NCBI RefSeq assembly: GCF_036867135.1
Contig: NZ_JBAJIJ010000001.1
Coordinates: 1,488,001 to 1,552,000 of the forward strand
Length of the DNA stretch: 64,000 bases
Origin: Aeromicrobium sp. Sec7.5
Lineage (GTDB): Bacteria; Actinomycetota; Actinomycetes; Propionibacteriales; Nocardioidaceae
Direction: 5' to 3'
Positions 1 through 64,000 of this stretch are shown piece by piece; the first letter of the stretch is position 1; each line of letters starts with the position of its first letter. Position numbers and translations under genes: made by a program. The notes beneath the pieces are model-generated. The model searched no databases and had not been told where the DNA came from. It saw only the letters and a program-made list of their open reading frames with translations.

Positions 1-370
1 CGCAGGAGCCGACCCTGACCCGGGCGCCGGTCGCGACCAGGACGTCCGTCACGACGTCGATGCCCTCGGCGTCGCGCTCCCCGGCGATCGTCTCGGCGCC
101 GGTGACGGCGCGCAGCGCCTCCAGCGCGCCCCAGTGATCGGGGTGCCGGTGCGTCGTCACGATCCGCTTGACGGGCGCACCGTCGAGCACGTCGAGGATG
201 CGGTCGGCCTCGTCAGCGGCGTCGATCACGAGGCGCTCGTCGGTCAGCGTGCAACGCAGCACGTAGACGTTGTTGGCCATCGGCCCGACCGCGAGCTTCG
301 TGATCTCCAGGTCGCCCGCATCCTGCACGTCGGCCGGCCCGCCGACCTCGACTTCTCCGGTGTAGGTCAT
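1..370 (-). CDS. MBL-fold metallo-hydrolase (3' part outside window)
   Basis: N-terminal 123 codons of a metallo-beta-lactamase-fold hydrolase read leftward; the rest lies beyond base 1. The protein starts [10 protein letters not shown] and carries the metal-binding motif THRHPDHWG, matching the family HxHxDH signature, so it should bind two zinc ions and hydrolyse a thioester, lactone or similar bond. The substrate cannot be told from this fragment. Start ATG at 370 was chosen because a TAGGAT hexamer sits 7 nt upstream, giving a leaderless start. It is divergent from uvrA with 87 bp between, a pairing I recall as common in actinobacteria. Confidence 0.85.
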
Positions 371-377
371 GCGTCCG

Positions 378-383
378 ATCCTA
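378..383 (-). promoter_or_regulatory. -10 box of the MBL-fold gene (leaderless)
   Basis: TAGGAT on the minus strand, 7 nt before the ATG at 370. This fits the actinobacterial TANNNT -10 hexamer placed so that transcription begins at the start codon. No clear -35 is seen. Confidence 0.55.
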
Positions 384-445
384 GGTGCCGGGTCGTGGTG
401 CGGGAGGTCACCGTCGCTCGGCGCGAAACTGTCGGACGGCGTGGT

Positions 446-451
446 TACGCT
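446..451 (+). promoter_or_regulatory. -10 box of uvrA (leaderless)
   Basis: TACGCT lies 6 nt before the GTG at 458, so the uvrA message probably begins at its start codon. No Shine-Dalgarno sequence precedes that GTG, which agrees with a leaderless start. Confidence 0.5.
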
Positions 452-457
452 GGCCGG

Positions 458-3388
<2,931 letters not shown>

Positions 3389-3400
3389 TCGGCTGAGCTC

Positions 3401-5347
3401 ATGGCGGATCCGGCGACCTATCGACCCAGGACGGGGGAGATCCCCACCGAGCCGGGGGTCTACAAGTTCCGCGACGCCGAGGCTCGTGTCATCTACGTCG
3501 GCAAGGCCAAGTCGCTGCGCCAGCGGCTCACCTCGTACTTCGCCGATCCCGACGGCCTGCACGAGCGCACCCGACGCATGGTCACGACGGCGGCGGCCGT
3601 CGAGTGGACCGTCGTGGGCACCGAGGTCGAGGCCCTGCAGCTCGAGTACACCTGGATCAAGCAGTTCGACCCGCGGTTCAACGTCAAGTACCGCGACGAC
3701 AAGTCCTACCCCTGGCTCGCGTTCACGGTGGGTGAGGAGGTGCCGCGCGTGCAGGTCATGCGCGGCTCGCAGCGCAAGGGCGTGCGCTACTTCGGCCCCT
3801 ACTCGCACGCGTGGGCCATCCGCGACACCGTCGACACCCTGCTGCGGGTCTTCCCCATGCGCTCCTGCTCGGCCGGCACCTTCCGCAGTGCTCGCGCCAG
3901 CGGCCGACCGTGCCTCCTGGGCGACATCGGCAAGTGCGCCGCGCCCTGCGTCGGCCGGGTCACCCCCGAGGAGCACCGCGAGATCGTCGACGACTTCATC
4001 GGCTTCATGGGCGGCAGCACCAAGGTCATCACCCGCGAGCTGAAGCAGAAGATGCAGCGGGCGTCCGACGACCTCGAGTTCGAGCTGGCGGCCAAGTACC
4101 GCGACGACCTGGGCGCGCTCGACAAGGTGCTCGAGAAGCAGACCGTCGTGCTCCCCGACGGCACCGACGCCGACGTCCTGGGCTTCGCCGCCGACCCGCT
4201 CGAGGTCGCGGTGCAGATCTTCTCGGTCCGGGGCGGCCGCATCCGCGGCCAGCGCGGCTGGGTCGCCGACCGTGCCGACGAGGCCGATCTGCCCGAGCTC
4301 GTGCAGCGCGCGGTCATGACCCTGTACGCCGACGGAGCACCCACCGCTGTGCCGCGTGAGGTGCTTGTGCCGGTCCTGCCCTCCGACGCGACGCTCGTCG
4401 AGGAGCTGCTGGGTGAGCACCGCGGCGGCCCCGTCCGGTTCCGCGTCCCGCAGCGGGGCGACAAGCGCAGCCTGCTGGAGACGGTCGAGCAGAATGCCAA
4501 GCAGGCGCTCGCGCGACACAAGATGAAGCGTGCCGGCGACCTCACCACGCGCAGCGTCGCGCTCGAGGAGCTGCAGGCGGCGCTCGGGCTGCCCGACGCG
4601 CCGCTGCGCATCGAGTGCTTCGACATCTCCAACCTGCAGGGCACCGAGATCGTCGCCTCCATGGTGGTGTTCGAGGACGGTCTGGCCCGCAAGTCCGAGT
4701 ACCGGCGGTTCGTCGTGCGGCACGAGGGGCAGAGCGACGTCGCCGCCATGCACGAGGTCGTCACACGCCGCTTCAAGCGGCATCTGGACGGCCCGCAGGC
4801 GGTCGAGGCGGGCGACCTCCCGCCCGAGCCCGCCGAGGCCGTCGCCGAGAAGCGACGGTTCGCCTACGCCCCGGCGCTCGTGGTCGTCGACGGCGGTCCG
4901 CCGCAGGTCGCCGCGGCGCAGCAGGCGTTCGACGAGCTCGGTATCACCGACGTCGCGCTCGTCGGCCTGGCCAAGCGTCTCGAGGAGGTGTGGCTCCCGA
5001 ACGACGAGCACCCCGTCATCCTCCCGCGCACCAGCGAGGGGCTCTACCTGCTGCAGCGGGTGCGCGACGAGGCACACCGGTTCGCGATCACGCACCACCG
5101 CAAGCGGCGCAGCACGTCGATGACCGCGTCGGCGCTCGACGAGGTCGAGGGGCTGGGCCCGACACGTCGTGCGGCGGTCATGAAGCACTTCGGCTCGCTC
5201 AAGAAGCTGCGGGCCGCCACGGTCGACGAGATCGCCGGGGTGCCCGGCATCGGACGCACTACGGCAGAATCGATCGCCACGGCCCTCGCCGGGTCGGCGC
5301 GGCCCACTGCGGTCAACACGGCGACCGGCGAGATCATCGAGGAATGA
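3401..5347 (+). CDS. uvrC: UvrABC excinuclease subunit C
   Basis: Dual-incision endonuclease of nucleotide excision repair, 648 residues. The N-terminal GIY-YIG nuclease domain is visible (PGVYKFRD then [13 protein letters not shown] near residues 18-45), followed by the UVR segment, the RNase H-like C-terminal endonuclease domain ([21 protein letters not shown]) and a helix-hairpin-helix tail ([17 protein letters not shown]). It starts 12 bp after the uvrA stop, so the two are probably co-transcribed, and rapZ follows after 19 bp. Length and motif order are normal for the family. Confidence 0.97.
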
Positions 5348-5366
5348 CACGAGGACGGCGCAGCAC

Positions 5367-6230
5367 ATGACACAGCTGAACGAGATCGTTCTCGTCACGG
5401 GCATGACCGGCGCGGGCCGCGGCACGGCCGCCAAGGCGCTCGAGAAGCTGGGCTACTACGTCATCGACAACCTGCCGCCGGTCCTGCTCGAGTCCACGCT
5501 CGACACCATGGAGCAGGCCCCCGACATCGACCTGCTGGCGGTCGTCGTCGACGCCCGGTCCCGGTCGTTCTTCGACGCCCTCGAGGGCGCCCTCGTGCGC
5601 CTGCGGCAGCGTGGCGTCCCGACCCGGGTGCTCTACCTCGAGGCGGCCGACGAGGTGCTCGTCCGACGTCAGGAGGCGGCGCGCCGGCCCCACCCGCTGA
5701 GTCTCGAGGGTCGCCTGATGGACGGTTTCACGAAGGAGCGCGAGCTGCTGCGTGGCGTCCGGGCCGGAGCCGATCTCGTGGTCGACACCACGTCGCTCAA
5801 CGTGCACCAGCTGGGTCAACGGCTCCGTGCCGCGTTCGGCGAACCGGGGTCGCGGGGCCTGCGCGCCTCGGTCATGTCGTTCGGCTTCAAGTACGGCATC
5901 CCGATCGACGCCGACATGGTCGCCGACATGCGCTTCCTGCCCAATCCCTACTGGGACCCGGAGCTCCGGCCCATGAGCGGGCTCGACGCCCCGGTCCGTG
6001 ACTACGTCCGCAGCCAACCCCGGGCCGAGGAGTTCCTCGACCAGTACGAGGACCTCATCTCGCTGCTGACCGACGGCTTCCTGCACGAGGACAAGCACTT
6101 CCTGACCCTCGCGATCGGCTGCACCGGCGGACGCCACCGGTCGGTGGCGATGTCGGAGGCGTTCGCCGAGCGGTTGAGGGCCCACGGCGTCAGCACGTTG
6201 GTGGTGCACCGCGACCTGGGGCGCGAGTGA
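5367..6230 (+). CDS. rapZ: RapZ/YvcJ-family nucleotide-binding protein
   Basis: RapZ-type P-loop protein, 287 residues. In enterobacteria the family is an RNA-binding adaptor controlling amino-sugar synthesis; its job in actinobacteria is less clear. The Walker A region reads TGMTGAGRGTA (residues 11-21), with Arg and Gly where classic P-loops have Lys and Ser. From memory this is also the form in the M. tuberculosis homologue, so it is a lineage feature rather than damage. The C-terminal signature GCTGGRHRSVAMSEAF is intact. yvcK follows with a 4-bp GTGA overlap, indicating translational coupling in the conserved rapZ-yvcK-whiA block. Confidence 0.95.
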   Translation: MTQLNEIVLVTGMTGAGRGTAAKALEKLGYYVIDNLPPVLLESTLDTMEQAPDIDLLAVVVDARSRSFFDALEGALVRLRQRGVPTRVLYLEAADEVLVRRQEAARRPHPLSLEGRLMDGFTKERELLRGVRAGADLVVDTTSLNVHQLGQRLRAAFGEPGSRGLRASVMSFGFKYGIPIDADMVADMRFLPNPYWDPELRPMSGLDAPVRDYVRSQPRAEEFLDQYEDLISLLTDGFLHEDKHFLTLAIGCTGGRHRSVAMSEAFAERLRAHGVSTLVVHRDLGRE

Positions 6231-7165
6231 CCGCCCCCCTGCGCGTGGCGGCGCTCGGAGGAGGGCACGGCCTCGCCGCCAGCCTCACCGCGCTGCGTCG
6301 CCTCACCCCCGACCTCACCGGCATCGTCACGGTGGCCGACAACGGTGGGTCCTCCGGCCGCCTGCGCGAGGAGTTCAACATCCTGCCGCCCGGCGACCTC
6401 CGGATGGCGCTCGCCGCCCTGAGCGGCGACGACGAGCACGGACGGCGCTGGGCCAGCGTGCTCCAGCACCGCTTCGCCGGCACGGGCCCGCTCGCCGGAC
6501 ACGCCATCGGCAACCTGCTGATCGCCGCCATCTGGGAGCGGCTGGGCGACACCGTCGCGGGCCTCGACCTCGTCGGCGAGCTGCTGGGGTCCAAGGGGCG
6601 CGTGCTGCCGATGGCCGCGGTGCCGCTCGACATCGAGGCCGACGTCCACCTCGTCTCGGCCCCCGACGGCCTGACCGTGGTCCGCGGGCAGGCCGAGGTG
6701 GCCTCGGTCGACGGTCAGGTCGTCAGCGTGCGGCTCGATCCGCGTGAGCCTCCCGCCTGCCCGGAGGCGGTCGCCGCGGTCCACGACGCCGACTGGGTCG
6801 TCGTCGGTCCGGGGTCGTGGTTCACCAGCGTCATGCCCACGCTGCTCGTGCCGGACCTGCGCGACGCCCTCGTCACCACGAGCGCCCGCCGCGCGCTGGT
6901 GCTCAACCTCCGGGGCGATCGCGAGACGGCCGGCCTGAGCGCCACCGACCACCTCGACGTGCTGGCCGCCCACGCGCCCGAGCTGGGCGTCGACGTCGTC
7001 CTGGCCGACGCGAGCGTCGCCGACGACGCGGGCCATCTCGAGGCGATGGCCCGCAAGCTCGGGGCCCGGCTGGTGGTCCACGACGTCGCGCGATCGCCGG
7101 GCAGCGACCAGCACGATCCCGCGAGGTTGGCGGAAGCCTTCGGGCGGTTTCTCACCCGGGCATAG
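6227..7165 (+). CDS. yvcK: YvcK/CofD-like gluconeogenesis factor
   Basis: Uridine diphosphate-sugar-binding YvcK-family protein, 312 residues. In Bacillus and mycobacteria the family is needed for normal peptidoglycan metabolism and growth on gluconeogenic carbon. The N-terminal glycine-rich motif [12 protein letters not shown] and the [14 protein letters not shown] stretch are characteristic, as is [10 protein letters not shown]. The start GTG at 6227 overlaps the rapZ stop by 4 bp. The stop codon at 7163-7165 is embedded in the -10 box of whiA, so whiA can be transcribed on its own as well as by read-through. Confidence 0.94.
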
Positions 7166-7168
7166 AGT
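7163..7168 (+). promoter_or_regulatory. -10 box of whiA, overlapping yvcK stop
   Basis: TAGAGT, 7 nt before the whiA ATG at 7176, shares its first three bases with the yvcK stop codon. It suggests an internal leaderless promoter inside the operon. Confidence 0.5.
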
Positions 7169-7175
7169 GTCCCGC

Positions 7176-8149
7176 ATGGCGTTGACGTCCCAGGTGAAGT
7201 CCGAGCTCGTGGCCACCAACGTGACGAAGGCGTGCTGTCGCAAGTCCGAGGTCGCGTCGATCCTGCGGTTCGCCGGAGGACTGCACCTCGTGGCCGGCAA
7301 GGTCGTGATCGAGGCCGAGCTCGACAGCGGTGCGGCGGCCCGCCGGCTCCGCAAGGACATCGGCGACATCTACGGACACGCCAGCGAGATCGTCGTGATG
7401 CAGCCCAACGGCCTGCGCAAGAGCACGTCCTACGTCGTGCGCGTGAGCCAGGGCGGCGAGGCGCTCGCCCAGCAGACGGGCATCATCGACGGCGCCGGAC
7501 GGCCCATCCGCGGCCTGCCGCCGGCGGTCGTCGGGGGCAGCTCGTGCGATGCGGTCTCCGCCTGGCGCGGCGCGTTCCTCGCCCACGGGTCCTTGACCGA
7601 GCCGGGTCGCTCGTCGGCGCTGGAGATCAGCTGTCCCGGTCACGAGGCCGCCCTCGCGCTGGTCGGGGCCGCGCGTCGACTCGGCATCTCGGCCAAGTCC
7701 AAGGAGGTCCGCGGCTTCGACCGCGTGGTCATCCGCGACGGCGAGGCCATCGGTGCGCTCCTGACCCGCCTGGGCGCCCACGAGACCCTCCTGGCCTGGG
7801 AGGAGCGCCGCCTGCGCCGCGAGGTCCGGGCCACCGCCAACCGCCTCGCCAACTTCGACGACGCGAACCTGCGGCGCTCGGCGCGTGCCGCGGTCGCGGC
7901 CGGCGCCCGCGCGCAGCGCGCCCTGGAGATCCTCGGCGACGACGTCCCCGACCACCTGAAGCTCGCCGGCGTGCTGCGGGTCGAGCACCGCCAGGCCAGC
8001 CTCGAGGAGCTCGGTCAGCTGCACGAGCCGCCGCTCACGAAGGACGCCATCGCGGGTCGGATCCGTCGCCTCCTGGCCATGGCCGACAAGATCGCGTCCG
8101 AGCAGGGCATCCCCGACACGGAGGCGACCCTGGAGGACCTCCCCGAGTC

Positions 8150-8153
<4 letters not shown>
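7176..8153 (+). CDS. whiA: WhiA sporulation/cell-division DNA-binding protein
   Basis: WhiA, 325 residues: an N-terminal homing-endonuclease-like fold ([19 protein letters not shown]) joined to a C-terminal helix-turn-helix ([22 protein letters not shown]). In Streptomyces it acts with WhiB to switch on sporulation septation; in organisms that do not sporulate it is tied to division and chromosome segregation. The ATG at 7176 is chosen over an earlier in-frame GTG at 7167 because of the leaderless -10. The next gene starts in the stop codon (GTGA overlap). Confidence 0.95.
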
Positions 8154-9986
<1,833 letters not shown>

Positions 9987-9988
9987 TC

Positions 9989-11188
9989 GTGCAGACGATC
10001 TCCGACCTCGGCGACCTCCGAGGCAAGCGGGTCCTGGTCCGCAGCGACCTGAACGTGCCGCTCGACGGCACGACCATCAGCGACGACGGCCGCATCCGAG
10101 CCAGCCTCCCGACCCTGGAGCGCCTGGCCGCGGCCGGTGCTCGGGTGCTCGTCACGGCGCACCTGGGTCGTCCGAAGGGCACGCCCGACCCGGCGTACTC
10201 GCTCAAGCCGGTGGCGCAGCGCCTCGGCGAGCTCTGGGGCCAGCCCGTGCTGTTCGCGGGCGACACGACGGGCGACGAGGCGCACCACGTCGCGGCGGCG
10301 CTGCAGGACGGTCAGATCGCCGTGCTGGAGAACGTCCGCTTCAACCCGGGCGAGACCAGCAAGGACGACGCCGAGCGTGGCGCCTTCGCCGACGAGCTGG
10401 CGGCCCTGGCCGATGTGTTCGTCTCGGACGGCTTCGGCGTCGTGCACCGCAAGCAGGCCAGCGTGTACGACGTCGCGACCCGGCTCCCGGCCGCGGTCGG
10501 CGGGCTCGTGCAGGCCGAGGTCGAGGTGCTGAAGCGACTCACCGAGTCGCCCGAGCGCCCGTACGTCGTGGTGCTCGGCGGCTCGAAGGTCTCCGACAAG
10601 CTCGGCGTGATCGACAACCTGCTGGAGAAGGCCGACACCCTGCTGATCGGTGGTGGCATGGTGTTCACGTTCCTGGCCGCCCAGGGCCATGGAGTCGGTT
10701 CCTCGCTGCTGGAGTCGGACCAGATCGACGTGGCCCGCGAGTACATCGAGCGCGCCGCGGCACGAGGTGTCGACCTGGTCCTGCCGAGCGACGTCGTCGT
10801 CGCCCCGGAGTTCTCGGCCGACGCGCCTGCCACGACCGTGCCCGCCGACGCCATCCCGGACGACCAGATGGGGCTCGACATCGGCCCCGACGCGTCGCAG
10901 GTCTTCGCGCAGCACGTGCGCGACGCCCGGACGGTCTTCTGGAACGGACCGATGGGCGTGTTCGAGTTCGCCGCGTTCGCCGGCGGAACCCGTGCGGTCG
11001 CTGAGGCGCTCACGCAGACCGACGGCCTGTCGGTCGTCGGTGGCGGCGACTCCGCCGCGGCCGTGCGTCAGCTCGGCTTCGCCGACGATGCGTTCGGCCA
11101 CATCTCGACCGGCGGCGGCGCCAGCCTGGAGTATCTCGAGGGCAAGACCCTGCCGGGTCTGGCCATCCTGGAGGAGAAGACGTCATGA
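9989..11188 (+). CDS. pgk: Phosphoglycerate kinase
   Basis: Transfers the acyl phosphate of 1,3-bisphosphoglycerate to ADP; 399 residues. The substrate motif [14 protein letters not shown] near residues 13-26, the hinge region [14 protein letters not shown] and the nucleotide-binding [11 protein letters not shown] are all present. GTG at 9989 lies 2 bp past the gap stop and is the only start that gives the normal N-terminus. tpiA overlaps its stop by 4 bp (ATGA). Confidence 0.97.
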
Positions 11189-11985
11189 GCACTCGTACGC
11201 CCCTGATGGCCGGCAACTGGAAGAGCAACCTGAACCACCAGGAAGCCGTCGTGCTGGTCCAGAAGCTCGCCTGGACGCTGCAGGACAAGAAGCACGACTT
11301 CGACAAGGTCGAGGTCGTCGTGGTCCCGCCGTTCACCGACATCCGCAGCGTGCAGACGCTCGTCGACGGCGACCACCTCTCGATCCGCTACGGCGCGCAG
11401 GATGTCTCCGAGCACGACGGCGGTGCGTACACCGGCGAGATCTCCGCCGCGATGCTGGCGAAGCTCGGCTGCTCCTACGTCGTCGTGGGCCACTCCGAGC
11501 GCCGCGAGCACCACGCTGAGACCGACCAGGTCGTCAACACCAAGGCGGTCGCGGCCATCGCGGCCGACATCACGCCGATCGTGTGCGTCGGTGAGGGTCT
11601 CGAGGTTCGCCAGTCGGGCGAGCACGTGGCGTACACCCTGGCGCAGGTCGACGGCTCGCTGGCCGGTCTGAGCGCCGACCAGGTCGGCGATCTCGTCGTG
11701 GCGTACGAGCCCGTCTGGGCCATCGGCACCGGTGAGGTCGCCACCCCCGAGGACGCCCAGGAGGTGTGCGCGGCCATCCGATCGCGTGTCGCCGAGACCT
11801 TCTCGTCCGAAGCGGCCGATCGATTGCGTATCCTTTACGGCGGATCGGTCAAGGCGGCCAACGTCGCGTCGATCATGGCCCAGCCCGACGTGGACGGGGC
11901 CCTGGTCGGTGGGGCGAGCCTGCAGGCCGAGGAGTTCGCGGGCATCGCGCGCTTCTACCACCTGCCGGACGTCTCCGGCGCCTGA
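11185..11985 (+). CDS. tpiA: Triose-phosphate isomerase
   Basis: Interconverts dihydroxyacetone phosphate and glyceraldehyde 3-phosphate; 266 residues. Catalytic residues are visible: K13 in AGNWKSN, H103 in VVVGHSERR and E175 in [11 protein letters not shown]; the phosphate-binding YGGSVK is near the C-terminus. Translationally coupled to pgk by an ATGA overlap. Confidence 0.98.
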
Positions 11986-12021
11986 CCCGCTCCACTCCCT
12001 CCCCGAACCGGAAGCCTCCCC

Positions 12022-12258
12022 GTGATCATCCTCTTCTCGTCCGTGCTGGTCATCTGCAGCCTGCTGCTGATCCTGCTCGTGCTCATGCACAAGGGTCGGG
12101 GCGGCGGCCTCTCCGACATGTTCGGCGGCGGCGTCTCCAGCTCCCTCGGTGGCTCCTCGGTCGCCGAGCGCAACCTCGACCGCATCACGATCGGCATCGC
12201 CGTCGTGTGGTCGGTGTCGGTGTTCGCCCTGGGCCTGCTGCTGAAGGTGAGCAACTGA
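12022..12258 (+). CDS. secG: Preprotein translocase subunit SecG
   Basis: Small membrane subunit of the SecYEG translocon, 78 residues, with two transmembrane helices (about residues 2-21 and 55-74) separated by a Gly/Ser-rich loop containing MFGGGVSSSLGGSS, as in other SecG proteins. GTG start at 12022 follows GGAAG. Its stop shares one base with the rbpA ATG (TGATG). Confidence 0.93.
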   Translation: MIILFSSVLVICSLLLILLVLMHKGRGGGLSDMFGGGVSSSLGGSSVAERNLDRITIGIAVVWSVSVFALGLLLKVSN

Positions 12259-12611
12259 TGGCGACCGGCGCGATCCGGGGGAGCCGCATCGGCTCCGGAC
12301 CCATGGGCGAGGCGGAGCGCGGCGACGCCGCTCCCCGTCAGCGCATCCTGTACTTCTGCGCGAACGACCACGAGACCTCCATGGTCTTCTCCATCGAGGC
12401 CGAGGTGCCCGACTCCTGGGACTGCCCGCGGTGCGGACTGCCGGCGAGTGTGGATGCCGAGAACCGCCCCACGGCCAAGAAGACCGAGCCGTACAAGACG
12501 CACCTCGCCTACGTGAAGGAACGTCGCTCCGACGACGAGGCGAAGCAGATCCTCGACGAGGCGCTCGACCTGCTGCGCACCCGCCGCAAGTCCGGCGACC
12601 TGATCTTCTAG
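12258..12611 (+). CDS. rbpA: RNA polymerase-binding protein RbpA
   Basis: Actinobacterial transcription activator that binds the beta' subunit and group 1/2 sigma factors and stabilises the open complex; 117 residues. Visible are the N-terminal MATGAIRGSRIGSGPMG tail, the zinc-ribbon-like core with CANDHE and CPRCG, and the C-terminal sigma-interaction domain (KTHLAYVKERRS through RTRRKSGDLIF). Its presence is one of the best single markers that the host is an actinobacterium. The stop codon overlaps the convergent pgl stop within CTAG. Confidence 0.97.
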   Translation: MATGAIRGSRIGSGPMGEAERGDAAPRQRILYFCANDHETSMVFSIEAEVPDSWDCPRCGLPASVDAENRPTAKKTEPYKTHLAYVKERRSDDEAKQILDEALDLLRTRRKSGDLIF

Positions 12612-13300
12612 AGGTCCCCGGCTGCGGCCGGGTCCAGGTACCAGCGGGTCTCGACCCGTCCCGAGACGCCCCGGGCGGGCGTCGCGTGCACCGTGCCCTC
12701 GGGCGCCAGGGCCTTGGCGACGGCCTCGGCCTTGCCTTCTCCTGCCGCCACGAACCAGACCGCGTCGGCGGCGTTGAGCACCGGGAACGTCAACGAGATC
12801 CGCTCCGCCGGCGGCTTGGGGGAGCCGAAGACCTCGACCGCGCGCCGGTCACGCTCGTCGAGCTGGGCGAAGCCGGGAAACAGTGACGCGACGTGGCCGT
12901 CCGGTCCGAGGCCGAGCAGCACGAGGTCGAACGACTCGGGCAGTGTCGACGCGTACTGGTCGGCGGCCTCGGCGAGGCTCTGGTCACACCCGTGCGCCGG
13001 CGTGGCGTGCACGCGGTTGGCAGGCACCCCGAGCCGGTCGAGGAACGCCTCGCGGGCCTGCTGGTCGTTGCGGTCGGCGTGGCCGGCGGGGACGAATCGC
13101 TCGTCGCCCCACCAGAGGTCGACCCGGGACCAGTCGACGCGTGCGTTCGCGCCCAGCCGGGCATAGGTCTCGTTGGCGATCGTGCCGCCGGTCAGGGCGA
13201 CCCGGGGGGAGGTGCCCGCGGTCTGGAGCTCCGCGATGCGTTCCTCCAGGTCGGAGGCGAGCACCGAGGCCGGGTCCGCGACGACCTGCACCTGCGTCAT
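12608..13300 (-). CDS. pgl: 6-phosphogluconolactonase
   Basis: Hydrolyses 6-phosphogluconolactone in the oxidative pentose phosphate pathway; 230 residues of the SugarP-isomerase/NagB-like fold. Motifs RVALTGGTIANETY, VDLWWGDERFVP and LLGLGPDGHVASLFPG are diagnostic. ATG at 13300 overlaps the pgi stop as ATGA, so the two are translationally coupled. In many actinobacteria zwf and opcA lie directly upstream of pgl, but they are missing here. Confidence 0.94.
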   Translation of the reverse strand: MTQVQVVADPASVLASDLEERIAELQTAGTSPRVALTGGTIANETYARLGANARVDWSRVDLWWGDERFVPAGHADRNDQQAREAFLDRLGVPANRVHATPAHGCDQSLAEAADQYASTLPESFDLVLLGLGPDGHVASLFPGFAQLDERDRRAVEVFGSPKPPAERISLTFPVLNAADAVWFVAAGEGKAEAVAKALAPEGTVHATPARGVSGRVETRWYLDPAAAGDL

Positions 13301-14865
13301 GACAACAGCTCCCGCAGACGCGCGAGGCCGGCCGTGACGTCGGTGAGGTGGAGCCGCAGGACGGGCCGGCCGCGCTCGGCGAGCACCTGACCGTCGCCGA
13401 CGGCCTGGGCGGCGATGAAGTCGCCGAAGCTGAAGTCCCGACCCGGTACCTCGAGGTCGGGGCTCGGCGCCATCGTGACCTGCAGGAACACGCCGGTCGG
13501 TGTCCCGCCCTTGTGGTACTGGCCGGTCGAGTGCAGGAACCGCGGGCCCCAGCCGAAGGTGACCGGACGCCCGAGACGCTCGCTCAGGGGTGCGCGCAGG
13601 TCGGCGAGGTCGGCGTGGGTCCACCGGTCCAGGTAGACCTGGAGGGCCAGGTAGTCCAGCGGACCCTGCACCTGGCCCAGCAGCTCGGCGACCGCTTCCT
13701 CGACCGTGGCGGCGCCGGTGCCGAACAGCTCGATGTCGCCGTCGACCGCGTCGGGCCCGGGGAGCTCGACGTCACCTCCGAGGAACCCGCGAGCGGCCTT
13801 CTTGGCACTCTCGACGTCGGGCTGGTCGAATGGGTTGATGTCGATGATCTCGCCGGCGACGGTCGTGGCGACCTCCCACAGGAGCATCTGGGCACCGAGC
13901 GGCAGGTCGACCGCTCCCGCGTAGCCCGAGGGCGACTCGGGCAGGGTCTCGGTGCCGATCGCGACGACGACGCAGTCGGGTGTGACAGCGCCGAGGGCGT
14001 CGGGAGTCGTCACGACCGGCAGCACCCCGCGTCCGTGCTTGCCCGTGGACTCGGCGACGAGCTGTTCGATCCAGTTGCCGACACCGGTGCCGGTGTGGTC
14101 GACGAGCACGAGCTTGTCGACGTCGTTGTCAGCGGCGACGCCCAGGAGTGCACCCAGACGGAGGGCCACGTTCTCGACCGAGTCCGACAGGTAGGCGTCG
14201 TGGACCTGTGCGGCCTGCTCGAGCAGCCCGGCGAGCGGCACGCCCGCGAGTCCGCACGGCACGAGGCCGAAGGCCGTGAGCGCCGAGTACCGGCCGCCCA
14301 CCTGGGGGTCGGCCCGGAAGACCCGGTAGCCGGCCGCCGTGGCGTACTCGTCCAGCGGCGACGAGGGGTCGGTCACGATGACGATGTGGTCCTTGGCGAG
14401 CAGGCCGGCGTCCTCGTAGGCCTGCTCGAACGCCCGGCGCTGGCTGTCGGTCTCGACCGTGCCGCCGGACTTGCTCGCGACGACCACCACCGCGCTCTCG
14501 AGGCGGTCACCGACCGCGCGACGCACCATCTCGGGGTCGGACGAGTCCAGGACCGTCAGATCGACGCCGGCCGTGGCGCAGATGACCTCGGGCGCGAGCG
14601 ACGAGCCGCCCATGCCGCAGAGCACCACGTGGTCGAGCCCGGCATGGCGCAGGTCGTCGCGGGCCGCAGCGATGCGGGGCAGCAGGGGCCGGGACGTCCT
14701 GGCCAGGTCGACCCAGGCCAGGCGCTTCGCGGCTTCCTCCTCGGCACCGCGTCCCCAGAGGGTGGCGTCGCGGTCGGACAGGCGCGAGGCGAACCGGTCC
14801 TCGACGAGCCGGCGAAGGACGCTCTCGTAGGAGCGGACGGGAGCCGAGACGTGGACGCCGCCCAT
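13297..14865 (-). CDS. pgi: Glucose-6-phosphate isomerase
   Basis: Interconverts glucose 6-phosphate and fructose 6-phosphate; 522 residues, in the range of the divergent actinobacterial form. Sugar-isomerase motifs VVLCGMGGSSLAPEV and VVVASKSGGTVET (phosphate-binding Ser/Gly) and the active-site segment INPFDQPDVESAK are visible. Start ATG at 14865 is 2 bp past the tal stop; GTG at 14856 is an alternative. It sits between tal and pgl on the minus strand. Confidence 0.93.
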   Translation of the reverse strand: MGGVHVSAPVRSYESVLRRLVEDRFASRLSDRDATLWGRGAEEEAAKRLAWVDLARTSRPLLPRIAAARDDLRHAGLDHVVLCGMGGSSLAPEVICATAGVDLTVLDSSDPEMVRRAVGDRLESAVVVVASKSGGTVETDSQRRAFEQAYEDAGLLAKDHIVIVTDPSSPLDEYATAAGYRVFRADPQVGGRYSALTAFGLVPCGLAGVPLAGLLEQAAQVHDAYLSDSVENVALRLGALLGVAADNDVDKLVLVDHTGTGVGNWIEQLVAESTGKHGRGVLPVVTTPDALGAVTPDCVVVAIGTETLPESPSGYAGAVDLPLGAQMLLWEVATTVAGEIIDINPFDQPDVESAKKAARGFLGGDVELPGPDAVDGDIELFGTGAATVEEAVAELLGQVQGPLDYLALQVYLDRWTHADLADLRAPLSERLGRPVTFGWGPRFLHSTGQYHKGGTPTGVFLQVTMAPSPDLEVPGRDFSFGDFIAAQAVGDGQVLAERGRPVLRLHLTDVTAGLARLRELLS

Positions 14866-14867
14866 GA

Positions 14868-15956
14868 TCAGGCCTGGGCGAGCGCGTCGGTGACGGTCTG
14901 GACGAGCTCGGCCCACGAGTCGTCGAACTTCTGCAGCCCTTCCGTCTCGAGCTTGGCGACGACCTCGTCGTAGGAGATCCCAGCCTGCTCGAGCTCGTCG
15001 ATGACCTGCTGGGACTCGTCGGCCTTGCCGGTGACGGTGTCCCCGGTGACCTCGCCGTGGTCGGCGAAGGCGAGGAGGGTCTTCTCCGGGACGGTGTTGA
15101 CGGTGCCGGGAACGACCAACTCGCTCAGGTAGAGCGTGTCGGGCAGGTTCGGGTCCTTGACCCCCGTGGACGCCCAGAGCGGACGCTGCGGGTTGGCGCC
15201 GGCGGCGGCCAGGGCGGCGAAGCGCTCGCCGTCGAAGACCTCCTGGTAGGCGGCGTACGCCAGACGGGCGTTCGCGAGGGCGGCCTTGCCGCGCAGCGGG
15301 CTGTCGTCGGGGAGGCGTCCGTCGACCTCGGAGTCGACCCGGCTCACGAAGAAGGAGGCGACCGAGTGGATCGAGGACAGGTCGCGGCCCTCGGCCGCCG
15401 CCTGCTCCAGCCCGTAGAGGTAGGCGTCCATGACGCCGCGGTAGCGCTCGAGCGCGAAGATCAGCGTGACGTTGACGCTGATGCCCTTCGAGATCGTGGC
15501 GGCGATGGCCGGCAGGCCCTCTTCGGTCGCCGGGATCTTGATCAGCAGGTTCGGGCGATCGACCCGGGCCCAGAGCCGCTCCGCCAGCGAGACGGTGGCG
15601 TCGGTGTCGCGTGCGGCGCCGGGGTCGACCTCGATCGAGACGCGCCCGTCGACGCCGCCCGTGGCCTCGTAGACCGGCAGCAGGACGTCGCACGCCTGCT
15701 GGACGTCGGTGGTGGTGAGCTCGAAGATGGCCTCGTCGACATCGGCGCCGGCCGACTTGAGCTCACCGACCTGCTCGGCGTAGCGCTCGCCGTTGGCGAG
15801 GGCGGCCGCGAAGATCGTGGGGTTCGTCGTGACGCCGACGACCGAGTTTTCGGTCACCATCGTCTGGAGGTTCCCGGTCGCGAGGCGCTCGCGGGAGAGG
15901 TCGTCGAGCCAGATCGAGACTCCGGCTTCGCTGAGGGACTTCAGTCGTGCGTTCAT
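14868..15956 (-). CDS. tal: Transaldolase
   Basis: Non-oxidative pentose phosphate enzyme moving a dihydroxyacetone unit between sugar phosphates through a Schiff-base lysine; 362 residues, the long actinobacterial type. [12 protein letters not shown] and [12 protein letters not shown] at the N-terminus and [15 protein letters not shown] (Schiff-base Lys in KIPAT) identify it. ATG at 15956 is preceded by AAGGAG. The cluster runs tkt-tal-pgi-pgl. Confidence 0.95.
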
Positions 15957-16000
15957 GGTGCTCCTTGCGGGTCGGAGTCGAACGGTGGGTCGAGCGGGGA

Positions 16001-18166
16001 TCAGTGGGAGGTGTCGGGCAGGACCGGGCCGGACGGTCGGGCGAAGAACGGCACACCACCGGTGTGGCTGGCCGCCTCGATCGACTCCTGTGCCGCGGTG
16101 ACGACGGCCTCGGCGGTGATGCCGAACTCGTCGTAGAGGCGCTGGTAGTCGGCCGAGGCGCCGAAGTGCTCGAGACCGACGATGCGACCGGCGTCGCCCA
16201 CGACGTCGCGCCAGCCGAACGAGACCCCGGCCTCGACGACGACGCGGGCACGGACGGACGGCGGGATCACGCTGTCGCGGTACCCCGATTCCTGGGCCTC
16301 GAACCACTCGCGCGACGGCATCGACACGACACGCGCACCGACGCCCTGCTCGGCGAGGGTCTCGCGGGCGGCGACCGCCAGCTGGACCTCGGAGCCGGTC
16401 GCGACGAGCACGACGTCGGGCTCCCCGTTCGCGGCATCGATCAGCGTGTAGGCGCCCTTGGCCGTGAGCGAGGCGTCCGCCCAGTCGCCGCCCCGGGGGA
16501 AGACCGGGAGGTTCTGGCGGCTCAGCGCGAGCGCGGCGGGTGCCTGGTGCTCGAGGATCGTGCGCCAGGCGGCGACGGTCTCGTTGGCATCGGCCGGTCG
16601 GATCACGGCCAGACCCGGGATGGCACGCAGTGCGGCGAGGTGCTCGACCGGCTGGTGGGTCGGGCCGTCCTCACCGAGGCCGATCGAGTCGTGGGTCCAG
16701 ACGTAGGTGACCGGCAGCTGCTGCAGGGCGGCCAGGCGCACGGCCGGACGCATGTAGTCGCTGAACACGAGGAACGTGCCGCCATACGGACGCGTGGGGC
16801 CGTGCTGCACGATGCCGTTGAGGATCGAGCCCATGGCGTGCTCCCGGATGCCGAAGTGCAGCACGCGGCCGTACCAGTCGCCGGAGAACTTGTCGGTCGA
16901 GCGACGCGGCGGCAGGAACGACGGCTCACCCTTGGGCGTGGTGTTGTTCGAGCCGGCGAGGTCGGCCGAGCCGCCCCACAGCTCGGGCAGCTTCGGCGCG
17001 GCGGCCGTGAGGAACGCTCCCGAGGCGACGCGGGTGGCGACACCCTTCTCGTCGGCCTCGTAGACCGGGAGGTCGGCGTCCCAGCCGTCGGGCAGCGAGT
17101 GCGAGCGCAGGCGCTCCAGGACTGCGGCTGCCTCGGTGTTGCCGGAGGCCCACGTGGAGAACTGGTCGTCCCACGCCTCGTGGGCCGCGCGGCCACGGTC
17201 GCGGGCCGCGTGCACGTGCGCCAGGACGTCGTCCTCGACGATGAAAGACTCATCGGTCGGGAAGCCGAGCAGTTCCTTGGTGGCGGCGATCTCGTCGGCG
17301 CCGAGCGCGGAGCCGTGCGAGGCGCCGGTGTTCTGCGCGTTCGGCGCGGGCCAGGCGATGATCGTGCGCAGGACGATGATGCTGGGCCGCGACGTCTCGG
17401 CCTCGGCCGCCGTGATCGCGTCCCACAGGGCGGGCACGTCCTCGCGGTAGCTGCCGCTCGAGGTCCAGTCGACGGTCTGCACGTGCCACCCGTAGGCGGC
17501 GTAGCGCGCCGCGACGTCCTCGCTGAACGCGACGTCCGTGTCGTCCTCGATCGAGATGCTGTTGTCGTCGTAGATCACCGTGAGGTTGCCGAGCTCCTGG
17601 TGGCCGGCGAGGGACGACGCCTCGGCCGAGACGCCCTCCTGCAGGTCACCGTCGGAGGCGAGCACGTAGACGCGGTGGTCGAACGGGCTCTCGCCGGCCG
17701 GGGCCTCCGGGTCGAACAGGCCACGCTCGCGGCGGGCGGCCATCGCGAAGCCCACGGCGTTGGCGATGCCCTGGCCGAGCGGGCCGGTCGTGACCTCGAT
17801 GCCGGGCGTGTGCTTGTACTCGGGGTGGCCGGGGGTCTGGCTGCCCCACGTGCGCAGGCTCTTGAGGTCGTCGAGCCCCATCGGGTAGCCCGCGAGGAAC
17901 AGCTGCACGTACTGCGTGAGGCTCGAGTGCCCGCACGACAGCACGAAACGGTCGCGGCCGATCCAGTCCGGATCGGTCGGGTCGTGGCGCATGACCTTCT
18001 GGTAGAGCAGGTACGCGGCGGGCGCCAGGCTCATCGCCGTGCCGGGGTGACCGTTGCCGACCTTCTGGACCGCATCGGCGGCCAGCAGACGGGCGGTGTC
18101 GACCGCGCGGGCGTCGAGATCGGACCAGTCGTGCTGGGCGCTGTCATGGGTGCTGGCAGAGGTCAC
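16001..18166 (-). CDS. tkt: Transketolase
   Basis: Thiamine diphosphate enzyme of the pentose phosphate pathway transferring two-carbon units; 721 residues. The N-terminal TPP domain shows [18 protein letters not shown] and the ThDP motif [19 protein letters not shown]...NLTVIYDDN; the pyrimidine domain has [15 protein letters not shown] and [21 protein letters not shown] start at 18166 is supported by GGAG 7 nt upstream. First gene of the minus-strand sugar-phosphate cluster and divergent from ctaB. Confidence 0.97.
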
Positions 18167-18245
18167 GAAAGAGCTCCTCGAGAAGGCGGGCAGCGGGCCG
18201 CCCCGTGGTGGGCGACGCCATCACCCCGAGCCTACTCGGGTGGCT

Positions 18246-18251
18246 TAGACT
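18246..18251 (+). promoter_or_regulatory. -10 box of ctaB (leaderless)
   Basis: TAGACT, 7 nt before the ctaB GTG at 18259. Fits a leaderless start; no Shine-Dalgarno sequence is present. Confidence 0.5.
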
Positions 18252-18258
18252 GTCGCGC

Positions 18259-19194
18259 GTGAGTCTCGTCGATCTCGAACAGCAGCAGGAGCCATCCCGG
18301 AGCGGGACGTCCCTGCGCGACGTCGTCGGTTCGTACATCGCCCTGATGAAGCCTCGGATCATCGAGCTCCTGCTGCTCACCACGGTGCCGGTGATGTTCC
18401 TCGCCGCCCGCGACGTGCCCGACCTGTGGCTCGTCGTCGCGACCGTGGTCGGAGGCACGCTGTCGGCCGGCAGCGCCAACGCGCTGAACTGCGTCGTCGA
18501 CGCCGACATCGACCAGAAGATGAACCGCACCAAGCGTCGGCCCCTGCCGCGCCACCAGGTCACGACCGACCGGGCGCTGGTCTTCGGCCTCGTCCTGGGC
18601 GTCGTCTCCACCCTGTGGCTGGGCTTCTTCGTCAACTGGCTCTCGGCGTCTCTCGCGCTCACCGCCAACGTCTTCTACGTGGTCGGCTACACGATGCTGC
18701 TGAAGCGTCGCACCTCGCAGAACATCGTCTGGGGCGGCGCCGCCGGTTGCTTCCCCGCGATGATCGGCTGGACCGCCGTCACGAACGAGCTCGCCTGGAC
18801 CCCCGTCGTCCTGTTCCTGATCGTCTTCTTCTGGACGCCGCCCCACTTCTGGTCGCTCGGCATGCGCTACCGCGAGGACTACGCCGCGGCCGACGTCCCG
18901 ATGCTCCCCTCGGTCACCACCTCGCGCGAGGTCGGCCGCCAGATCGTGGCCTACTCCTGGGTCATGCTGGCGACGTCGCTGGCGCTCTGGCCGGTTGCCG
19001 GCATGGGGTGGTTCTACCCGGCCGTCGCGATCGGCCTGGGCATCGTCTTCCTGGTCGAGGCCTACGACCTGAGCAGCCGTGCCCGCGACACCGAGGACCT
19101 CAGCATCATCAAGCCGATGCGCCTGTTCCACTTCAGCAACGCGTACCTCGCGCTGCTGTTCGTGGCGGCCGCGGCTGACCCGTTCATCGGCTGA
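18259..19194 (+). CDS. ctaB: Protoheme IX farnesyltransferase (heme O synthase)
   Basis: Membrane UbiA-family prenyltransferase that adds a farnesyl group to heme b to make heme O for cytochrome oxidase; 311 residues with about nine hydrophobic helices. The first aspartate-rich motif is [21 protein letters not shown] and the second is [17 protein letters not shown] at 18259 gives MSLVDLEQQ and is leaderless. ctaA, encoding the next enzyme, lies on the opposite strand less than 1 kb away, and SURF1, an oxidase assembly factor, is at 39.1 kb. Confidence 0.95.
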
Positions 19195-19198
19195 CCCG

Positions 19199-19861
19199 TC
19201 AGAACGTGATGCGCCAGCTGGCGACGTCGATCACGAAGTAGGAGACCACGAGCGCGCCGGTGTAGATCACCGACACCGCGGCCGCTGCGCCGATCTTGAC
19301 GACGACGGCCCGTCCCGCGCTCGCGTGGTGACCCACGGCTGCGGCCCATCCCAGCACCGCCTCGGCAGGCGGGACGTACACGGCGACGCCGAACAGGCGA
19401 GCGGTGTCGCCGGTCGGCTCCCAGAGGCCCACCACCGGAGCCAGCAGCTCCGCAGCGGCGAACACGACGAACGCGGCGAGCGCGGCGCGGCCAGGGCGCA
19501 GGTCGGCGGCGGCGAGCGCGAGGAACAGGGGAGCGACCCACATGAGCGCCATCGCGACCGGGACCGTGTCGTCGAACCGCGGGCCGCCCTCGTCCGGGAA
19601 CGCGAGCGTGCCCAGCACGTCGGCCAGGATCCAGTCGGGCAGCACCTGGAAGGTCGACACCAGGCACAGGAAGCCCACCAGGGCGAACCAGGCCGTGCCA
19701 CGGCAGACCAGCGCCAGCCCGGCCGCGTAGACCACGACGGCGGCGGTGACGGCCCACCCTCGCGCGGGCGCGTCGAGCGAGAGCGCGATGGTGCCCAGGA
19801 CCGCCAGGGCCAGGTGCACCAGGGCAAGCGAGCGAAGATCGGGGCGTGTGTCATCGGTCAC
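19199..19861 (-). CDS. Multi-pass membrane protein of unknown function
   Basis: A 220-residue hydrophobic protein with roughly six membrane helices and no soluble domain. I do not recognise a catalytic motif. A central loop PDWILADVLGTLAFPDEG between helices is the only polar stretch of note. It lies between ctaB and ctaA, convergent with ctaB (4 bp between stops), so a link with heme or respiratory metabolism is possible but unproven. GTG at 19861 is supported by a -10 TAGGGT 7 nt upstream. Confidence 0.7.
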   Translation of the reverse strand: MTDDTRPDLRSLALVHLALAVLGTIALSLDAPARGWAVTAAVVVYAAGLALVCRGTAWFALVGFLCLVSTFQVLPDWILADVLGTLAFPDEGGPRFDDTVPVAMALMWVAPLFLALAAADLRPGRAALAAFVVFAAAELLAPVVGLWEPTGDTARLFGVAVYVPPAEAVLGWAAAVGHHASAGRAVVVKIGAAAAVSVIYTGALVVSYFVIDVASWRITF

Positions 19862-19868
19862 GCCCGAG

Positions 19869-19874
19869 ACCCTA
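19869..19874 (-). promoter_or_regulatory. -10 box of the 19.2-19.9 kb membrane gene
   Basis: TAGGGT on the minus strand, 7 nt before the GTG at 19861. It overlaps the ctaA stop codon (19872-19874). Confidence 0.45.
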
Positions 19875-20786
19875 CTGGTGGACCACGTCCCTCACGGCAG
19901 GAACGTCGGTACCCGGCATCCCGACGCCGCGGGAACGACCGAGCACGAAGGTCGCTGCCGCCACGAGCACCGCGGCGCCGACCAGGTGGGCTGCGACGAG
20001 CGCGATCGGCAGGTCGGTGAAGTACTGCACGTACCCGATGAGTCCCTGGGCGAGCTCGACGCCGAGCAGCACCAGGGCCGCGCGGAAGGCGGGGGTTCCG
20101 CGGAGCACCACGACCAGCACGACCGTCGCGAGAACGAGGGCCCAGACGGAGCCGGCGTGGATGCGGCTCCAGAGCTGGGGGTCCAGGTCGTTCCGGGGCG
20201 CCTGCGCGTCGCCCGCGTGAGGACCGCTGCCGGTGACCACGGTGCCGAGGTAGACGGCGACCCAGGTCAGCACGTACACGAGGGCCACGAGCCGGCCCGG
20301 CAGCCCGGTCATGGCCTGGCGGGCGGGATCACTGACCCGGAGCACCAGGATGATCGAGCCCGCGACCAGGGCCAGGGAGAGCAGCAGGTGGATCGACACG
20401 ATCCACGGGTTCAGGTCGGTCAGCACCGTGATGCCGCCGACGACGCCCTGGAACGGGACGCCGACCGCGAGGATCCCCGCGTGGCGGCGCAGGGAGCGGG
20501 ACGTGTGTGCCCAGCGCCAGACGGCGACGAACGTGGCGATCGCGACGGCGATCAGCACGTACGTCAGCATCCGGTTGCCGAACTCGATGACGCCGTGGAA
20601 GCCGAGCGAGCGGTGCGGCACGAAGGACTCCTCCGTGCACCGCGGCCACGTGGGACAGCCGAGGCCGGAGCCGGTCAGGCGCACGACGCCGCCGGTGAAG
20701 ATGATGACGGAGTTGGCCACGACCGAGGCCCAGGCCCAGGCGCGGACGTGGTCGAAGATTCCCAGGAATCGATCCATCGTGGTCAC
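19872..20786 (-). CDS. ctaA: Heme A synthase
   Basis: COX15/CtaA-family membrane enzyme converting heme O to heme A; 304 residues with eight predicted helices. Paired heme-ligand histidines sit in helices such as SLGFHGVIEFGNRML, WIVSIHLLLSLAL, WSRIHAGSVWAL and LVAAHLVGAAVL, and the extracellular loop has the cysteine pair GLGCPTWPRCTEE typical of many CtaA proteins. GTG at 20786 overlaps the upstream permease stop (GTGA); ATG at 20777 is the alternative. Confidence 0.94.
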   Translation of the reverse strand: MTTMDRFLGIFDHVRAWAWASVVANSVIIFTGGVVRLTGSGLGCPTWPRCTEESFVPHRSLGFHGVIEFGNRMLTYVLIAVAIATFVAVWRWAHTSRSLRRHAGILAVGVPFQGVVGGITVLTDLNPWIVSIHLLLSLALVAGSIILVLRVSDPARQAMTGLPGRLVALVYVLTWVAVYLGTVVTGSGPHAGDAQAPRNDLDPQLWSRIHAGSVWALVLATVVLVVVLRGTPAFRAALVLLGVELAQGLIGYVQYFTDLPIALVAAHLVGAAVLVAAATFVLGRSRGVGMPGTDVPAVRDVVHQ

Positions 20787-21562
20787 TCCCACTTGAAGCT
20801 GCGGACGGTGGCGAGGCCGGCGACGACGGCCCAGACGACGAGCACGGCCAGCGGCGCCAGGGCGGAGCCTCCGGCGAACGCCTCGCGGAGACCCTCGCCG
20901 AGGGCGCCGGACGGCACGAGCTCCATGACCTGACGACCGGCCTCGGGATAGCGCGACAGGGGCACCATGAGTCCGCCGCCGACGAGCAGCAGCACGTAGA
21001 CGAGGTTGGCGACCGCGAGCGTGGCCTCGGCGCGCAGGGTGCCCGCGATGAGCAGGCCCAACGAGCCGAACGCGGCGGTGCCGGCGACGACGAGCGCGAG
21101 CGCCCAGAGCCACGCGACGACCCCACCGCTGGGCTCCCAGCCCAGCGCGAGCGCGGTCGGCACGAGCACCGCGAGCTGGATCGCCTCGACCGCTGCCACG
21201 GCTCCGACCTTGCCGAGCAGCAGCACCGAGCGGGGGAGCGGCGACGCGCCGAGCCGCTTGAGGACGCCGTAGCGACGGTCGAAGCCCGTGCTGATCGCGA
21301 GCGACGTGAACGACGTCGAGAGCACGGCCAGGGCGAGGACGCCCGGGGTGATGATGTCGATCGTGCGCCCGGGGCCGAGGTCGACGACCTGGTCGGCCTT
21401 GGTGCCCATGACCAGCAGGAGCAGGGGGATCACGAGGGTCAGCAGCACCTGCTCGCCGTTGCGGAGCATGAGCTTGAGCTCCATGCCGGCCTGCGCACGG
21501 AGCATCGCGCTCACCGGTGCCGACCCGGGCCGAGGAGAGACGTCGAGCCTGGGGGTCGTCAT
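20783..21562 (-). CDS. ABC-2 type exporter permease
   Basis: Integral membrane subunit, 259 residues with about six helices, of an ABC-2 exporter. The segment ITPGVLALAVLSTSFTSLAI followed by GVLKRLGASPLPRS is typical of the ABC-2 family. It overlaps its ATPase gene (ATGA) upstream and ctaA downstream, forming a three-gene unit. The substrate is unknown; the placement next to ctaA is conserved in actinobacteria (compare the M. tuberculosis Rv1456c-Rv1458c region, from memory). Confidence 0.9.
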   Translation of the reverse strand: MTTPRLDVSPRPGSAPVSAMLRAQAGMELKLMLRNGEQVLLTLVIPLLLLVMGTKADQVVDLGPGRTIDIITPGVLALAVLSTSFTSLAISTGFDRRYGVLKRLGASPLPRSVLLLGKVGAVAAVEAIQLAVLVPTALALGWEPSGGVVAWLWALALVVAGTAAFGSLGLLIAGTLRAEATLAVANLVYVLLLVGGGLMVPLSRYPEAGRQVMELVPSGALGEGLREAFAGGSALAPLAVLVVWAVVAGLATVRSFKWE

Positions 21563-22473
21563 CGCAGGCTCCTGCCGGTCAGGTCCAGGAACCGGTCCTC
21601 GAGCGTCTGGCGCTCGACGAGGATCGACTCGGGCAGCACGTTCCGTCCGGCGCACCAAGCGGTGAGGGTGGCCAGCATCGCGGGGTCGACGTCGCCGGCG
21701 ACGACGTAGGAGCCGGCGACACGCTCCTCCACCTTGGTGCCCTCGGGCAGCGCCTGCATCAGGTCGACCACGTCCAGGCCCGCGGCGGCGGTGAACCGGA
21801 TCGTGTTGCGGGCCGACTCGCTCGTGAGCTCGGCCGGGCTGCCGCTCGCGATCACGCGACCGGCGTCGATGACGTGGACGACGTCGCTCAGCTGCTCGGC
21901 CTCGTCCATGAAGTGGGTCGTGAGCACGGTGGTGACGCCGTGGTCGCGCAGCTCGGTGACGAGGTCCCACGTGGCCCGCCGGGCCTGCGGGTCGAGGCCG
22001 GCCGTCGGCTCGTCGAGGAACAGCAGCTCGGGTCGGCCGACGATCGCCATGGCCAGGGAGAGGCGCTGCTGCTGGCCCCCGGAGAGGCGGCGGTACGGGG
22101 TGCGCCCGCAGGACCCGAGGCCGAGGCGCTCCACGAGCGCGTCGACGTCCAAGGGGTGCGCGTGCAGCGAGGCGATGTGACGCAGCATCTCGTCGGCCCG
22201 GGACCCGGACCAGGCCCCGCCGGACTGCAGCATGACCCCGACCCGTGGACGCAGCGACGGGTCGCGTGGCTCGAGGCCGAGCACGCGGACCTTGCCCTGC
22301 TGGACCGGACGGAAGCCCTCGCAGGTCTCGATCGCCGTGGTCTTGCCCGCACCGTTCGGACCGAGGATGGCCGTGATGGTGCCGGGCGCGATCTCGAGAT
22401 CGAGGTGGTCGAGTGCGGTGGTGTCGCCGTACTGCATGACGAGATCACGGATCTCGACGGCGGGAACGGGCAC
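21559..22473 (-). CDS. ABC transporter ATP-binding protein
   Basis: Nucleotide-binding subunit of the exporter, 304 residues. Walker A ILGPNGAGKTTAIE, Q-loop MLQSGG, signature LSGGQQQRLSLAMA, Walker B LLFLDEPTAGLDP and switch H in TTHFMDEAE are all intact. The C-terminal 80 residues resemble the regulatory extension of drug-exporter ATPases of the CcmA/DrrA type. GTG at 22473 follows TAGACT by 6 nt, so the unit ABC ATPase-permease-ctaA probably starts as a leaderless mRNA. Confidence 0.93.
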   Translation of the reverse strand: MPVPAVEIRDLVMQYGDTTALDHLDLEIAPGTITAILGPNGAGKTTAIETCEGFRPVQQGKVRVLGLEPRDPSLRPRVGVMLQSGGAWSGSRADEMLRHIASLHAHPLDVDALVERLGLGSCGRTPYRRLSGGQQQRLSLAMAIVGRPELLFLDEPTAGLDPQARRATWDLVTELRDHGVTTVLTTHFMDEAEQLSDVVHVIDAGRVIASGSPAELTSESARNTIRFTAAAGLDVVDLMQALPEGTKVEERVAGSYVVAGDVDPAMLATLTAWCAGRNVLPESILVERQTLEDRFLDLTGRSLR

Positions 22474-22479
22474 CGGCCC

Positions 22480-22485
22480 AGTCTA
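22480..22485 (-). promoter_or_regulatory. -10 box of ABC exporter-ctaA operon (leaderless)
   Basis: TAGACT on the minus strand, 6 nt before the GTG at 22473. Confidence 0.5.
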
Positions 22486-22553
22486 GGTGGGGCATTTCCG
22501 GGCCACCGACGAGAGGCCACCCTCAGGCAGCGTCAGGCGGCGAGCGCCGACGC

Positions 22554-22596
22554 GGTGAGCCACCAACCGATTCGACACCCAGAGGGGTTGCTCACC
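22554..22596. repeat. Short palindromic repeat, copy A
   Basis: Imperfect inverted repeat: GGTGAGCCACCAACC at one end and GAGGGGTTGCTCACC at the other, about 43 bp. Its internal core resembles copy B at 22616-22662 (AACCGA...ACCC..GAGGGGTTGCTC in both). It lies in the 233-bp gap between the ABC ATPase and the ligase genes and looks like a REP-type element. Confidence 0.6.
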
Positions 22597-22615
22597 GACT
22601 GCCGTCGCCTCCGGA

Positions 22616-22662
22616 GGTGCACGGTCAACCGAATGACCACCCTGAGGGGTTGCTCCGTCACC
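22616..22662. repeat. Short palindromic repeat, copy B
   Basis: Second copy in the same orientation, 47 bp: GGTGCACGGTCAACC opposed by GGGGTTGCTCCGTCACC. Shares AACCGA, ACCC and GAGGGGTTGCTC with copy A at matching spacing. The differing loop and outer arms show the two have diverged. Confidence 0.6.
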
Positions 22663-22694
22663 TGCGTCCCATGGAAACCGTCCGGGACCGGCCC

Positions 22695-22700
22695 TACGCT
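22695..22700 (+). promoter_or_regulatory. -10 box of the ligase gene (leaderless)
   Basis: TACGCT, 6 nt before the GTG at 22707. This position argues against the longer reading frame that would start inside repeat copy B. Confidence 0.5.
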
Positions 22701-22706
22701 GACGGC

Positions 22707-23771
22707 GTGGACCTGCCCGTGATGCCGCCCGTGACGCCGATGCTCGCGAAGTCGACGCCGCGCGTGCCTCCCGCCGATGGAGTCGACGGGGGATTCCTCT
22801 ACGAGCCGAAGTGGGACGGCTTCCGGTGCCTGGTGTTCCGCGACGGCGACGAGATCAAGCTGACCAGCCGTTCCACGAAGCCGCTCACGCGTTACTTCCC
22901 CGAGGTCGTCGAGGCGGTCCGCGCGCAGCTGCCCGAGCGCTGCGTGCTCGACGGCGAGCTGGTGGTCGTGGCGGGCGACCGCCTCGAGTTCGACCTCCTC
23001 AGCCAGCGCATCCATCCGGCTGCGTCCCGTGTCACCGAGCTGTCCACCTCCCTGGCCGCCAGCTTCGTCGCGTTCGACCTGCTCGCGGAGCGCGACGACT
23101 CGCTCCTCGACCTCCCGCTCCGCGAGCGCCGCGGGCGGCTCGAGGCGCTGCTGGCCGACGTCGCGGCCCCGCTGCACCTCACGCGGGTCACGCGCGAGGC
23201 CGCCGAGGCGCAGGAGTGGTTCCACCAGTTCGAGGGCGCCGGGCTCGACGGGGTCATCGCCAAGCCGCTGGAGTCGACGTACGTGCCGAACGGGCGCACG
23301 ATGCTGAAGGTCAAGCACGCGCGAACCGCCGACGTCGTGATCGCCGGGTACCGCCTCCACAAGACCTCGACCGACGAGCACCCCCTGCTGGGCTCGATGC
23401 TGCTCGGCCTCCACGCCTCCGACGGCTCCCTGCACCACGTCGGCGTCGCTGCCTCGTTCACCGCGGCCCGGCGCGCGGAGCTGGTGACCGAGCTGGCGCC
23501 CGATGTCGTCGACCTGGCCGACCACCCGTGGGCCGACGTCGAGATGGGGCAGACCCGGTGGTCGTCGGGCAAGGACCTCTCGTTCGTCCCGCTGGCGCCC
23601 CTCCGCGTCGCGGAGGTCGGCTACGAGCACATGGAGGGTCCGGGGGAGGACGCTCGGTTCCGGCACACGGCCCAGTTCAAGCGCTGGCGCCCCGACCGCG
23701 AGCCGTCGTCGTGCACGTACGCCCAGCTCGAGGAAGTCGTGGGGTACCGCCTCTCCGAGGTCCTGGCGTGA
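22707..23771 (+). CDS. ligC: ATP-dependent DNA ligase, LigC type
   Basis: Stand-alone ATP-dependent DNA ligase, 354 residues: adenylation domain plus OB fold and no polymerase or nuclease module. The active-site lysine is K35 in EPKWDGFRC; further nucleotidyltransferase motifs include VLDGELVVV (motif III), FVAFDLLA (IIIa), LDGVIAKPL (IV) and MLKVKHAR (V). LigC enzymes in mycobacteria act in base-excision or backup end-joining repair. The start is the leaderless GTG giving MDLPVMPP. The next gene overlaps its stop by 4 bp, and a LigD-type polymerase is encoded 3 kb downstream. Confidence 0.92.
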   Translation: MDLPVMPPVTPMLAKSTPRVPPADGVDGGFLYEPKWDGFRCLVFRDGDEIKLTSRSTKPLTRYFPEVVEAVRAQLPERCVLDGELVVVAGDRLEFDLLSQRIHPAASRVTELSTSLAASFVAFDLLAERDDSLLDLPLRERRGRLEALLADVAAPLHLTRVTREAAEAQEWFHQFEGAGLDGVIAKPLESTYVPNGRTMLKVKHARTADVVIAGYRLHKTSTDEHPLLGSMLLGLHASDGSLHHVGVAASFTAARRAELVTELAPDVVDLADHPWADVEMGQTRWSSGKDLSFVPLAPLRVAEVGYEHMEGPGEDARFRHTAQFKRWRPDREPSSCTYAQLEEVVGYRLSEVLA

Positions 23772-24346
23772 GCGTCAAGGACTCCGCTCCGGTCGTCCAT
23801 CCGACCTCGGCGGCCGACTGGGGCTCCTGGCTCGCCGAGCACCACGCGTCGAGCGGAGGCGTCTGGGTGCGGATCGACGACCGCACGGGGCGCGACGGCC
23901 GCATGGCCTACGAGGACGCCGTCTGCGAGGCCCTCTGCTGGGGCTGGATCGACGGCCAGACGAGGTCGAGTGCGGAGGAGGGCTCGCAGATCTGGTTCAC
24001 GCGGCGCCAGGCCCGCAGTGCCTGGGCGGCCACCAACAAGGCGCGGGTGGCTCGACTGGAGGCCGAAGGGCGCCTGCAGCCGGCCGGTGTCGCCATGATC
24101 GAGGCGGCCGAGGCCAACGGGATGTGGGTGGTGCTGGACGGACCGGAGGCCGGCATCGAGCCCGATGAGCTCGCCGCGGCCCTCGACGCGTCACCGGCCG
24201 CCCGGGAGTTCTGGGACTCGCTCCCGCGGAGCGCGCGCAAGTTCGCGCTCACGCAGGTGGCGATGGCGCGCAGGCCCGAGACGCAGACCGCACGGATCGC
24301 GAAGATCGTCGAGCAGAGCGCCGCCGGTGTGCGGCCCGACCGCTGA
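23768..24346 (+). CDS. YdeI/OmpD-associated family protein
   Basis: A 192-residue soluble protein of the YdeI/OmpD-associated (DUF1905-linked) family. Recognisable stretches are AYEDAVCEALCWGWIDGQ, IWFTRRQARSAWAATNK and the C-terminal RSARKFALTQVAMARRPETQTARI, which match the family pattern. No enzymatic activity is established for the family. GTG at 23768 overlaps the ligase stop (GTGA), so it is translationally coupled to ligC. Confidence 0.82.
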   Translation: MSVKDSAPVVHPTSAADWGSWLAEHHASSGGVWVRIDDRTGRDGRMAYEDAVCEALCWGWIDGQTRSSAEEGSQIWFTRRQARSAWAATNKARVARLEAEGRLQPAGVAMIEAAEANGMWVVLDGPEAGIEPDELAAALDASPAAREFWDSLPRSARKFALTQVAMARRPETQTARIAKIVEQSAAGVRPDR

Positions 24347-24371
24347 CCAGCCCCACCCACGAAGGAGCGCT

Positions 24372-24839
24372 GTGGACCACCACTACACCGTCGACGTCGA
24401 CTGGCTCGGCAACCGCGGCGAGGGCACGAGCGGCTACCGGTCGTACGGCCGTGACGTCGTCGTCCGGGTCGGCGGCAAGCCCGAGCTGGCCGGATCGGCC
24501 GACGTCCCCTTCCGGGGGAGCGCCGATCGGTGGAACCCCGAGGAGCTGCTCCTGGCGGCGCTGGCGCAGTGCCACCTGCTGTCGTACCTCCACTCGGCGG
24601 TCAAGCACGGCATCGTCGTGGTCGACTACGCCGACTCCGCCACGGGCACGATGGAGCAGGTCGGCGACGGAGGACGGTTCACCTCGGTCACGCTGCATCC
24701 GCGGATCACGATCACCGACCCCACGAAGACCCAGCTCGCGCAGCAGATCCATGCCGAGGCGAGCAGGAACTGCTTCATCGCGGCGTCCGTCGGCTTCCCG
24801 GTGCTCCACGAACCGGTCGTGACGGTCGCAGCCGGCTAG
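24372..24839 (+). CDS. OsmC family peroxidase-like protein
   Basis: OsmC/Ohr-type protein, 155 residues, likely reducing organic hydroperoxides with a redox cysteine pair: Cys in LAALAQCHLLSYLH and Cys in ASRNCFIAASVGFPV. The N-terminus reads MDHHYTVDVDWLGNRG. GTG at 24372 has a strong AAGGAG 4 nt upstream, so this is a leadered start. Its stop overlaps the convergent alarmone synthetase stop. Confidence 0.88.
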   Translation: MDHHYTVDVDWLGNRGEGTSGYRSYGRDVVVRVGGKPELAGSADVPFRGSADRWNPEELLLAALAQCHLLSYLHSAVKHGIVVVDYADSATGTMEQVGDGGRFTSVTLHPRITITDPTKTQLAQQIHAEASRNCFIAASVGFPVLHEPVVTVAAG

Positions 24840-25630
24840 TAGCGTCCGTCGCCGTCGGCCAGGCGGCGCAGCTGGGCGATCAGCGCTGCCGACGGCTCGA
24901 TGTCGTCGGCGTTGAGGCCGCGGCGGATGTCGTCGGGCAGCGTCGCGACACCCTCGCCGTCGAGCGACTTGACCTCCTCGTGGAGGTCGAGCATCAGGGC
25001 GTCGAGCGCGTTGGCGGTGGCCGCCGCGTCGCGCAGGCGATCGGCGAGGTCGGCCGGCACGGCGCCGCGGTACTTGTAGTGGATCTTGTGCTCCAGGCTC
25101 GCCCAGAAGTCCATCGCGATGGTGCGGAACTGCACCTCGACCGTGACCGGCAGGGGGCCGTCGGTCAGGTGCACCGGCACCTGGATGAGCGTGTGGAGGC
25201 TCCGGTAGCCGTGCGGCTTCGGCTCCTGGATGTAGTCGCGCACGTCGAGCACCGTGAGGTCGGACTGCGACGTCAGCAGCTCGAACACGTGGTACACGTC
25301 GGACACGAAGCTGCAGGTCACCCGCACGCCGGCGATGTCGGTGATGGTCTCGCGGATCGAGGAGAACGTGGGCTCCGAGCCCTTCCGCTCCATCTTCTCG
25401 GCGATGCTGTCGGGCGACTTCAACCGCGAGGCGATGCTCTCGATGGGGTTGTAGTCGTGCATCATCGCGAACTCGTCGCGCAGGATCGTGAGCTTGGTGA
25501 CCACCTCTTCCATCGCGAACCGATGGGGGAGCATGAACCGCATGAAGTCCTGGCGCAACGCCCGGACGTCGTTGATCCTCACGGTGGCCGTGTCGTCGGC
25601 TCGCGCGAGTCGCGGCTTCGGAGTCTGCAC
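24836..25630 (-). CDS. Small alarmone (p)ppGpp synthetase
   Basis: RelA/SpoT-domain GTP pyrophosphokinase of the small synthetase class, 264 residues, lacking hydrolase, TGS and ACT domains. Synthetase motifs are visible: SRLKSPDSIAEKMERKG, ITDIAGVRVTCSFVSDVYHV, KPHGYRSLHTLIQVPV and VEVQFRTIAMDFWASLEHKIHYKY. It would make pppGpp/ppGpp without long-RSH control. GTG at 25630 is 6 nt from a TACCCT box (leaderless). In the accessory block between ctaA and suf. Confidence 0.92.
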   Translation of the reverse strand: MQTPKPRLARADDTATVRINDVRALRQDFMRFMLPHRFAMEEVVTKLTILRDEFAMMHDYNPIESIASRLKSPDSIAEKMERKGSEPTFSSIRETITDIAGVRVTCSFVSDVYHVFELLTSQSDLTVLDVRDYIQEPKPHGYRSLHTLIQVPVHLTDGPLPVTVEVQFRTIAMDFWASLEHKIHYKYRGAVPADLADRLRDAAATANALDALMLDLHEEVKSLDGEGVATLPDDIRRGLNADDIEPSAALIAQLRRLADGDGRY

Positions 25631-25636
25631 ACCCTC

Positions 25637-25642
25637 AGGGTA
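25637..25642 (-). promoter_or_regulatory. -10 box of the alarmone synthetase gene
   Basis: TACCCT on the minus strand, 6 nt before the GTG at 25630. Confidence 0.45.
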
Positions 25643-25688
25643 AGCACCTTGGCCGAGATCGTCTCGCCGGAGGTGACCGGCGTCACGC

Positions 25689-25976
25689 TCACGCCGGTCG
25701 GAGCTGGTGCGCCCCCAGCCACGACAGGTGGGCCGTCACGCGACTCGAGCCGTCCGTCAGGGGGGTCGTCCAGACCACCTGCGCCTCCCACCCGCGCACC
25801 CCGCGGCGCCAGCCCAGGATGAGGCCCGGGTACTCGATGACCTGGTGCCGCGACCGCAGCTCGGACAGGTTGACCCAGACGTGCGCGTGCTTCGGCACGA
25901 TCGGCACCTCGATGCCAGGACCGTCGGCCTCGACGCCGCCGCGACCGGCGCGCATTCCCGGGGGCACCTCCACCAC
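25689..25976 (-). CDS. Small hypothetical protein
   Basis: A 95-residue (or 88-residue) soluble protein I cannot name. The conserved-looking core is VPKHAHVWVNLSELRSRHQV followed by VRGWEAQVVW. Tryptophan-rich, no cysteines, no signal peptide. Two starts are possible: GTG at 25976 or ATG at 25955, the latter 11 nt after GGAGG. Divergent from the small membrane protein at 26118. Confidence 0.6.
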   Translation of the reverse strand: MVEVPPGMRAGRGGVEADGPGIEVPIVPKHAHVWVNLSELRSRHQVIEYPGLILGWRRGVRGWEAQVVWTTPLTDGSSRVTAHLSWLGAHQLRPA

Positions 25977-26117
25977 TCCAGTAGAACATGCGTTCGAACC
26001 TCATGACCATCCAGCGGTCGCGCTCGCGCTGCGGGAGGTGGGCGCGGACAGTAGCGTCGGGGGTCGGACCGGACACTCGGGTGGAGGCGCGTGGGAGACG
26101 CGCCAGGACGGAGGGGC

Positions 26118-26348
26118 ATGCGCATCAGGCGTGCGTACGCGATCGGCCGCCTGGTGGCCGCGATCGCCCTGGTGCTGGCGGTCCTCGGCGCGGTGATCAC
26201 CTACCGCAGCGGTCCGTTCTGGCTCCTGTCGCTGCTGGTCTGCGTCACGCCCCTGCTGGCCGCCTGCGCGATCTACCTCCGTCCGGCGCGTCAGACCCGT
26301 CTCGCGCAGTACCGCGCCGCGATCCAGCGCCGTCGGCCACCTCGGTAG
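26118..26348 (+). CDS. Small two-helix membrane protein
   Basis: A 76-residue protein with a basic N-terminus (MRIRRAYAIGR), two membrane helices (about 9-30 and 35-55) and a basic C-terminus ending RRRPPR. ATG at 26118 is preceded closely by GGAGGGG. No family recognised; topology predicts both ends in the cytoplasm. Confidence 0.6.
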   Translation: MRIRRAYAIGRLVAAIALVLAVLGAVITYRSGPFWLLSLLVCVTPLLAACAIYLRPARQTRLAQYRAAIQRRRPPR

Positions 26349-26403
26349 CGCCGGTTTCGCCGAATGTGCCGCGCCGGGAGCGGCAGTGGGGGAACATCGG
26401 CGC

Positions 26404-26704
26404 ATGACACAGCCCAGCACCCCGGCGGGAGAGGTGCCCGAGGCGATACCCGACTGGGCCGCCGCGGGTCCCGCGCCGCCCCGAACCGTCGGGCGCGTAC
26501 CTCCAGCTCGCCCTCGGCCTGCTGCTGGTCGTGGGCAGCCTCGTGGTCGTCGCCGTCGAGGCCTGGCAGATCCTGACGCAACCCACGATCTCGACCGACG
26601 GGACGGTGTTCGAGCGTCTGGGCTGGCCGCTCATCCCCGCGGTCTTCGGTGCTGGTCTGCTGATCGAGCGCTGGCTGGACCAGCGCTCGATCGACGTGCG
26701 GTGA
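26404..26704 (+). pseudogene. Small membrane protein gene with +1 frameshift
   Basis: ATG at 26404 opens a sensible frame (MTQPSTPAGEVPEAIPDWAA) that turns into Arg/Pro-rich nonsense after a CCCC run at 26479-26482. The next frame then carries a good membrane protein, AYLQLALGLLLVVGSLVVVA onward to a TGA at 26702, with no start codon of its own. Removing one C from the run joins the halves into about 99 residues with two membrane helices. This is a real frameshift, a sequencing error, or a slippage site. Function unknown. Confidence 0.75.
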
Positions 26705-26741
26705 GCAGCGCCACCGTCAGCGGGTAACGTTCCGGATCGGG

Positions 26742-27782
26742 TCAGTCCTTCTTCACCTTGCTCGGTTGCACGCGCTTCGGCTCGCCCGGCATCTTCGGGT
26801 AGTCCGGGGGATAGGGCATCTCGGTGGGGTCCTCGGCCCAGAGGTCGAGGAGCGGCGTGAGGTCGTGCGCGACGTCGTCGATCTCCGCCCAGGCGTCGCC
26901 GTCGGCGCGCAGCAGGTCGGGGACCGTGCCGAGGTGGAAGCCCCGGGGTGAGTCGAGGCCCGGCAGCGCCTCCCAGGTGACGGGGAACGAGACCGGCGCG
27001 CCGAGCTTCGGGCGCACGCTGTAGGCGCTGGCGATCGTGCGGTCGCGGGCGTTCTGATTGAAGTCGACGAAGATCTTCGAGCCCCGCTCCTCCTTCCACC
27101 AGGCGGTGGTGACGCCGTCGTGCACCTTCTCCAGGGCCCGGCCGACGGCGATGGCCGCATGCCGGACGTCGGTCACGGTCCACCGCGGAGCGATGCGCAC
27201 GAAGACGTGGACGCCGCGGTTGCCGCTCGTCTTGACGAAGGCGCGCAGGCCCAGCCCGGCGAGCAGCTCGCGCGTGGCGAGAGCCGCGTCGACGGCGTCG
27301 CCGAAGCCGGTGCCGCCGGCAGGGTCGAGGTCGATGCGCAGCTCGTCGGGGCGGTCGACGTCGGCGCGACGCATCGGCCAGGGGTGGAACGTGATCGTGC
27401 CCATGTGCGCGGCCCAGGCGACATCGGCGACCTGCGCGGGGCAGATCTCGTCGGCCCGGCGACCGGACGGGAAGTAGACCCGAACGGTCGGCAGGTGGTC
27501 GGGAGCGCCCTTGGGCACCCGCTTGGAGTAGAACGCGTCGCCCTGGCCCTGGGACGACGTGAGCCGCATGCCGTCGCGCACGCCCTTCGGCCACCGCTCG
27601 AGAGCCGTGGGCCGATCGCGCAGGGCCCGCATGATGCCGTCGTCGACCGCCACGAAGTACTCGACGACCTGGAGCTTGGTGAACGCCGGCGTCTCGTCGG
27701 TGGCCTCGAACACCACGCGGTCCGGGCTCGACACGCGCACCGCGACGCCGCCCGCGTCGACCTCTGCCGCCTTGGCTGCCAT
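26742..27782 (-). CDS. LigD-type polymerase domain protein (stand-alone PolDom)
   Basis: Archaeo-eukaryotic primase-like polymerase of the LigD PolDom family, 346 residues, without ligase or phosphoesterase domains. Such proteins fill gaps and extend ends, favouring ribonucleotides, in bacterial end joining. Predicted metal-binding aspartates are D151 and D153 in RIDLDP and D240 in [23 protein letters not shown] and TFHPWP are further family motifs. ATG at 27782 is leaderless (TAGGCT 7 nt upstream). With ligC 3 kb away, the block encodes polymerase and ligase separately; Ku is not in the window. Confidence 0.92.
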
Positions 27783-27789
27783 GCGCCGC

Positions 27790-27795
27790 AGCCTA
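27790..27795 (-). promoter_or_regulatory. -10 box of the LigD-type polymerase gene
   Basis: TAGGCT on the minus strand, 7 nt before the ATG at 27782. Confidence 0.5.
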
Positions 27796-27813
27796 CGCGG
27801 GGCGACGGATCGA

Positions 27814-27834
27814 TGAGGCGTGCCTCACTGAGGC
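27814..27834. promoter_or_regulatory. Triple TGAGGC half-site operator candidate
   Basis: Three alternating half-sites: TGAGGC, GCCTCA (2 bp apart) and TGAGGC (1 bp apart), between the divergent polymerase and sufR starts. The first two make a palindrome partly resembling a DtxR/IdeR iron box, which would suit an iron-sulfur operon. No experimental link is known to me. Confidence 0.4.
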
Positions 27835-27868
27835 GAACCTTCGTTGAACGGCCGGAATCAATAAGGAC

Positions 27869-27883
27869 ACACTGTCGTTGTGA
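27869..27883 (+). promoter_or_regulatory. SufR operator over the suf promoter and start codon
   Basis: ACACT-N5-TGTGA, identical to the inverted repeat I recall as the M. tuberculosis SufR binding site. Its left half forms a CACACT -10-like hexamer ending 6 nt before GTG 27880, and its right half contains that GTG. SufR binding would cover the promoter and first codon of its own gene. Confidence 0.65.
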
Positions 27884-28623
27884 AATACATGGCCACGAGC
27901 GAAGCGGTAGTGGAGGCGGCGTCTCACGACGACTCCTTCCCGACCCGCGCGCGCGTGGCCGACGCGATCCTGCGCGGCGGCCCGTCCACGGCGGCCCGCC
28001 TGGCCGTGGAGCTCGACCTCACGCCCGCCGCGATCCGCCGTCACCTCGACCACCTCGTGGCCGAGGGTGCGCTGGAGTCGCGCGACCAACGGGTGCAGGG
28101 CCAGCGCGGTCGCGGCCGTCCGGCCAAGGTCTTCGCCCTGACCGACCTCGGTCGCGGGCAGTTCGCGCACGCCTACGACGAGATCGCCGTCGACGCGCTG
28201 GAGTTCCTGCGCGACTCGATCGGCGAGCACGCCGTCAAGCAGTTCGCCTCGCACCGGCTCGACGACCTGCGCGGGCGCCTCACCGAGCGCCTGGGCGAGG
28301 TCGAGCCCGCCGAGCGTCCGGCCGCCCTGGCCGACGCCCTCAGCGCCGAGGGCTTCGCCGCCTCCACCAGCAGCACCCCTGCGGGCACGCAGATGTGCCA
28401 GCACCACTGCCCGGTCGCGCACGTCGCCGAGCAGTTCCCCCAGCTGTGCGAGGCCGAGGCCGAGATGTTCGCCGGTCTTCTCGGCACCCACGTGCAACGC
28501 CTGGCGACCATCGCCCACGGCGACGGCGTGTGCACCACGCACCTGCCCGACCCGACCATTCCCACCCACTCCACTTCGTCTCCCCACGCAGTACCCACCC
28601 CACTAGGGAAGGTGACGTCATGA
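27880..28623 (+). CDS. sufR: SufR iron-sulfur-sensing repressor
   Basis: ArsR-like winged-helix regulator, 247 residues, first gene of the suf operon. HTH around residues 35-62 ([20 protein letters not shown]) with the wing [13 protein letters not shown]. Cysteines C173, C177 and C190 ([21 protein letters not shown]), with C218 nearby, are the likely cluster ligands that sense Fe-S supply. GTG at 27880 lies inside the operator and fits a leaderless start; ATG at 27889 would be a leadered alternative. sufB overlaps its stop by 4 bp. Confidence 0.92.
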
Positions 28624-30071
28624 CCACCACGTCGCACGAGAACACCGGTGCAGCTCCGTCCATCGAGGAGCTCAACCCCGGACTCAAGGACGTCGGACGC
28701 TACGAGTTCGGCTGGTCCGACAAGAACGACGCCGGCGCCACGTCCCAGCGTGGGCTCAGCGAGGCCGTCGTCCGCAACATCTCCGCGCTCAAGAGCGAGC
28801 CGCAGTGGATGCTCGACATGCGCCTGAAGGGCCTCAAGCTCTTCGAGCGCAAGCCCATGCCCACCTGGGGCTCCGACCTCGGCGGCATCGACTTCGACAA
28901 CATCAAGTACTTCGTGCGGTCCACCGAGAAGCAGGCCGCCACGTGGGACGACCTCCCCGAGGACATCAAGAACACCTACGACCGCCTCGGCATCCCCGAG
29001 GCCGAGAAGCAGCGCCTCGTCTCCGGCGTGGCCGCGCAGTACGAGTCCGAGGTCGTGTACCACTCGATCCGCGAGGACCTCGAGGCGCAGGGCGTCCTGT
29101 TCCTCGACACCGACACCGCGCTGCGCGAGCACCCGGAGCTCTTCCAGGAGTACTTCGGCACGATCATCCCGGTCGGTGACAACAAGTTCTCGGCGCTGAA
29201 CTCGGCCGTGTGGTCGGGTGGCTCGTTCATCTACGTGCCCAAGGGCGTCCACGTCGACATCCCGCTGCAGGCCTACTTCCGGATCAACACCGAGAACATG
29301 GGCCAGTTCGAGCGGACGCTGATCATCGCCGACGAGGACTCCTACGTCCACTACGTCGAGGGCTGCACCGCGCCGATCTACTCGAGCGACTCGCTGCACT
29401 CCGCCGTCGTCGAGATCATCGTGAAGAAGGGCGCCCGCGTCCGCTACACGACGATCCAGAACTGGTCGAACAACGTGTACAACCTGGTCACCAAGCGCGC
29501 CGTCTGCGAGGCCGGCGCCACGATGGAGTGGGTCGACGGCAACATCGGCTCGAAGGTCACCATGAAGTACCCGGCCGTCTACCTGATGGGCGAGGGCGCC
29601 CGTGGTGAGACGCTCTCGATCGCGTTCGCCGGCGAGGGCCAGCACCAGGACGCCGGCGCCAAGATGGTGCACGCCGCCCCGCGCACGTCCAGCTCGATCC
29701 TGTCCAAGTCCGTCGCCCGTGGCGGTGGACGCACGTCGTACCGCGGTCTGCTGCAGGTCAACGAGGGTGCCGAGGGCTCGGCCAGCACGGTCAAGTGCGA
29801 CGCACTGCTCGTCGACCAGGTCAGCCGTTCCGACACGTACCCGTACGTCGACGTCCGCGAGGACGACGTCACGCTGGGCCACGAGGCCACGGTCTCCAAG
29901 CTCAGCGACGACCAGCTCTTCTACTTCATGTCGCGCGGCATGGAGGAGGACGAGGCCATGGCGATGATCGTCCGCGGCTTCGTCGAGCCCATCGCGCGCG
30001 AGCTCCCGATGGAGTACGCGCTCGAGCTCAACCGCCTGATCGAGCTCCAGATGGAGGGTGCTGTCGGATGA
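28620..30071 (+). CDS. sufB: Fe-S cluster assembly protein SufB
   Basis: Scaffold subunit of the SufBC2D complex on which Fe-S clusters are built; 483 residues. Diagnostic stretches include [49 protein letters not shown] and the C-terminal [20 protein letters not shown]. The protein is uninterrupted; it has no intein such as the one in the M. tuberculosis homologue. ATG at 28620 overlaps the sufR stop (ATGA) and follows AGGGAAGG. Confidence 0.97.
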
Positions 30072-31219
30072 CCGTCGTTGACAACATCAATGAGGTGCTG
30101 GAGCTCGACCACGTCGAGTCGCACCTGCACCCGGAGCCGTCCTACGACGTCGCCACGCACCCCGTGCCCACGGGCCTGGAGGAGATCTGGCGCTTCACCC
30201 CGCTGAAGCGCCTGCGTGGCCTGCTCGAGGGCGAGCCCAGCGACGCGCACCTCACCTGGGAGCAGCAGCTCCCCGAGGGCGTCACGCTCAGCGAGATCAG
30301 CACGGAGGAGGCCCAGGGCCTGGCCGTGTCGGCCCCGCTCGACCGGCTCGGAGCCCTCGCGGCGGCCAACGCCGGGGGAGCGGTGCTGCTCGACGTGCCC
30401 GACGACCTCGTGGTCGACGAGCCGATCCGCATCACGCTCAGCGGCGACTCGACCGACCGCACCGTGTGGGGTCACTTCGTGGTCCGCGTGGGCCTGCACG
30501 CCAAGGCCACGGTCCTGATCGACCACAAGGGCAGCACCGTCTACGACGCGTTCACCCAGGTGGTCGTCGGTGACGGCGCCCAGCTCGACCTCGTCACGCT
30601 CAACGACTGGGCCGACGACGCCGTGCACGCCGAGCAGGTCAACATTCGCGTCGGCCGCGATGCCGCGGTGCGCGTGTTCGAGTTCACGCTCGGTGGCGAC
30701 CTGGTGCGCACCAGCACCAACGTCGACTACGCCGGCCCCGGCGGCAGCGCCGACCTGCTCGGCGTGTACTTTGCCGATGCCGGCCAGCACATCGAGCACC
30801 GCCTGTTCGCCGACCACACCGCGCCGCGCACGCGCAGCAACGTGCTCTACAAGGGCGCGCTGCAGGGCCAGGGCGCGCACACCGTCTGGATCGGCAACGT
30901 CCTGATCCGCAAGGTGGCCGAGGGCATCGACACGTTCGAGCAGAACGACAACCTGGTGCTCACCGACGGCGCCCGCGCCGACTCGGTGCCGAACCTCGAG
31001 ATCGAGACCGGCGACATCGCCGGTGCCGGTCACGCCAGCACGACCGGCCGGTTCGACGACCAGCACCTGTTCTACCTGCAGAGCCGCGGCATTCCCGAGG
31101 ACGAGGCCCGTCGACTGGTCGTGCACGGCTTCTTCAACGACATCATCCGGCGCATCGGCATCCCCGACGTGCAGGAGCGTCTGATCACGGCGGTCGAGCA
31201 CGAGCTGGCCGATGTCTGA
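30068..31219 (+). CDS. sufD: Fe-S cluster assembly protein SufD
   Basis: SufB paralogue and partner in the SufBC2D scaffold, 383 residues. The C-terminal half has the beta-helix core ([20 protein letters not shown]) and the SufB/D hallmark [23 protein letters not shown] at 30068 overlaps the sufB stop by 4 bp. The downstream Rieske-type gene starts 8 bp before the sufD stop. Confidence 0.95.
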
Positions 31220-31571
31220 GTCCCAGAACGGATCGAGCACGGGGCCGAAGTTCGCCGCCCCGCTCGCCGACGTCCCCGACGGGGGCGTGCTGGCGGTCGA
31301 GGTCGAGGGCGCCGAGATCGCCCTGGTCCGCAACGGCGACGAGGTCTACGCGATCCGCGACGAGTGCTCCCACGCCTCGATCCCACTGTCCGAGGGCGAC
31401 GTCACGGTCGACGGCGCCAAGGGCCCGGCGATCGAGTGCTGGCTGCACGGCTCGAGCTTCTCGCTGCGCACCGGCGAGCCGTTGAACTTCCCGGCCACCG
31501 AGTCGGTCCCGACCTACCCCACCACCATCGAGGGCGATCGCGTCTACGTCGCCCTGCCCGAGGAGAACTGA
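31212..31571 (+). CDS. Rieske-type [2Fe-2S] ferredoxin of the suf operon
   Basis: A 119-residue Rieske protein with both ligand pairs: C52 and H54 (DECSHAS) and C76 and H79 (IECWLHGSSF). It is a stand-alone non-heme-oxygenase ferredoxin type without a membrane anchor. Its place between sufD and sufC is shared by other actinobacterial suf operons, suggesting an electron-transfer role in cluster assembly or repair; that role is inferred. Overlaps sufD by 8 bp; sufC starts 1 nt after its stop. Confidence 0.93.
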   Translation: MSESQNGSSTGPKFAAPLADVPDGGVLAVEVEGAEIALVRNGDEVYAIRDECSHASIPLSEGDVTVDGAKGPAIECWLHGSSFSLRTGEPLNFPATESVPTYPTTIEGDRVYVALPEEN

Positions 31572-31572
31572 C

Positions 31573-32334
31573 ATGAGCACTCTCGAGATCAAGAACCTCC
31601 ACGTGTCGGTCGACACCGAGGAGGGCGCCAAGGAGATCCTCCGCGGCGTCAACCTGACCATCAAGTCCGGCGAGGTCCACGCCATCATGGGCCCGAACGG
31701 CTCGGGAAAGTCCACGCTGGCCTACTCGATCGCCGGACACCCCAAGTACGACGTCACCGACGGTGAGGTCCTGCTCGACGGCCAGAACGTCCTGGAGCTC
31801 AGCGTCGACGAGCGGGCCCGCGCCGGCCTGTTCCTGGCGATGCAGTACCCCGTCGAGGTCCCGGGCGTCTCCGTGGCCAACTTCCTGCGCACCGCCAAGA
31901 CCGCGATCGACGGCGAGGCCCCCAAGCTCCGCACGTGGATCAAGGACGTCAACGCCGCGCTCGAGCGGGTCACGCTCGACCCGGCCTTCGCGCAGCGCAG
32001 CGTCAACGAGGGATTCTCCGGTGGCGAGAAGAAGCGCCACGAGATCGCCCAGCTCGAGCTGCTCAACCCGAAGTTCGCGGTGCTCGACGAGACCGACTCC
32101 GGCCTGGACATCGACGCCCTGAAGGTCGTCTCCGACGGCGTCAACCGCTACAGCGGCCAGGGTGATCGCGGTGTCCTGCTGATCACGCACTACACGCGCA
32201 TCCTGCGCTACATCCAGCCCGACTTCGTCCACGTCTTCGTGGCGGGTCGTCTGGCCGAGACCGGCGGGCGCGAGCTCGCCGACGAGCTCGAGGCCAGCGG
32301 CTACGACAAGTACGTCAAGGCCGCGGCGGTCTGA
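31573..32334 (+). CDS. sufC: Fe-S cluster assembly ATPase SufC
   Basis: ABC-type ATPase of the SufBC2D scaffold, 253 residues. Walker A IMGPNGSGKSTLAYS, signature GFSGGEKKRHEI, Walker B FAVLDETDSGLDIDAL and the switch-His region LLITHYTRIL are intact; ETDSGLD in place of EPTSGLD is characteristic of SufC. The junction TGACATG leaves 1 nt after the Rieske stop. Confidence 0.97.
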   Translation: MSTLEIKNLHVSVDTEEGAKEILRGVNLTIKSGEVHAIMGPNGSGKSTLAYSIAGHPKYDVTDGEVLLDGQNVLELSVDERARAGLFLAMQYPVEVPGVSVANFLRTAKTAIDGEAPKLRTWIKDVNAALERVTLDPAFAQRSVNEGFSGGEKKRHEIAQLELLNPKFAVLDETDSGLDIDALKVVSDGVNRYSGQGDRGVLLITHYTRILRYIQPDFVHVFVAGRLAETGGRELADELEASGYDKYVKAAAV

Positions 32335-32335
32335 C

Positions 32336-33586
32336 ATGACCTCCACCTACGACGTCGCACGGGTTCGGGAGGACTTCCCGATCCTGCAGCGTCGGCTGGC
32401 CGGTGACCTGCCGCTGGTCTACCTCGACAGCGCCAATACGTCGCAGAAGCCACGACAGGTCGTCGACGCGATCGACGCGCACTACCTCGCGCACAACGCC
32501 AACGTCGCCCGCGCGATGCACCAGCTGGGTGCCGAGGCGAGCGAGGCGTTCGAGCTCGGCCGCACCAAGATCGCCGACTTCATCGGGGCGAACCAGCGCG
32601 AGGAGGTCGTGTTCACCAAGAACGCCTCCGAGGCGCTCAACCTGGTGGCACGCGTGCTCGGCGACGCCCGCCCCGGAAGTGAGCACAGCGTGGGCCCCGG
32701 CGACGAGATCGTCATCAGCCAGATGGAGCACCACTCCAACATCGTGCCGTGGCAGCTCCTCGCCGAGCGCACGGGCGCGACGCTGCGCTGGTTCGGCCTC
32801 ACGCCGGACGGCCGCCTCGACCTCGAGAACGACCCCATCACCGAACGGACCAAGATCGTCTCGGTCACGTGGGTCTCGAACATGCTCGGCACGATCAACC
32901 CGGTCGCCGACCTGGTGGCCCGGGCCAAGGCCGTCGGCGCGTACTCCGTCATCGACGCGTCGCAGGCGGTGCCGCAGATCCCGGTCGACATGGCCGCGCT
33001 CGGAGCCGACTTCGTGGCCTTCACGGGTCACAAGATGGTCGGTCCCACGGGCATCGGTGTGCTCTGGGGGCGCTACGACCTGCTCGCCTCGCTCCCGCCG
33101 TTCCTCGGTGGTGGCGAGATGATCGAGACGGTCACGATGGAGCGTTCCACGTTCGCGCCGCCGCCCTCTCGCTTCGAGGCCGGCACGCCGCCGATCGCGC
33201 AGTCGGTCGGGCTGGGTGCGGCGGTCGACTACCTCTCGTCCCTCGGCATGGAGAAGGTCGCCGCCCACGAGCAGGCGATCACGGCCTACGCGCTCGAGCG
33301 GCTCGTCGAGATCGACGGCCTCACGGTCGTGGGCCCGAAGGAGCCGGTCGACCGCGGGGGAGCGATCAGCTTCACGATCGACTCGGTGCACCCGCACGAC
33401 GTCGCGCAGCTGCTCGACAGCAAGGGCGTCGCGGTGCGCGCAGGCCACCACTGCGCCAAGCCGGCGCACGCCTGCTTCGGCGTGCAGTCCACGACGCGCG
33501 CCTCGTTCTACCTGTACACGACCGAGGCCGAGATCGACGCGCTCGTCGAGGCCATCTGGCACACCAAAAAGTACTTCGGGGCCTGA
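32336..33586 (+). CDS. sufS: Cysteine desulfurase SufS
   Basis: Group II PLP-dependent cysteine desulfurase that mobilises sulfur from cysteine, 416 residues. The PLP Schiff-base lysine is K233 in FTGHKMVGPTG and the persulfide cysteine is C373 in RAGHHCAKPAHACFGV. Starts 1 nt after sufC (TGACATG). It delivers sulfur to SufU, encoded next. Confidence 0.97.
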   Translation: MTSTYDVARVREDFPILQRRLAGDLPLVYLDSANTSQKPRQVVDAIDAHYLAHNANVARAMHQLGAEASEAFELGRTKIADFIGANQREEVVFTKNASEALNLVARVLGDARPGSEHSVGPGDEIVISQMEHHSNIVPWQLLAERTGATLRWFGLTPDGRLDLENDPITERTKIVSVTWVSNMLGTINPVADLVARAKAVGAYSVIDASQAVPQIPVDMAALGADFVAFTGHKMVGPTGIGVLWGRYDLLASLPPFLGGGEMIETVTMERSTFAPPPSRFEAGTPPIAQSVGLGAAVDYLSSLGMEKVAAHEQAITAYALERLVEIDGLTVVGPKEPVDRGGAISFTIDSVHPHDVAQLLDSKGVAVRAGHHCAKPAHACFGVQSTTRASFYLYTTEAEIDALVEAIWHTKKYFGA

Positions 33587-33587
33587 C

Positions 33588-34061
33588 ATGACTGATGCCA
33601 CGAACGTCGATGCTCTCTACCAGGAGATCATCCTCGACCACTACAAGCGGCCGCACGGGGCCGGACTGCGCGACGGCGGCGACGCCGAGGTGCACCACGT
33701 CAATCCCACGTGCGGCGACGAGATCACCCTGCGGGTGCACCTCGACGGCGACGTCGTCCGCGACGTCTCCTACGACGCACAGGGCTGCTCGATCAGCCAG
33801 GCCTCGGCCTCCGTGCTGAACGACCTGGTCGTCGGCCAGACCCTGGCCGAGGGCTTCACGACGCTCGACGCGTTCCAGGAGCTCATGCAGGGCAAGGGGC
33901 AGGTCGAGCCGGACGAGGACGTGCTCGAGGACGGCATCGCCTTCGCCGGGGTCGCCCAGTTCCCGGCGCGCGTCAAGTGCGCGCTGCTCTCCTGGATGGC
34001 CTTCAAGGACGCCGCCACGCAAGCCACGGGGGCCACGGCCGCCGGAAAGGATCCATCATGA
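33588..34061 (+). CDS. sufU: Zinc-dependent sulfurtransferase SufU
   Basis: IscU-like sulfur acceptor that takes persulfide from SufS, 157 residues. Zinc/persulfide residues are C42 and D44 (NPTCGDE), C67 (AQGCSIS) and C131 (RVKCALL). The SufU-specific insertion between the second and third cysteine is present, which separates it from IscU. The start codon is 1 nt past sufS (TGACATG) and sufT overlaps its end by 4 bp. Confidence 0.95.
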   Translation: MTDATNVDALYQEIILDHYKRPHGAGLRDGGDAEVHHVNPTCGDEITLRVHLDGDVVRDVSYDAQGCSISQASASVLNDLVVGQTLAEGFTTLDAFQELMQGKGQVEPDEDVLEDGIAFAGVAQFPARVKCALLSWMAFKDAATQATGATAAGKDPS

Positions 34062-34426
34062 CCGCCGACCACACCGACCTCCCCGAGGTCGACACCGCAG
34101 CCCCGGCTGCCGGAGCCACCAGCAGCGAGGACGTCATCGAGGCGATGAAGGACGTCGTCGACCCCGAGCTCGGCATCAACGTCGTCGACCTCGGCCTCGT
34201 CTACGGCGCCCACGTCGACGAGCACAGCAACACGGTGCTCCAGATGACCCTGACCTCGGCGGCCTGCCCGCTGACCGACGTCATCGAGGACCAGACCCGC
34301 GCGGCGCTCGACGGCATCGTCAACGAGTTCCGCATCGACTGGGTCTGGATGCCGCCGTGGGGACCCGACAAGATCACCGACGACGGCCGCGAGATGCTGC
34401 GCGCCCTCGGCTTCAACATCGGCTGA
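34058..34426 (+). CDS. sufT: SufT-type metal-sulfur cluster assembly factor (DUF59/MIP18)
   Basis: MIP18-family (DUF59) protein, 122 residues, thought to help Fe-S maturation or delivery to targets. Core motif DVVDPELGINVVDLGLVYG followed by LTSAACPLTDVIEDQ with the family cysteine, and WVWMPPWGPDKIT. Last gene of the suf operon; ATG overlaps the sufU stop and follows GGAAAGG. Confidence 0.93.
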   Translation: MTADHTDLPEVDTAAPAAGATSSEDVIEAMKDVVDPELGINVVDLGLVYGAHVDEHSNTVLQMTLTSAACPLTDVIEDQTRAALDGIVNEFRIDWVWMPPWGPDKITDDGREMLRALGFNIG

Positions 34427-34439
34427 GCCGGTCGTCGCG

Positions 34440-34458
34440 GACTCCTCGGCTAGGAGTC
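34440..34458. terminator. Stem-loop at the end of the suf operon (weak)
   Basis: GACTCCT-CGGCT-AGGAGTC forms a 7-bp stem with a 5-nt loop 14 bp past the sufT stop and over the stop codon of the convergent lipoprotein gene. There is no T-run, so it is at best a partial terminator. Confidence 0.35.
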
Positions 34459-35427
34459 GTTGCCGCTGCTGACGAGGAAGGCCTCGGCGATCGCCGTGAT
34501 CGCCGTGGGGTCCAGGCTGCCGCTGCTGGTCCCGACCGTGACGTAGACGATCTCGTCGGCCGACGGCTGGATCGTGAGCGACACGGAGCGGGCCGAGGCC
34601 TCGAGGACGGCGTCCTGCGCGCCCGCGACGGTGACGGTCTCGCCGTAGTCCCGCGAGATGTCCAGACTCCCTTCCGGATCGGCGCTGGACGAGCGCGACA
34701 GCTGGACGGTGGCGAGGTCGTCGCCGAGATAGGCGCACCGGACGCTGCCGCCGCTGCGTCCGCCGCGGGCCAGCTGGATCGTGTCGACGCCCTGCTCGAT
34801 CGAGCGGTCGTCGGCAGGCAGGCACACCGTGCCGACCTCGGTCGTGAGGGCCTGCGTCCGGAAGTCCTCCGGAATCGCCGGCACGTAGGCCTCGAGGAAC
34901 TCCATCATCGCGTCCTCGTCCACCCGGTTGTCGGGGTCGGTGTTGCCGATCGCGTCGTTGCGCAGGATCACCTCCTGGTCGCCGATGCGCACCCCGATCG
35001 TGATCGTGACGGTCTCGCCACCGGCTCTGTTCTCGCTCCGGAACGCCTCGTCCCCGAGCCCTTCGACCGGTTCGAGGCCACGGTTGCCCCCCAGCCGCTC
35101 GACGCGGTCCTCGAGGGTCTCGTCGGAGTCGACGATCTTGATGCCGAAGCTGATCGAGTAGACGTCGCCGACGGTGCAACCGTCATACGTCAGGTCGCCG
35201 ATCAGCAGCGTCGGGACCAGATCGCGGTCGTTCGGGTTGAGGGGATCGGCCACGTCCCGGTCCACGATCGTGCAGGCGGTGATCCGCCCGGCGGTGCCTC
35301 GACCGTCATCGGTCGGGGTGCTGGTCGAGTCGGCCTCGGGCGCGCCGTCGTCGCTCGACCCTCCACAGGCCCCGAGGACCAGGGCCGCGGCGAGGGCCAC
35401 GAAGGCCGTGGATGAAGCTCTGCGCAT
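34450..35427 (-). CDS. Predicted secreted lipoprotein
   Basis: A 325-residue lipoprotein: short basic N-terminus, hydrophobic stretch FVALAAALVLGAC with lipobox LGAC, then an acidic Ser/Thr/Asp-rich linker before a folded domain. Cysteines downstream (ITACTIVDRD, TYDGCTVGDV, GTVCLPADD, VRCAYLG) may form disulfides. The pattern resembles actinobacterial DUF3558-like lipoproteins but I cannot assign the family firmly. ATG at 35427 follows AGGGGGA. Convergent with suf. Confidence 0.75.
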   Translation of the reverse strand: MRRASSTAFVALAAALVLGACGGSSDDGAPEADSTSTPTDDGRGTAGRITACTIVDRDVADPLNPNDRDLVPTLLIGDLTYDGCTVGDVYSISFGIKIVDSDETLEDRVERLGGNRGLEPVEGLGDEAFRSENRAGGETVTITIGVRIGDQEVILRNDAIGNTDPDNRVDEDAMMEFLEAYVPAIPEDFRTQALTTEVGTVCLPADDRSIEQGVDTIQLARGGRSGGSVRCAYLGDDLATVQLSRSSSADPEGSLDISRDYGETVTVAGAQDAVLEASARSVSLTIQPSADEIVYVTVGTSSGSLDPTAITAIAEAFLVSSGNDS

Positions 35428-35476
35428 GAAGGTCCCCCTGGACGACGAATGATCACGACATCGTGGCACGCGGGAC

Positions 35477-37366
35477 TCAGAATCGGCCACCGCGGCTGCG
35501 GCCACCCCGGGAGCCCGAGGAACGCCGGCCCGACGACGAGCGGCGCGACGAGGATGACCGGCGCGGTGAGCGACTCGACGAGCGTCGGCTGGAGCCGCCC
35601 CCACCCCAGGCGCTGGATCCACCCCCACCCCATCCGCTGCTGGAACCGCGGTTCGCGTCCGCCTGCGACACGTCGGCGCGGGCGAAGTTCTGGGCCGAGG
35701 CCACGAGTCGGTCGGCCTGCTCCGCCTCGTCGAGCGCGGTGACCGGGTCGGCGACCTGCGCCTGCTGGGCCAGGGCCAGGTGCCGCCCGGCCTCCGACAG
35801 GCGGGTGCGCGCTTCGGCCCCGACCACCGTCCCCTGTGCCTCGACGTACTGGCTGACACCACGCAGGCTGGCGCCGACCCGGTCGATCGTGCCAGCCAGC
35901 GCGACCCGTGCCTGCTCGGCTCGGGCGACCTCCGCCATGGCGGGCGCGAGAGCGGTGGAGAGGGCGGTCTCCCCGTCCTGGAGCGTGGCCACGGTGGCCA
36001 AGGGATCCGAGGCGTCGGACCGAGCCGCCGCAGCCGCGGCCCGCGCCCGATCAGCGGCAGCCGTGACGGCCAGGTCGTCCGCTGCGTGCTCGGCCGCATC
36101 AGCGAGCAGCGCATCGATCGCCGTCAGTCGCTCGGCGATGATCCGCGGGGCGGCCTGCAGCGCAGCATCTGCTCCGTCGACGCCGTCGAGCAGTGCGGAC
36201 GCATTGACCACGCAGGCCTCGGCCGACCGAGCGTGCGCGACGGCGGCAGGGCGGTCGCCCTCGACCGCAGCCAGTCCCTGGGACACGTCCCGTTGAGCCT
36301 GCGCCAGGAGCCGCTCGACCTCGGCGGGATGGTCGTCCACCGTGTCGATCGCGCTGGCGGTGTACCGGGCGGCGAGGCCCTCCAGCGTCACGCGTGCCGC
36401 GGGGAGCCGTGCTGCGACCTCGGTGACCCGAGTGCCGAGACCCGCGAGCACCTCGGGGGCTCGCTGGTGCAGGTCGCGCAGCGACCGGAAGGCCTCGACC
36501 TTGTCGTCCAGGATGGCGTCCGCACGGCTGCAGAGGGCGATGATCTCCTCCGCGATCGCCCGGCGCTCCTGCGCGGACTCCGGAACCTCGTCGTCGAGAC
36601 GCTGACGGAGGGCGAAGGCCTGCGTCAGCAGATCCCGCGACTCGGTGAGCGCCGCTCGGAACTCCAGGGTGTCCTGCAGACCGAACTCGGCCTCGGCGAA
36701 CGCGAGCTCCTGCTCCGAGGTGCGGATCGCCTCGTCGGAGCCCACCAGGGCGGAGCCACTGCGCTGCTCGAGGTCGGCCAACCCGGCCGTCTCCGTCGAC
36801 CGCTGCCGGTGCCGGCGCCACAGCACGGTGCCTCCAGCCCCGGCGCCGAGGGCCGCGACCGCGGCGAGCCCGATCCAGAGTCCGGGGCCCGGCTCACCCG
36901 CCTCGGCCAGCCCGTCGGCCGTCGCGATGGCTGCTCCGCCCCAGTCGCCGTCGCGCAGGCGGGGGAGCAGGTCCTCGTCGACGACCTGGTCGACCTGCTG
37001 GTCCGACAGGGAGAAGTCGTCAGCCACCGACAGTCCGTACGCCCGGTCGTCGGTCGCGATCGCGAGCAGGAGGTCCTCGTCGCCCAGCCGGGACTCGCGG
37101 GCCGACTCGTCGGCCCATGCGTCGCCGTCGAGCCCGTCGAAGGAGGGCACGAGGACGATGAACAGCTGGTAGCCCGCCGCAGCCTGGTGCTCGTCGAGCG
37201 CCTCGCGCACGTCGGCCGCGCGATCGCCCAGGACGCCGGCCGGGTCGGTCACCGGACCCGACACGTCGATCGGCGGCTCGGCGAAGGCCACGGGCGGCCA
37301 GGCGAGCAGGAGCAACGACGTCACCAGGAGTCCGGCCGTGGCGGGGAGCCTCGTCGCGATGCGCAT
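35477..37366 (-). CDS. TPM-domain membrane protein with Arg/Ser/Gly tail
   Basis: A 629-residue protein with a signal peptide (1-29, ending VAFA), a TPM (TLP18.3/Psb32/MOLO-1) domain at about 36-150, one membrane helix at about 164-185, a long Ala-rich helical segment to about 570, and a 56-residue tail made almost only of Gly, Ser, Arg and a few Trp. The TPM domain should face outward and the tail the cytoplasm. ATG at 37366 is leaderless (TACGCT 6 nt upstream). Function unknown; the tail suits nucleic-acid or membrane binding, which is inference. Confidence 0.85.
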   Translation of the reverse strand: MRIATRLPATAGLLVTSLLLLAWPPVAFAEPPIDVSGPVTDPAGVLGDRAADVREALDEHQAAAGYQLFIVLVPSFDGLDGDAWADESARESRLGDEDLLLAIATDDRAYGLSVADDFSLSDQQVDQVVDEDLLPRLRDGDWGGAAIATADGLAEAGEPGPGLWIGLAAVAALGAGAGGTVLWRRHRQRSTETAGLADLEQRSGSALVGSDEAIRTSEQELAFAEAEFGLQDTLEFRAALTESRDLLTQAFALRQRLDDEVPESAQERRAIAEEIIALCSRADAILDDKVEAFRSLRDLHQRAPEVLAGLGTRVTEVAARLPAARVTLEGLAARYTASAIDTVDDHPAEVERLLAQAQRDVSQGLAAVEGDRPAAVAHARSAEACVVNASALLDGVDGADAALQAAPRIIAERLTAIDALLADAAEHAADDLAVTAAADRARAAAAAARSDASDPLATVATLQDGETALSTALAPAMAEVARAEQARVALAGTIDRVGASLRGVSQYVEAQGTVVGAEARTRLSEAGRHLALAQQAQVADPVTALDEAEQADRLVASAQNFARADVSQADANRGSSSGWGGGGSSAWGGGGSSRRSSSRSPRRSSSSRRSSSGRRSSGSRGGRSRGGRF

Positions 37367-37372
37367 GCTGCG

Positions 37373-37378
37373 AGCGTA
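37373..37378 (-). promoter_or_regulatory. -10 box of the TPM-domain gene
   Basis: TACGCT on the minus strand, 6 nt before the ATG at 37366. Confidence 0.5.
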
Positions 37379-37457
37379 GGGGCTGGTCGCCGGTCAGAGC
37401 GACGAACATCACCCCGAGAACCGCGACGAGCACGAGCAGCCCCTCAGGATCGGCCCG

Positions 37458-37463
37458 TACCAT
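37458..37463 (+). promoter_or_regulatory. -10 box upstream of the ABC-F leader
   Basis: TACCAT, 6 nt before a GTG at 37470 that opens a six-codon reading frame. It places the ABC-F transcript start about 68 nt before the ABC-F ATG. Confidence 0.45.
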
Positions 37464-37469
37464 GGTCGG

Positions 37470-37490
37470 GTGATCATCCAGCTCGAGTAG
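37470..37490 (+). CDS. Leaderless six-codon uORF (candidate leader peptide)
   Basis: GTG ATC ATC CAG CTC GAG TAG encodes VIIQLE. It begins exactly where a leaderless transcript from TACCAT would start and ends 47 nt before the ABC-F start. ABC-F genes in other bacteria can be controlled by short upstream frames on which stalled ribosomes change mRNA folding; whether this one does so is inference. No strong competing hairpins are obvious by eye. Confidence 0.4.
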   Translation: MIIQLE

Positions 37491-37537
37491 ACGTGCGCCG
37501 GCCGCTCAGTCCTCCCGTCCCCGCTCGAAAGTTCTCC

Positions 37538-39119
<1,582 letters not shown>

Positions 39120-39136
<17 letters not shown>

Positions 39137-39923
39137 CCTCACGGTCGGCGTCGTCGGTGCTGGCCGCTGCCCGGGCCGCCCGCGCCGCGGCGGTGCGGCG
39201 CTCCTGCCGCTCGGCCCGCGCGAACCAGCCGTAGCCCACGATCGCGAGGGCGGCGAAGAACCACCACTGGAGCCCGTAGAAGAAGTGCGGGCCCTGGCCC
39301 AGGTCGGGACGCGGCTCGGGCTCGAGCCCGTCGCTCGTGGGGGACTGCTCCTGCAGGTTCACGAAGCCGCTGCGCAGGTCGTACGGCACCTGCTCGGCCA
39401 TGCCGCGGCTGGAGATCGCGCGCACCTGGCCGTCGTTGACGAACGTGGCCTGGCCGCCCGCCGCGCTGTCGACGCGCAGCCAGCCGGTGACCTCGACCTC
39501 GCCGTCCGGGGGTGCTGGCAGGTCGTCGGGACGCTCGTTGGTGCGCAGGGTCTCGATGAAGCCACGATCGACCAGCACCGCGGTGCCGTCCTCGAGCACG
39601 AGCGGGGTCACGACGTCGATGCCGGGACGGCCGTCGCGGTTGACGAACTTGACCGTGACCTCGCTCTCGACGTCGTAGGTGCCGCTGACCGTGACGACCG
39701 TCCACTCCTGGTCGGACTCGACGTCGTCGCCCACGGGCACCGCGTCCTCGAGCGGGACCGGTGCGGCGCCCAGGTGCTCGCGGACCAGCTCGTTGCGCAC
39801 CTGCCGGTCGTCGAGCTTGTGGAACTGCCAGAGGCCCAGCTGGATGCAGACCGCGGACAGGGCGACCACGAAGATCGCGAAGCCGACCCAGCGGGCGGAT
39901 CCGAGGAAGTGCAGCTCACGCAT
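39120..39923 (-). CDS. SURF1 family cytochrome oxidase assembly protein
   Basis: SURF1-type membrane protein, 267 residues: N-terminal helix about 12-33 (VGFAIFVVALSAVCIQLGLWQF, with the LGLWQ signature), a large external domain containing TPLVLEDGTAVLVDRGFI, and a C-terminal helix about 222-242 after FFYGLQWWFFAAL. It supports cytochrome c oxidase assembly, matching ctaA/ctaB elsewhere in the window. It overlaps the preceding 71-residue gene by 8 bp and forms a three-gene minus-strand unit. Confidence 0.92.
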
Positions 39924-40131
39924 CCGCTGCTCCGACGGGTACGGTCTCGCGCCAGAAGCCGCGCGCCGACAGGAACGACGTCAGGGAACCGTCGTGCTCA
40001 CCGCACGCGAGCCAGACCTTGCGCCGCTCGGGCGTGTGCAGCTTGGGGTTGTTCCAGCGCACCTCGACGGCGGCGGGCGCGGTGCAGCCCTTGGCCGAGC
40101 AGGTCAGCTCACGGGCGGGGTCGAGTCCCAC
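39916..40131 (-). CDS. Small cysteine-containing hypothetical protein
   Basis: A 71-residue protein with cysteine/histidine pairs ELTCSAKGC and WLACGEHD, which could bind a metal, although the pattern is too short to call a zinc ribbon. GTG at 40131 begins 3 bp after the DUF3099 stop and the end overlaps SURF1, so it belongs to this operon. I recall similar small genes upstream of SURF1 in other actinobacteria. Confidence 0.65.
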   Translation of the reverse strand: MGLDPARELTCSAKGCTAPAAVEVRWNNPKLHTPERRKVWLACGEHDGSLTSFLSARGFWRETVPVGAADA

Positions 40132-40134
40132 CGG

Positions 40135-40437
40135 TCAGATCTCGTCGCGCTCGGGTCGGGCGGCGATCGAGCGGTGCTCCATGGGCACGAAGGACGTGCC
40201 GGAGGCCGGCCTCACGCGGACCCCGGCATTCGCCAGGACGACCGAGACGTACGGCAGGAACACGGCGAGGACGATGAGCACCCAGCGAAACGGTCCGTCG
40301 ACCAGGCACGCGCCGATGAAGCAGACGGTGCGTAGGCCCATCGAGAACAGGTACCGACGCTCCTTGGCGCCGAACAGCGCGGTCGAGCTCTCCGGAGCCG
40401 AGGTGATCAGGGGCACCTCGTCGGTTCGCTTGTTCAC
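40135..40437 (-). CDS. DUF3099 family membrane protein
   Basis: A 100-residue protein with two closely spaced membrane helices (RTVCFIGACLV and WVLIVLAVFLPYVSVVLA) separated by DGPFR, the arrangement of the actinobacterial DUF3099 family. Function unknown. GTG at 40437 lies 6 nt after TATCCT, a leaderless start; a longer frame upstream would run over the promoter. First gene of the DUF3099-71 aa-SURF1 unit. Confidence 0.8.
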   Translation of the reverse strand: MNKRTDEVPLITSAPESSTALFGAKERRYLFSMGLRTVCFIGACLVDGPFRWVLIVLAVFLPYVSVVLANAGVRVRPASGTSFVPMEHRSIAARPERDEI

Positions 40438-40443
40438 TCTTTC

Positions 40444-40449
40444 AGGATA
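40444..40449 (-). promoter_or_regulatory. -10 box of the DUF3099-SURF1 unit (leaderless)
   Basis: TATCCT on the minus strand, 6 nt before GTG 40437; one of the closest matches to the TATAAT-type consensus in the window. Confidence 0.55.
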
Positions 40450-40495
40450 CGCCCCTGTGCGTGAGGGCACCGGTCATGGCGGCATCATGGATCCC

Positions 40496-40711
40496 ATGAG
40501 CAACCGCACCTACCGCATCACCGAGATCGTCGGCACGTCCCCGGACGGGGTGTCCGAGGCCATCGAGAACGGCATCAAGCGCGCGAGCCAGACCCTGCGC
40601 CACCTCGACTGGTTCGAGGTCGAGGGCATCCGTGGCCAGATCAGCGACGACGTGCCGTCGCACTACCAGGTCACGATGAAGATCGGCTTCCGCCTGGAGG
40701 ACGACGAGTGA
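40496..40711 (+). CDS. Dodecin family flavin-binding protein
   Basis: Dodecin, 71 residues, a small protein that assembles into a dodecamer storing flavin or coenzyme A. The sequence YRITEIVGTSPDGVSEAIEN, then ASQTLRHLDWFEVEGIRGQI (with the flavin-stacking Trp) and a terminal HYQVTMKIGFRLED strand cover the full fold. ATG at 40496 has CATCAT 7 nt upstream (possible leaderless start); ATG at 40487 is also in frame. The lipoprotein gene that follows overlaps its stop. Confidence 0.93.
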   Translation: MSNRTYRITEIVGTSPDGVSEAIENGIKRASQTLRHLDWFEVEGIRGQISDDVPSHYQVTMKIGFRLEDDE

Positions 40712-41268
40712 GGCTGCGGCTCCTCACGGTGGTGCTCGTCGCGACGGTGGCCCTCATGGGCTGCTCGGGCGCAGGCACCGCCGAGGAGCCGCAGGAGGGG
40801 CCGTCCGGTGACACCGCGGAGCCGGAGTCGCCCGAGCCATCGCCGGAGCCGCTGGGCATCGAGGCCCCGGCCGGCACCCCGGTCGACCCGGCCCAGTTCC
40901 CCGACGCCTACACCGGCCACGCGTTCCTGACGCCGACCGGCAACATCATCTGCTGGATCGACGACGCCGCCGACCAGTGGGGGTGCCTGGTCAAGGAGCG
41001 CACGTACGCCGAACCGGCGGGCGCCGAGGACTGCCTGAAGTCGTTCGGTGGTGGCTTCTCGTCGGTCCAGGGCAGCGCGCTCATGCCGCTGTGCCGCGGC
41101 GGCGTCATCGCCGCGGCGGAGACCGGTGGGGGAGTCGTGCTGCCGTACGGTCAGGCGATCACGGTGGGCGACGTGACCTGCGGGTCCGAGGAGGCCGGCG
41201 TCACGTGCCTGGACCAGGGATCGGGCCACGGGCTGTTCCTGTCCCGGGCGGCCTACGTGGTCAGCTGA
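40708..41268 (+). CDS. Predicted secreted lipoprotein
   Basis: A 186-residue lipoprotein with lipobox LMGCSG at about 16-21, a Pro/Glu-rich linker (EPESPEPSPEP), then a small domain with six cysteines (IICWIDD, QWGCLV, DCLKSF, LCRGG, VTCGSE, VTCLDQ) that probably form three disulfides. No family recognised. GTG at 40708 overlaps the dodecin stop. Its end overlaps the convergent serB stop by 8 bp. Confidence 0.75.
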   Translation: MRLRLLTVVLVATVALMGCSGAGTAEEPQEGPSGDTAEPESPEPSPEPLGIEAPAGTPVDPAQFPDAYTGHAFLTPTGNIICWIDDAADQWGCLVKERTYAEPAGAEDCLKSFGGGFSSVQGSALMPLCRGGVIAAAETGGGVVLPYGQAITVGDVTCGSEEAGVTCLDQGSGHGLFLSRAAYVVS

Positions 41269-42508
41269 GGTCGGAGGCGTCGGCCTCCTCGACCTCTTCG
41301 CGGGTGATGCCCATCAGGTAGATGATGGTGTCGAGGTACGGGACGTTGACCGACGTGCGCGCCTGGTCGCGCACCGTGGGCTTGGCGTTGAAGGCGATGC
41401 CGAGACCCGCCGCAGCGAGCATGTCGAGGTCGTTGGCGCCGTCGCCGATCGCCACGGTGTTCTTGATCGGGATCGCCGCGGCGTCCGCGAACTCGCGCAG
41501 GGCCTCGGCCTTGCCGGCCCGGTCGACCACGGTCCCCAGCACCCGTCCGGTCAGGTGGCCGTCGGCGATCTCGAGGTCGTTGGCGCGGTAGTAGTCGATG
41601 TCGAGCTCCTCGGCGATGCGCGCGATGATCGGCGTGAAGCCGCCCGAGACCAGGGCGAAGCGGTACCCGAGCCGCTTGAGCGTGCGGATCATGGTGCGAG
41701 CGCCCGGCGTGTAGGCGAGTGACGCGTAGACGTCGTCGAGCGCGGAGACGGGGACCCCCTCGAGCTTCGCCACGCGGGCGTGCAGCGACTGGGCGAAGTC
41801 GAGCTCGCCGCGCATCGCGCGCTCGGTCACCTCGGCGACCTCCGCCTCGCAACCCGCGTGGGCCGCGAGCATCTCGATGACCTCACCCTGGATCAGGGTG
41901 GAGTCGACGTCCATCACGACGAGTCGCTGCGCGTGCCGACGGATGCCGTTCTCCTGGACCGCGACGTCGACCCCGTGCTCGTACGCGACCCGGGCGAGCG
42001 TGGCCTGCAGGACATCGGGGTCGGCCCCACTGACCTCCATGCGGATCGCCGTGACGGGGTACCGCGCCATCCGGACGATGCGGTCGATGTTGCCGCCGTC
42101 GGTGCGGATCTGCTCGGTCAGCGCCGCCATCGCGCGGGGGAGCAGGGGGGCACCGAGCACGACGACCTGCGCCCGACCGACGCGTCGGGGCCGATTGTCG
42201 CCCGTGCCGCGCTCGATCGAGACCGCCAGGCCCAGCTCCGGCCCGAGGGCGGTGACGGCGTCGTCGAGCCCTTCGGTGTCGCGCCCATCGGTGTCGTCCC
42301 TCGTGGCGGGCTCGGTGACCAGGACGCTGAGGATCAGCTGACCACGGACCACGAGCTGCTCGACGTCGATGACCTCGAGCGGGAACGCATCGAGCACGCC
42401 GAACAAGCGGGTGGAGACACCCGCGCGATCCGTGCCGACCAGCGTCACGAGGACGGTCGGACCGGTGAAGTGCTGGGGGAGGTGGGGGACGGGCCCATGG
42501 CTGGTCAT
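41261..42508 (-). CDS. serB: Phosphoserine phosphatase with N-terminal ACT domains
   Basis: Last enzyme of serine biosynthesis, 415 residues: an ACT-like regulatory region (about 1-190) followed by a HAD phosphatase. The HAD nucleophile motif is VVMDVDSTLIQGEVIEM, with LVSGGFTPI (motif II) and VAIGDGANDLDML (motif IV). The two-part architecture matches mycobacterial SerB2. ATG at 42508 is leaderless (TAGCCT 7 nt upstream). Divergent from the ABC ATPase gene with 57 bp between starts. Confidence 0.95.
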   Translation of the reverse strand: MTSHGPVPHLPQHFTGPTVLVTLVGTDRAGVSTRLFGVLDAFPLEVIDVEQLVVRGQLILSVLVTEPATRDDTDGRDTEGLDDAVTALGPELGLAVSIERGTGDNRPRRVGRAQVVVLGAPLLPRAMAALTEQIRTDGGNIDRIVRMARYPVTAIRMEVSGADPDVLQATLARVAYEHGVDVAVQENGIRRHAQRLVVMDVDSTLIQGEVIEMLAAHAGCEAEVAEVTERAMRGELDFAQSLHARVAKLEGVPVSALDDVYASLAYTPGARTMIRTLKRLGYRFALVSGGFTPIIARIAEELDIDYYRANDLEIADGHLTGRVLGTVVDRAGKAEALREFADAAAIPIKNTVAIGDGANDLDMLAAAGLGIAFNAKPTVRDQARTSVNVPYLDTIIYLMGITREEVEEADASDLS

Positions 42509-42515
42509 CGGGTCG

Positions 42516-42521
42516 AGGCTA
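42516..42521 (-). promoter_or_regulatory. -10 box of serB (leaderless)
   Basis: TAGCCT on the minus strand, 7 nt before the ATG at 42508. Confidence 0.5.
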
Positions 42522-42527
42522 GCGCGA

Positions 42528-42533
42528 TAGGTT
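42528..42533 (+). promoter_or_regulatory. -10 box of the 42.6 kb ABC ATPase gene
   Basis: TAGGTT, 32 nt before the ATG at 42566. This gene keeps a 5' leader with GGAGGG at 42557-42562, in contrast with the leaderless serB on the other side only 6 bp away. Confidence 0.45.
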
Positions 42534-42565
42534 GGTGCTCGACGACGCCCACACCGGAGGGATTC

Positions 42566-43381
42566 ATGACGAGCGCCATCCAGCTGACCCAGGTCTCCGT
42601 GGTGCGCTCCGACTCCCTGCTGCTCGATCGGGTCGACTGGACGGTCCGCGAGGGTGAGCGCTGGATCGTGCTCGGGCCGAACGGCGCCGGCAAGACCACC
42701 CTCATGCAGATCGCGAGCGCCACGACGTTCCCGAGCCAGGGCCGCGCGACGGTGCTCGGCCAGGAGCTCGGCACCGTCAATCTCTTCGAGCTGCGCACCC
42801 GCATCGGCCACACGAGCCTCACGGTCGCCGATCGTCTGCCGCCGACCGAGTCCGTGCGCGACGCGGTGCTCTCGGCGGCCCACGGTGTCACCGGACGCTG
42901 GCGCGAGGAGTACGACGAGGCCGACACCGCCCAGGCCGACCAGATCATCGGTGAGCTCGGCATCGCCCACCTCGCCGGGCGCACCTTCGGCACCCTGTCC
43001 GAGGGGGAGCGTAAGCGCGTGCTGATCGCGCGTGCCCTGATGACCGATCCCGAGATGATCGTGCTCGACGAGCCGGCGGCCGGTCTCGACCTCGGGGCCC
43101 GCGAGGACCTGGTGTCGAGCCTGCAGAACCTGGCGTCCGACGACGACGCGCCCGTCCTCGTGCTCGTGACCCACCACGTGGAGGAGATCCCGCCGGGGTT
43201 CACCCACGTGCTGCTGCTCCGCGACGGTGCCGTGGTCGCGCAGGGGCCGATCTCGTCCACGTTGACGGCGGAGAACCTGACCCGTGCCTTCGGGACCCCG
43301 CTCGAGCTGGCGGTCTCCGAGGGTCGCTACACGGCCCGCCGCGTGCGCTACGGACGCCGAGCCGCCCGACCGGAGGAGTGA
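42566..43381 (+). CDS. ABC transporter ATP-binding protein (orphan)
   Basis: A 271-residue ABC ATPase with no permease beside it. Walker A VLGPNGAGKTTLMQ, signature LSEGERKRVLIAR (SEGE rather than SGGQ), Walker B MIVLDEPAAGLDLG and switch His in VTHHVEEI. The degenerate signature and lone setting resemble ModF/YlmA-type ATPases. Conserved next to serB in actinobacteria as far as I recall; its partner is unknown. Confidence 0.85.
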   Translation: MTSAIQLTQVSVVRSDSLLLDRVDWTVREGERWIVLGPNGAGKTTLMQIASATTFPSQGRATVLGQELGTVNLFELRTRIGHTSLTVADRLPPTESVRDAVLSAAHGVTGRWREEYDEADTAQADQIIGELGIAHLAGRTFGTLSEGERKRVLIARALMTDPEMIVLDEPAAGLDLGAREDLVSSLQNLASDDDAPVLVLVTHHVEEIPPGFTHVLLLRDGAVVAQGPISSTLTAENLTRAFGTPLELAVSEGRYTARRVRYGRRAARPEE

Positions 43382-43387
43382 GCACCC

Positions 43388-43837
43388 TTGACTGACTGGA
43401 TCAACGACAACCTCTGGGTCGTCTGGATCGGCGTGGCCGTCGTGCTGGCCGTCGCCGAGCTGCTGAGCCTGGAGCTCGTGCTCGTGATGTTCGCCGTGGC
43501 GGCCGTCGCCGCTGCCGCGCTCGCACCCTTCGTCCCGCCGTGGGTCACGATGATCGTGTTCGGGGTCGTCTCGATCCTCCTGCTCGGCGTCATCCGCCCG
43601 CGCTTTCGCCGCAAGCTCCACTCCGGTCCGACCCTGACCGTGGGGCACCACAACCTGGTCGGCCATGTCGCGGTCGTCGACGAGCCCGTCAGCGACCTCG
43701 GGGGCCGTGTCGCGATCGACGGTGAGCTCTGGACGGCTCGCACGCGCTCCGGGGAACAGTTCGACGTCGGTGCGCGTCTGACCGTCGTGTCCATCGAGGG
43801 GGCCACCGCAGTCGTGGCCGGAAAGGTTGCACCGTGA
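43388..43837 (+). CDS. NfeD family membrane protein
   Basis: Short NfeD, 149 residues: two or three N-terminal membrane helices (about 10-72) and a C-terminal OB-fold domain (VGHVAVVDEPVSDLGGRVAI through VVSIEGATAVV). NfeD proteins partner with SPFH proteins, and the SPFH gene overlaps its end by 4 bp. The start appears to be TTG at 43388, 6 bp after the ABC stop. Confidence 0.9.
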   Translation: MTDWINDNLWVVWIGVAVVLAVAELLSLELVLVMFAVAAVAAAALAPFVPPWVTMIVFGVVSILLLGVIRPRFRRKLHSGPTLTVGHHNLVGHVAVVDEPVSDLGGRVAIDGELWTARTRSGEQFDVGARLTVVSIEGATAVVAGKVAP

Positions 43838-44958
43838 TCGGATCGGTAGCCCTGATCGTCGCCTTCTTCTTCCTGGCGCTGGCGATCGCCATCGTCGCGA
43901 TGTCGTTCAAGATCGTGCCCCAGCAGCGGGCCGGCATCGTGGAGCGGCTCGGCAAGTACCGCACGACCCTGGACTCCGGTCCTCACCTGATCGTGCCGTT
44001 CGTCGACCGCCTGCAGTACGTCATCGACCAGCGAGAGCAGGTCGTGTCGTTCCCGCCGCAGGACGTCATCACCGAGGACAACCTGACGGTCTCGATCGAC
44101 ACCGTCATCTACTTCACGGTCAACAACCCCGTCTCGGCGACGTACGAGATCGTCAACTACATCGAGGCGATCCACCAGCTCACGATGACGACGCTCCGCA
44201 ACATCATCGGTGGCATGTCGCTCGAGCACGCACTGACCGGTCGCGACCAGATCAACCGCACGCTCGGCGCCGAGCTCGACGCTGCCACGACGCGCTGGGG
44301 CATCAAGGTCAACCGGGTCGAGCTCAAGAGCATCGACCCGCCCGCGACGATCATCGACGCGATGGAGAAGCAGATGCGCGCCGAGCGTGACCGTCGCGCC
44401 GTGATCCTGACCGCCGAGGGCCAGCGCCAGTCCGCGATCCTCACGGCCGAGGGCCAGAAGCAGTCGCAGATCCTGACCGCCGAGGGCGAGAAGCAGGCCG
44501 CGATCCTGACCGCCGAGGGCGAGAAGCAGTCGCAGATCCTGCGCGCGCAGGGCGAGGGGCGGGCGATCGAGACCGTGTTCCAGGCGATCCACGACGGCAA
44601 CCCCGACCAGAAGCTGCTGTCGTACCAGTACCTGCAGACCCTGCCGAAGATCGCCGGCGGTGAGAACGCCTCGACCTGGATCATCCCGGCCGAGCTCACC
44701 GCAGCGCTCGGCACGCTCGGCGGCGTGATCGGCACGGTGCCGGTCGACGGTGGTGGCAGCAAGAAGCGCATCGATCTCGACGCACCGATCGAGGACGTCG
44801 CGTCCACGGTCGACACCTCCGAGGCCGTCCAGGCGGCGCTCGAGGCGGCTCGCCGGGCCGAGCAGCCCGGGGCCGGCAACGGCGACGACATCGTGCCCCC
44901 GTCGATCCTCGACCAGGGTGACGACGACGCGCCGCCGCCCCCGCCCGCGCAGGCGTGA
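43834..44958 (+). CDS. SPFH/band 7 (flotillin/stomatin-like) protein
   Basis: Membrane microdomain scaffold, 374 residues: N-terminal membrane helix (about 3-24), SPFH domain (IVPQQRAGIVERLGKYR through KSIDPP), a coiled-coil with five perfect-length 11-residue repeats of the type AILTAEGQKQS, then a conserved segment YQYLQTLPKIA and a disordered acidic/Pro-rich tail. It forms an operon with nfeD and bluB (overlaps on both sides). Confidence 0.92.
   Translation: MIGSVALIVAFFFLALAIAIVAMSFKIVPQQRAGIVERLGKYRTTLDSGPHLIVPFVDRLQYVIDQREQVVSFPPQDVITEDNLTVSIDTVIYFTVNNPVSATYEIVNYIEAIHQLTMTTLRNIIGGMSLEHALTGRDQINRTLGAELDAATTRWGIKVNRVELKSIDPPATIIDAMEKQMRAERDRRAVILTAEGQRQSAILTAEGQKQSQILTAEGEKQAAILTAEGEKQSQILRAQGEGRAIETVFQAIHDGNPDQKLLSYQYLQTLPKIAGGENASTWIIPAELTAALGTLGGVIGTVPVDGGGSKKRIDLDAPIEDVASTVDTSEAVQAALEAARRAEQPGAGNGDDIVPPSILDQGDDDAPPPPPAQA
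44401..44565 (+). repeat. Five tandem 33-bp repeats within the SPFH gene
   Basis: Five consecutive 33-bp units encode 11-residue hendecad repeats ([A/Q]ILTAEGxKQ[S/A]). Units 3 and 4 are nearly identical in DNA; the last is diverged (ILRAQGEGRA). Copy-number change by slippage would keep the frame. Confidence 0.85.
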
Positions 44959-45596
44959 CGGCAGGTCGTCCCCAGCCGTTCGACGAGGCCGAGCGCGAAG
45001 CGGTCTACCGCGTCATCGCCGAGCGCCGCGACATGCGGCACTTCGTCGGTGGCGCGGTGGACCCCGCTGTGCTCCGTCGCCTCCTCGAGGCGGCCAACAT
45101 GGCGCCCAGCGTCGGACTGATGGTGCCGTGGCGCTTCGTGCGCGTCGTCAGTCCGGAGGTGCGGGAGGCGGTCGCGGACCTCGTGGCCGTCGAGCGCGAT
45201 CGCACCGCCCGGGCGCTGGACGAGCGGGGGTCGGAGTTCCTCCGCCTCAAGGTCGAGGGGATCCGCGACTGCGCCGAGCTCATCGTCGTGTCGATCACGG
45301 GCGAGCGCGATCAGCACGTGTTCGGGCGTCGCACGATGCCGCACATGGACCTCGCATCGGTCGCCTGTGCGATCCAGAACCTCTGGCTCGCCGCGCGGGC
45401 CGAGGACCTCGGGATGGGCTGGGTCTCGCTGTTCGAGCCCACCGAGCTGGCGTCGTTGCTCGGCCTCGCGGACGGCGACGAGCCCGTCGCGGTGCTCTGC
45501 CTCGGACCGGTCGACCGGTTCTACGACCGCCCTATGCTCGTCGAGCAGCGCTGGGGCGAGCCCCGGCCGCTCGACGAGCTGGTCAGCGAACGCTGA
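44955..45596 (+). CDS. bluB: 5,6-dimethylbenzimidazole synthase
   Basis: BluB nitroreductase-fold enzyme that breaks reduced FMN to give the lower ligand of vitamin B12; 213 residues. Family-typical sequence: VIAERRDMRHFVGG, MAPSVGLMVPWRFVRV, RTMPHMDLASVACAIQNLWLAARAEDLGMGWVS... to the C-terminal PLDELV. Standard nitroreductases lack the PSVGxMxPW lid. It overlaps the SPFH stop (GTGA). No other cobalamin genes are in the window. Confidence 0.88.
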   Translation: MTAGRPQPFDEAEREAVYRVIAERRDMRHFVGGAVDPAVLRRLLEAANMAPSVGLMVPWRFVRVVSPEVREAVADLVAVERDRTARALDERGSEFLRLKVEGIRDCAELIVVSITGERDQHVFGRRTMPHMDLASVACAIQNLWLAARAEDLGMGWVSLFEPTELASLLGLADGDEPVAVLCLGPVDRFYDRPMLVEQRWGEPRPLDELVSER

Positions 45597-45608
45597 CCGC
45601 GGCGGCGC

Positions 45609-46136
45609 TCAGTGCTGGTACGTGCCGTGCACGATCGCCCGACCCAGCGTCTTGAACGCCAGGTTGAAGCTCACGACGGCCGGGCTGGCGGAGGCGTCGA
45701 CACCGAGGGTGTCCTGGCCGACCGCGTGGACGACGAAGAAGTACCGGTGCACCTGATCGCCCTCCGGCGGCGCGGCACCCATGAAGTTCAGGCCGCCGCC
45801 GTCGTTGCGCACGTGGAACGCGTCGCCGGGCAGCGAGTCGTCGCCCGCGCCGGCGCCGACGGACAGGCTCGTGGTGTCGGCCGGCAGGTCGACGGCCACC
45901 CAGTGCCAGAAGCCCGACGGGGTGGGAGCGTCCGGGTCGAAGCACGTGACGACGAAGGACCTGGTGCCCTCGGGGGCGCCCGACCAGCTCAGCTGCGGCG
46001 AGGTGTCGCCGTGGGCGTTGACCTGGTCGTCCTTCAACGGCGCGCCGTCGGTGACGTCGTCGCTCGTGACGGTGAACGTCGCAGCGGCCGGCAGGAGGGG
46101 GTAGGGATCCGGGGTCACGGGTCGGTCGAGGCTCAT
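45609..46136 (-). CDS. YbhB/YbcL family (PEBP-like) protein
   Basis: Phosphatidylethanolamine-binding-protein-like protein, 175 residues. Family motifs are SPQLSWSGAPEGTRSFVVTC, FDPDAPTPSGFWHWV, and the second half HRYFFVVHAVG; the anion-binding pocket Asp/His residues are present. Cytoplasmic, no signal peptide. ATG at 46136 is leaderless from the shared -10 box that also drives the TrmH-type gene. Confidence 0.92.
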   Translation of the reverse strand: MSLDRPVTPDPYPLLPAAATFTVTSDDVTDGAPLKDDQVNAHGDTSPQLSWSGAPEGTRSFVVTCFDPDAPTPSGFWHWVAVDLPADTTSLSVGAGAGDDSLPGDAFHVRNDGGGLNFMGAAPPEGDQVHRYFFVVHAVGQDTLGVDASASPAVVSFNLAFKTLGRAIVHGTYQH

Positions 46137-46142
46137 GCGGCC

Positions 46143-46149
46143 TAACCTA
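46143..46149. promoter_or_regulatory. Bidirectional -10 element TAACCTA
   Basis: One 7-bp element serves both strands: TAACCT (46143-46148) lies 6 nt before GTG 46155 on the plus strand and TAGGTT (46149-46144) lies 7 nt before ATG 46136 on the minus strand. The divergent start codons are only 18 bp apart. Confidence 0.6.
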
Positions 46150-46154
46150 ACCGC

Positions 46155-46964
46155 GTGGCCCAGATCCAGCACGTGACGACGGACGACGAGAGGCTCCGCG
46201 ACTTCCTGAGCCTGCGCGACACCAGCCTCCGCAAGCTGCTCGAGACCGAGCGGGGCATCTACGTCGCCGAGGGCGAGAAGGTCGTGCGCCGCGCCCTCGC
46301 CGCCGGGCACGAGCCACGGTCGTTCCTGATGGCGCCACGGTGGGTCGAGTCGCTCGAGGACGTGCTGGCCAGCACCGAGGCCCCCTGCTACGTCCTCGAC
46401 GAGGACGTCATCGAGCAGCTCACGGGCTTCCACGTCCACCGCGGAGCGCTCGCCGCGCTCCATCGCCCCGCGCTCCCGGAGCCGGCCGAGGTCCTGGAGG
46501 GAGCACGACGGATCGTCGTGCTCGAGGACCTCGTCGACCACACCAACGTGGGTGCTGTGTTCCGCACGGCGGCGGCGCTCGGGTGGGACGGCGTGCTGCT
46601 CTCGCCGCGGTGCGCCGACCCGTTATACCGCCGGGCGATCAAGGTCGCGATGGGCGCCGTGTTCTCGCTGCCGTACGCGCGTCTGGACGACTGGCACGCC
46701 GCGCCGGACCTGCTGCGCGACGCGGGGTTCACGACCGTGGCCATGACCCTGGGCGAGGGCGCCGTGCCGCTCGACACGGTCGCGACGGAACGGCCGATCG
46801 CGCTCGTGGTCGGTTCGGAGGGCCACGGGCTCTCGGCGCGGTGGGAGCACGAGAGCCTCGTGCGCGCGACGATCCCCATGAACCCCGACATCGACTCGCT
46901 CAACGTGGCCGCCTCGGTCGCGATCGCGGCCTGGGAGCTGCGTCCCACTAGGCTCGCGCCATGA
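46155..46964 (+). CDS. TrmH/SpoU-family RNA 2'-O-methyltransferase
   Basis: SPOUT-class RNA methyltransferase, 269 residues, with an N-terminal substrate-binding domain and a C-terminal knot. SpoU motifs: VVLEDLVDHTNVGAVFRTAAALG (motif 1), ALVVGSEGHGLS (motif 2) and IPMNPDIDSLNVAASVAIA (motif 3). The target (23S rRNA or tRNA) cannot be told. GTG at 46155 is leaderless. The acyltransferase gene overlaps its stop. Confidence 0.92.
   Translation: MAQIQHVTTDDERLRDFLSLRDTSLRKLLETERGIYVAEGEKVVRRALAAGHEPRSFLMAPRWVESLEDVLASTEAPCYVLDEDVIEQLTGFHVHRGALAALHRPALPEPAEVLEGARRIVVLEDLVDHTNVGAVFRTAAALGWDGVLLSPRCADPLYRRAIKVAMGAVFSLPYARLDDWHAAPDLLRDAGFTTVAMTLGEGAVPLDTVATERPIALVVGSEGHGLSARWEHESLVRATIPMNPDIDSLNVAASVAIAAWELRPTRLAP
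46949..46954 (+). promoter_or_regulatory. -10 box of the acyltransferase gene
   Basis: TAGGCT inside the end of the TrmH-type gene, 6 nt before ATG 46961, giving an internal leaderless promoter. Confidence 0.45.
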
Positions 46965-47521
46965 TGCGGCAGCGCGTGGCCCGGACGATCGCCCGTCTGA
47001 TGCGGTACCGGATGGTCGGCACGGTGCCCGAGCGCGGGGTGCTCGTCGGCGCTCCCCACACGTCCAACTGGGACTTCGTCACGATGCTCCTGGTCATGTG
47101 GCACGGCGGTGCCCACCCGCGGGTCCTGGTCAAGCAGGAGCTCTTCTCCGGCCCGGTCGGCTGGCTCGTCAAGCGCTTCGGCGGCGTCCCGCTGGACCGC
47201 AAGAACCCGGCCGGCGTCGTGCAGGCCTTCGTCGACGAGGCCGAGACCAACAACGAGTTCCGCCTCGTGATCGCCGCCGAGGGCACGCGGTCAGCGGGGG
47301 AGTACTGGAAGTCCGGGTTCCTGCGGATCGCCCGCGACGCCCAGGTGCCGGTGACGCTGGCCTTCTTCGATCCGCCGACGCGCACGATGGGCTTCGGACC
47401 CTCGTTCATCCCCAGTGGCGACTTCACGGCCGACATGGACATCGTGCGGGACTTCTACGCCGACATGCCGGGCATCAAGCCCAAGAACCGCACCGAGCCC
47501 CGGTTGCGCGAAGAGGCCTGA
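46961..47521 (+). CDS. 1-acylglycerol-phosphate acyltransferase family protein
   Basis: Short PlsC-like acyltransferase, 186 residues. The catalytic HX4D motif reads PHTSNWDF and the second motif reads RLVIAAEGTRS (EGTR). A conserved GVPLDR lies between. The short form without a membrane anchor, with SNWDF, is common in many bacteria and its substrate is unknown. Overlaps the upstream gene by 4 bp. Confidence 0.9.
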   Translation: MMRQRVARTIARLMRYRMVGTVPERGVLVGAPHTSNWDFVTMLLVMWHGGAHPRVLVKQELFSGPVGWLVKRFGGVPLDRKNPAGVVQAFVDEAETNNEFRLVIAAEGTRSAGEYWKSGFLRIARDAQVPVTLAFFDPPTRTMGFGPSFIPSGDFTADMDIVRDFYADMPGIKPKNRTEPRLREEA

Positions 47522-47528
47522 CCGATCG

Positions 47529-48062
47529 TCAGCGCATGAAGCTGTGCGTGTGGGCCCGCAGGGTGGACTTGTCGAGCTCGCGATCGGCATAGATCAGCCG
47601 CACGGCCGACTCGTCGGCGTTGCCGAGGTCACGACCGCGCCACACGAGCTGCAGCCCGGCCGTCTCGGCGGTGCGACGGCTCGCCTCGTTGCGCTCCAGC
47701 AGCTTTGCGGTGACCGGGACGTCGGGATCGGCAGCCTGCGCGGCCTCCACCCCCTGACGGGCCAGCGCACCGCCGTACCCGCGGTGCCAGTGGGCCCGGT
47801 GGACCCGGTACCCGATGTTCCACGCGAGTCGGTCGTGCAGCAGACGGGCCCCACCGTGGCCGACGAACTCTCCGCCGCCGTCGAACGCGGCCCAGTTGCT
47901 GAGGCCGTCGTCGCGCCAGCCGTTGACGAAGAACTCCACGAGCGCCTTCGTCTGGTCCACCGTGGTGAACACCCCGCTCGGCTGGTGCTCCCAGACGCCC
48001 GGGTCGGCGTAGAGGACGTGCATCTCCTCCCAGTCGCCCGCCTCGATGGGGCGCGTGATCAT
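47529..48062 (-). CDS. GNAT family N-acetyltransferase
   Basis: RimJ/RimL-like acetyltransferase, 177 residues. Acetyl-CoA-binding loop HRGYGGALARQGVEAA (R/Q-x-x-G-x-G/A pattern) and KLLERNEASRRTAETAGLQL mark the fold. Substrate unknown. It begins 10 bp after the def stop and is probably co-transcribed with def, although ribosomal-protein acetylation is not implied. Confidence 0.88.
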   Translation of the reverse strand: MITRPIEAGDWEEMHVLYADPGVWEHQPSGVFTTVDQTKALVEFFVNGWRDDGLSNWAAFDGGGEFVGHGGARLLHDRLAWNIGYRVHRAHWHRGYGGALARQGVEAAQAADPDVPVTAKLLERNEASRRTAETAGLQLVWRGRDLGNADESAVRLIYADRELDKSTLRAHTHSFMR

Positions 48063-48072
48063 GGGCGGGTCC

Positions 48073-48675
48073 TCACGCCTCCGCGATCGGCGTGACCGGC
48101 CAGTCGGCCGGGTAGAGGTCGTCGAGCTCGCCCTGCATCTTGTCGAGCTTCTTGCGCGCGCGGCCGGCGAGGCGGTCGCCGAACACCGTGCCGAAGAGGT
48201 GGTCGGTCTCGTGCTGCAGGCAGCGGGCGAGCATCCCGGTGCCGGTGAACTCGACCGGATCCCCGTTCTGGTCGACGCCACTGACGTGCGCGCGGTCCGG
48301 CCGGGCGAGTGGTCCGAAGGCGCCCGGGAACGACAGGCACCCCTCGTCGTCGTCGTCGAGGCGGCGGTCGTCGCCCTCGGGCAGGGTCAGGACCGGGTTG
48401 CACACGACGCCCGTGACGACTTGGTCGTCGTCGTCGGGGCAGTCGAACACGAAGACCTTGACGTTCTCGCCGACCTGGTTGGCGGCGAGGCCCACCCCGC
48501 GAGCGGCGTACATCGTGGCGACCATGTCGCGCACGAGCGTCTGCAGCTCCTCGCCGAAGACCGTGACGTCCTCGAGCTCGCGGTGCATCACCGGGGTGCC
48601 CCAGCGGGTGATCGGACGGACGGATCCGCCCTCGGGGAGGGGACGGGACTGCGGGTGGGTCACGGGGCTGCTCAC
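48073..48675 (-). CDS. def: Peptide deformylase
   Basis: Removes the formyl group from new proteins; 200 residues. All three motifs are present: GVGLAANQ (60-67), EGCLS with metal ligand C113, and QHETDH with H155, E156 and H159. GTG at 48675 follows AGGAG with 4 nt spacing and is chosen over longer frames that would cross the promoter region. Divergent from the acyl-CoA dehydrogenase pair. Confidence 0.95.
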   Translation of the reverse strand: MSSPVTHPQSRPLPEGGSVRPITRWGTPVMHRELEDVTVFGEELQTLVRDMVATMYAARGVGLAANQVGENVKVFVFDCPDDDDQVVTGVVCNPVLTLPEGDDRRLDDDDEGCLSFPGAFGPLARPDRAHVSGVDQNGDPVEFTGTGMLARCLQHETDHLFGTVFGDRLAGRARKKLDKMQGELDDLYPADWPVTPIAEA

Positions 48676-48706
48676 GGGGCTCCTGGTGCGTGTCGACGGG
48701 AGAGCG

Positions 48707-48748
48707 ACGGTCCACGGTATCCGACACCCGCTGGTCGCTGTGGACCGT
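48707..48748. repeat. Inverted repeat ACGGTCCAC...GTGGACCGT
   Basis: Perfect 9-bp arms 24 bp apart, between the divergent def and acyl-CoA dehydrogenase genes. The spacing is long for a hairpin terminator; it could be a pair of operator half-sites for either gene. Nothing further can be supported. Confidence 0.4.
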
Positions 48749-48791
48749 GGGCCGCGTCTGGGATACGCTCGAGACGTCAAAGTGCAAACGT

Positions 48792-48804
48792 GAGTTACAA
48801 ACTC
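48792..48804 (+). promoter_or_regulatory. Operator candidate GAGTTACAAACTC
   Basis: Perfect palindrome (GAGTT-ACA-AACTC) immediately upstream of the -10 box TACACT at 48808-48813, so a protein bound here would block the acyl-CoA dehydrogenase promoter. A TetR-family fatty-acid regulator is a reasonable guess; none is in the window, though a MarR gene lies downstream. Confidence 0.45.
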
Positions 48805-48807
48805 GTC

Positions 48808-48813
48808 TACACT
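48808..48813 (+). promoter_or_regulatory. -10 box of the acyl-CoA dehydrogenase pair
   Basis: TACACT, followed by a leader of about 47 nt with AGGAG at 48857-48861 before GTG 48867. Confidence 0.45.
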
Positions 48814-48866
48814 GACGCCGACGGCGGGCACCTCGGCCCGACCTCGTGAACTTCCCAGGAGCACAC

Positions 48867-50171
48867 GTGGCCTCTCGCAAAGACCCCATGGGCATCGGTC
48901 TGGCGGTCCTGAACCGCATCGCCAGCTCGCCCACGATCGACCGCCTCGGCCTGCGCAAGCAGAGCGAGAAGGCGGTCTACCACGGCACGCGCGCGGGCTT
49001 CCAGGCCGCGGGCGCGGCCGCCCGCACCTTCAAGAAGGTCAAGGGCTCCGGCAAGCCGGCCCGCCAGGCCTCGTCGGGCGACTCGGGGGTCTTCGACCTC
49101 ACGCCCACCGAGGACCAGCAGATGATCGTCGGTGTCGTGTCCGAGTTCGCCGACGAGGTCCTGCGTCCTGGCGCCGAGGCGGCCGAGAAGACCGACGACA
49201 CGCCCAAGGAGGTGCTGGCCCAGACCACCGAGTTCGGGCTCAGCCTGCTCAACGTGCCCGAGGCCCTCGGCGGTCTGTCCGAGGAGCGCTCCGCGACGAC
49301 GGGCGTGCTCGTCGCCGAGGCGCTCGCCTACGGCGACATGGGGCAGGCCGTGGCCTGCCTGGCACCCTCGGCGGTCGCCACCGCGATCTCGCTGTGGGGC
49401 TCCGACGAGCAGCAGCAGACCTACCTGCCGGCCTTCACCGGTGACGACGTCCCTGCCGCCGCCCTGGTCATCAGTGAGCCGACGCCGCTGTTCGACCCGT
49501 TCGAGCTCGGCACCACGGCCACCAAGTCCGGCGACGGCTACGTCCTGACCGGTCTGAAGTCCGGTGCGGTCCGCGGCCTGGAGGCCGAGCTGTTCATCGT
49601 CTCGGCCGACCTCGAGGGCAAGCCCGCGCTGTTCGTCGTCGAGGCTGCCGCCGAGGGCGTCAGCGTCGCCGCCGACCCGTCCATGGGTCTGCGCGCCGCC
49701 GGCCTCACGCGCCTGAAACTCGACGACGCCCCCGCGGCGCTGCTGGGCGACGGCGCGGAGGACGACTACCGCGAGGCCGTCCGCCTGGCCCGCCTCGGCT
49801 GGGCGGGGCTCGCCCTCGGCACGGCCAAGGCCGTGCTCGACTACACCAAGGAGTACGTCGTGGGCCGCGAGGCGTTCGGTGAGCCGATCGCCTACCGCCA
49901 GTCGGTCGCCTTCATGGTGGCCAACATCGCGATCGAGCTCGAGGGCATGCGCCTGGTCACGCTGAAGGCCGCCTCGCGCGCCGAGCAGCGTCAGTCCTAC
50001 GCCCGTGAGGTCGCGCTCGCCCGCAAGCTCGCGGCCGAGTACGGCATGAAGATCGGCACCGACGGCGTCCAGCTGCTCGGTGGTCACGGCTTCGTCAAGG
50101 AGCACCCGGTGGAGCGGTGGTACCGCGACCTGCGGGCCGTCGGCCTGATGGAAGGAGCAGTCCTCGTCTGA
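48867..50171 (+). CDS. Acyl-CoA dehydrogenase (subunit 1 of a pair)
   Basis: FAD-dependent acyl-CoA dehydrogenase family protein, 434 residues, with an extra basic N-terminal stretch of about 75 residues before the fold (starting FDLTPTEDQQMI). The middle domain ALVISEPTP replaces the usual ITEPxAGSD, and the C-terminal part keeps the helix bundle and GGHGFVKEHPVERWYRDLRA. The altered flavin motif suggests it may be the non-catalytic partner of the next protein, as in actinobacterial heteromeric FadE pairs. GTG start with AGGAG. Confidence 0.88.
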   Translation: MASRKDPMGIGLAVLNRIASSPTIDRLGLRKQSEKAVYHGTRAGFQAAGAAARTFKKVKGSGKPARQASSGDSGVFDLTPTEDQQMIVGVVSEFADEVLRPGAEAAEKTDDTPKEVLAQTTEFGLSLLNVPEALGGLSEERSATTGVLVAEALAYGDMGQAVACLAPSAVATAISLWGSDEQQQTYLPAFTGDDVPAAALVISEPTPLFDPFELGTTATKSGDGYVLTGLKSGAVRGLEAELFIVSADLEGKPALFVVEAAAEGVSVAADPSMGLRAAGLTRLKLDDAPAALLGDGAEDDYREAVRLARLGWAGLALGTAKAVLDYTKEYVVGREAFGEPIAYRQSVAFMVANIAIELEGMRLVTLKAASRAEQRQSYAREVALARKLAAEYGMKIGTDGVQLLGGHGFVKEHPVERWYRDLRAVGLMEGAVLV

Positions 50172-50187
50172 GGACGGAGAACTCATC

Positions 50188-51408
50188 ATGATTAATCTCG
50201 ACACCCCCAAGAAGTTCCGCGCCTTCGTCGACCAGGCCAACCAGGTCGCCGACAACTTCCTGCGCGCCAACTCCCGCAAGTACGACCTCGCCGAGCACTC
50301 CTACCCCAAGGAGCTCGACCTGCTCGCCTCGCTCGTCGACGGCATGAGCGACTCCGGCCAGGGCCAGGGAGCCGGCGCCGCCGGCGTCCGCCGTGGCGAG
50401 GACGACTCGGCCGGCAAGAAGGCCAAGGTCAAGAACGGCACCAACATGAGCTCGGTGCTCTCGGTCATCGAGATGTGCTGGGGCGACGTCGGCCTGCTGC
50501 TCTCGATGCCCCGCCAGGGCCTGGGCAACTCCGCGATCGCCTCGGTCGCGACCGACGAGCAGCTCGAGCGCTACAAGGGCACCTGGGCGGCGATGGCGAT
50601 CACCGAGCCGAGCTTCGGCTCCGACTCGGCCGCCATCAAGACCACGGCGGTCAAGGACGGCGACCACTACGTCCTCAACGGCGAGAAGATCTACGTCACG
50701 TCGGGTGACCGGGCCGACTCGGTCGTGGTCTGGGCGACGCTCGACAAGAGCATGGGGCGCGCGGCGATCAAGTCGTTCGTCGTCAGCAAGGACACGCCCG
50801 GCATCCGGGTCGAGCGCCTCGAGCACAAGCTCGGCATCCGGGCGTCCGACACCGCTGTGATCCTGCTCGACAACTGCCGCGTGCACGAGTCGAACCTGCT
50901 CGGCAGCCCCGAGATCGACGTCAAGCAGGGCTTCGCCGGCGCGATGGCCACGTTCGACAACACGCGTCCCCTGGTGGCCGGCATGGCCGTCGGTTGCGCC
51001 CGGGCCTCGCTCGAGCTCATCCGCGACCTGCTGGAGAAGGCCGGCGTCGACATCGACTACGACCGTCCCGCCACGGCGCAGTCGTACGCGGCGGCCACGT
51101 TCATCCAGATGGAGGCCGACTGGGAGGCAGCGCTGCTGCTCACCCTCGAGGCCGCGTGGCTCGCCGACAACCGCAAGCCCAACTCCATGGAGGCCTCCAT
51201 GGCGAAGGCGAAGGCGGGGCGCGTCGGCAACGACATCACGCTGAAGTGCGTCGAGCTGGCCGGCACGCTGGGCTACAGCGAGACCGAGTTCCTCGAGAAG
51301 TGGTCGCGCGACTCCAAGATCCTCGACATCTTCGAGGGCACGCAGCAGATCCAGCAGCTCATCGTCGCCCGACGCCTGCTGAACCTGTCGTCGACGCAGC
51401 TCAAGTAG
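50188..51408 (+). CDS. Acyl-CoA dehydrogenase (subunit 2 of a pair)
   Basis: Acyl-CoA dehydrogenase, 406 residues, with an intact flavin/substrate motif MAITEPSFGSDSAA and the C-terminal DIFEGTQQIQQLIVARR. Catalyses alpha,beta-dehydrogenation in fatty acid oxidation. It starts 16 bp after subunit 1, so the two are co-transcribed; their complementary motifs argue for a heterotetramer. They resemble the mycobacterial FadE24-FadE23 pair, but I am not certain. Confidence 0.9.
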   Translation: MINLDTPKKFRAFVDQANQVADNFLRANSRKYDLAEHSYPKELDLLASLVDGMSDSGQGQGAGAAGVRRGEDDSAGKKAKVKNGTNMSSVLSVIEMCWGDVGLLLSMPRQGLGNSAIASVATDEQLERYKGTWAAMAITEPSFGSDSAAIKTTAVKDGDHYVLNGEKIYVTSGDRADSVVVWATLDKSMGRAAIKSFVVSKDTPGIRVERLEHKLGIRASDTAVILLDNCRVHESNLLGSPEIDVKQGFAGAMATFDNTRPLVAGMAVGCARASLELIRDLLEKAGVDIDYDRPATAQSYAAATFIQMEADWEAALLLTLEAAWLADNRKPNSMEASMAKAKAGRVGNDITLKCVELAGTLGYSETEFLEKWSRDSKILDIFEGTQQIQQLIVARRLLNLSSTQLK

Positions 51409-51457
51409 GTCCGGCGCTGGTCCCGGCCTGACGGCTCGGGCTCGAGGCCGGCTTCGG

Positions 51458-51463
51458 TAGGTT
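51458..51463 (+). promoter_or_regulatory. -10 box of the MarR gene (leaderless)
   Basis: TAGGTT, 6 nt before ATG 51470. Confidence 0.5.
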
Positions 51464-51469
51464 GGACGC

Positions 51470-51907
51470 ATGTCCTCCGCCGACGTCGACCTCGAGCTCG
51501 AGCTGACGCGCCTCGTCCAACGGGTCCGCCGCCGCTCGGTGCAGATTCTCTCGGGCCTGCACCGCGATCTCGACTACGGCACGTACCTGTTCTTCCTGGC
51601 CATCTGCGACGCATCGGGCCAGGTGCGCGGCGCCGACCTGGCCGAGTCCATGGGCGTCCACAAGTCCACCGCAAGCCGCGCCGTCGCGGCGCTCGTGAAC
51701 TACGGGCTCGTCGAGCAGCACCCTGACCCGAGCGACGGCCGCGCACGCCTCCTGGTGCCCACCGAGGCGGCAGCGGCCCGGCTGCGCGACTACCGGTCCG
51801 AGACCCACGAGCGCCTCGTGCGTCTGCTCGACGACTGGGAGGGCGACGACATCGACGTCTTCGTCGGCCTCCTGCGCCGGTTCAACGACCGTGCCGAGGC
51901 CCTCTGA
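51470..51907 (+). CDS. MarR family transcriptional regulator
   Basis: Winged-helix regulator, 145 residues: dimerisation helices at each end, recognition HTH RGADLAESMGVHKSTASRAVAALV and wing LVEQHPDPSDGRARLLVPT with the conserved DxR of MarR proteins. Ligand unknown; it could regulate the acyl-CoA dehydrogenase pair upstream or its own locus. The DUF952 gene starts just past its stop. Confidence 0.92.
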   Translation: MSSADVDLELELTRLVQRVRRRSVQILSGLHRDLDYGTYLFFLAICDASGQVRGADLAESMGVHKSTASRAVAALVNYGLVEQHPDPSDGRARLLVPTEAAAARLRDYRSETHERLVRLLDDWEGDDIDVFVGLLRRFNDRAEAL

Positions 51908-51908
51908 G

Positions 51909-52223
51909 GTGCAGATCTTCCACACGGCGTTCCGTGAGCAGTGGGCGGAGGCGCTCGAGACCGGCGCCTACACGTGGTCGACCCGCGGTCGGACCCTCGC
52001 CGACGAGGGTTTCCTGCACGCCTCGCGCGCCGACCAGGTGGCCGGGGTCCTGGGTCGCTACTACGCCGACGTCGCCCCCACCGACCTGGTGCTGCTCGTG
52101 ATCGAGACCGACCTGCTCGACGTGCCGTGGCGTCTCGACCCCGTCGGCGACGACGAGTACCCGCACGTCTACGGGCCCCTGTCGCCGTCCGCGGTGGTCG
52201 AGACGCGCGAGCTTCCCGCCTAG
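51909..52223 (+). CDS. DUF952 family protein
   Basis: A 104-residue protein of the DUF952 family: IFHTAFREQWAEALETGAYT, DEGFLHASRADQVAGVLGRYY (the GFIHxS-type motif) and EYPHVYGPL. The fold relates to ADP-ribosyltransferase-like proteins, but activity is unproven. GTG at 51909 gives the canonical N-terminus. Its stop overlaps the convergent dehydrogenase stop by 4 bp. Confidence 0.88.
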   Translation: MQIFHTAFREQWAEALETGAYTWSTRGRTLADEGFLHASRADQVAGVLGRYYADVAPTDLVLLVIETDLLDVPWRLDPVGDDEYPHVYGPLSPSAVVETRELPA

Positions 52224-53236
52224 ATCGACAGGTAGGACTTGATCGCGGTGCGCTCGTCCATCGCGCGGTAGCCGTCGGCCACCTGGTCGAGCGGGATCGT
52301 CTGGTCGAAGACCGCGCCCGGGGCGATGGAGCCCGACAGGACGTCGGGCAGCAGCTCGTCGAGGTAGGCGCGCACCGGGGCGACGCCGCCTCGCAGACCC
52401 GTGTTCGTGAAGAACATGACGGGGATGTTGAGCTCGACGTCGTGGGGCATGCCGACGTACCCGACCGTGCCGCCCGGGCGGACGGCGCGGAACGCCTGCT
52501 TCATCGAGTCGCCGGTGCCCACGCACTCGAGCACGGCGTCGGCGCCGATGCCACCGAGGATCTCCTTGACCGCCTCGGCGCCCTCCTTGCCACGCGTCTC
52601 GACGACGTGGTCCGCGCCGAAGCGGCGGGCCACCTCCTGGCGAGGCTCGTGACGCGACATCGCGATCACGGTCGAGGCGCCGAGACGCTTGGCGGCGAGC
52701 ACGGCCGACAGGCCGACCGCCCCGTCGCCCACGACCGCCACGGTGCTGCCGGCGGTGACCCCGGCGGAGACGGCCGCGTGGTGGCCGGTCGGGAACACGT
52801 CGGCCAACGTGAGCAGGTGGGGGAGCAGCGACTCGTCGACGTCGCCGGGCACCGTGACGAGGGTGCCGTCGGCCCACGGGACCCGGACGAGCTCGGCCTG
52901 GCAGCCGTCGTACCCGCCACCGTTGACGCACGAGGTCTGCACGCCGGCGGTGCAGTGGGCGCAGGTGTTGTCGCTGTACAGGAACGGGGCGATGACGAAG
53001 TCACCCACCTTCACGGCGGCGACCGCCGAGCCGACGCGCTCGACCACGCCGATGAACTCGTGCCCGATCTGCTGGGGCTTGCGGATCTTGTTGACCCCGC
53101 GGTAGGGCCACAGGTCCGAGCCGCAGACGCAGGCGGCGACGACGCGGACGACCGCGTCGGTGTCGTCCTGGAGGTCCGGGTCCGGGAGGGTGTCGAGTCG
53201 GATGTCGCCGGGCGCGTGAAGAACGGTGGCTCGCAT
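52220..53236 (-). CDS. Zinc-dependent alcohol dehydrogenase family protein
   Basis: Medium-chain dehydrogenase, 338 residues. Catalytic zinc ligands C38 and the H59-E60 pair (GHEFIG) and structural-zinc cysteines C92, C95, C103 and probably C112 are visible; the Rossmann motif is VAVVGDGAVGLSAVLAAKRLGA. NAD(P)-linked; substrate unknown. ATG at 53236 is 6 nt from CAGAAT (leaderless). Confidence 0.93.
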   Translation of the reverse strand: MRATVLHAPGDIRLDTLPDPDLQDDTDAVVRVVAACVCGSDLWPYRGVNKIRKPQQIGHEFIGVVERVGSAVAAVKVGDFVIAPFLYSDNTCAHCTAGVQTSCVNGGGYDGCQAELVRVPWADGTLVTVPGDVDESLLPHLLTLADVFPTGHHAAVSAGVTAGSTVAVVGDGAVGLSAVLAAKRLGASTVIAMSRHEPRQEVARRFGADHVVETRGKEGAEAVKEILGGIGADAVLECVGTGDSMKQAFRAVRPGGTVGYVGMPHDVELNIPVMFFTNTGLRGGVAPVRAYLDELLPDVLSGSIAPGAVFDQTIPLDQVADGYRAMDERTAIKSYLSI

Positions 53237-53242
53237 GGGCCC

Positions 53243-53248
53243 ATTCTG
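53243..53248 (-). promoter_or_regulatory. -10 box of the alcohol dehydrogenase gene
   Basis: CAGAAT on the minus strand, 6 nt before the ATG at 53236; a variant of the xANNNT leaderless hexamer. Confidence 0.4.
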
Positions 53249-53289
53249 CCTGCCGCGAGGTCGGATCGCGCGTGTGACAGGATCGAAGC

Positions 53290-53652
53290 ATGACCTCCAA
53301 GCCTGAAGTTGACTTCATTCCCGGCCCGCCCCCGACCGAGCTGACGGTCACCGATCTCGTCGAGGGCGAGGGCGCCGAGGCCGTCGCCGGCGGCGTCGTC
53401 GACGTCCACTACGTCGGTGTCGAGTTCGAGACCGGCGAGCAGTTCGACGCCTCCTGGGACCGCGGCCAGTCGGCCCGCTTCCCGCTCCCCAACCTGATCG
53501 CCGCCTGGCAGCAGGGCATCCCCGGCATGAAGGTCGGCGGCCGCCGCCAGATCGTCGCCCCGCCCGAGCTCGCCTACGGCCCCGCCGGCGGCGGACACCG
53601 GCTCTCGGGCAAGACCCTGGTCTTCGTCATCGACCTCCTCGACGTCGCCTGA
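53290..53652 (+). CDS. FKBP-type peptidyl-prolyl isomerase
   Basis: Cytoplasmic FKBP-type PPIase, 120 residues, a single domain without signal peptide. HYVGVEFETGEQFDASWDRG, the active-site LIAAWQQGIPGMKVGGRRQI and ELAYGPAG...LVFVIDLLDV align with the family. ATG at 53290 has CAGGAT 6 nt upstream. The long palindrome starts 18 bp after its stop. Confidence 0.95.
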   Translation: MTSKPEVDFIPGPPPTELTVTDLVEGEGAEAVAGGVVDVHYVGVEFETGEQFDASWDRGQSARFPLPNLIAAWQQGIPGMKVGGRRQIVAPPELAYGPAGGGHRLSGKTLVFVIDLLDVA

Positions 53653-53670
53653 CCCACCCCGCCTCCGCAA

Positions 53671-53750
53671 GAGGCCGCCCAGATTCGTGGACTTTGGGAC
53701 CCGATCAGCCCCGGTCAGGGTCCTAAAGTCCACACATCTGGGCGGTCCTC
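53671..53750. repeat. Long near-perfect palindrome, copy 1 (5' of DUF559 gene)
   Basis: An 80-bp inverted repeat: left arm 53671-53702 and right arm 53717-53750, loop about 14 bp. Arms agree over about 32 positions with three substitutions and one single-base indel. Core of the left arm: CGCCCAGATTCGTGGACTTT then GGGACC; the right arm reads GGTCCTAAAGTCCACACATC then TGGGCG. A second copy closes the far side of the DUF559 gene. Confidence 0.9.
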
Positions 53751-53813
53751 TCGGCTTCCACAGGCTGCGACTCCAGCCGCCCGTCCCATCCCTCGACGCA
53801 CCATCGTCGGGGG

Positions 53814-54716
53814 ATGGACCTTTTCCAGCCGTTCACAGTCGACATGGCTGCTGCTCACGGGCTCAGTCGGCGGGCGCTGCGGCACCCGCGGTTCCGACGG
53901 CTCCTGCGTGGTGTCTACATCAGCGCCGACGCGACGTTGACGCTGACGATCTGGCTCCAGGCGGCGCTCCTGGTGCTCCCGCCTGACGCTGTCGTCAGCC
54001 ACACCTCGGCGATGCGCCTGTACGGATTCGAACCGCGCCGCCGAGGGTTCCTGGAGTTCTCGACGAACACGGGCGCGACGACGAAGCTGCAGCAGATCGT
54101 GCTGCACCGCCGTCGGTGGCAGCTGCACCCGCGGGAGGTCGGTGCGTTCTGGGCCACCGGTCCGGACCGGACCTTCGTCGATGTGGCTGCCCGGTCGCCG
54201 TTGCCCGAGCTCGCCGCGTTCGGCGACCACCTCGTGCACCACCGGCTGACCACCCCGGACGACCTGCGTTGGTATGCCGACTCGCGGCACCTCGATGGCG
54301 TGCGACGTGCCCGCCGCGTCTCGCGACTTGTGGTCGAGGGCGCGGAGTCGGTGCGCGAGTCGTACCTGCGGATGATGTTGTGGTTCGCGCGTCTCCCGCG
54401 CCCCGAGGTGAACGGTGTCATCCTCGATGCGAGCGGAGAGTTCCTCGCTCGAGGTGACCTCGTCCTGCGTCGATGGAAGGTCGTCGTGGAGTACGACGGC
54501 CGGCACCACCTGCACGATCTGAAGCAGTGGCAGCACGACCTGCGACGTCGCGAACGCCTCGAAGCCGAGGGGTGGACCATCATCGTGGTCACGGCGGCGG
54601 ACTTCCGTCAGCCGCAGCTCATCCCGGTCCGTGTGCACGAGGCTCTGGTGAACCACGGCTATCACGGCCCCGCGCCTGTCCTCAGCGTCCAGTGGCGACG
54701 CTGGTTCACCCCTTAG
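53814..54716 (+). CDS. DUF559 / AbiEi-like domain protein (Vsr-like nuclease fold)
   Basis: A 300-residue two-domain protein. Residues about 6-38 look like the AbiEi-type winged-helix module (FTVDMAAAHGLSRRALRHPR, then LRGVYISADA). Residues about 175-265 are a DUF559 domain of the Vsr/PD-(D/E)xK type: E182, D215 (RGDLVL), E226 and D228 (VVVEYDGRHH), D242 and R245-247 (QHDLRRRERL), then GWTIIVVTAADF. All likely catalytic acids are intact. Database labels call such proteins type IV antitoxin-like, but no toxin gene is beside it. It is flanked on both sides by copies of one palindrome; the TAG stop abuts copy 2. ATG at 53814 follows a GGGGG run. Confidence 0.85.
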   Translation: MDLFQPFTVDMAAAHGLSRRALRHPRFRRLLRGVYISADATLTLTIWLQAALLVLPPDAVVSHTSAMRLYGFEPRRRGFLEFSTNTGATTKLQQIVLHRRRWQLHPREVGAFWATGPDRTFVDVAARSPLPELAAFGDHLVHHRLTTPDDLRWYADSRHLDGVRRARRVSRLVVEGAESVRESYLRMMLWFARLPRPEVNGVILDASGEFLARGDLVLRRWKVVVEYDGRHHLHDLKQWQHDLRRRERLEAEGWTIIVVTAADFRQPQLIPVRVHEALVNHGYHGPAPVLSVQWRRWFTP

Positions 54717-54785
54717 CGCCCAGATATGTGGACTTTGGGACCGAAACAGGCTCGATCTGAGTCCCAAACGCTGCAAATCTGGGCG
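54717..54785. repeat. Palindrome, copy 2 (3' of DUF559 gene)
   Basis: A 69-bp inverted repeat starting at the base after the DUF559 stop codon: left arm 54717-54742 (CGCCCAGATATGTGGACTTT then GGGACC) and right arm 54761-54785 (GTCCCAAACGCTGCAAATCT then GGGCG). About 20 of 25 arm positions pair. The left arm matches copy 1 closely; the right arm has decayed. It also fills the space before the convergent hrpA stop at 54788 and could end both transcripts. Confidence 0.88.
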
Positions 54786-54787
54786 GA

Positions 54788-57700
54788 TCAGGGGGTGGGC
54801 AGGGCGTCGAGCAGGTTGCGCATCCGCTTGAGGCTGACGGGGTGGGCGGTGCCGAGCTTCTGCGCCGTGAGGCTGATCCTCAGCTCCTCCAGGGCCCACC
54901 GGACCTTCTGGACCTCCGGGGTCAGGCGCTGGAGCTCGCGCAGCTGCGCTGACCTGCGGTGGAACTCCGCCTCGAGGTCCTGGGCCTCCAGCAGGGGAGC
55001 AGGCGTACCGGCCGTCTGCAGCCGCATCGCGGCAGCCTGGAGGTAGACCGCCAGGCGAGGGAGCCGGTCGATGCCCATGTCGCGGACGAACCCGGGGTAG
55101 ACGAGCCAGGAGAGCTGCACCCGCACGTCCTCGCCGGCCTCGTCGGGGCCGGGGCGGACGTCACCGAGCCGGTCGTAGGCGCGGATCACGTGGGTCACAG
55201 CGCGCTGCGTCACGTCGAAGACCTCCTGCCGGACGACCTCGGTGAGCTTGGCGAAGCCCTCCTCGTTGGCGGCAGGCCCCCCGTGCCGCTCGACGAGGTG
55301 GTCGAGCGCCGCCAGCCAGCACGCCTCGATGACCTCGGCAGCGTCGCGGTACGGGCCGGTCTGGAGCGTGAGCTTCGCCCGGGTGTCGAGGGTGCGCCCG
55401 ATCGTGGGCACGACCGACGGCAGCTCGAACGACATGAGCCGCGCCTGTCCACGCACACCCGCGGCGCGCTGCTCGGCGGGGGACTCCAGAACCCGCAGAC
55501 CGACCGAGCCGCCCTCGTCGACGACCGACGGGTACCCCGTCTGGCGTGCGGCGGTCACCTCGACCGGGATCGTGCCGAACACCCAGGTCCGCTCACCCGA
55601 GCGCTCGAGACCACCCGTCGCGTCCTGGAGCTGCTCACGCAGCCGCGGACGCAACCGCTCGCGGAGGTCGTCGAGCTCGTGTCCACGGGCGACCTCCTCG
55701 CCGGAGTCGTCGAGCACCCGGAACTTGACCCGCAGGTGGTCCGGGAGCGACGAGGGATCGAAGTCGTCGGCGCGGACGACGCTGCCGCCGCGGGCCGACA
55801 GGACGCGGCCGAGCTCGTCGGTGACCGTGCCGCGCGCGGGGTCGAGCTGGTGCAGCACCTCGCCCACGACCTGCGGCACCGGCACGAACTCGCGCCGGAC
55901 CGACTTCGGCAGCGAGCGCACGAGGGCCTCGACCAGGTCGCGGCGGTGCCCCTCCACCTGCCAGCCGAACGCCGCGTTGTCGAGCCCGGGAAGCTGGTCG
56001 AGCGTCACGTCGACCATGACACCGTCGTCGACCGTGCCCGGTTCGAACGTGTAGGTCAGGGGCATGGGGGCGCCGTCCGAGAACCACTCGGTCGGGAAGG
56101 CGTCAGCATCGGCATCGGCCTGCACGAGGTCGGCCGTGGTCAGGTCGAGCAGGTCGGGCGTCGAACGTCGGGCCTTCTTCCACCACCCGTCGAAGTGCCG
56201 GGTCGAGACGACGTCGGCCGGGACGCGCTCGTCGTAGAACGCGAACAGGGCCTCGTCGTCGACGCGGAGGTCACGGCGGCGCACCCGCGACTCGAGCGCG
56301 TCCACCTCGGCGAGCAACGCCTGGTTGCGGGCCCAGAAGTGGTGGTTGGTGCGCCACTCGCCCTGCACGAGCGCGTGCCGCACGAAGAGCTCCCGGGCCA
56401 GAGGGGCGTCGAACCGTGACAGGGGGACCAGCCGGTCGGCGACGACGGGAAGGCCGTAGAGCAGCACCCGCTCGCGCGCCATGGCCGATCCGCGCTTGGT
56501 CGACCAGTGCGGCTCGGCGTACTGACGCTTGACCAGGTGCGGCGCCGCCTCCTCGATCCACTCCGGCTGCACCCGCGCTGCCGTGCGCGCCCAGAGTCGG
56601 GTCGTCTCGACGAGCTCGGCGGCCATGACCCACGCCGGTGGCTTCTTCGCGAGGCCCGAGCCCGGGAAGACCATGAACCGCGCGCCTCGGGCGCCGGCGT
56701 ACTCCTTGCCGTCGGCCTCGCGCAGCCCGACGTGGGAGAGCAGACCCGTGAGCAGGGCGCGATGCACCGTGTCGGGGTCCGAGCCCTCCAGCCGGACAGC
56801 CTTGTCGCCCGCCTTCATCCCGAGGTCGCGCACCGTGCGCCGGAGCTGGGAGTGGACGTCCTGCCACTCGCGGATCCGGAGGTAGTGCAGGAACTCGCCC
56901 TTGCACATCGCCCGGAACTTCGAGTGCGACATCTCGTCGCGCTGCTCCCGCAGGTACGTCCACAGGCTCAGCCACGACAGGAAGTCGGAGTCGGGCTGGC
57001 GGAACCGTGCGTGCTTCTCGTCGGCGGCCTGCTGCTTCTCGAGCGGACGCTCGCGCGGGTCCTGGATCGACATCGCGGCCACGATGACGAGGACGTCGCT
57101 GAGGCAGCCCAGGTCGTCGGCGGCCACGACCATGCGGGCCAGACGCGGGTCGACCGGCATCCGCGACATCGTGCGACCGAGTCGGGTCAGCCGCAGGGTG
57201 CCGTCCTTCGCGTCGACCACGGCACCCAGCTCGCGCAGCAGGTTGACCCCGTCGGCGACCGAGCGCGAGTCGGGCGGATCGAGGAAGCCGAACTTCTCGA
57301 TCGGTCCGAGGTCGAGTGACGCCATCTGCATGATGACCGACGCCAGGTTGGTGCGCTGGATCTCCGGGTCGGTGAACTCCGGACGGCCCTCGAAGTCGTC
57401 CTCGGCGTACAGCCGGATGCAGATGCCGTCGGCGACGCGACCACACCGACCGGCCCGCTGGGCGGCGCTGGCCTGCGAGATCGGCTCGATCGGCAGCCGC
57501 TGCACCTTGAGCCGCTGGCTGTACCGCGAGATGCGCGCCAGCCCCGGGTCGATGACGTAGCGGATCCCCGGGACCGTCAGGGAGGTCTCGGCGACGTTCG
57601 TCGACAGCACGATCCGACGGCCCGGGTGCGACGAGAAGATCTTCTGCTGGTCGGCTGAGGAGAGCCGCCCGAACAGCGGAAGGATCTGGGTGTTCCGATA

Positions 57701-58426
57701 CTTCTTGCCCGCGAGGTGCTCGTCGACGTCGCGGATGTCGCGCTCGCCGGGCAGGAAGACGAGGATGTCGCCGTCGCGAGGCAGCTCCTCCACCGCGGCG
57801 GCGATGCCGTCGAGCAGGTCGCCGGAGTCGGGCTCACCCTCTGCCGTCTGGTGCAGGGGTCGGTAGCGCACCTCCACGGGGTAGGTGCGCCCGCTGACCT
57901 CGATGACGGGGGCGTCGAACAGCTCGGCGAAGCGTTCGACGTCGATCGTGGCCGAGGTGATGACGAGCTTGAGGTCGGGTCGGCGGGGGAGCAGCTGGCG
58001 CAGGTAGCCCAGGAGGAAGTCGATCGACAGCGACCGCTCGTGCGCCTCGTCCACGATGATCGTGTCGTAGCGGCGGAGCTCGCGGTCGTGGTGGATCTCC
58101 TGCAGCAGCAGACCGTCGGTCACGAGCTTGACCTGGGTCGCCGCCGAGCTCTGGTCGTCGAACCGCACGGCGTAGCCGACCTCGGCACCGAGCGGGACGT
58201 CGCACTCCTCGGCGATCCGCTTGGCCACCGAGCGTGCAGCGATGCGACGTGGCTGCGTGTGGGCGATCTTCTGGCGCCCCAGGCCCAGAGCGATCTTCGG
58301 CAGCTGCGTGGTCTTGCCGGAGCCGGTCTCGCCGGCCACGACCACGACCTGGTGGTCACGGATCGCGCGGGCGATCTCGTCGCGGCGGGCGGAGATCGGC
58401 AGCGCGTCGTCGAACTCGAGCCTCAT
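54788..58426 (-). CDS. hrpA: ATP-dependent RNA helicase HrpA (DEAH box)
   Basis: DEAH-box helicase, 1212 residues, slightly shorter than the E. coli protein (about 1300). Walker A AGETGSGKTTQ (32-39 core), DEAH at 126-129, SAT motif (TSATID), and motif VI QRAGRCGRV are intact, followed by the HA2/OB region and the long HrpA-specific C-terminus. It acts on structured mRNA or stalled ribosomes. ATG at 58426 overlaps the upstream CPBP gene by 4 bp. Its 3' end faces the DUF559 gene across palindrome copy 2. Confidence 0.95.
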   Translation of the reverse strand: MRLEFDDALPISARRDEIARAIRDHQVVVVAGETGSGKTTQLPKIALGLGRQKIAHTQPRRIAARSVAKRIAEECDVPLGAEVGYAVRFDDQSSAATQVKLVTDGLLLQEIHHDRELRRYDTIIVDEAHERSLSIDFLLGYLRQLLPRRPDLKLVITSATIDVERFAELFDAPVIEVSGRTYPVEVRYRPLHQTAEGEPDSGDLLDGIAAAVEELPRDGDILVFLPGERDIRDVDEHLAGKKYRNTQILPLFGRLSSADQQKIFSSHPGRRIVLSTNVAETSLTVPGIRYVIDPGLARISRYSQRLKVQRLPIEPISQASAAQRAGRCGRVADGICIRLYAEDDFEGRPEFTDPEIQRTNLASVIMQMASLDLGPIEKFGFLDPPDSRSVADGVNLLRELGAVVDAKDGTLRLTRLGRTMSRMPVDPRLARMVVAADDLGCLSDVLVIVAAMSIQDPRERPLEKQQAADEKHARFRQPDSDFLSWLSLWTYLREQRDEMSHSKFRAMCKGEFLHYLRIREWQDVHSQLRRTVRDLGMKAGDKAVRLEGSDPDTVHRALLTGLLSHVGLREADGKEYAGARGARFMVFPGSGLAKKPPAWVMAAELVETTRLWARTAARVQPEWIEEAAPHLVKRQYAEPHWSTKRGSAMARERVLLYGLPVVADRLVPLSRFDAPLARELFVRHALVQGEWRTNHHFWARNQALLAEVDALESRVRRRDLRVDDEALFAFYDERVPADVVSTRHFDGWWKKARRSTPDLLDLTTADLVQADADADAFPTEWFSDGAPMPLTYTFEPGTVDDGVMVDVTLDQLPGLDNAAFGWQVEGHRRDLVEALVRSLPKSVRREFVPVPQVVGEVLHQLDPARGTVTDELGRVLSARGGSVVRADDFDPSSLPDHLRVKFRVLDDSGEEVARGHELDDLRERLRPRLREQLQDATGGLERSGERTWVFGTIPVEVTAARQTGYPSVVDEGGSVGLRVLESPAEQRAAGVRGQARLMSFELPSVVPTIGRTLDTRAKLTLQTGPYRDAAEVIEACWLAALDHLVERHGGPAANEEGFAKLTEVVRQEVFDVTQRAVTHVIRAYDRLGDVRPGPDEAGEDVRVQLSWLVYPGFVRDMGIDRLPRLAVYLQAAAMRLQTAGTPAPLLEAQDLEAEFHRRSAQLRELQRLTPEVQKVRWALEELRISLTAQKLGTAHPVSLKRMRNLLDALPTP

Positions 58427-59175
58427 CGCAGCCCCACGGCGTCACCGAGGGCCAGGTAGCCCACGAAGGCGACGACGTCGAGCAGGGTGTGGGCGATGAC
58501 GAGCGGCATGACACGCCCCGTCCGCTGGTACCACCACCCGAACACCAGACCCATCACGACGTTGCCGAGGGCCTGGCCGAAGCCCTGGTACAGGTGGTAG
58601 GTGCCGCGAATCAGTGCACTCGTGACGATGACCGGCCACATCCCCCAGCCGAGGTCGCGCAGCCGCTCGTGGAGGTAGCCCACGACCACGACCTCCTCGA
58701 GGAGCCCGTTCTGCAGGGCCGCCGCGACCAGGATCACGACGGTCCACCAGTAGACGGTGTCGGGAGCCGTGACGATCTCGGCCGTCACGCCCAGCGCGCG
58801 TCCGGCGAAGTACAGCCCCAGCCCGGGGACACCGATCACGAGGGCGAGCAGCACGCCGACCGCGGTGTCGCGTGTGGGGGAGCGGCGGTCGAGCCCGATC
58901 GATCGCCCTGCCAGCAGGTAGATCGCGAGGAACACCGGGACGAGCGCGAACACGATCGACAGCACCTGGAGCGTGAGGTCGAGCCACTGCTGGTCGGCGC
59001 GGGAGGAGTTCAACGAGGCGGTCGACTCGCGCAGACCCCCGTTCGTGAGCTTCACGACCAGGCTCAGGACGGCGTAGACCGCGGACTGGCCGAGTGAGAG
59101 GCCCAGGACGATCCAGATCTCGGCCCGGACCCGGCGCCGGTCGGATGCCGGGACGGTCGGTGCGGCAGCGCTCAC
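58423..59175 (-). CDS. CPBP family intramembrane protease-like protein
   Basis: CAAX-protease/bacteriocin-processing (CPBP) membrane protein, 250 residues with about seven helices. Motif 1 is LLEEVVVVGYLHERL, motif 2 is LIRGTYHLYQG and motif 3 is MPLVIAHTLLD. The glutamate pair and both histidines are kept, but the arginine usual in EExxxR is replaced by valine; many actinobacterial members share this. GTG at 59175 overlaps the metallopeptidase stop. Confidence 0.87.
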   Translation of the reverse strand: MSAAAPTVPASDRRRVRAEIWIVLGLSLGQSAVYAVLSLVVKLTNGGLRESTASLNSSRADQQWLDLTLQVLSIVFALVPVFLAIYLLAGRSIGLDRRSPTRDTAVGVLLALVIGVPGLGLYFAGRALGVTAEIVTAPDTVYWWTVVILVAAALQNGLLEEVVVVGYLHERLRDLGWGMWPVIVTSALIRGTYHLYQGFGQALGNVVMGLVFGWWYQRTGRVMPLVIAHTLLDVVAFVGYLALGDAVGLR

Positions 59176-60062
59176 AGGTCGTCGGTGCCGAAGGTGTCGC
59201 AGGAGTCGATCGTGCCGGACTCGTAGCCGGCCAGGAACCACCGCTGCCGCTGCTCGCTCGAGCCGTGGGTCCACGAGTCGGGGTTCACGGTGCCACCGCC
59301 GAGCTCCTCCTGGATGTGGTCGTCGCCCACCGCCGCGGCGGCCGAGAGGGCGGAAGCGATGTCGTCACGCGTCAGCGGCTCGAGCAGCGTGATGCCGTCG
59401 GCGTCCTCGGTCGTGGCCGCGTGGTGGGCCCAGACGCCGGCGAGGCAGTCGGCGCGCAGCTCGATCCGGACGCCAGCACTCAGCGGACCCGTCGACCGGT
59501 CCTGCTGACCGGCCTCGAGGTCGCCGAGGAGCTGCTCGACGTGGTGCCCGTACTCGTGGGCGACGACGTACATCTGCGCCAGGTTGCCCCCGTCAGCGCC
59601 GAAGCGGCCGGAGAGCTCGTCGAAGAACGTCGCATCGATGTAGACCTGCTCGTCGGTCGGGCAGTAGAACGGCCCGACGGCCGCCGTGGCGGTGCCACAG
59701 GCGGACTGCGTGGAGCCGGAGAAGATCACGGTCGGGGCCTCGCGGTACTCGACGCCCGTGTCGGCGGGCAGGGCCTCGCTCCAGTAGTCCTGGGCGCTGT
59801 TGACGGTGCCGACGATCCGGCACACGTCCGACCGGTTGGCGTCGGCGCCGGTCTGGCACTCCGAGACGTCGACCGAGCTCCCCGAGCCACCCTGCAGGAC
59901 CTGCGACGGGTCGAACGGGAGCGAGCCGGAGCCGGATCCGCCGCCGAGGAACACGAACACCAGCAGCAGGATGATGCCGCCGACCCCGCCTCCGGCGATC
60001 GCGCCGCCCTTGCCGCCGATCACCTGGCTCGTGTCGAGCCGGGCCTTGTCGTTGAAGCTCAC
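59172..60062 (-). CDS. Neutral zinc metallopeptidase (YpfJ/KPN_02809 family)
   Basis: Membrane-anchored metallopeptidase, 296 residues: short cytoplasmic start, helix about 22-40, Gly/Ser linker, and an external domain with zinc motif H169-E170-Y-G-H173 (VAHEYGHHVE) plus the downstream ELRADCLAG that supplies the third ligand. Five or six cysteines suggest disulfides outside the cell. GTG at 60062 is leaderless (TAGACT 6 nt upstream). First gene of metallopeptidase-CPBP-hrpA. Confidence 0.92.
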   Translation of the reverse strand: MSFNDKARLDTSQVIGGKGGAIAGGGVGGIILLLVFVFLGGGSGSGSLPFDPSQVLQGGSGSSVDVSECQTGADANRSDVCRIVGTVNSAQDYWSEALPADTGVEYREAPTVIFSGSTQSACGTATAAVGPFYCPTDEQVYIDATFFDELSGRFGADGGNLAQMYVVAHEYGHHVEQLLGDLEAGQQDRSTGPLSAGVRIELRADCLAGVWAHHAATTEDADGITLLEPLTRDDIASALSAAAAVGDDHIQEELGGGTVNPDSWTHGSSEQRQRWFLAGYESGTIDSCDTFGTDDL

Positions 60063-60068
60063 CCGAGG

Positions 60069-60074
60069 AGTCTA
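60069..60074 (-). promoter_or_regulatory. -10 box of metallopeptidase-CPBP-hrpA (leaderless)
   Basis: TAGACT on the minus strand, 6 nt before the GTG at 60062. Confidence 0.5.
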
Positions 60075-60106
60075 CGCAGCGACGAGCCGATCGTCGGGTG
60101 CGTCGA

Positions 60107-60112
60107 TACGCT
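60107..60112 (+). promoter_or_regulatory. -10 box of the DUF445 gene (leaderless)
   Basis: TACGCT, 6 nt before ATG 60119. This and the previous box make a divergent leaderless pair 56 bp apart at the starts. Confidence 0.5.
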
Positions 60113-60118
60113 GCAGCA

Positions 60119-61390
60119 ATGCCCGCCGAGACGACGACGTCGTTCGCCATGCCCGCCGAGCTGTCCGCCAAGGACGTCGAGCGGAAGCGGTCGCTGCGGC
60201 GGATGCGGACCGTGGCGACGTCGCTGCTCGTCGTGGCCGCCATCGTGTTCGTCCTGACCCGCGACGGGGAGGGGTGGGTGGCCTACGTCAACGCCACCTC
60301 CGAGGCCGCCATGGTGGGGGCGATCGCCGACTGGTTCGCGGTCACGGCACTGTTCCGTCACCCGCTCGGCCTCCCGATCCCGCACACGGCGATCATCCCG
60401 CGGCGCAAGGAGTCGCTGGGGGAGAGCCTGCAGGACTTCGTGGTCGACAACTTCCTGCAGCCGGACGTGGTCCGTGAGCGCCTGATGGCCGTGGGCGTGG
60501 CCGACCACGCCGCGTCCTGGCTGCTGGAGCCTGGCCATGCCGAGCGGCTCGTCCGCGCCGGCTCCCGCATCGCGGCTCACGGACTCAACCGCATCAGCGA
60601 CGACGACGTCGAGGCGCTGGTGCGTGACGTCATGGTGCCCAAGCTGTCGGCCGAGCCCATGGGACCGGCCGTCGGCCAGATGATCTCCGAGATCGTCCGC
60701 GACGGCGCCCACACGGGGCTGGTCGACCTGGTGGCCGAGGAGCTGCACCGCTGGCTCGTCAGCAACGAGGCGGAGGTCGCCCAGATCGTCGAGCAGCGCG
60801 CTCCCTGGTGGACGCCGCAGTGGGTCGACGACCGGGTGGCCACGCGGCTGCACCTCGAGGCCGTGCGCTGGGTCGCCGAGATCCGTGACGACCCGAACCA
60901 CCGAGCTCGCGCGGCCTTCGACCACTGGCTCGCGCAGCTGTCGCACGACCTGCAGTACGACCCGGCCACGCGGGAGCGGGCCGACCGTCTCAAGGAGCGC
61001 GTGCTGAACCAGCCGCAGGTCGTCGCCACCTCGGTGTCGCTGTGGACCTCCCTGAAGGGCGCGCTCACCGAGGCCCTGGTCGAGGACGGACTCCTGCGAC
61101 GCCGTGCCGTCGAGGAGGTCGAGGCTCTTGGCCGCCGCCTCCAGACCGACGAGCGCCTGGCCGACCGGGTCGACGACCTCGCCGCAGACGTCGCGTCCTA
61201 CGCCGTGGAGCGTCACGGCGACGAGCTGGCGACTGTCATCTCCGCCACCGTGGCCCGCTGGGACGGGGTCGAGACCGCGCAGCGCATCGAGCTCCACGTC
61301 GGCCGGGACCTGCAGTTCATCCGCATCAACGGCACCGTCGTGGGCGGTCTCGCGGGCCTGGTGATCCACGCGCTGTCGCACCTCGGGTAG
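60119..61390 (+). CDS. DUF445 family membrane protein
   Basis: A 423-residue protein of the DUF445 (YjiN-like) family: one N-terminal membrane helix (about 29-46), the family block AAMVGAIADWFAVTALFRHPLGLPIPHTAIIP, a long charged helical region, and a C-terminal conserved segment FIRINGTVVGGLAGLVIHAL that may form a second helix. No activity is known. ATG at 60119 is leaderless. Confidence 0.9.
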   Translation: MPAETTTSFAMPAELSAKDVERKRSLRRMRTVATSLLVVAAIVFVLTRDGEGWVAYVNATSEAAMVGAIADWFAVTALFRHPLGLPIPHTAIIPRRKESLGESLQDFVVDNFLQPDVVRERLMAVGVADHAASWLLEPGHAERLVRAGSRIAAHGLNRISDDDVEALVRDVMVPKLSAEPMGPAVGQMISEIVRDGAHTGLVDLVAEELHRWLVSNEAEVAQIVEQRAPWWTPQWVDDRVATRLHLEAVRWVAEIRDDPNHRARAAFDHWLAQLSHDLQYDPATRERADRLKERVLNQPQVVATSVSLWTSLKGALTEALVEDGLLRRRAVEEVEALGRRLQTDERLADRVDDLAADVASYAVERHGDELATVISATVARWDGVETAQRIELHVGRDLQFIRINGTVVGGLAGLVIHALSHLG

Positions 61391-61400
61391 GTGCAGGGAC

Positions 61401-61415
61401 CCGGTTCGGAACCGG
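61401..61415. terminator. Hairpin CCGGTTCGGAACCGG after the DUF445 gene
   Basis: Perfect 15-bp palindrome 10 bp past the DUF445 stop, with TCTTT about 6 nt downstream. It may end the DUF445 transcript; it also sits near the -35 region of the tRNA-Leu promoter, so a regulatory role is possible. Confidence 0.4.
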
Positions 61416-61428
61416 CGTGGGTCTTTGC

Positions 61429-61434
61429 TAAGGT
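61429..61434 (+). promoter_or_regulatory. -10 box of tRNA-Leu
   Basis: TAAGGT, 45 nt before the 5' end of the mature tRNA. No strong -35 is seen. Confidence 0.4.
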
Positions 61435-61479
61435 GGCACGCGCTGCCGAAGCCGGTCAGGCGGGAGCAGCGAGTCACAC

Positions 61480-61564
61480 GTCCGGGTGGCGGAATGGTAG
61501 ACGCGCTAGCTTGAGGTGCTAGTGCCCTTAATGGGGCGTGGGGGTTCAAGTCCCCCCTCGGACA
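61480..61564 (+). tRNA. tRNA-Leu (GAG anticodon)
   Basis: An 85-nt class II tRNA with a long variable arm. Acceptor stem GTCCGGG/CTCGGAC pairs fully with one G-U; D-loop GGCGGAATGGTAGACGC; anticodon stem CTAGC/GCTAG around loop TTGAGGT gives anticodon GAG (61513-61515), reading CUC and CUU; T-arm GGGGGTTCAAGTCCCCC. The discriminator base is A and the CCA end is not encoded (CCG follows). A strong hairpin terminator follows 4 nt later. Confidence 0.97.
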
Positions 61565-61568
61565 CCGC

Positions 61569-61604
61569 AGAACCCCGCAGATTCTCTTGAATCTGCGGGG
61601 TTCT
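61569..61604 (+). terminator. Intrinsic terminator of tRNA-Leu
   Basis: Perfect 16-bp stem (61569-61584 with 61589-61604) closed by a TCTT loop and followed by CTCGTTTC. It ends the tRNA transcript and, being symmetric, may also stop the convergent methyltransferase gene that ends at 61611. Confidence 0.85.
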
Positions 61605-61610
61605 CTCGTT

Positions 61611-62204
61611 TCAGCAGCTGCGGAAGACCGAGACCGCCCAGTCGCTGTCGTCCGTGAAGGGTTCGAGGTCCCAGGTGCCGAACCGGTGCTCGAGCGTCCA
61701 GCCGATCTCCGTCGCCTGCTGGTCGAGTGCCTCGAGCGTGTAGGTCCGGTCGAGGTGGAAGCCGAAGACGACGCGACCGCTCGGCGCGAGCACGGTCGCC
61801 ATCGCCGCGAGGATCGCCGGCTCCGTCCCGGGTTCGGCGAAGGTCATCACGTTGCCGGTGCACACGATCAGGTCGAAGGTGCCGACCTCCGGGGTCAGGT
61901 CGACCAGGTCCAGCACCCGAAGGTCGACGTCCGGGTGCTGCTCGTGTCCGGCTTCGATCAGCAGCGGATCGGCGTCCACGCCGATCACGCGGTGGCCTCG
62001 CAGGGACAGCGCGTGGGCGATTCGTCCCGCGCCGCAGCCCGCGTCCAGGACGGCGCTGCCGGGTCTGGCCATCGCGTCGATCAGGCGGGCTTCGCCGTCG
62101 ACGTCGTGGCCGGCGGCAGCGATGTCGACGAATCGCCGCGCGTAGTCGCGTCGCTCCTCCTGGCTCCGCTCCGAGAACCACCGCGTCGAGCGCTGTTCGT
62201 CCAT
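61611..62204 (-). CDS. Class I SAM-dependent methyltransferase
   Basis: A 197-residue methyltransferase: motif I AVLDAGCGAGRIAHALS, motif II GVDADPLLIEAG, LIVCTGNVMTF and a C-terminal beta hairpin. Similar to small-molecule methyltransferases of the UbiE/Methyltransf_25 type; the substrate is unknown. ATG at 62204 lies 7 nt from CAGGAT, a weak leaderless promoter. Confidence 0.85.
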   Translation of the reverse strand: MDEQRSTRWFSERSQEERRDYARRFVDIAAAGHDVDGEARLIDAMARPGSAVLDAGCGAGRIAHALSLRGHRVIGVDADPLLIEAGHEQHPDVDLRVLDLVDLTPEVGTFDLIVCTGNVMTFAEPGTEPAILAAMATVLAPSGRVVFGFHLDRTYTLEALDQQATEIGWTLEHRFGTWDLEPFTDDSDWAVSVFRSC

Positions 62205-62258
62205 GCGCCTGATCCTGTCACTCGAACGTCGGACCGGCGCCCCGGCGGTCGTGCTGCC

Positions 62259-63161
62259 TCAGCCGGGGACACCCACGGTGCCGGTCGTGTCGCCGACGTC
62301 GCTGCGCAGGGCGAAGTCGAGCTGAGAGCCGTCGTCACTGACATGGGCGAGCCCCGGCTCGGTGAGCGTCGCGACGACGGCGTCGGCCTCGGCCGGCGTG
62401 AACCGGTTGAGGAAGAGCACGGGCTGCGGGTCGCCCTCGGCGGATGCTGAGATCTCGAGGTCCGCGGCCGGGTAGGCGATGGCAATCGCGAGGATCGCCT
62501 GCAGCTGCGTGTCGGTGACACGGTCGGGCACGTCGACGATCCTGACGCGACCCTCCTCGGCCTGCACGCTCCCGCCGTCGCTCCACGCAGGAAGGGCCCG
62601 GAGGGCGGTCATCAGGTCCGGTAGAGCCACCGCCGAGGTCGCGCGGAGCTCGAAGTTGCCCGCTGCCGTGCCGACGTGGTCGACACCGTCCATCGTGCTC
62701 ATCGCCAGCGCGGCGGCCGTGTCCGCCGCTGCCGAGGTGTGGACCTCCGGCCACACCTCGACCTGGACCAGGCTCTCCGGAACCGCCTCGTCGACGCTGA
62801 TGCCCTCGCCGATCGTGAGCTGCGCGGCCCACCGCGCGTCACCGTGGTGCCGGTCCATGAACGCACGGACCTCCTCGGCCGCCTCGCCGGCCTGCGCCGT
62901 CGTCGTCGTGTCGGCGAGGGACACGTGGACGTCCAGCGACCACAGGTCCGGGTCCGAACGGTCGGCGGGTGCCGGCTCGGCGACGGCGGTCTGCACCGCA
63001 CGCACCTCCTCGACCCCGGGGATCGTCCGCAGCTCGTCCGAGGCGAGCTGCTCCAAGGAGATGCTGGTGTCCCTGTCGTCCTCGCCAGCGGAGGAGCAGC
63101 CGGTCAGCAGGAGCGCGACGAGCACCGCACCGGCAGCGCGACGGATCGAGTTCCCGAGCAT
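62259..63161 (-). CDS. Predicted secreted lipoprotein
   Basis: A 300-residue lipoprotein with signal sequence MLGNSIRRAAGAVLVALLLT and lipobox LTGCSS. The mature part looks like repeated alpha/beta units (alternating GVEEVRAVQ, LDVHVSLAD and VDHVGTAAGNFEL strands), but I recognise no family. ATG at 63161 is preferred over earlier in-frame codons because it gives a compact signal peptide; GAGACT lies 7 nt upstream. Confidence 0.7.
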   Translation of the reverse strand: MLGNSIRRAAGAVLVALLLTGCSSAGEDDRDTSISLEQLASDELRTIPGVEEVRAVQTAVAEPAPADRSDPDLWSLDVHVSLADTTTTAQAGEAAEEVRAFMDRHHGDARWAAQLTIGEGISVDEAVPESLVQVEVWPEVHTSAAADTAAALAMSTMDGVDHVGTAAGNFELRATSAVALPDLMTALRALPAWSDGGSVQAEEGRVRIVDVPDRVTDTQLQAILAIAIAYPAADLEISASAEGDPQPVLFLNRFTPAEADAVVATLTEPGLAHVSDDGSQLDFALRSDVGDTTGTVGVPG

Positions 63162-63204
63162 GACGGAAAGTCTCACACGATCGAGCGCACCGATGACCCG
63201 TCCG

Positions 63205-64000
63205 TCAGCCGACGGCTGAGGCGGCACGCAGGGTCGCGGCGATGGCCGCCGGTGTCTCGGCAGGGTCGATGACGTCGTCGATCTCGAAGACGCGGGCGAC
63301 GTTGAGCGCGTGGGCGTGCTTGCGCAGCTCCGCGGTGTGCTGCAGCACCGCGGCCTCGCGCTCGTCCTCGGGCATCGCGGCGAGCTCGTGCGCGAGTGAC
63401 AGGCGCACGGCCCCCTCCAGGCCCATCGCCCCCAGGTGGGCGCCCGGCCACGCCACCGTCAGGTGGGGGCGGTGCGTGCTGCCGCCGAGCATCGCCTGGG
63501 CGCCGAGGCCGTAGCCGCGCCTGAGCACGACGCCGACGAGGGGGACCGTGAGCCGTGCTCCCGCGGTGACCATGCGGGACGCCTCGCGGACCAGGCCGGT
63601 GCGCTCGGTCTCGGGTCCGACCATGAAGCCGGGCGTGTCCACCAACGACACGACCGGCAGGCCCCAGCGCTCGCACAGGTCCAGGAAGTCGGCCGCCTTC
63701 GACGAGGCCCCCGTCGTGAGGGCTCCGGCAAGGTGCGTCGACTGGTTGGCGACGACTCCGACGGGCAAGCCGTCGATCCGGGCGAAGCACGTGACCAGCT
63801 CGGGCGCGAACGCCTCACGCAGCCACAGGACCGTGTCAGGGTCAGCCAGGGACTCGACCACAATACGGACGTCGAACGCCTCGCGGTCGTTGTCGGGCAG
63901 TGCGCTACGCAGGTGCTTGGCGTCGGCCGGCGCACTGCGGGGGCCAGGCCCCTGCAAGAGCGCCAGGACCTGCTGCACGACCTCGACGGCCTCAGCCTCG
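63205..64000 (-). CDS. Acyl-CoA carboxylase carboxyltransferase subunit (5' part outside window)
   Basis: C-terminal 264 codons of a biotin-dependent carboxyltransferase (acetyl/propionyl-CoA carboxylase beta or related). Visible: SLVDTPGFMVGPETERTG, the crotonase-like core VPLVGVVLRRGYGLGAQAML (oxyanion-hole glycines) and the tail ARVFEIDDVIDPAETPAAI. The frame stays open to base 64,000, so the N-terminal half lies outside. The specific acyl-CoA substrate cannot be told. Confidence 0.9.
   Translation of the reverse strand, partial: EAEAVEVVQQVLALLQGPGPRSAPADAKHLRSALPDNDREAFDVRIVVESLADPDTVLWLREAFAPELVTCFARIDGLPVGVVANQSTHLAGALTTGASSKAADFLDLCERWGLPVVSLVDTPGFMVGPETERTGLVREASRMVTAGARLTVPLVGVVLRRGYGLGAQAMLGGSTHRPHLTVAWPGAHLGAMGLEGAVRLSLAHELAAMPEDEREAAVLQHTAELRKHAHALNVARVFEIDDVIDPAETPAAIAATLRAASAVG

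Follow-up and report, generated by a model that had tools for sequence, protein, structure and literature searches.

DUF559-type nuclease genes of Aeromicrobium bracketed by private palindromes: a putative palindrome-associated endonuclease system

Most members of a family of actinobacterial genes for a predicted DUF559-type nuclease have on either side a copy of one palindrome that is private to the gene, and the locus described here is one instance of this general rule. It lies in a window of 64,000 nucleotides (the whole stretch of DNA that was analysed) from Aeromicrobium sp. Sec7.5, whose genome, of 3.4 Mb, is referred to as G000. Copies of the palindromes are also scattered, mostly between genes and with a preference for convergent gene ends, and the scattered families that we tested occur mainly in genomes carrying the matching gene. 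We regard this as a new kind of system, a putative palindrome-associated endonuclease system. It is probable that the gene encodes an endonuclease associated with the palindromes and that these are its cognate miniature elements; the whole has the look of a novel type of small DNA element that spreads by means of an enzyme for which no link to such DNA was previously known.

The window locus and its nuclease

At the window locus, the upstream palindrome occupies positions 53671..53750 (no strand assigned), with an ungapped core at 53675-53745 and an AGAT...ATCT block of 59 nt at 53681-53739, which is a covariance-model match at C1:1541681-1541739. The nuclease gene follows on the plus strand (53814..54716, 300 aa) and ends in a TAG codon at 54714-54716; the downstream palindrome (54717..54785, likewise unstranded; AGAT...ATCT block at 54722-54780, covariance-model match at C1:1542722-1542780) starts at the very next base, as the first-pass annotation had pointed out. 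The 5' neighbour is an FKBP-type isomerase gene (53290-53652, plus strand) and the 3' neighbour an hrpA-type helicase gene (54788-58426, minus strand), both named from the sequence and by that annotation, and the palindrome-nuclease-palindrome unit occupies the convergent intergenic region between them.

The pairing of two palindromes around a single nuclease gene, noted on first inspection, is real. Scanning the 64 kb of the window for hairpins yields no more than two with a score of at least 14, the upstream palindrome with 19 and one other with 16, the downstream palindrome being the weaker hairpin of the flanking pair (ungapped score 10). DNA folding gives z-scores of -8.4 for the upstream and -5.5 for the downstream palindrome, and none of 200 shuffles folds equally well. 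Additionally, the core common to both palindromes has three matches in the window at up to 3 mismatches and none in 100 shuffles, and the two palindromes are 77% identical over 70 nt. The sole other hairpin above the scan threshold, at window positions 61569-61604, pairs perfectly over 16 bp around a loop of 4 nt and is possibly an ordinary terminator.

As read from its sequence, the encoded protein is composed of an AbiEi-like part and a Vsr/EDxHD nuclease whose predicted active site is nearly invariant. The DUF559 (PF04480) profile scores 22.2 bits, above the Pfam gathering cutoff of 20.6, and residues 7-158 match the PADLOC AbiEi model with an E of 2.6e-12. The structure model matches AbiEi and Vsr-like folds and falls by its fold within the EDxHD/Vsr superfamily. 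Residues 1-174 (53814..54335, plus strand) have a predicted AbiEi-antitoxin-like fold, to which a DNA-binding role may be ascribed by analogy, and residues 177-284 (54342..54665, plus strand) form a predicted EDxHD/Vsr-like nuclease domain with E182, D215, E226, H232 and D242, for which a homing endonuclease is the top match by VIA-align Z. Among 131 homologues longer than 260 aa, E182, E226 and H232 are each kept in 130, D215 in all 131 and D242 in 98%. The AbiEi-like part and three of the four acids named by the first-pass annotation (E182, D215 and E226) are thus confirmed; at its fourth, D228, the homologues have D in 76 and E in 54 cases.

Flanking repeats across the family

Our sample of the genus comprises 49 Aeromicrobium genomes, 44 of which carry a homologue at E <= 1e-10, with 180 matches in total; the analysis covered 136 loci, L016 having been dropped at the tblastn cut and the other matches, of lower rank, left out. 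G000 itself holds 8 homologues at E <= 0.01, and several of these paralogues bear different palindromes of their own. Hairpins scoring at least 14 within 350 nt are found upstream at 60, downstream at 42 and on both sides at 22 of the 136 loci, and in 11 of 902 control windows. When 400 nt upstream were compared with 400 nt downstream (score of at least 18), a shared repeat was detected at 107 of the 136 homologue loci versus 33 of 2040 mismatched pairs, at none of 153 other real ORFs of these loci and at 1 of 242 pseudo-genes. Merging the loci that share flanking DNA gives 29 site clusters, 27 of them with a shared repeat, and 8 of 1915 pairs taken from different site clusters reach the repeat threshold. 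The association between palindrome and DUF559-type gene that had been suspected at the outset is therefore very strong, with a real remainder of 29 genus loci that miss the threshold. Outside the genus, the shared repeat is present in 28 of 40 testable loci (41 fetched) and absent from 12, the passing loci belonging to Rhodococcus, Agreia, Subtercola, Herbiconiux, Rathayibacter and Cellulomonas, among others.

Many of the palindromes combine an end box that is conserved by class (AGATNTG, AACTTTTG or GCGGTGAG/GCGGTGGA) with a variable inner box. The AGAT class typically runs from AGAT to ATCT over 59 nt. In 15 aligned examples of this class, which had been pre-selected for pairing, 88.5% of cells pair, against 28-45% in slid controls, and changes occur on both sides in 17 of 22 pairs; double-change cells number 79 versus 27.6 +/- 3.8 in shuffles, a measure of covariation. 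The tag-to-tag length of the AGAT class is 58-60 in 48 flanks, 69 in 8 and other values in 22, with none at 61-68 (AGAT-tag background: 20 of 1059 control windows). The corresponding lengths are 60-62 (17) and 71 (2) for AACTTTTG, and 50-51 (17), 60 (1), 81-82 (10) and five others for GCGGTGAG. Palindrome lengths hence peak at 50-51, 58-62 and 69-71, and this spacing of about 10 bp is suggestive of a dimer placed on one face of duplex DNA. A loopless 60-nt palindrome at positions 1494-1553 of L008 (G000:C1:1849640-1849699) has the core GCGCCCAGATGTGTGG in common with the window palindrome and is absent from the AGAT-model matches in G000.

Across genes, palindrome similarity and protein similarity are weakly correlated (Spearman 0.27), a value that none of 300 permutations reached, the palindromes apparently evolving more quickly than the proteins. 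As genes carry palindromes of their own, gene and palindrome form pairs, and the system is a family of such pairs.

Dispersed copies and site history

The palindrome recurs in its own genome and in relatives, as the first reading of the window had anticipated. The AGAT covariance model finds at least 18 places in G000, of which 16 are dispersed and the other 2 adjoin the window gene. In G042 (Aeromicrobium Leaf350) it finds at least 45, of which 43 are dispersed and 2 adjoin genes. According to a simple gene caller, 50 of these 59 dispersed copies are intergenic, and convergent gene pairs hold 35 of the 59, compared with 207 of 772 pairs in the background (p 7e-7). Among the 57 dispersed copies that are full-length, 39 have arms that agree with a palindrome flanking a gene at 10 or more of 14 positions (null mean 1.1, maximum 5 in 200), and the other 18 match no gene tested in this comparison. 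Three dispersed families of G042 correspond to the genes L017, L046 and L073 of this genome, and the L017 and L073 families resemble the G000 families of L009 and L010; no gene was identified for a fourth G042 family (AGATNTGCTCCCGAATCCACC, about 8 copies). Solo copies vary among themselves in the inner box. At positions 1501-2896 of L306 (G042:C3:15322-16717), small ORFs lie between two near-identical AGAT-type palindromes of family D, with no known gene.

The GCGGTGAG-class palindrome of the paralogue L011 has 56 matches in G000 at up to 2 mismatches, and a reversed-pattern control has none. Its units form clusters on both sides of L011 and 17 dispersed clusters, 12 of which are intergenic, 6 of these being convergent by the gene caller. 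Of the 17 dispersed clusters, 13 contain an inverted pair at their centre with a fixed offset of 35 nt, mostly accompanied by outer direct and inverted units. One palindrome cluster, at about 1200-1370 of L357 (G000:C2:194159-194328), holds a tandem GGGCGGAC run between palindrome units.

In regard to co-occurrence, the AGAT model has no match in any of the five genomes that lack a homologue at E <= 1e-10, and matches are found in 41 of the 44 genomes with one (p 3e-5). The other zero-match genomes, G004, G030 and G039, carry, among the matches listed, only homologues 31-34% identical to the window protein, and G015 and G033 have 11 and 2 AGAT-model matches despite having, among the matches listed, distant homologues or a fragment only. 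In G011, two adjoining homologue fragments (G011:C1:1783724-1784561) look like one broken gene, and this genome retains 15 AGAT-model matches.

For three palindrome families, occurrence follows that of the matching gene, and some near-variants turn up in other genomes. Matches to AACTTTTGAAGCGTTGCGCA number 17 in G020, 15 in G023, 2 in G041, 1 in G028 and none in the other 45 genomes, and among the 136 loci this sequence flanks only L022 (G020), L026 (G023) and, once, L020 (G041). For AGATNTGTGCNCNNACCGACC there are 21 matches in G042 and 0-3 elsewhere, each of the latter with 1-2 mismatches, its 20-nt version flanking only L046 of G042 among the 136 loci. Similarly, GGGCGGTGAGTGTTCCACC has 56 matches in G000, 39 in G031, 19 in G042 and 9 in G032, and is found at the flanks only of L011 (G000), L111 (G031), L107 (G042) and L101 (G032); exact matches, among those listed, come only from these four genomes. 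At 1-2 mismatches it is matched 11 times in G026, 8 in G012 and 6 in G016, where the fetched homologues are without it, and the remaining genomes have 0-3 matches. In Agreia, no copy within 1 mismatch exists beyond the two palindromes of the gene itself, and four further matches have 3 mismatches.

Of 30 fetched FKBP loci, 5 have the nuclease gene at the FKBP-hrpA site, among them G032 with residues 206-300 only. No homologue (E <= 1e-5) lies next to FKBP in the other 25, an outcome in favour of the first-pass annotation, which had proposed looking for strains with an empty site. The gene is inverted in two of the five occupied sites (G031 and G032). Palindromes vary from one to another of these five sites, with a relationship between those of G000 and G042. 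G000 and G031 have identical FKBP proteins, yet their nucleases share 63% identity. This intergenic site may be an insertion hot spot. In G032, the inverted partial gene (L147 1123-1407) adjoins a palindrome with another inner box. In other species (L151, L152, L153, L158, L159 and L161) the site is long and has other sequence inside, with a membrane-protein-like ORF in L152 and L161.

Inversions at otherwise matching sites are also seen for L010/L068 and L020/L026. Between G005 and G017, which are about 95% identical in the compared flanks, one solo palindrome is present in one genome and absent from the other, an unpolarised difference of 84 nt, and this single clean presence/absence pair, which concerns a solo palindrome, shows no target-site duplication of the kind that goes with the terminal inverted repeats of insertion sequences; the gene itself has a palindrome at either end. 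The 136 loci amount to 29 site clusters, and the genes are mostly at conserved sites. The mobile repeat-nuclease cassette proposed in the first-pass annotation needs correcting on this point: it is mainly the palindrome that is dispersed, and the gene mostly stays in place.

Mechanism, rival explanations and known systems

We infer that the enzyme recognizes, cuts and spreads its palindrome. A homodimer would bind the double-stranded palindrome of about 60 bp through the AbiEi-like part, with specificity provided by the variable inner box and with the end box (AGATNTG, AACTTTTG or GCGGTGAG) conserved. The EDxHD/Vsr-like domain would nick or cut the palindrome, and repair or strand capture may copy it to new intergenic sites and, by the same route, keep the two flanking copies alike. 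The gene itself is for the most part passed on at its site, with occasional replacement, inversion or loss. On balance, we lean toward a broader proposal, according to which Actinomycetes would have evolved, separately from RAYTs, a second class of enzyme-run dispersed palindromes: a dimeric AbiEi-EDxHD endonuclease would recognize a private duplex palindrome of about 50, 60 or 70 bp and multiply it through intergenic DNA, the inner box diversifying with the enzyme to give several non-interfering lineages per genome.

The palindromes are intergenic and often lie between convergent genes, as would ordinary terminators beside an ordinary gene; the probability of such a coincidence is next to negligible in view of the shared repeat at 107 of 136 loci against none of 153 control ORFs and of the gene-specific palindrome families. 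The same location, with 35 of 59 dispersed AGAT-type copies between convergent genes (207 of 772 in the background), where bidirectional terminators have their place, would suit a regulatory or architectural role, in which a domesticated transcription, termination or nucleoid factor binds palindromes that are copied by ordinary recombination and not by a nuclease. Autoregulation through binding to inverted repeats is known for AbiEi-type proteins (PMC7319586, excerpt), which is consistent with this idea. We consider it unlikely, however, as the nuclease active site is nearly invariant across proteins 28-100% identical to the window protein, the palindrome sequence is gene-specific with family presence tracking the gene, and autoregulation needs no downstream copy.

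It is quite unlikely that the unit is a homing-type cassette, whose nuclease would cut single palindromes so that the whole unit is recombined in, later recombination between palindromes deleting the gene and leaving a solo relic. The homing endonuclease match of the nuclease domain points in this direction, as does the gene or remnant at 5 of 30 FKBP-hrpA sites, in both orientations and with differing palindromes. Nevertheless, genes sit at few conserved sites (29 clusters for 136 loci) and solo copies at many (59 places in two genomes), and the inner-box differences among solo copies indicate that recent loss of the gene from a single cassette does not account for all of them. A defense or toxin unit, in which the nuclease would attack foreign DNA and the palindromes would be self marks or a promoter-linked antitoxin site, is highly improbable. 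The AbiEi domain and the solitary nuclease gene with unrelated neighbours could be read in that way, but no second toxin-antitoxin gene is found at the window locus, a search of 50,697 phage records gave no match, viral contigs gave none that was confirmed, 72,556 plasmid records gave 5 weak matches, and the scattered cognate copies would be left unexplained. Our analysis found nothing in favor of this alternative, which had been raised on first inspection.

If the palindrome-associated endonuclease is the right reading, a function can be given to a sizeable set of actinomycete 'DUF559' proteins, many natural enzyme-target pairs of about 60 bp and of different specificities exist, and the spread of such palindromes can be tested by a standard nuclease assay.

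Our searches of the open-access PMC literature listed no paper that links the DUF559-type gene family to such palindromes. CGTC-tagged palindromes are dispersed and are said to be without a dedicated transposase (PMC3733652, excerpt); the present ones are likewise dispersed but have a different tag, and the word 'actinobacteria' is absent from the text of that paper. Unlike AbiEi antitoxins (AbiE type IV; Rv2827c), the window gene has as neighbours the FKBP-type and HrpA-type genes, as named from their sequence, and no adjacent AbiEii (DUF1814) toxin gene; its AbiEi-like part is fused to a nuclease domain, and its palindromes lie on both sides of the gene and genome-wide. Among EDxHD enzymes, I-Bth0305I appears to dimerize on a target of nearly 60 bp (PMC3943268, excerpt). 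In contrast to such homing endonucleases and Vsr, the gene described here is free-standing between two palindromes instead of lying in an intron or target, its product has an AbiEi-like N-terminal part, and the cognate sequences are present in many copies.

The likeness to REPIN/RAYT systems concerns layout and population pattern (PMC3116915, PMC8266576 and PMC3733652, in excerpts). Like a RAYT gene, the gene of the window family is flanked by cognate palindromes; the palindrome families are dispersed, mostly extragenic and gene-specific; several gene-palindrome pairs are found in one genome; and the GCGGTGAG-class inverted doublets, with a fixed centre in 13 of 17 clusters, resemble REPINs. 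The RAYT enzyme, however, is an HUH transposase, whereas the enzyme here is predicted to combine AbiEi with a Vsr/EDxHD nuclease, and a Y1/HUH transposase (PF01797; RAYT/IS200) is found in 0 of 7 genomes and in 5 of 14 control genomes. Further differences are the tag, GTAG there and AGATNTG, AACTTTTG or GCGGTGAG end boxes here, the length steps, which suggest recognition of double-stranded DNA, and the copy numbers, which are lower, with 2 to 17 dispersed places per genome in the families counted, REPs usually exceeding 100 copies (PMC2817692, excerpt). The first-pass description of a REP/RAYT-like layout without an HUH enzyme agrees with the lack of PF01797 in the 7 genomes and with the AbiEi and Vsr-like fold matches. 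Since it has neither the HUH enzyme nor the GTAG tag, the system is not a member of REPIN/RAYT, despite the same layout and population pattern: HUH enzymes are known partners of REP-like palindromes, and in the present family individual genes of another nuclease fold are linked with dispersed palindromes of their own.
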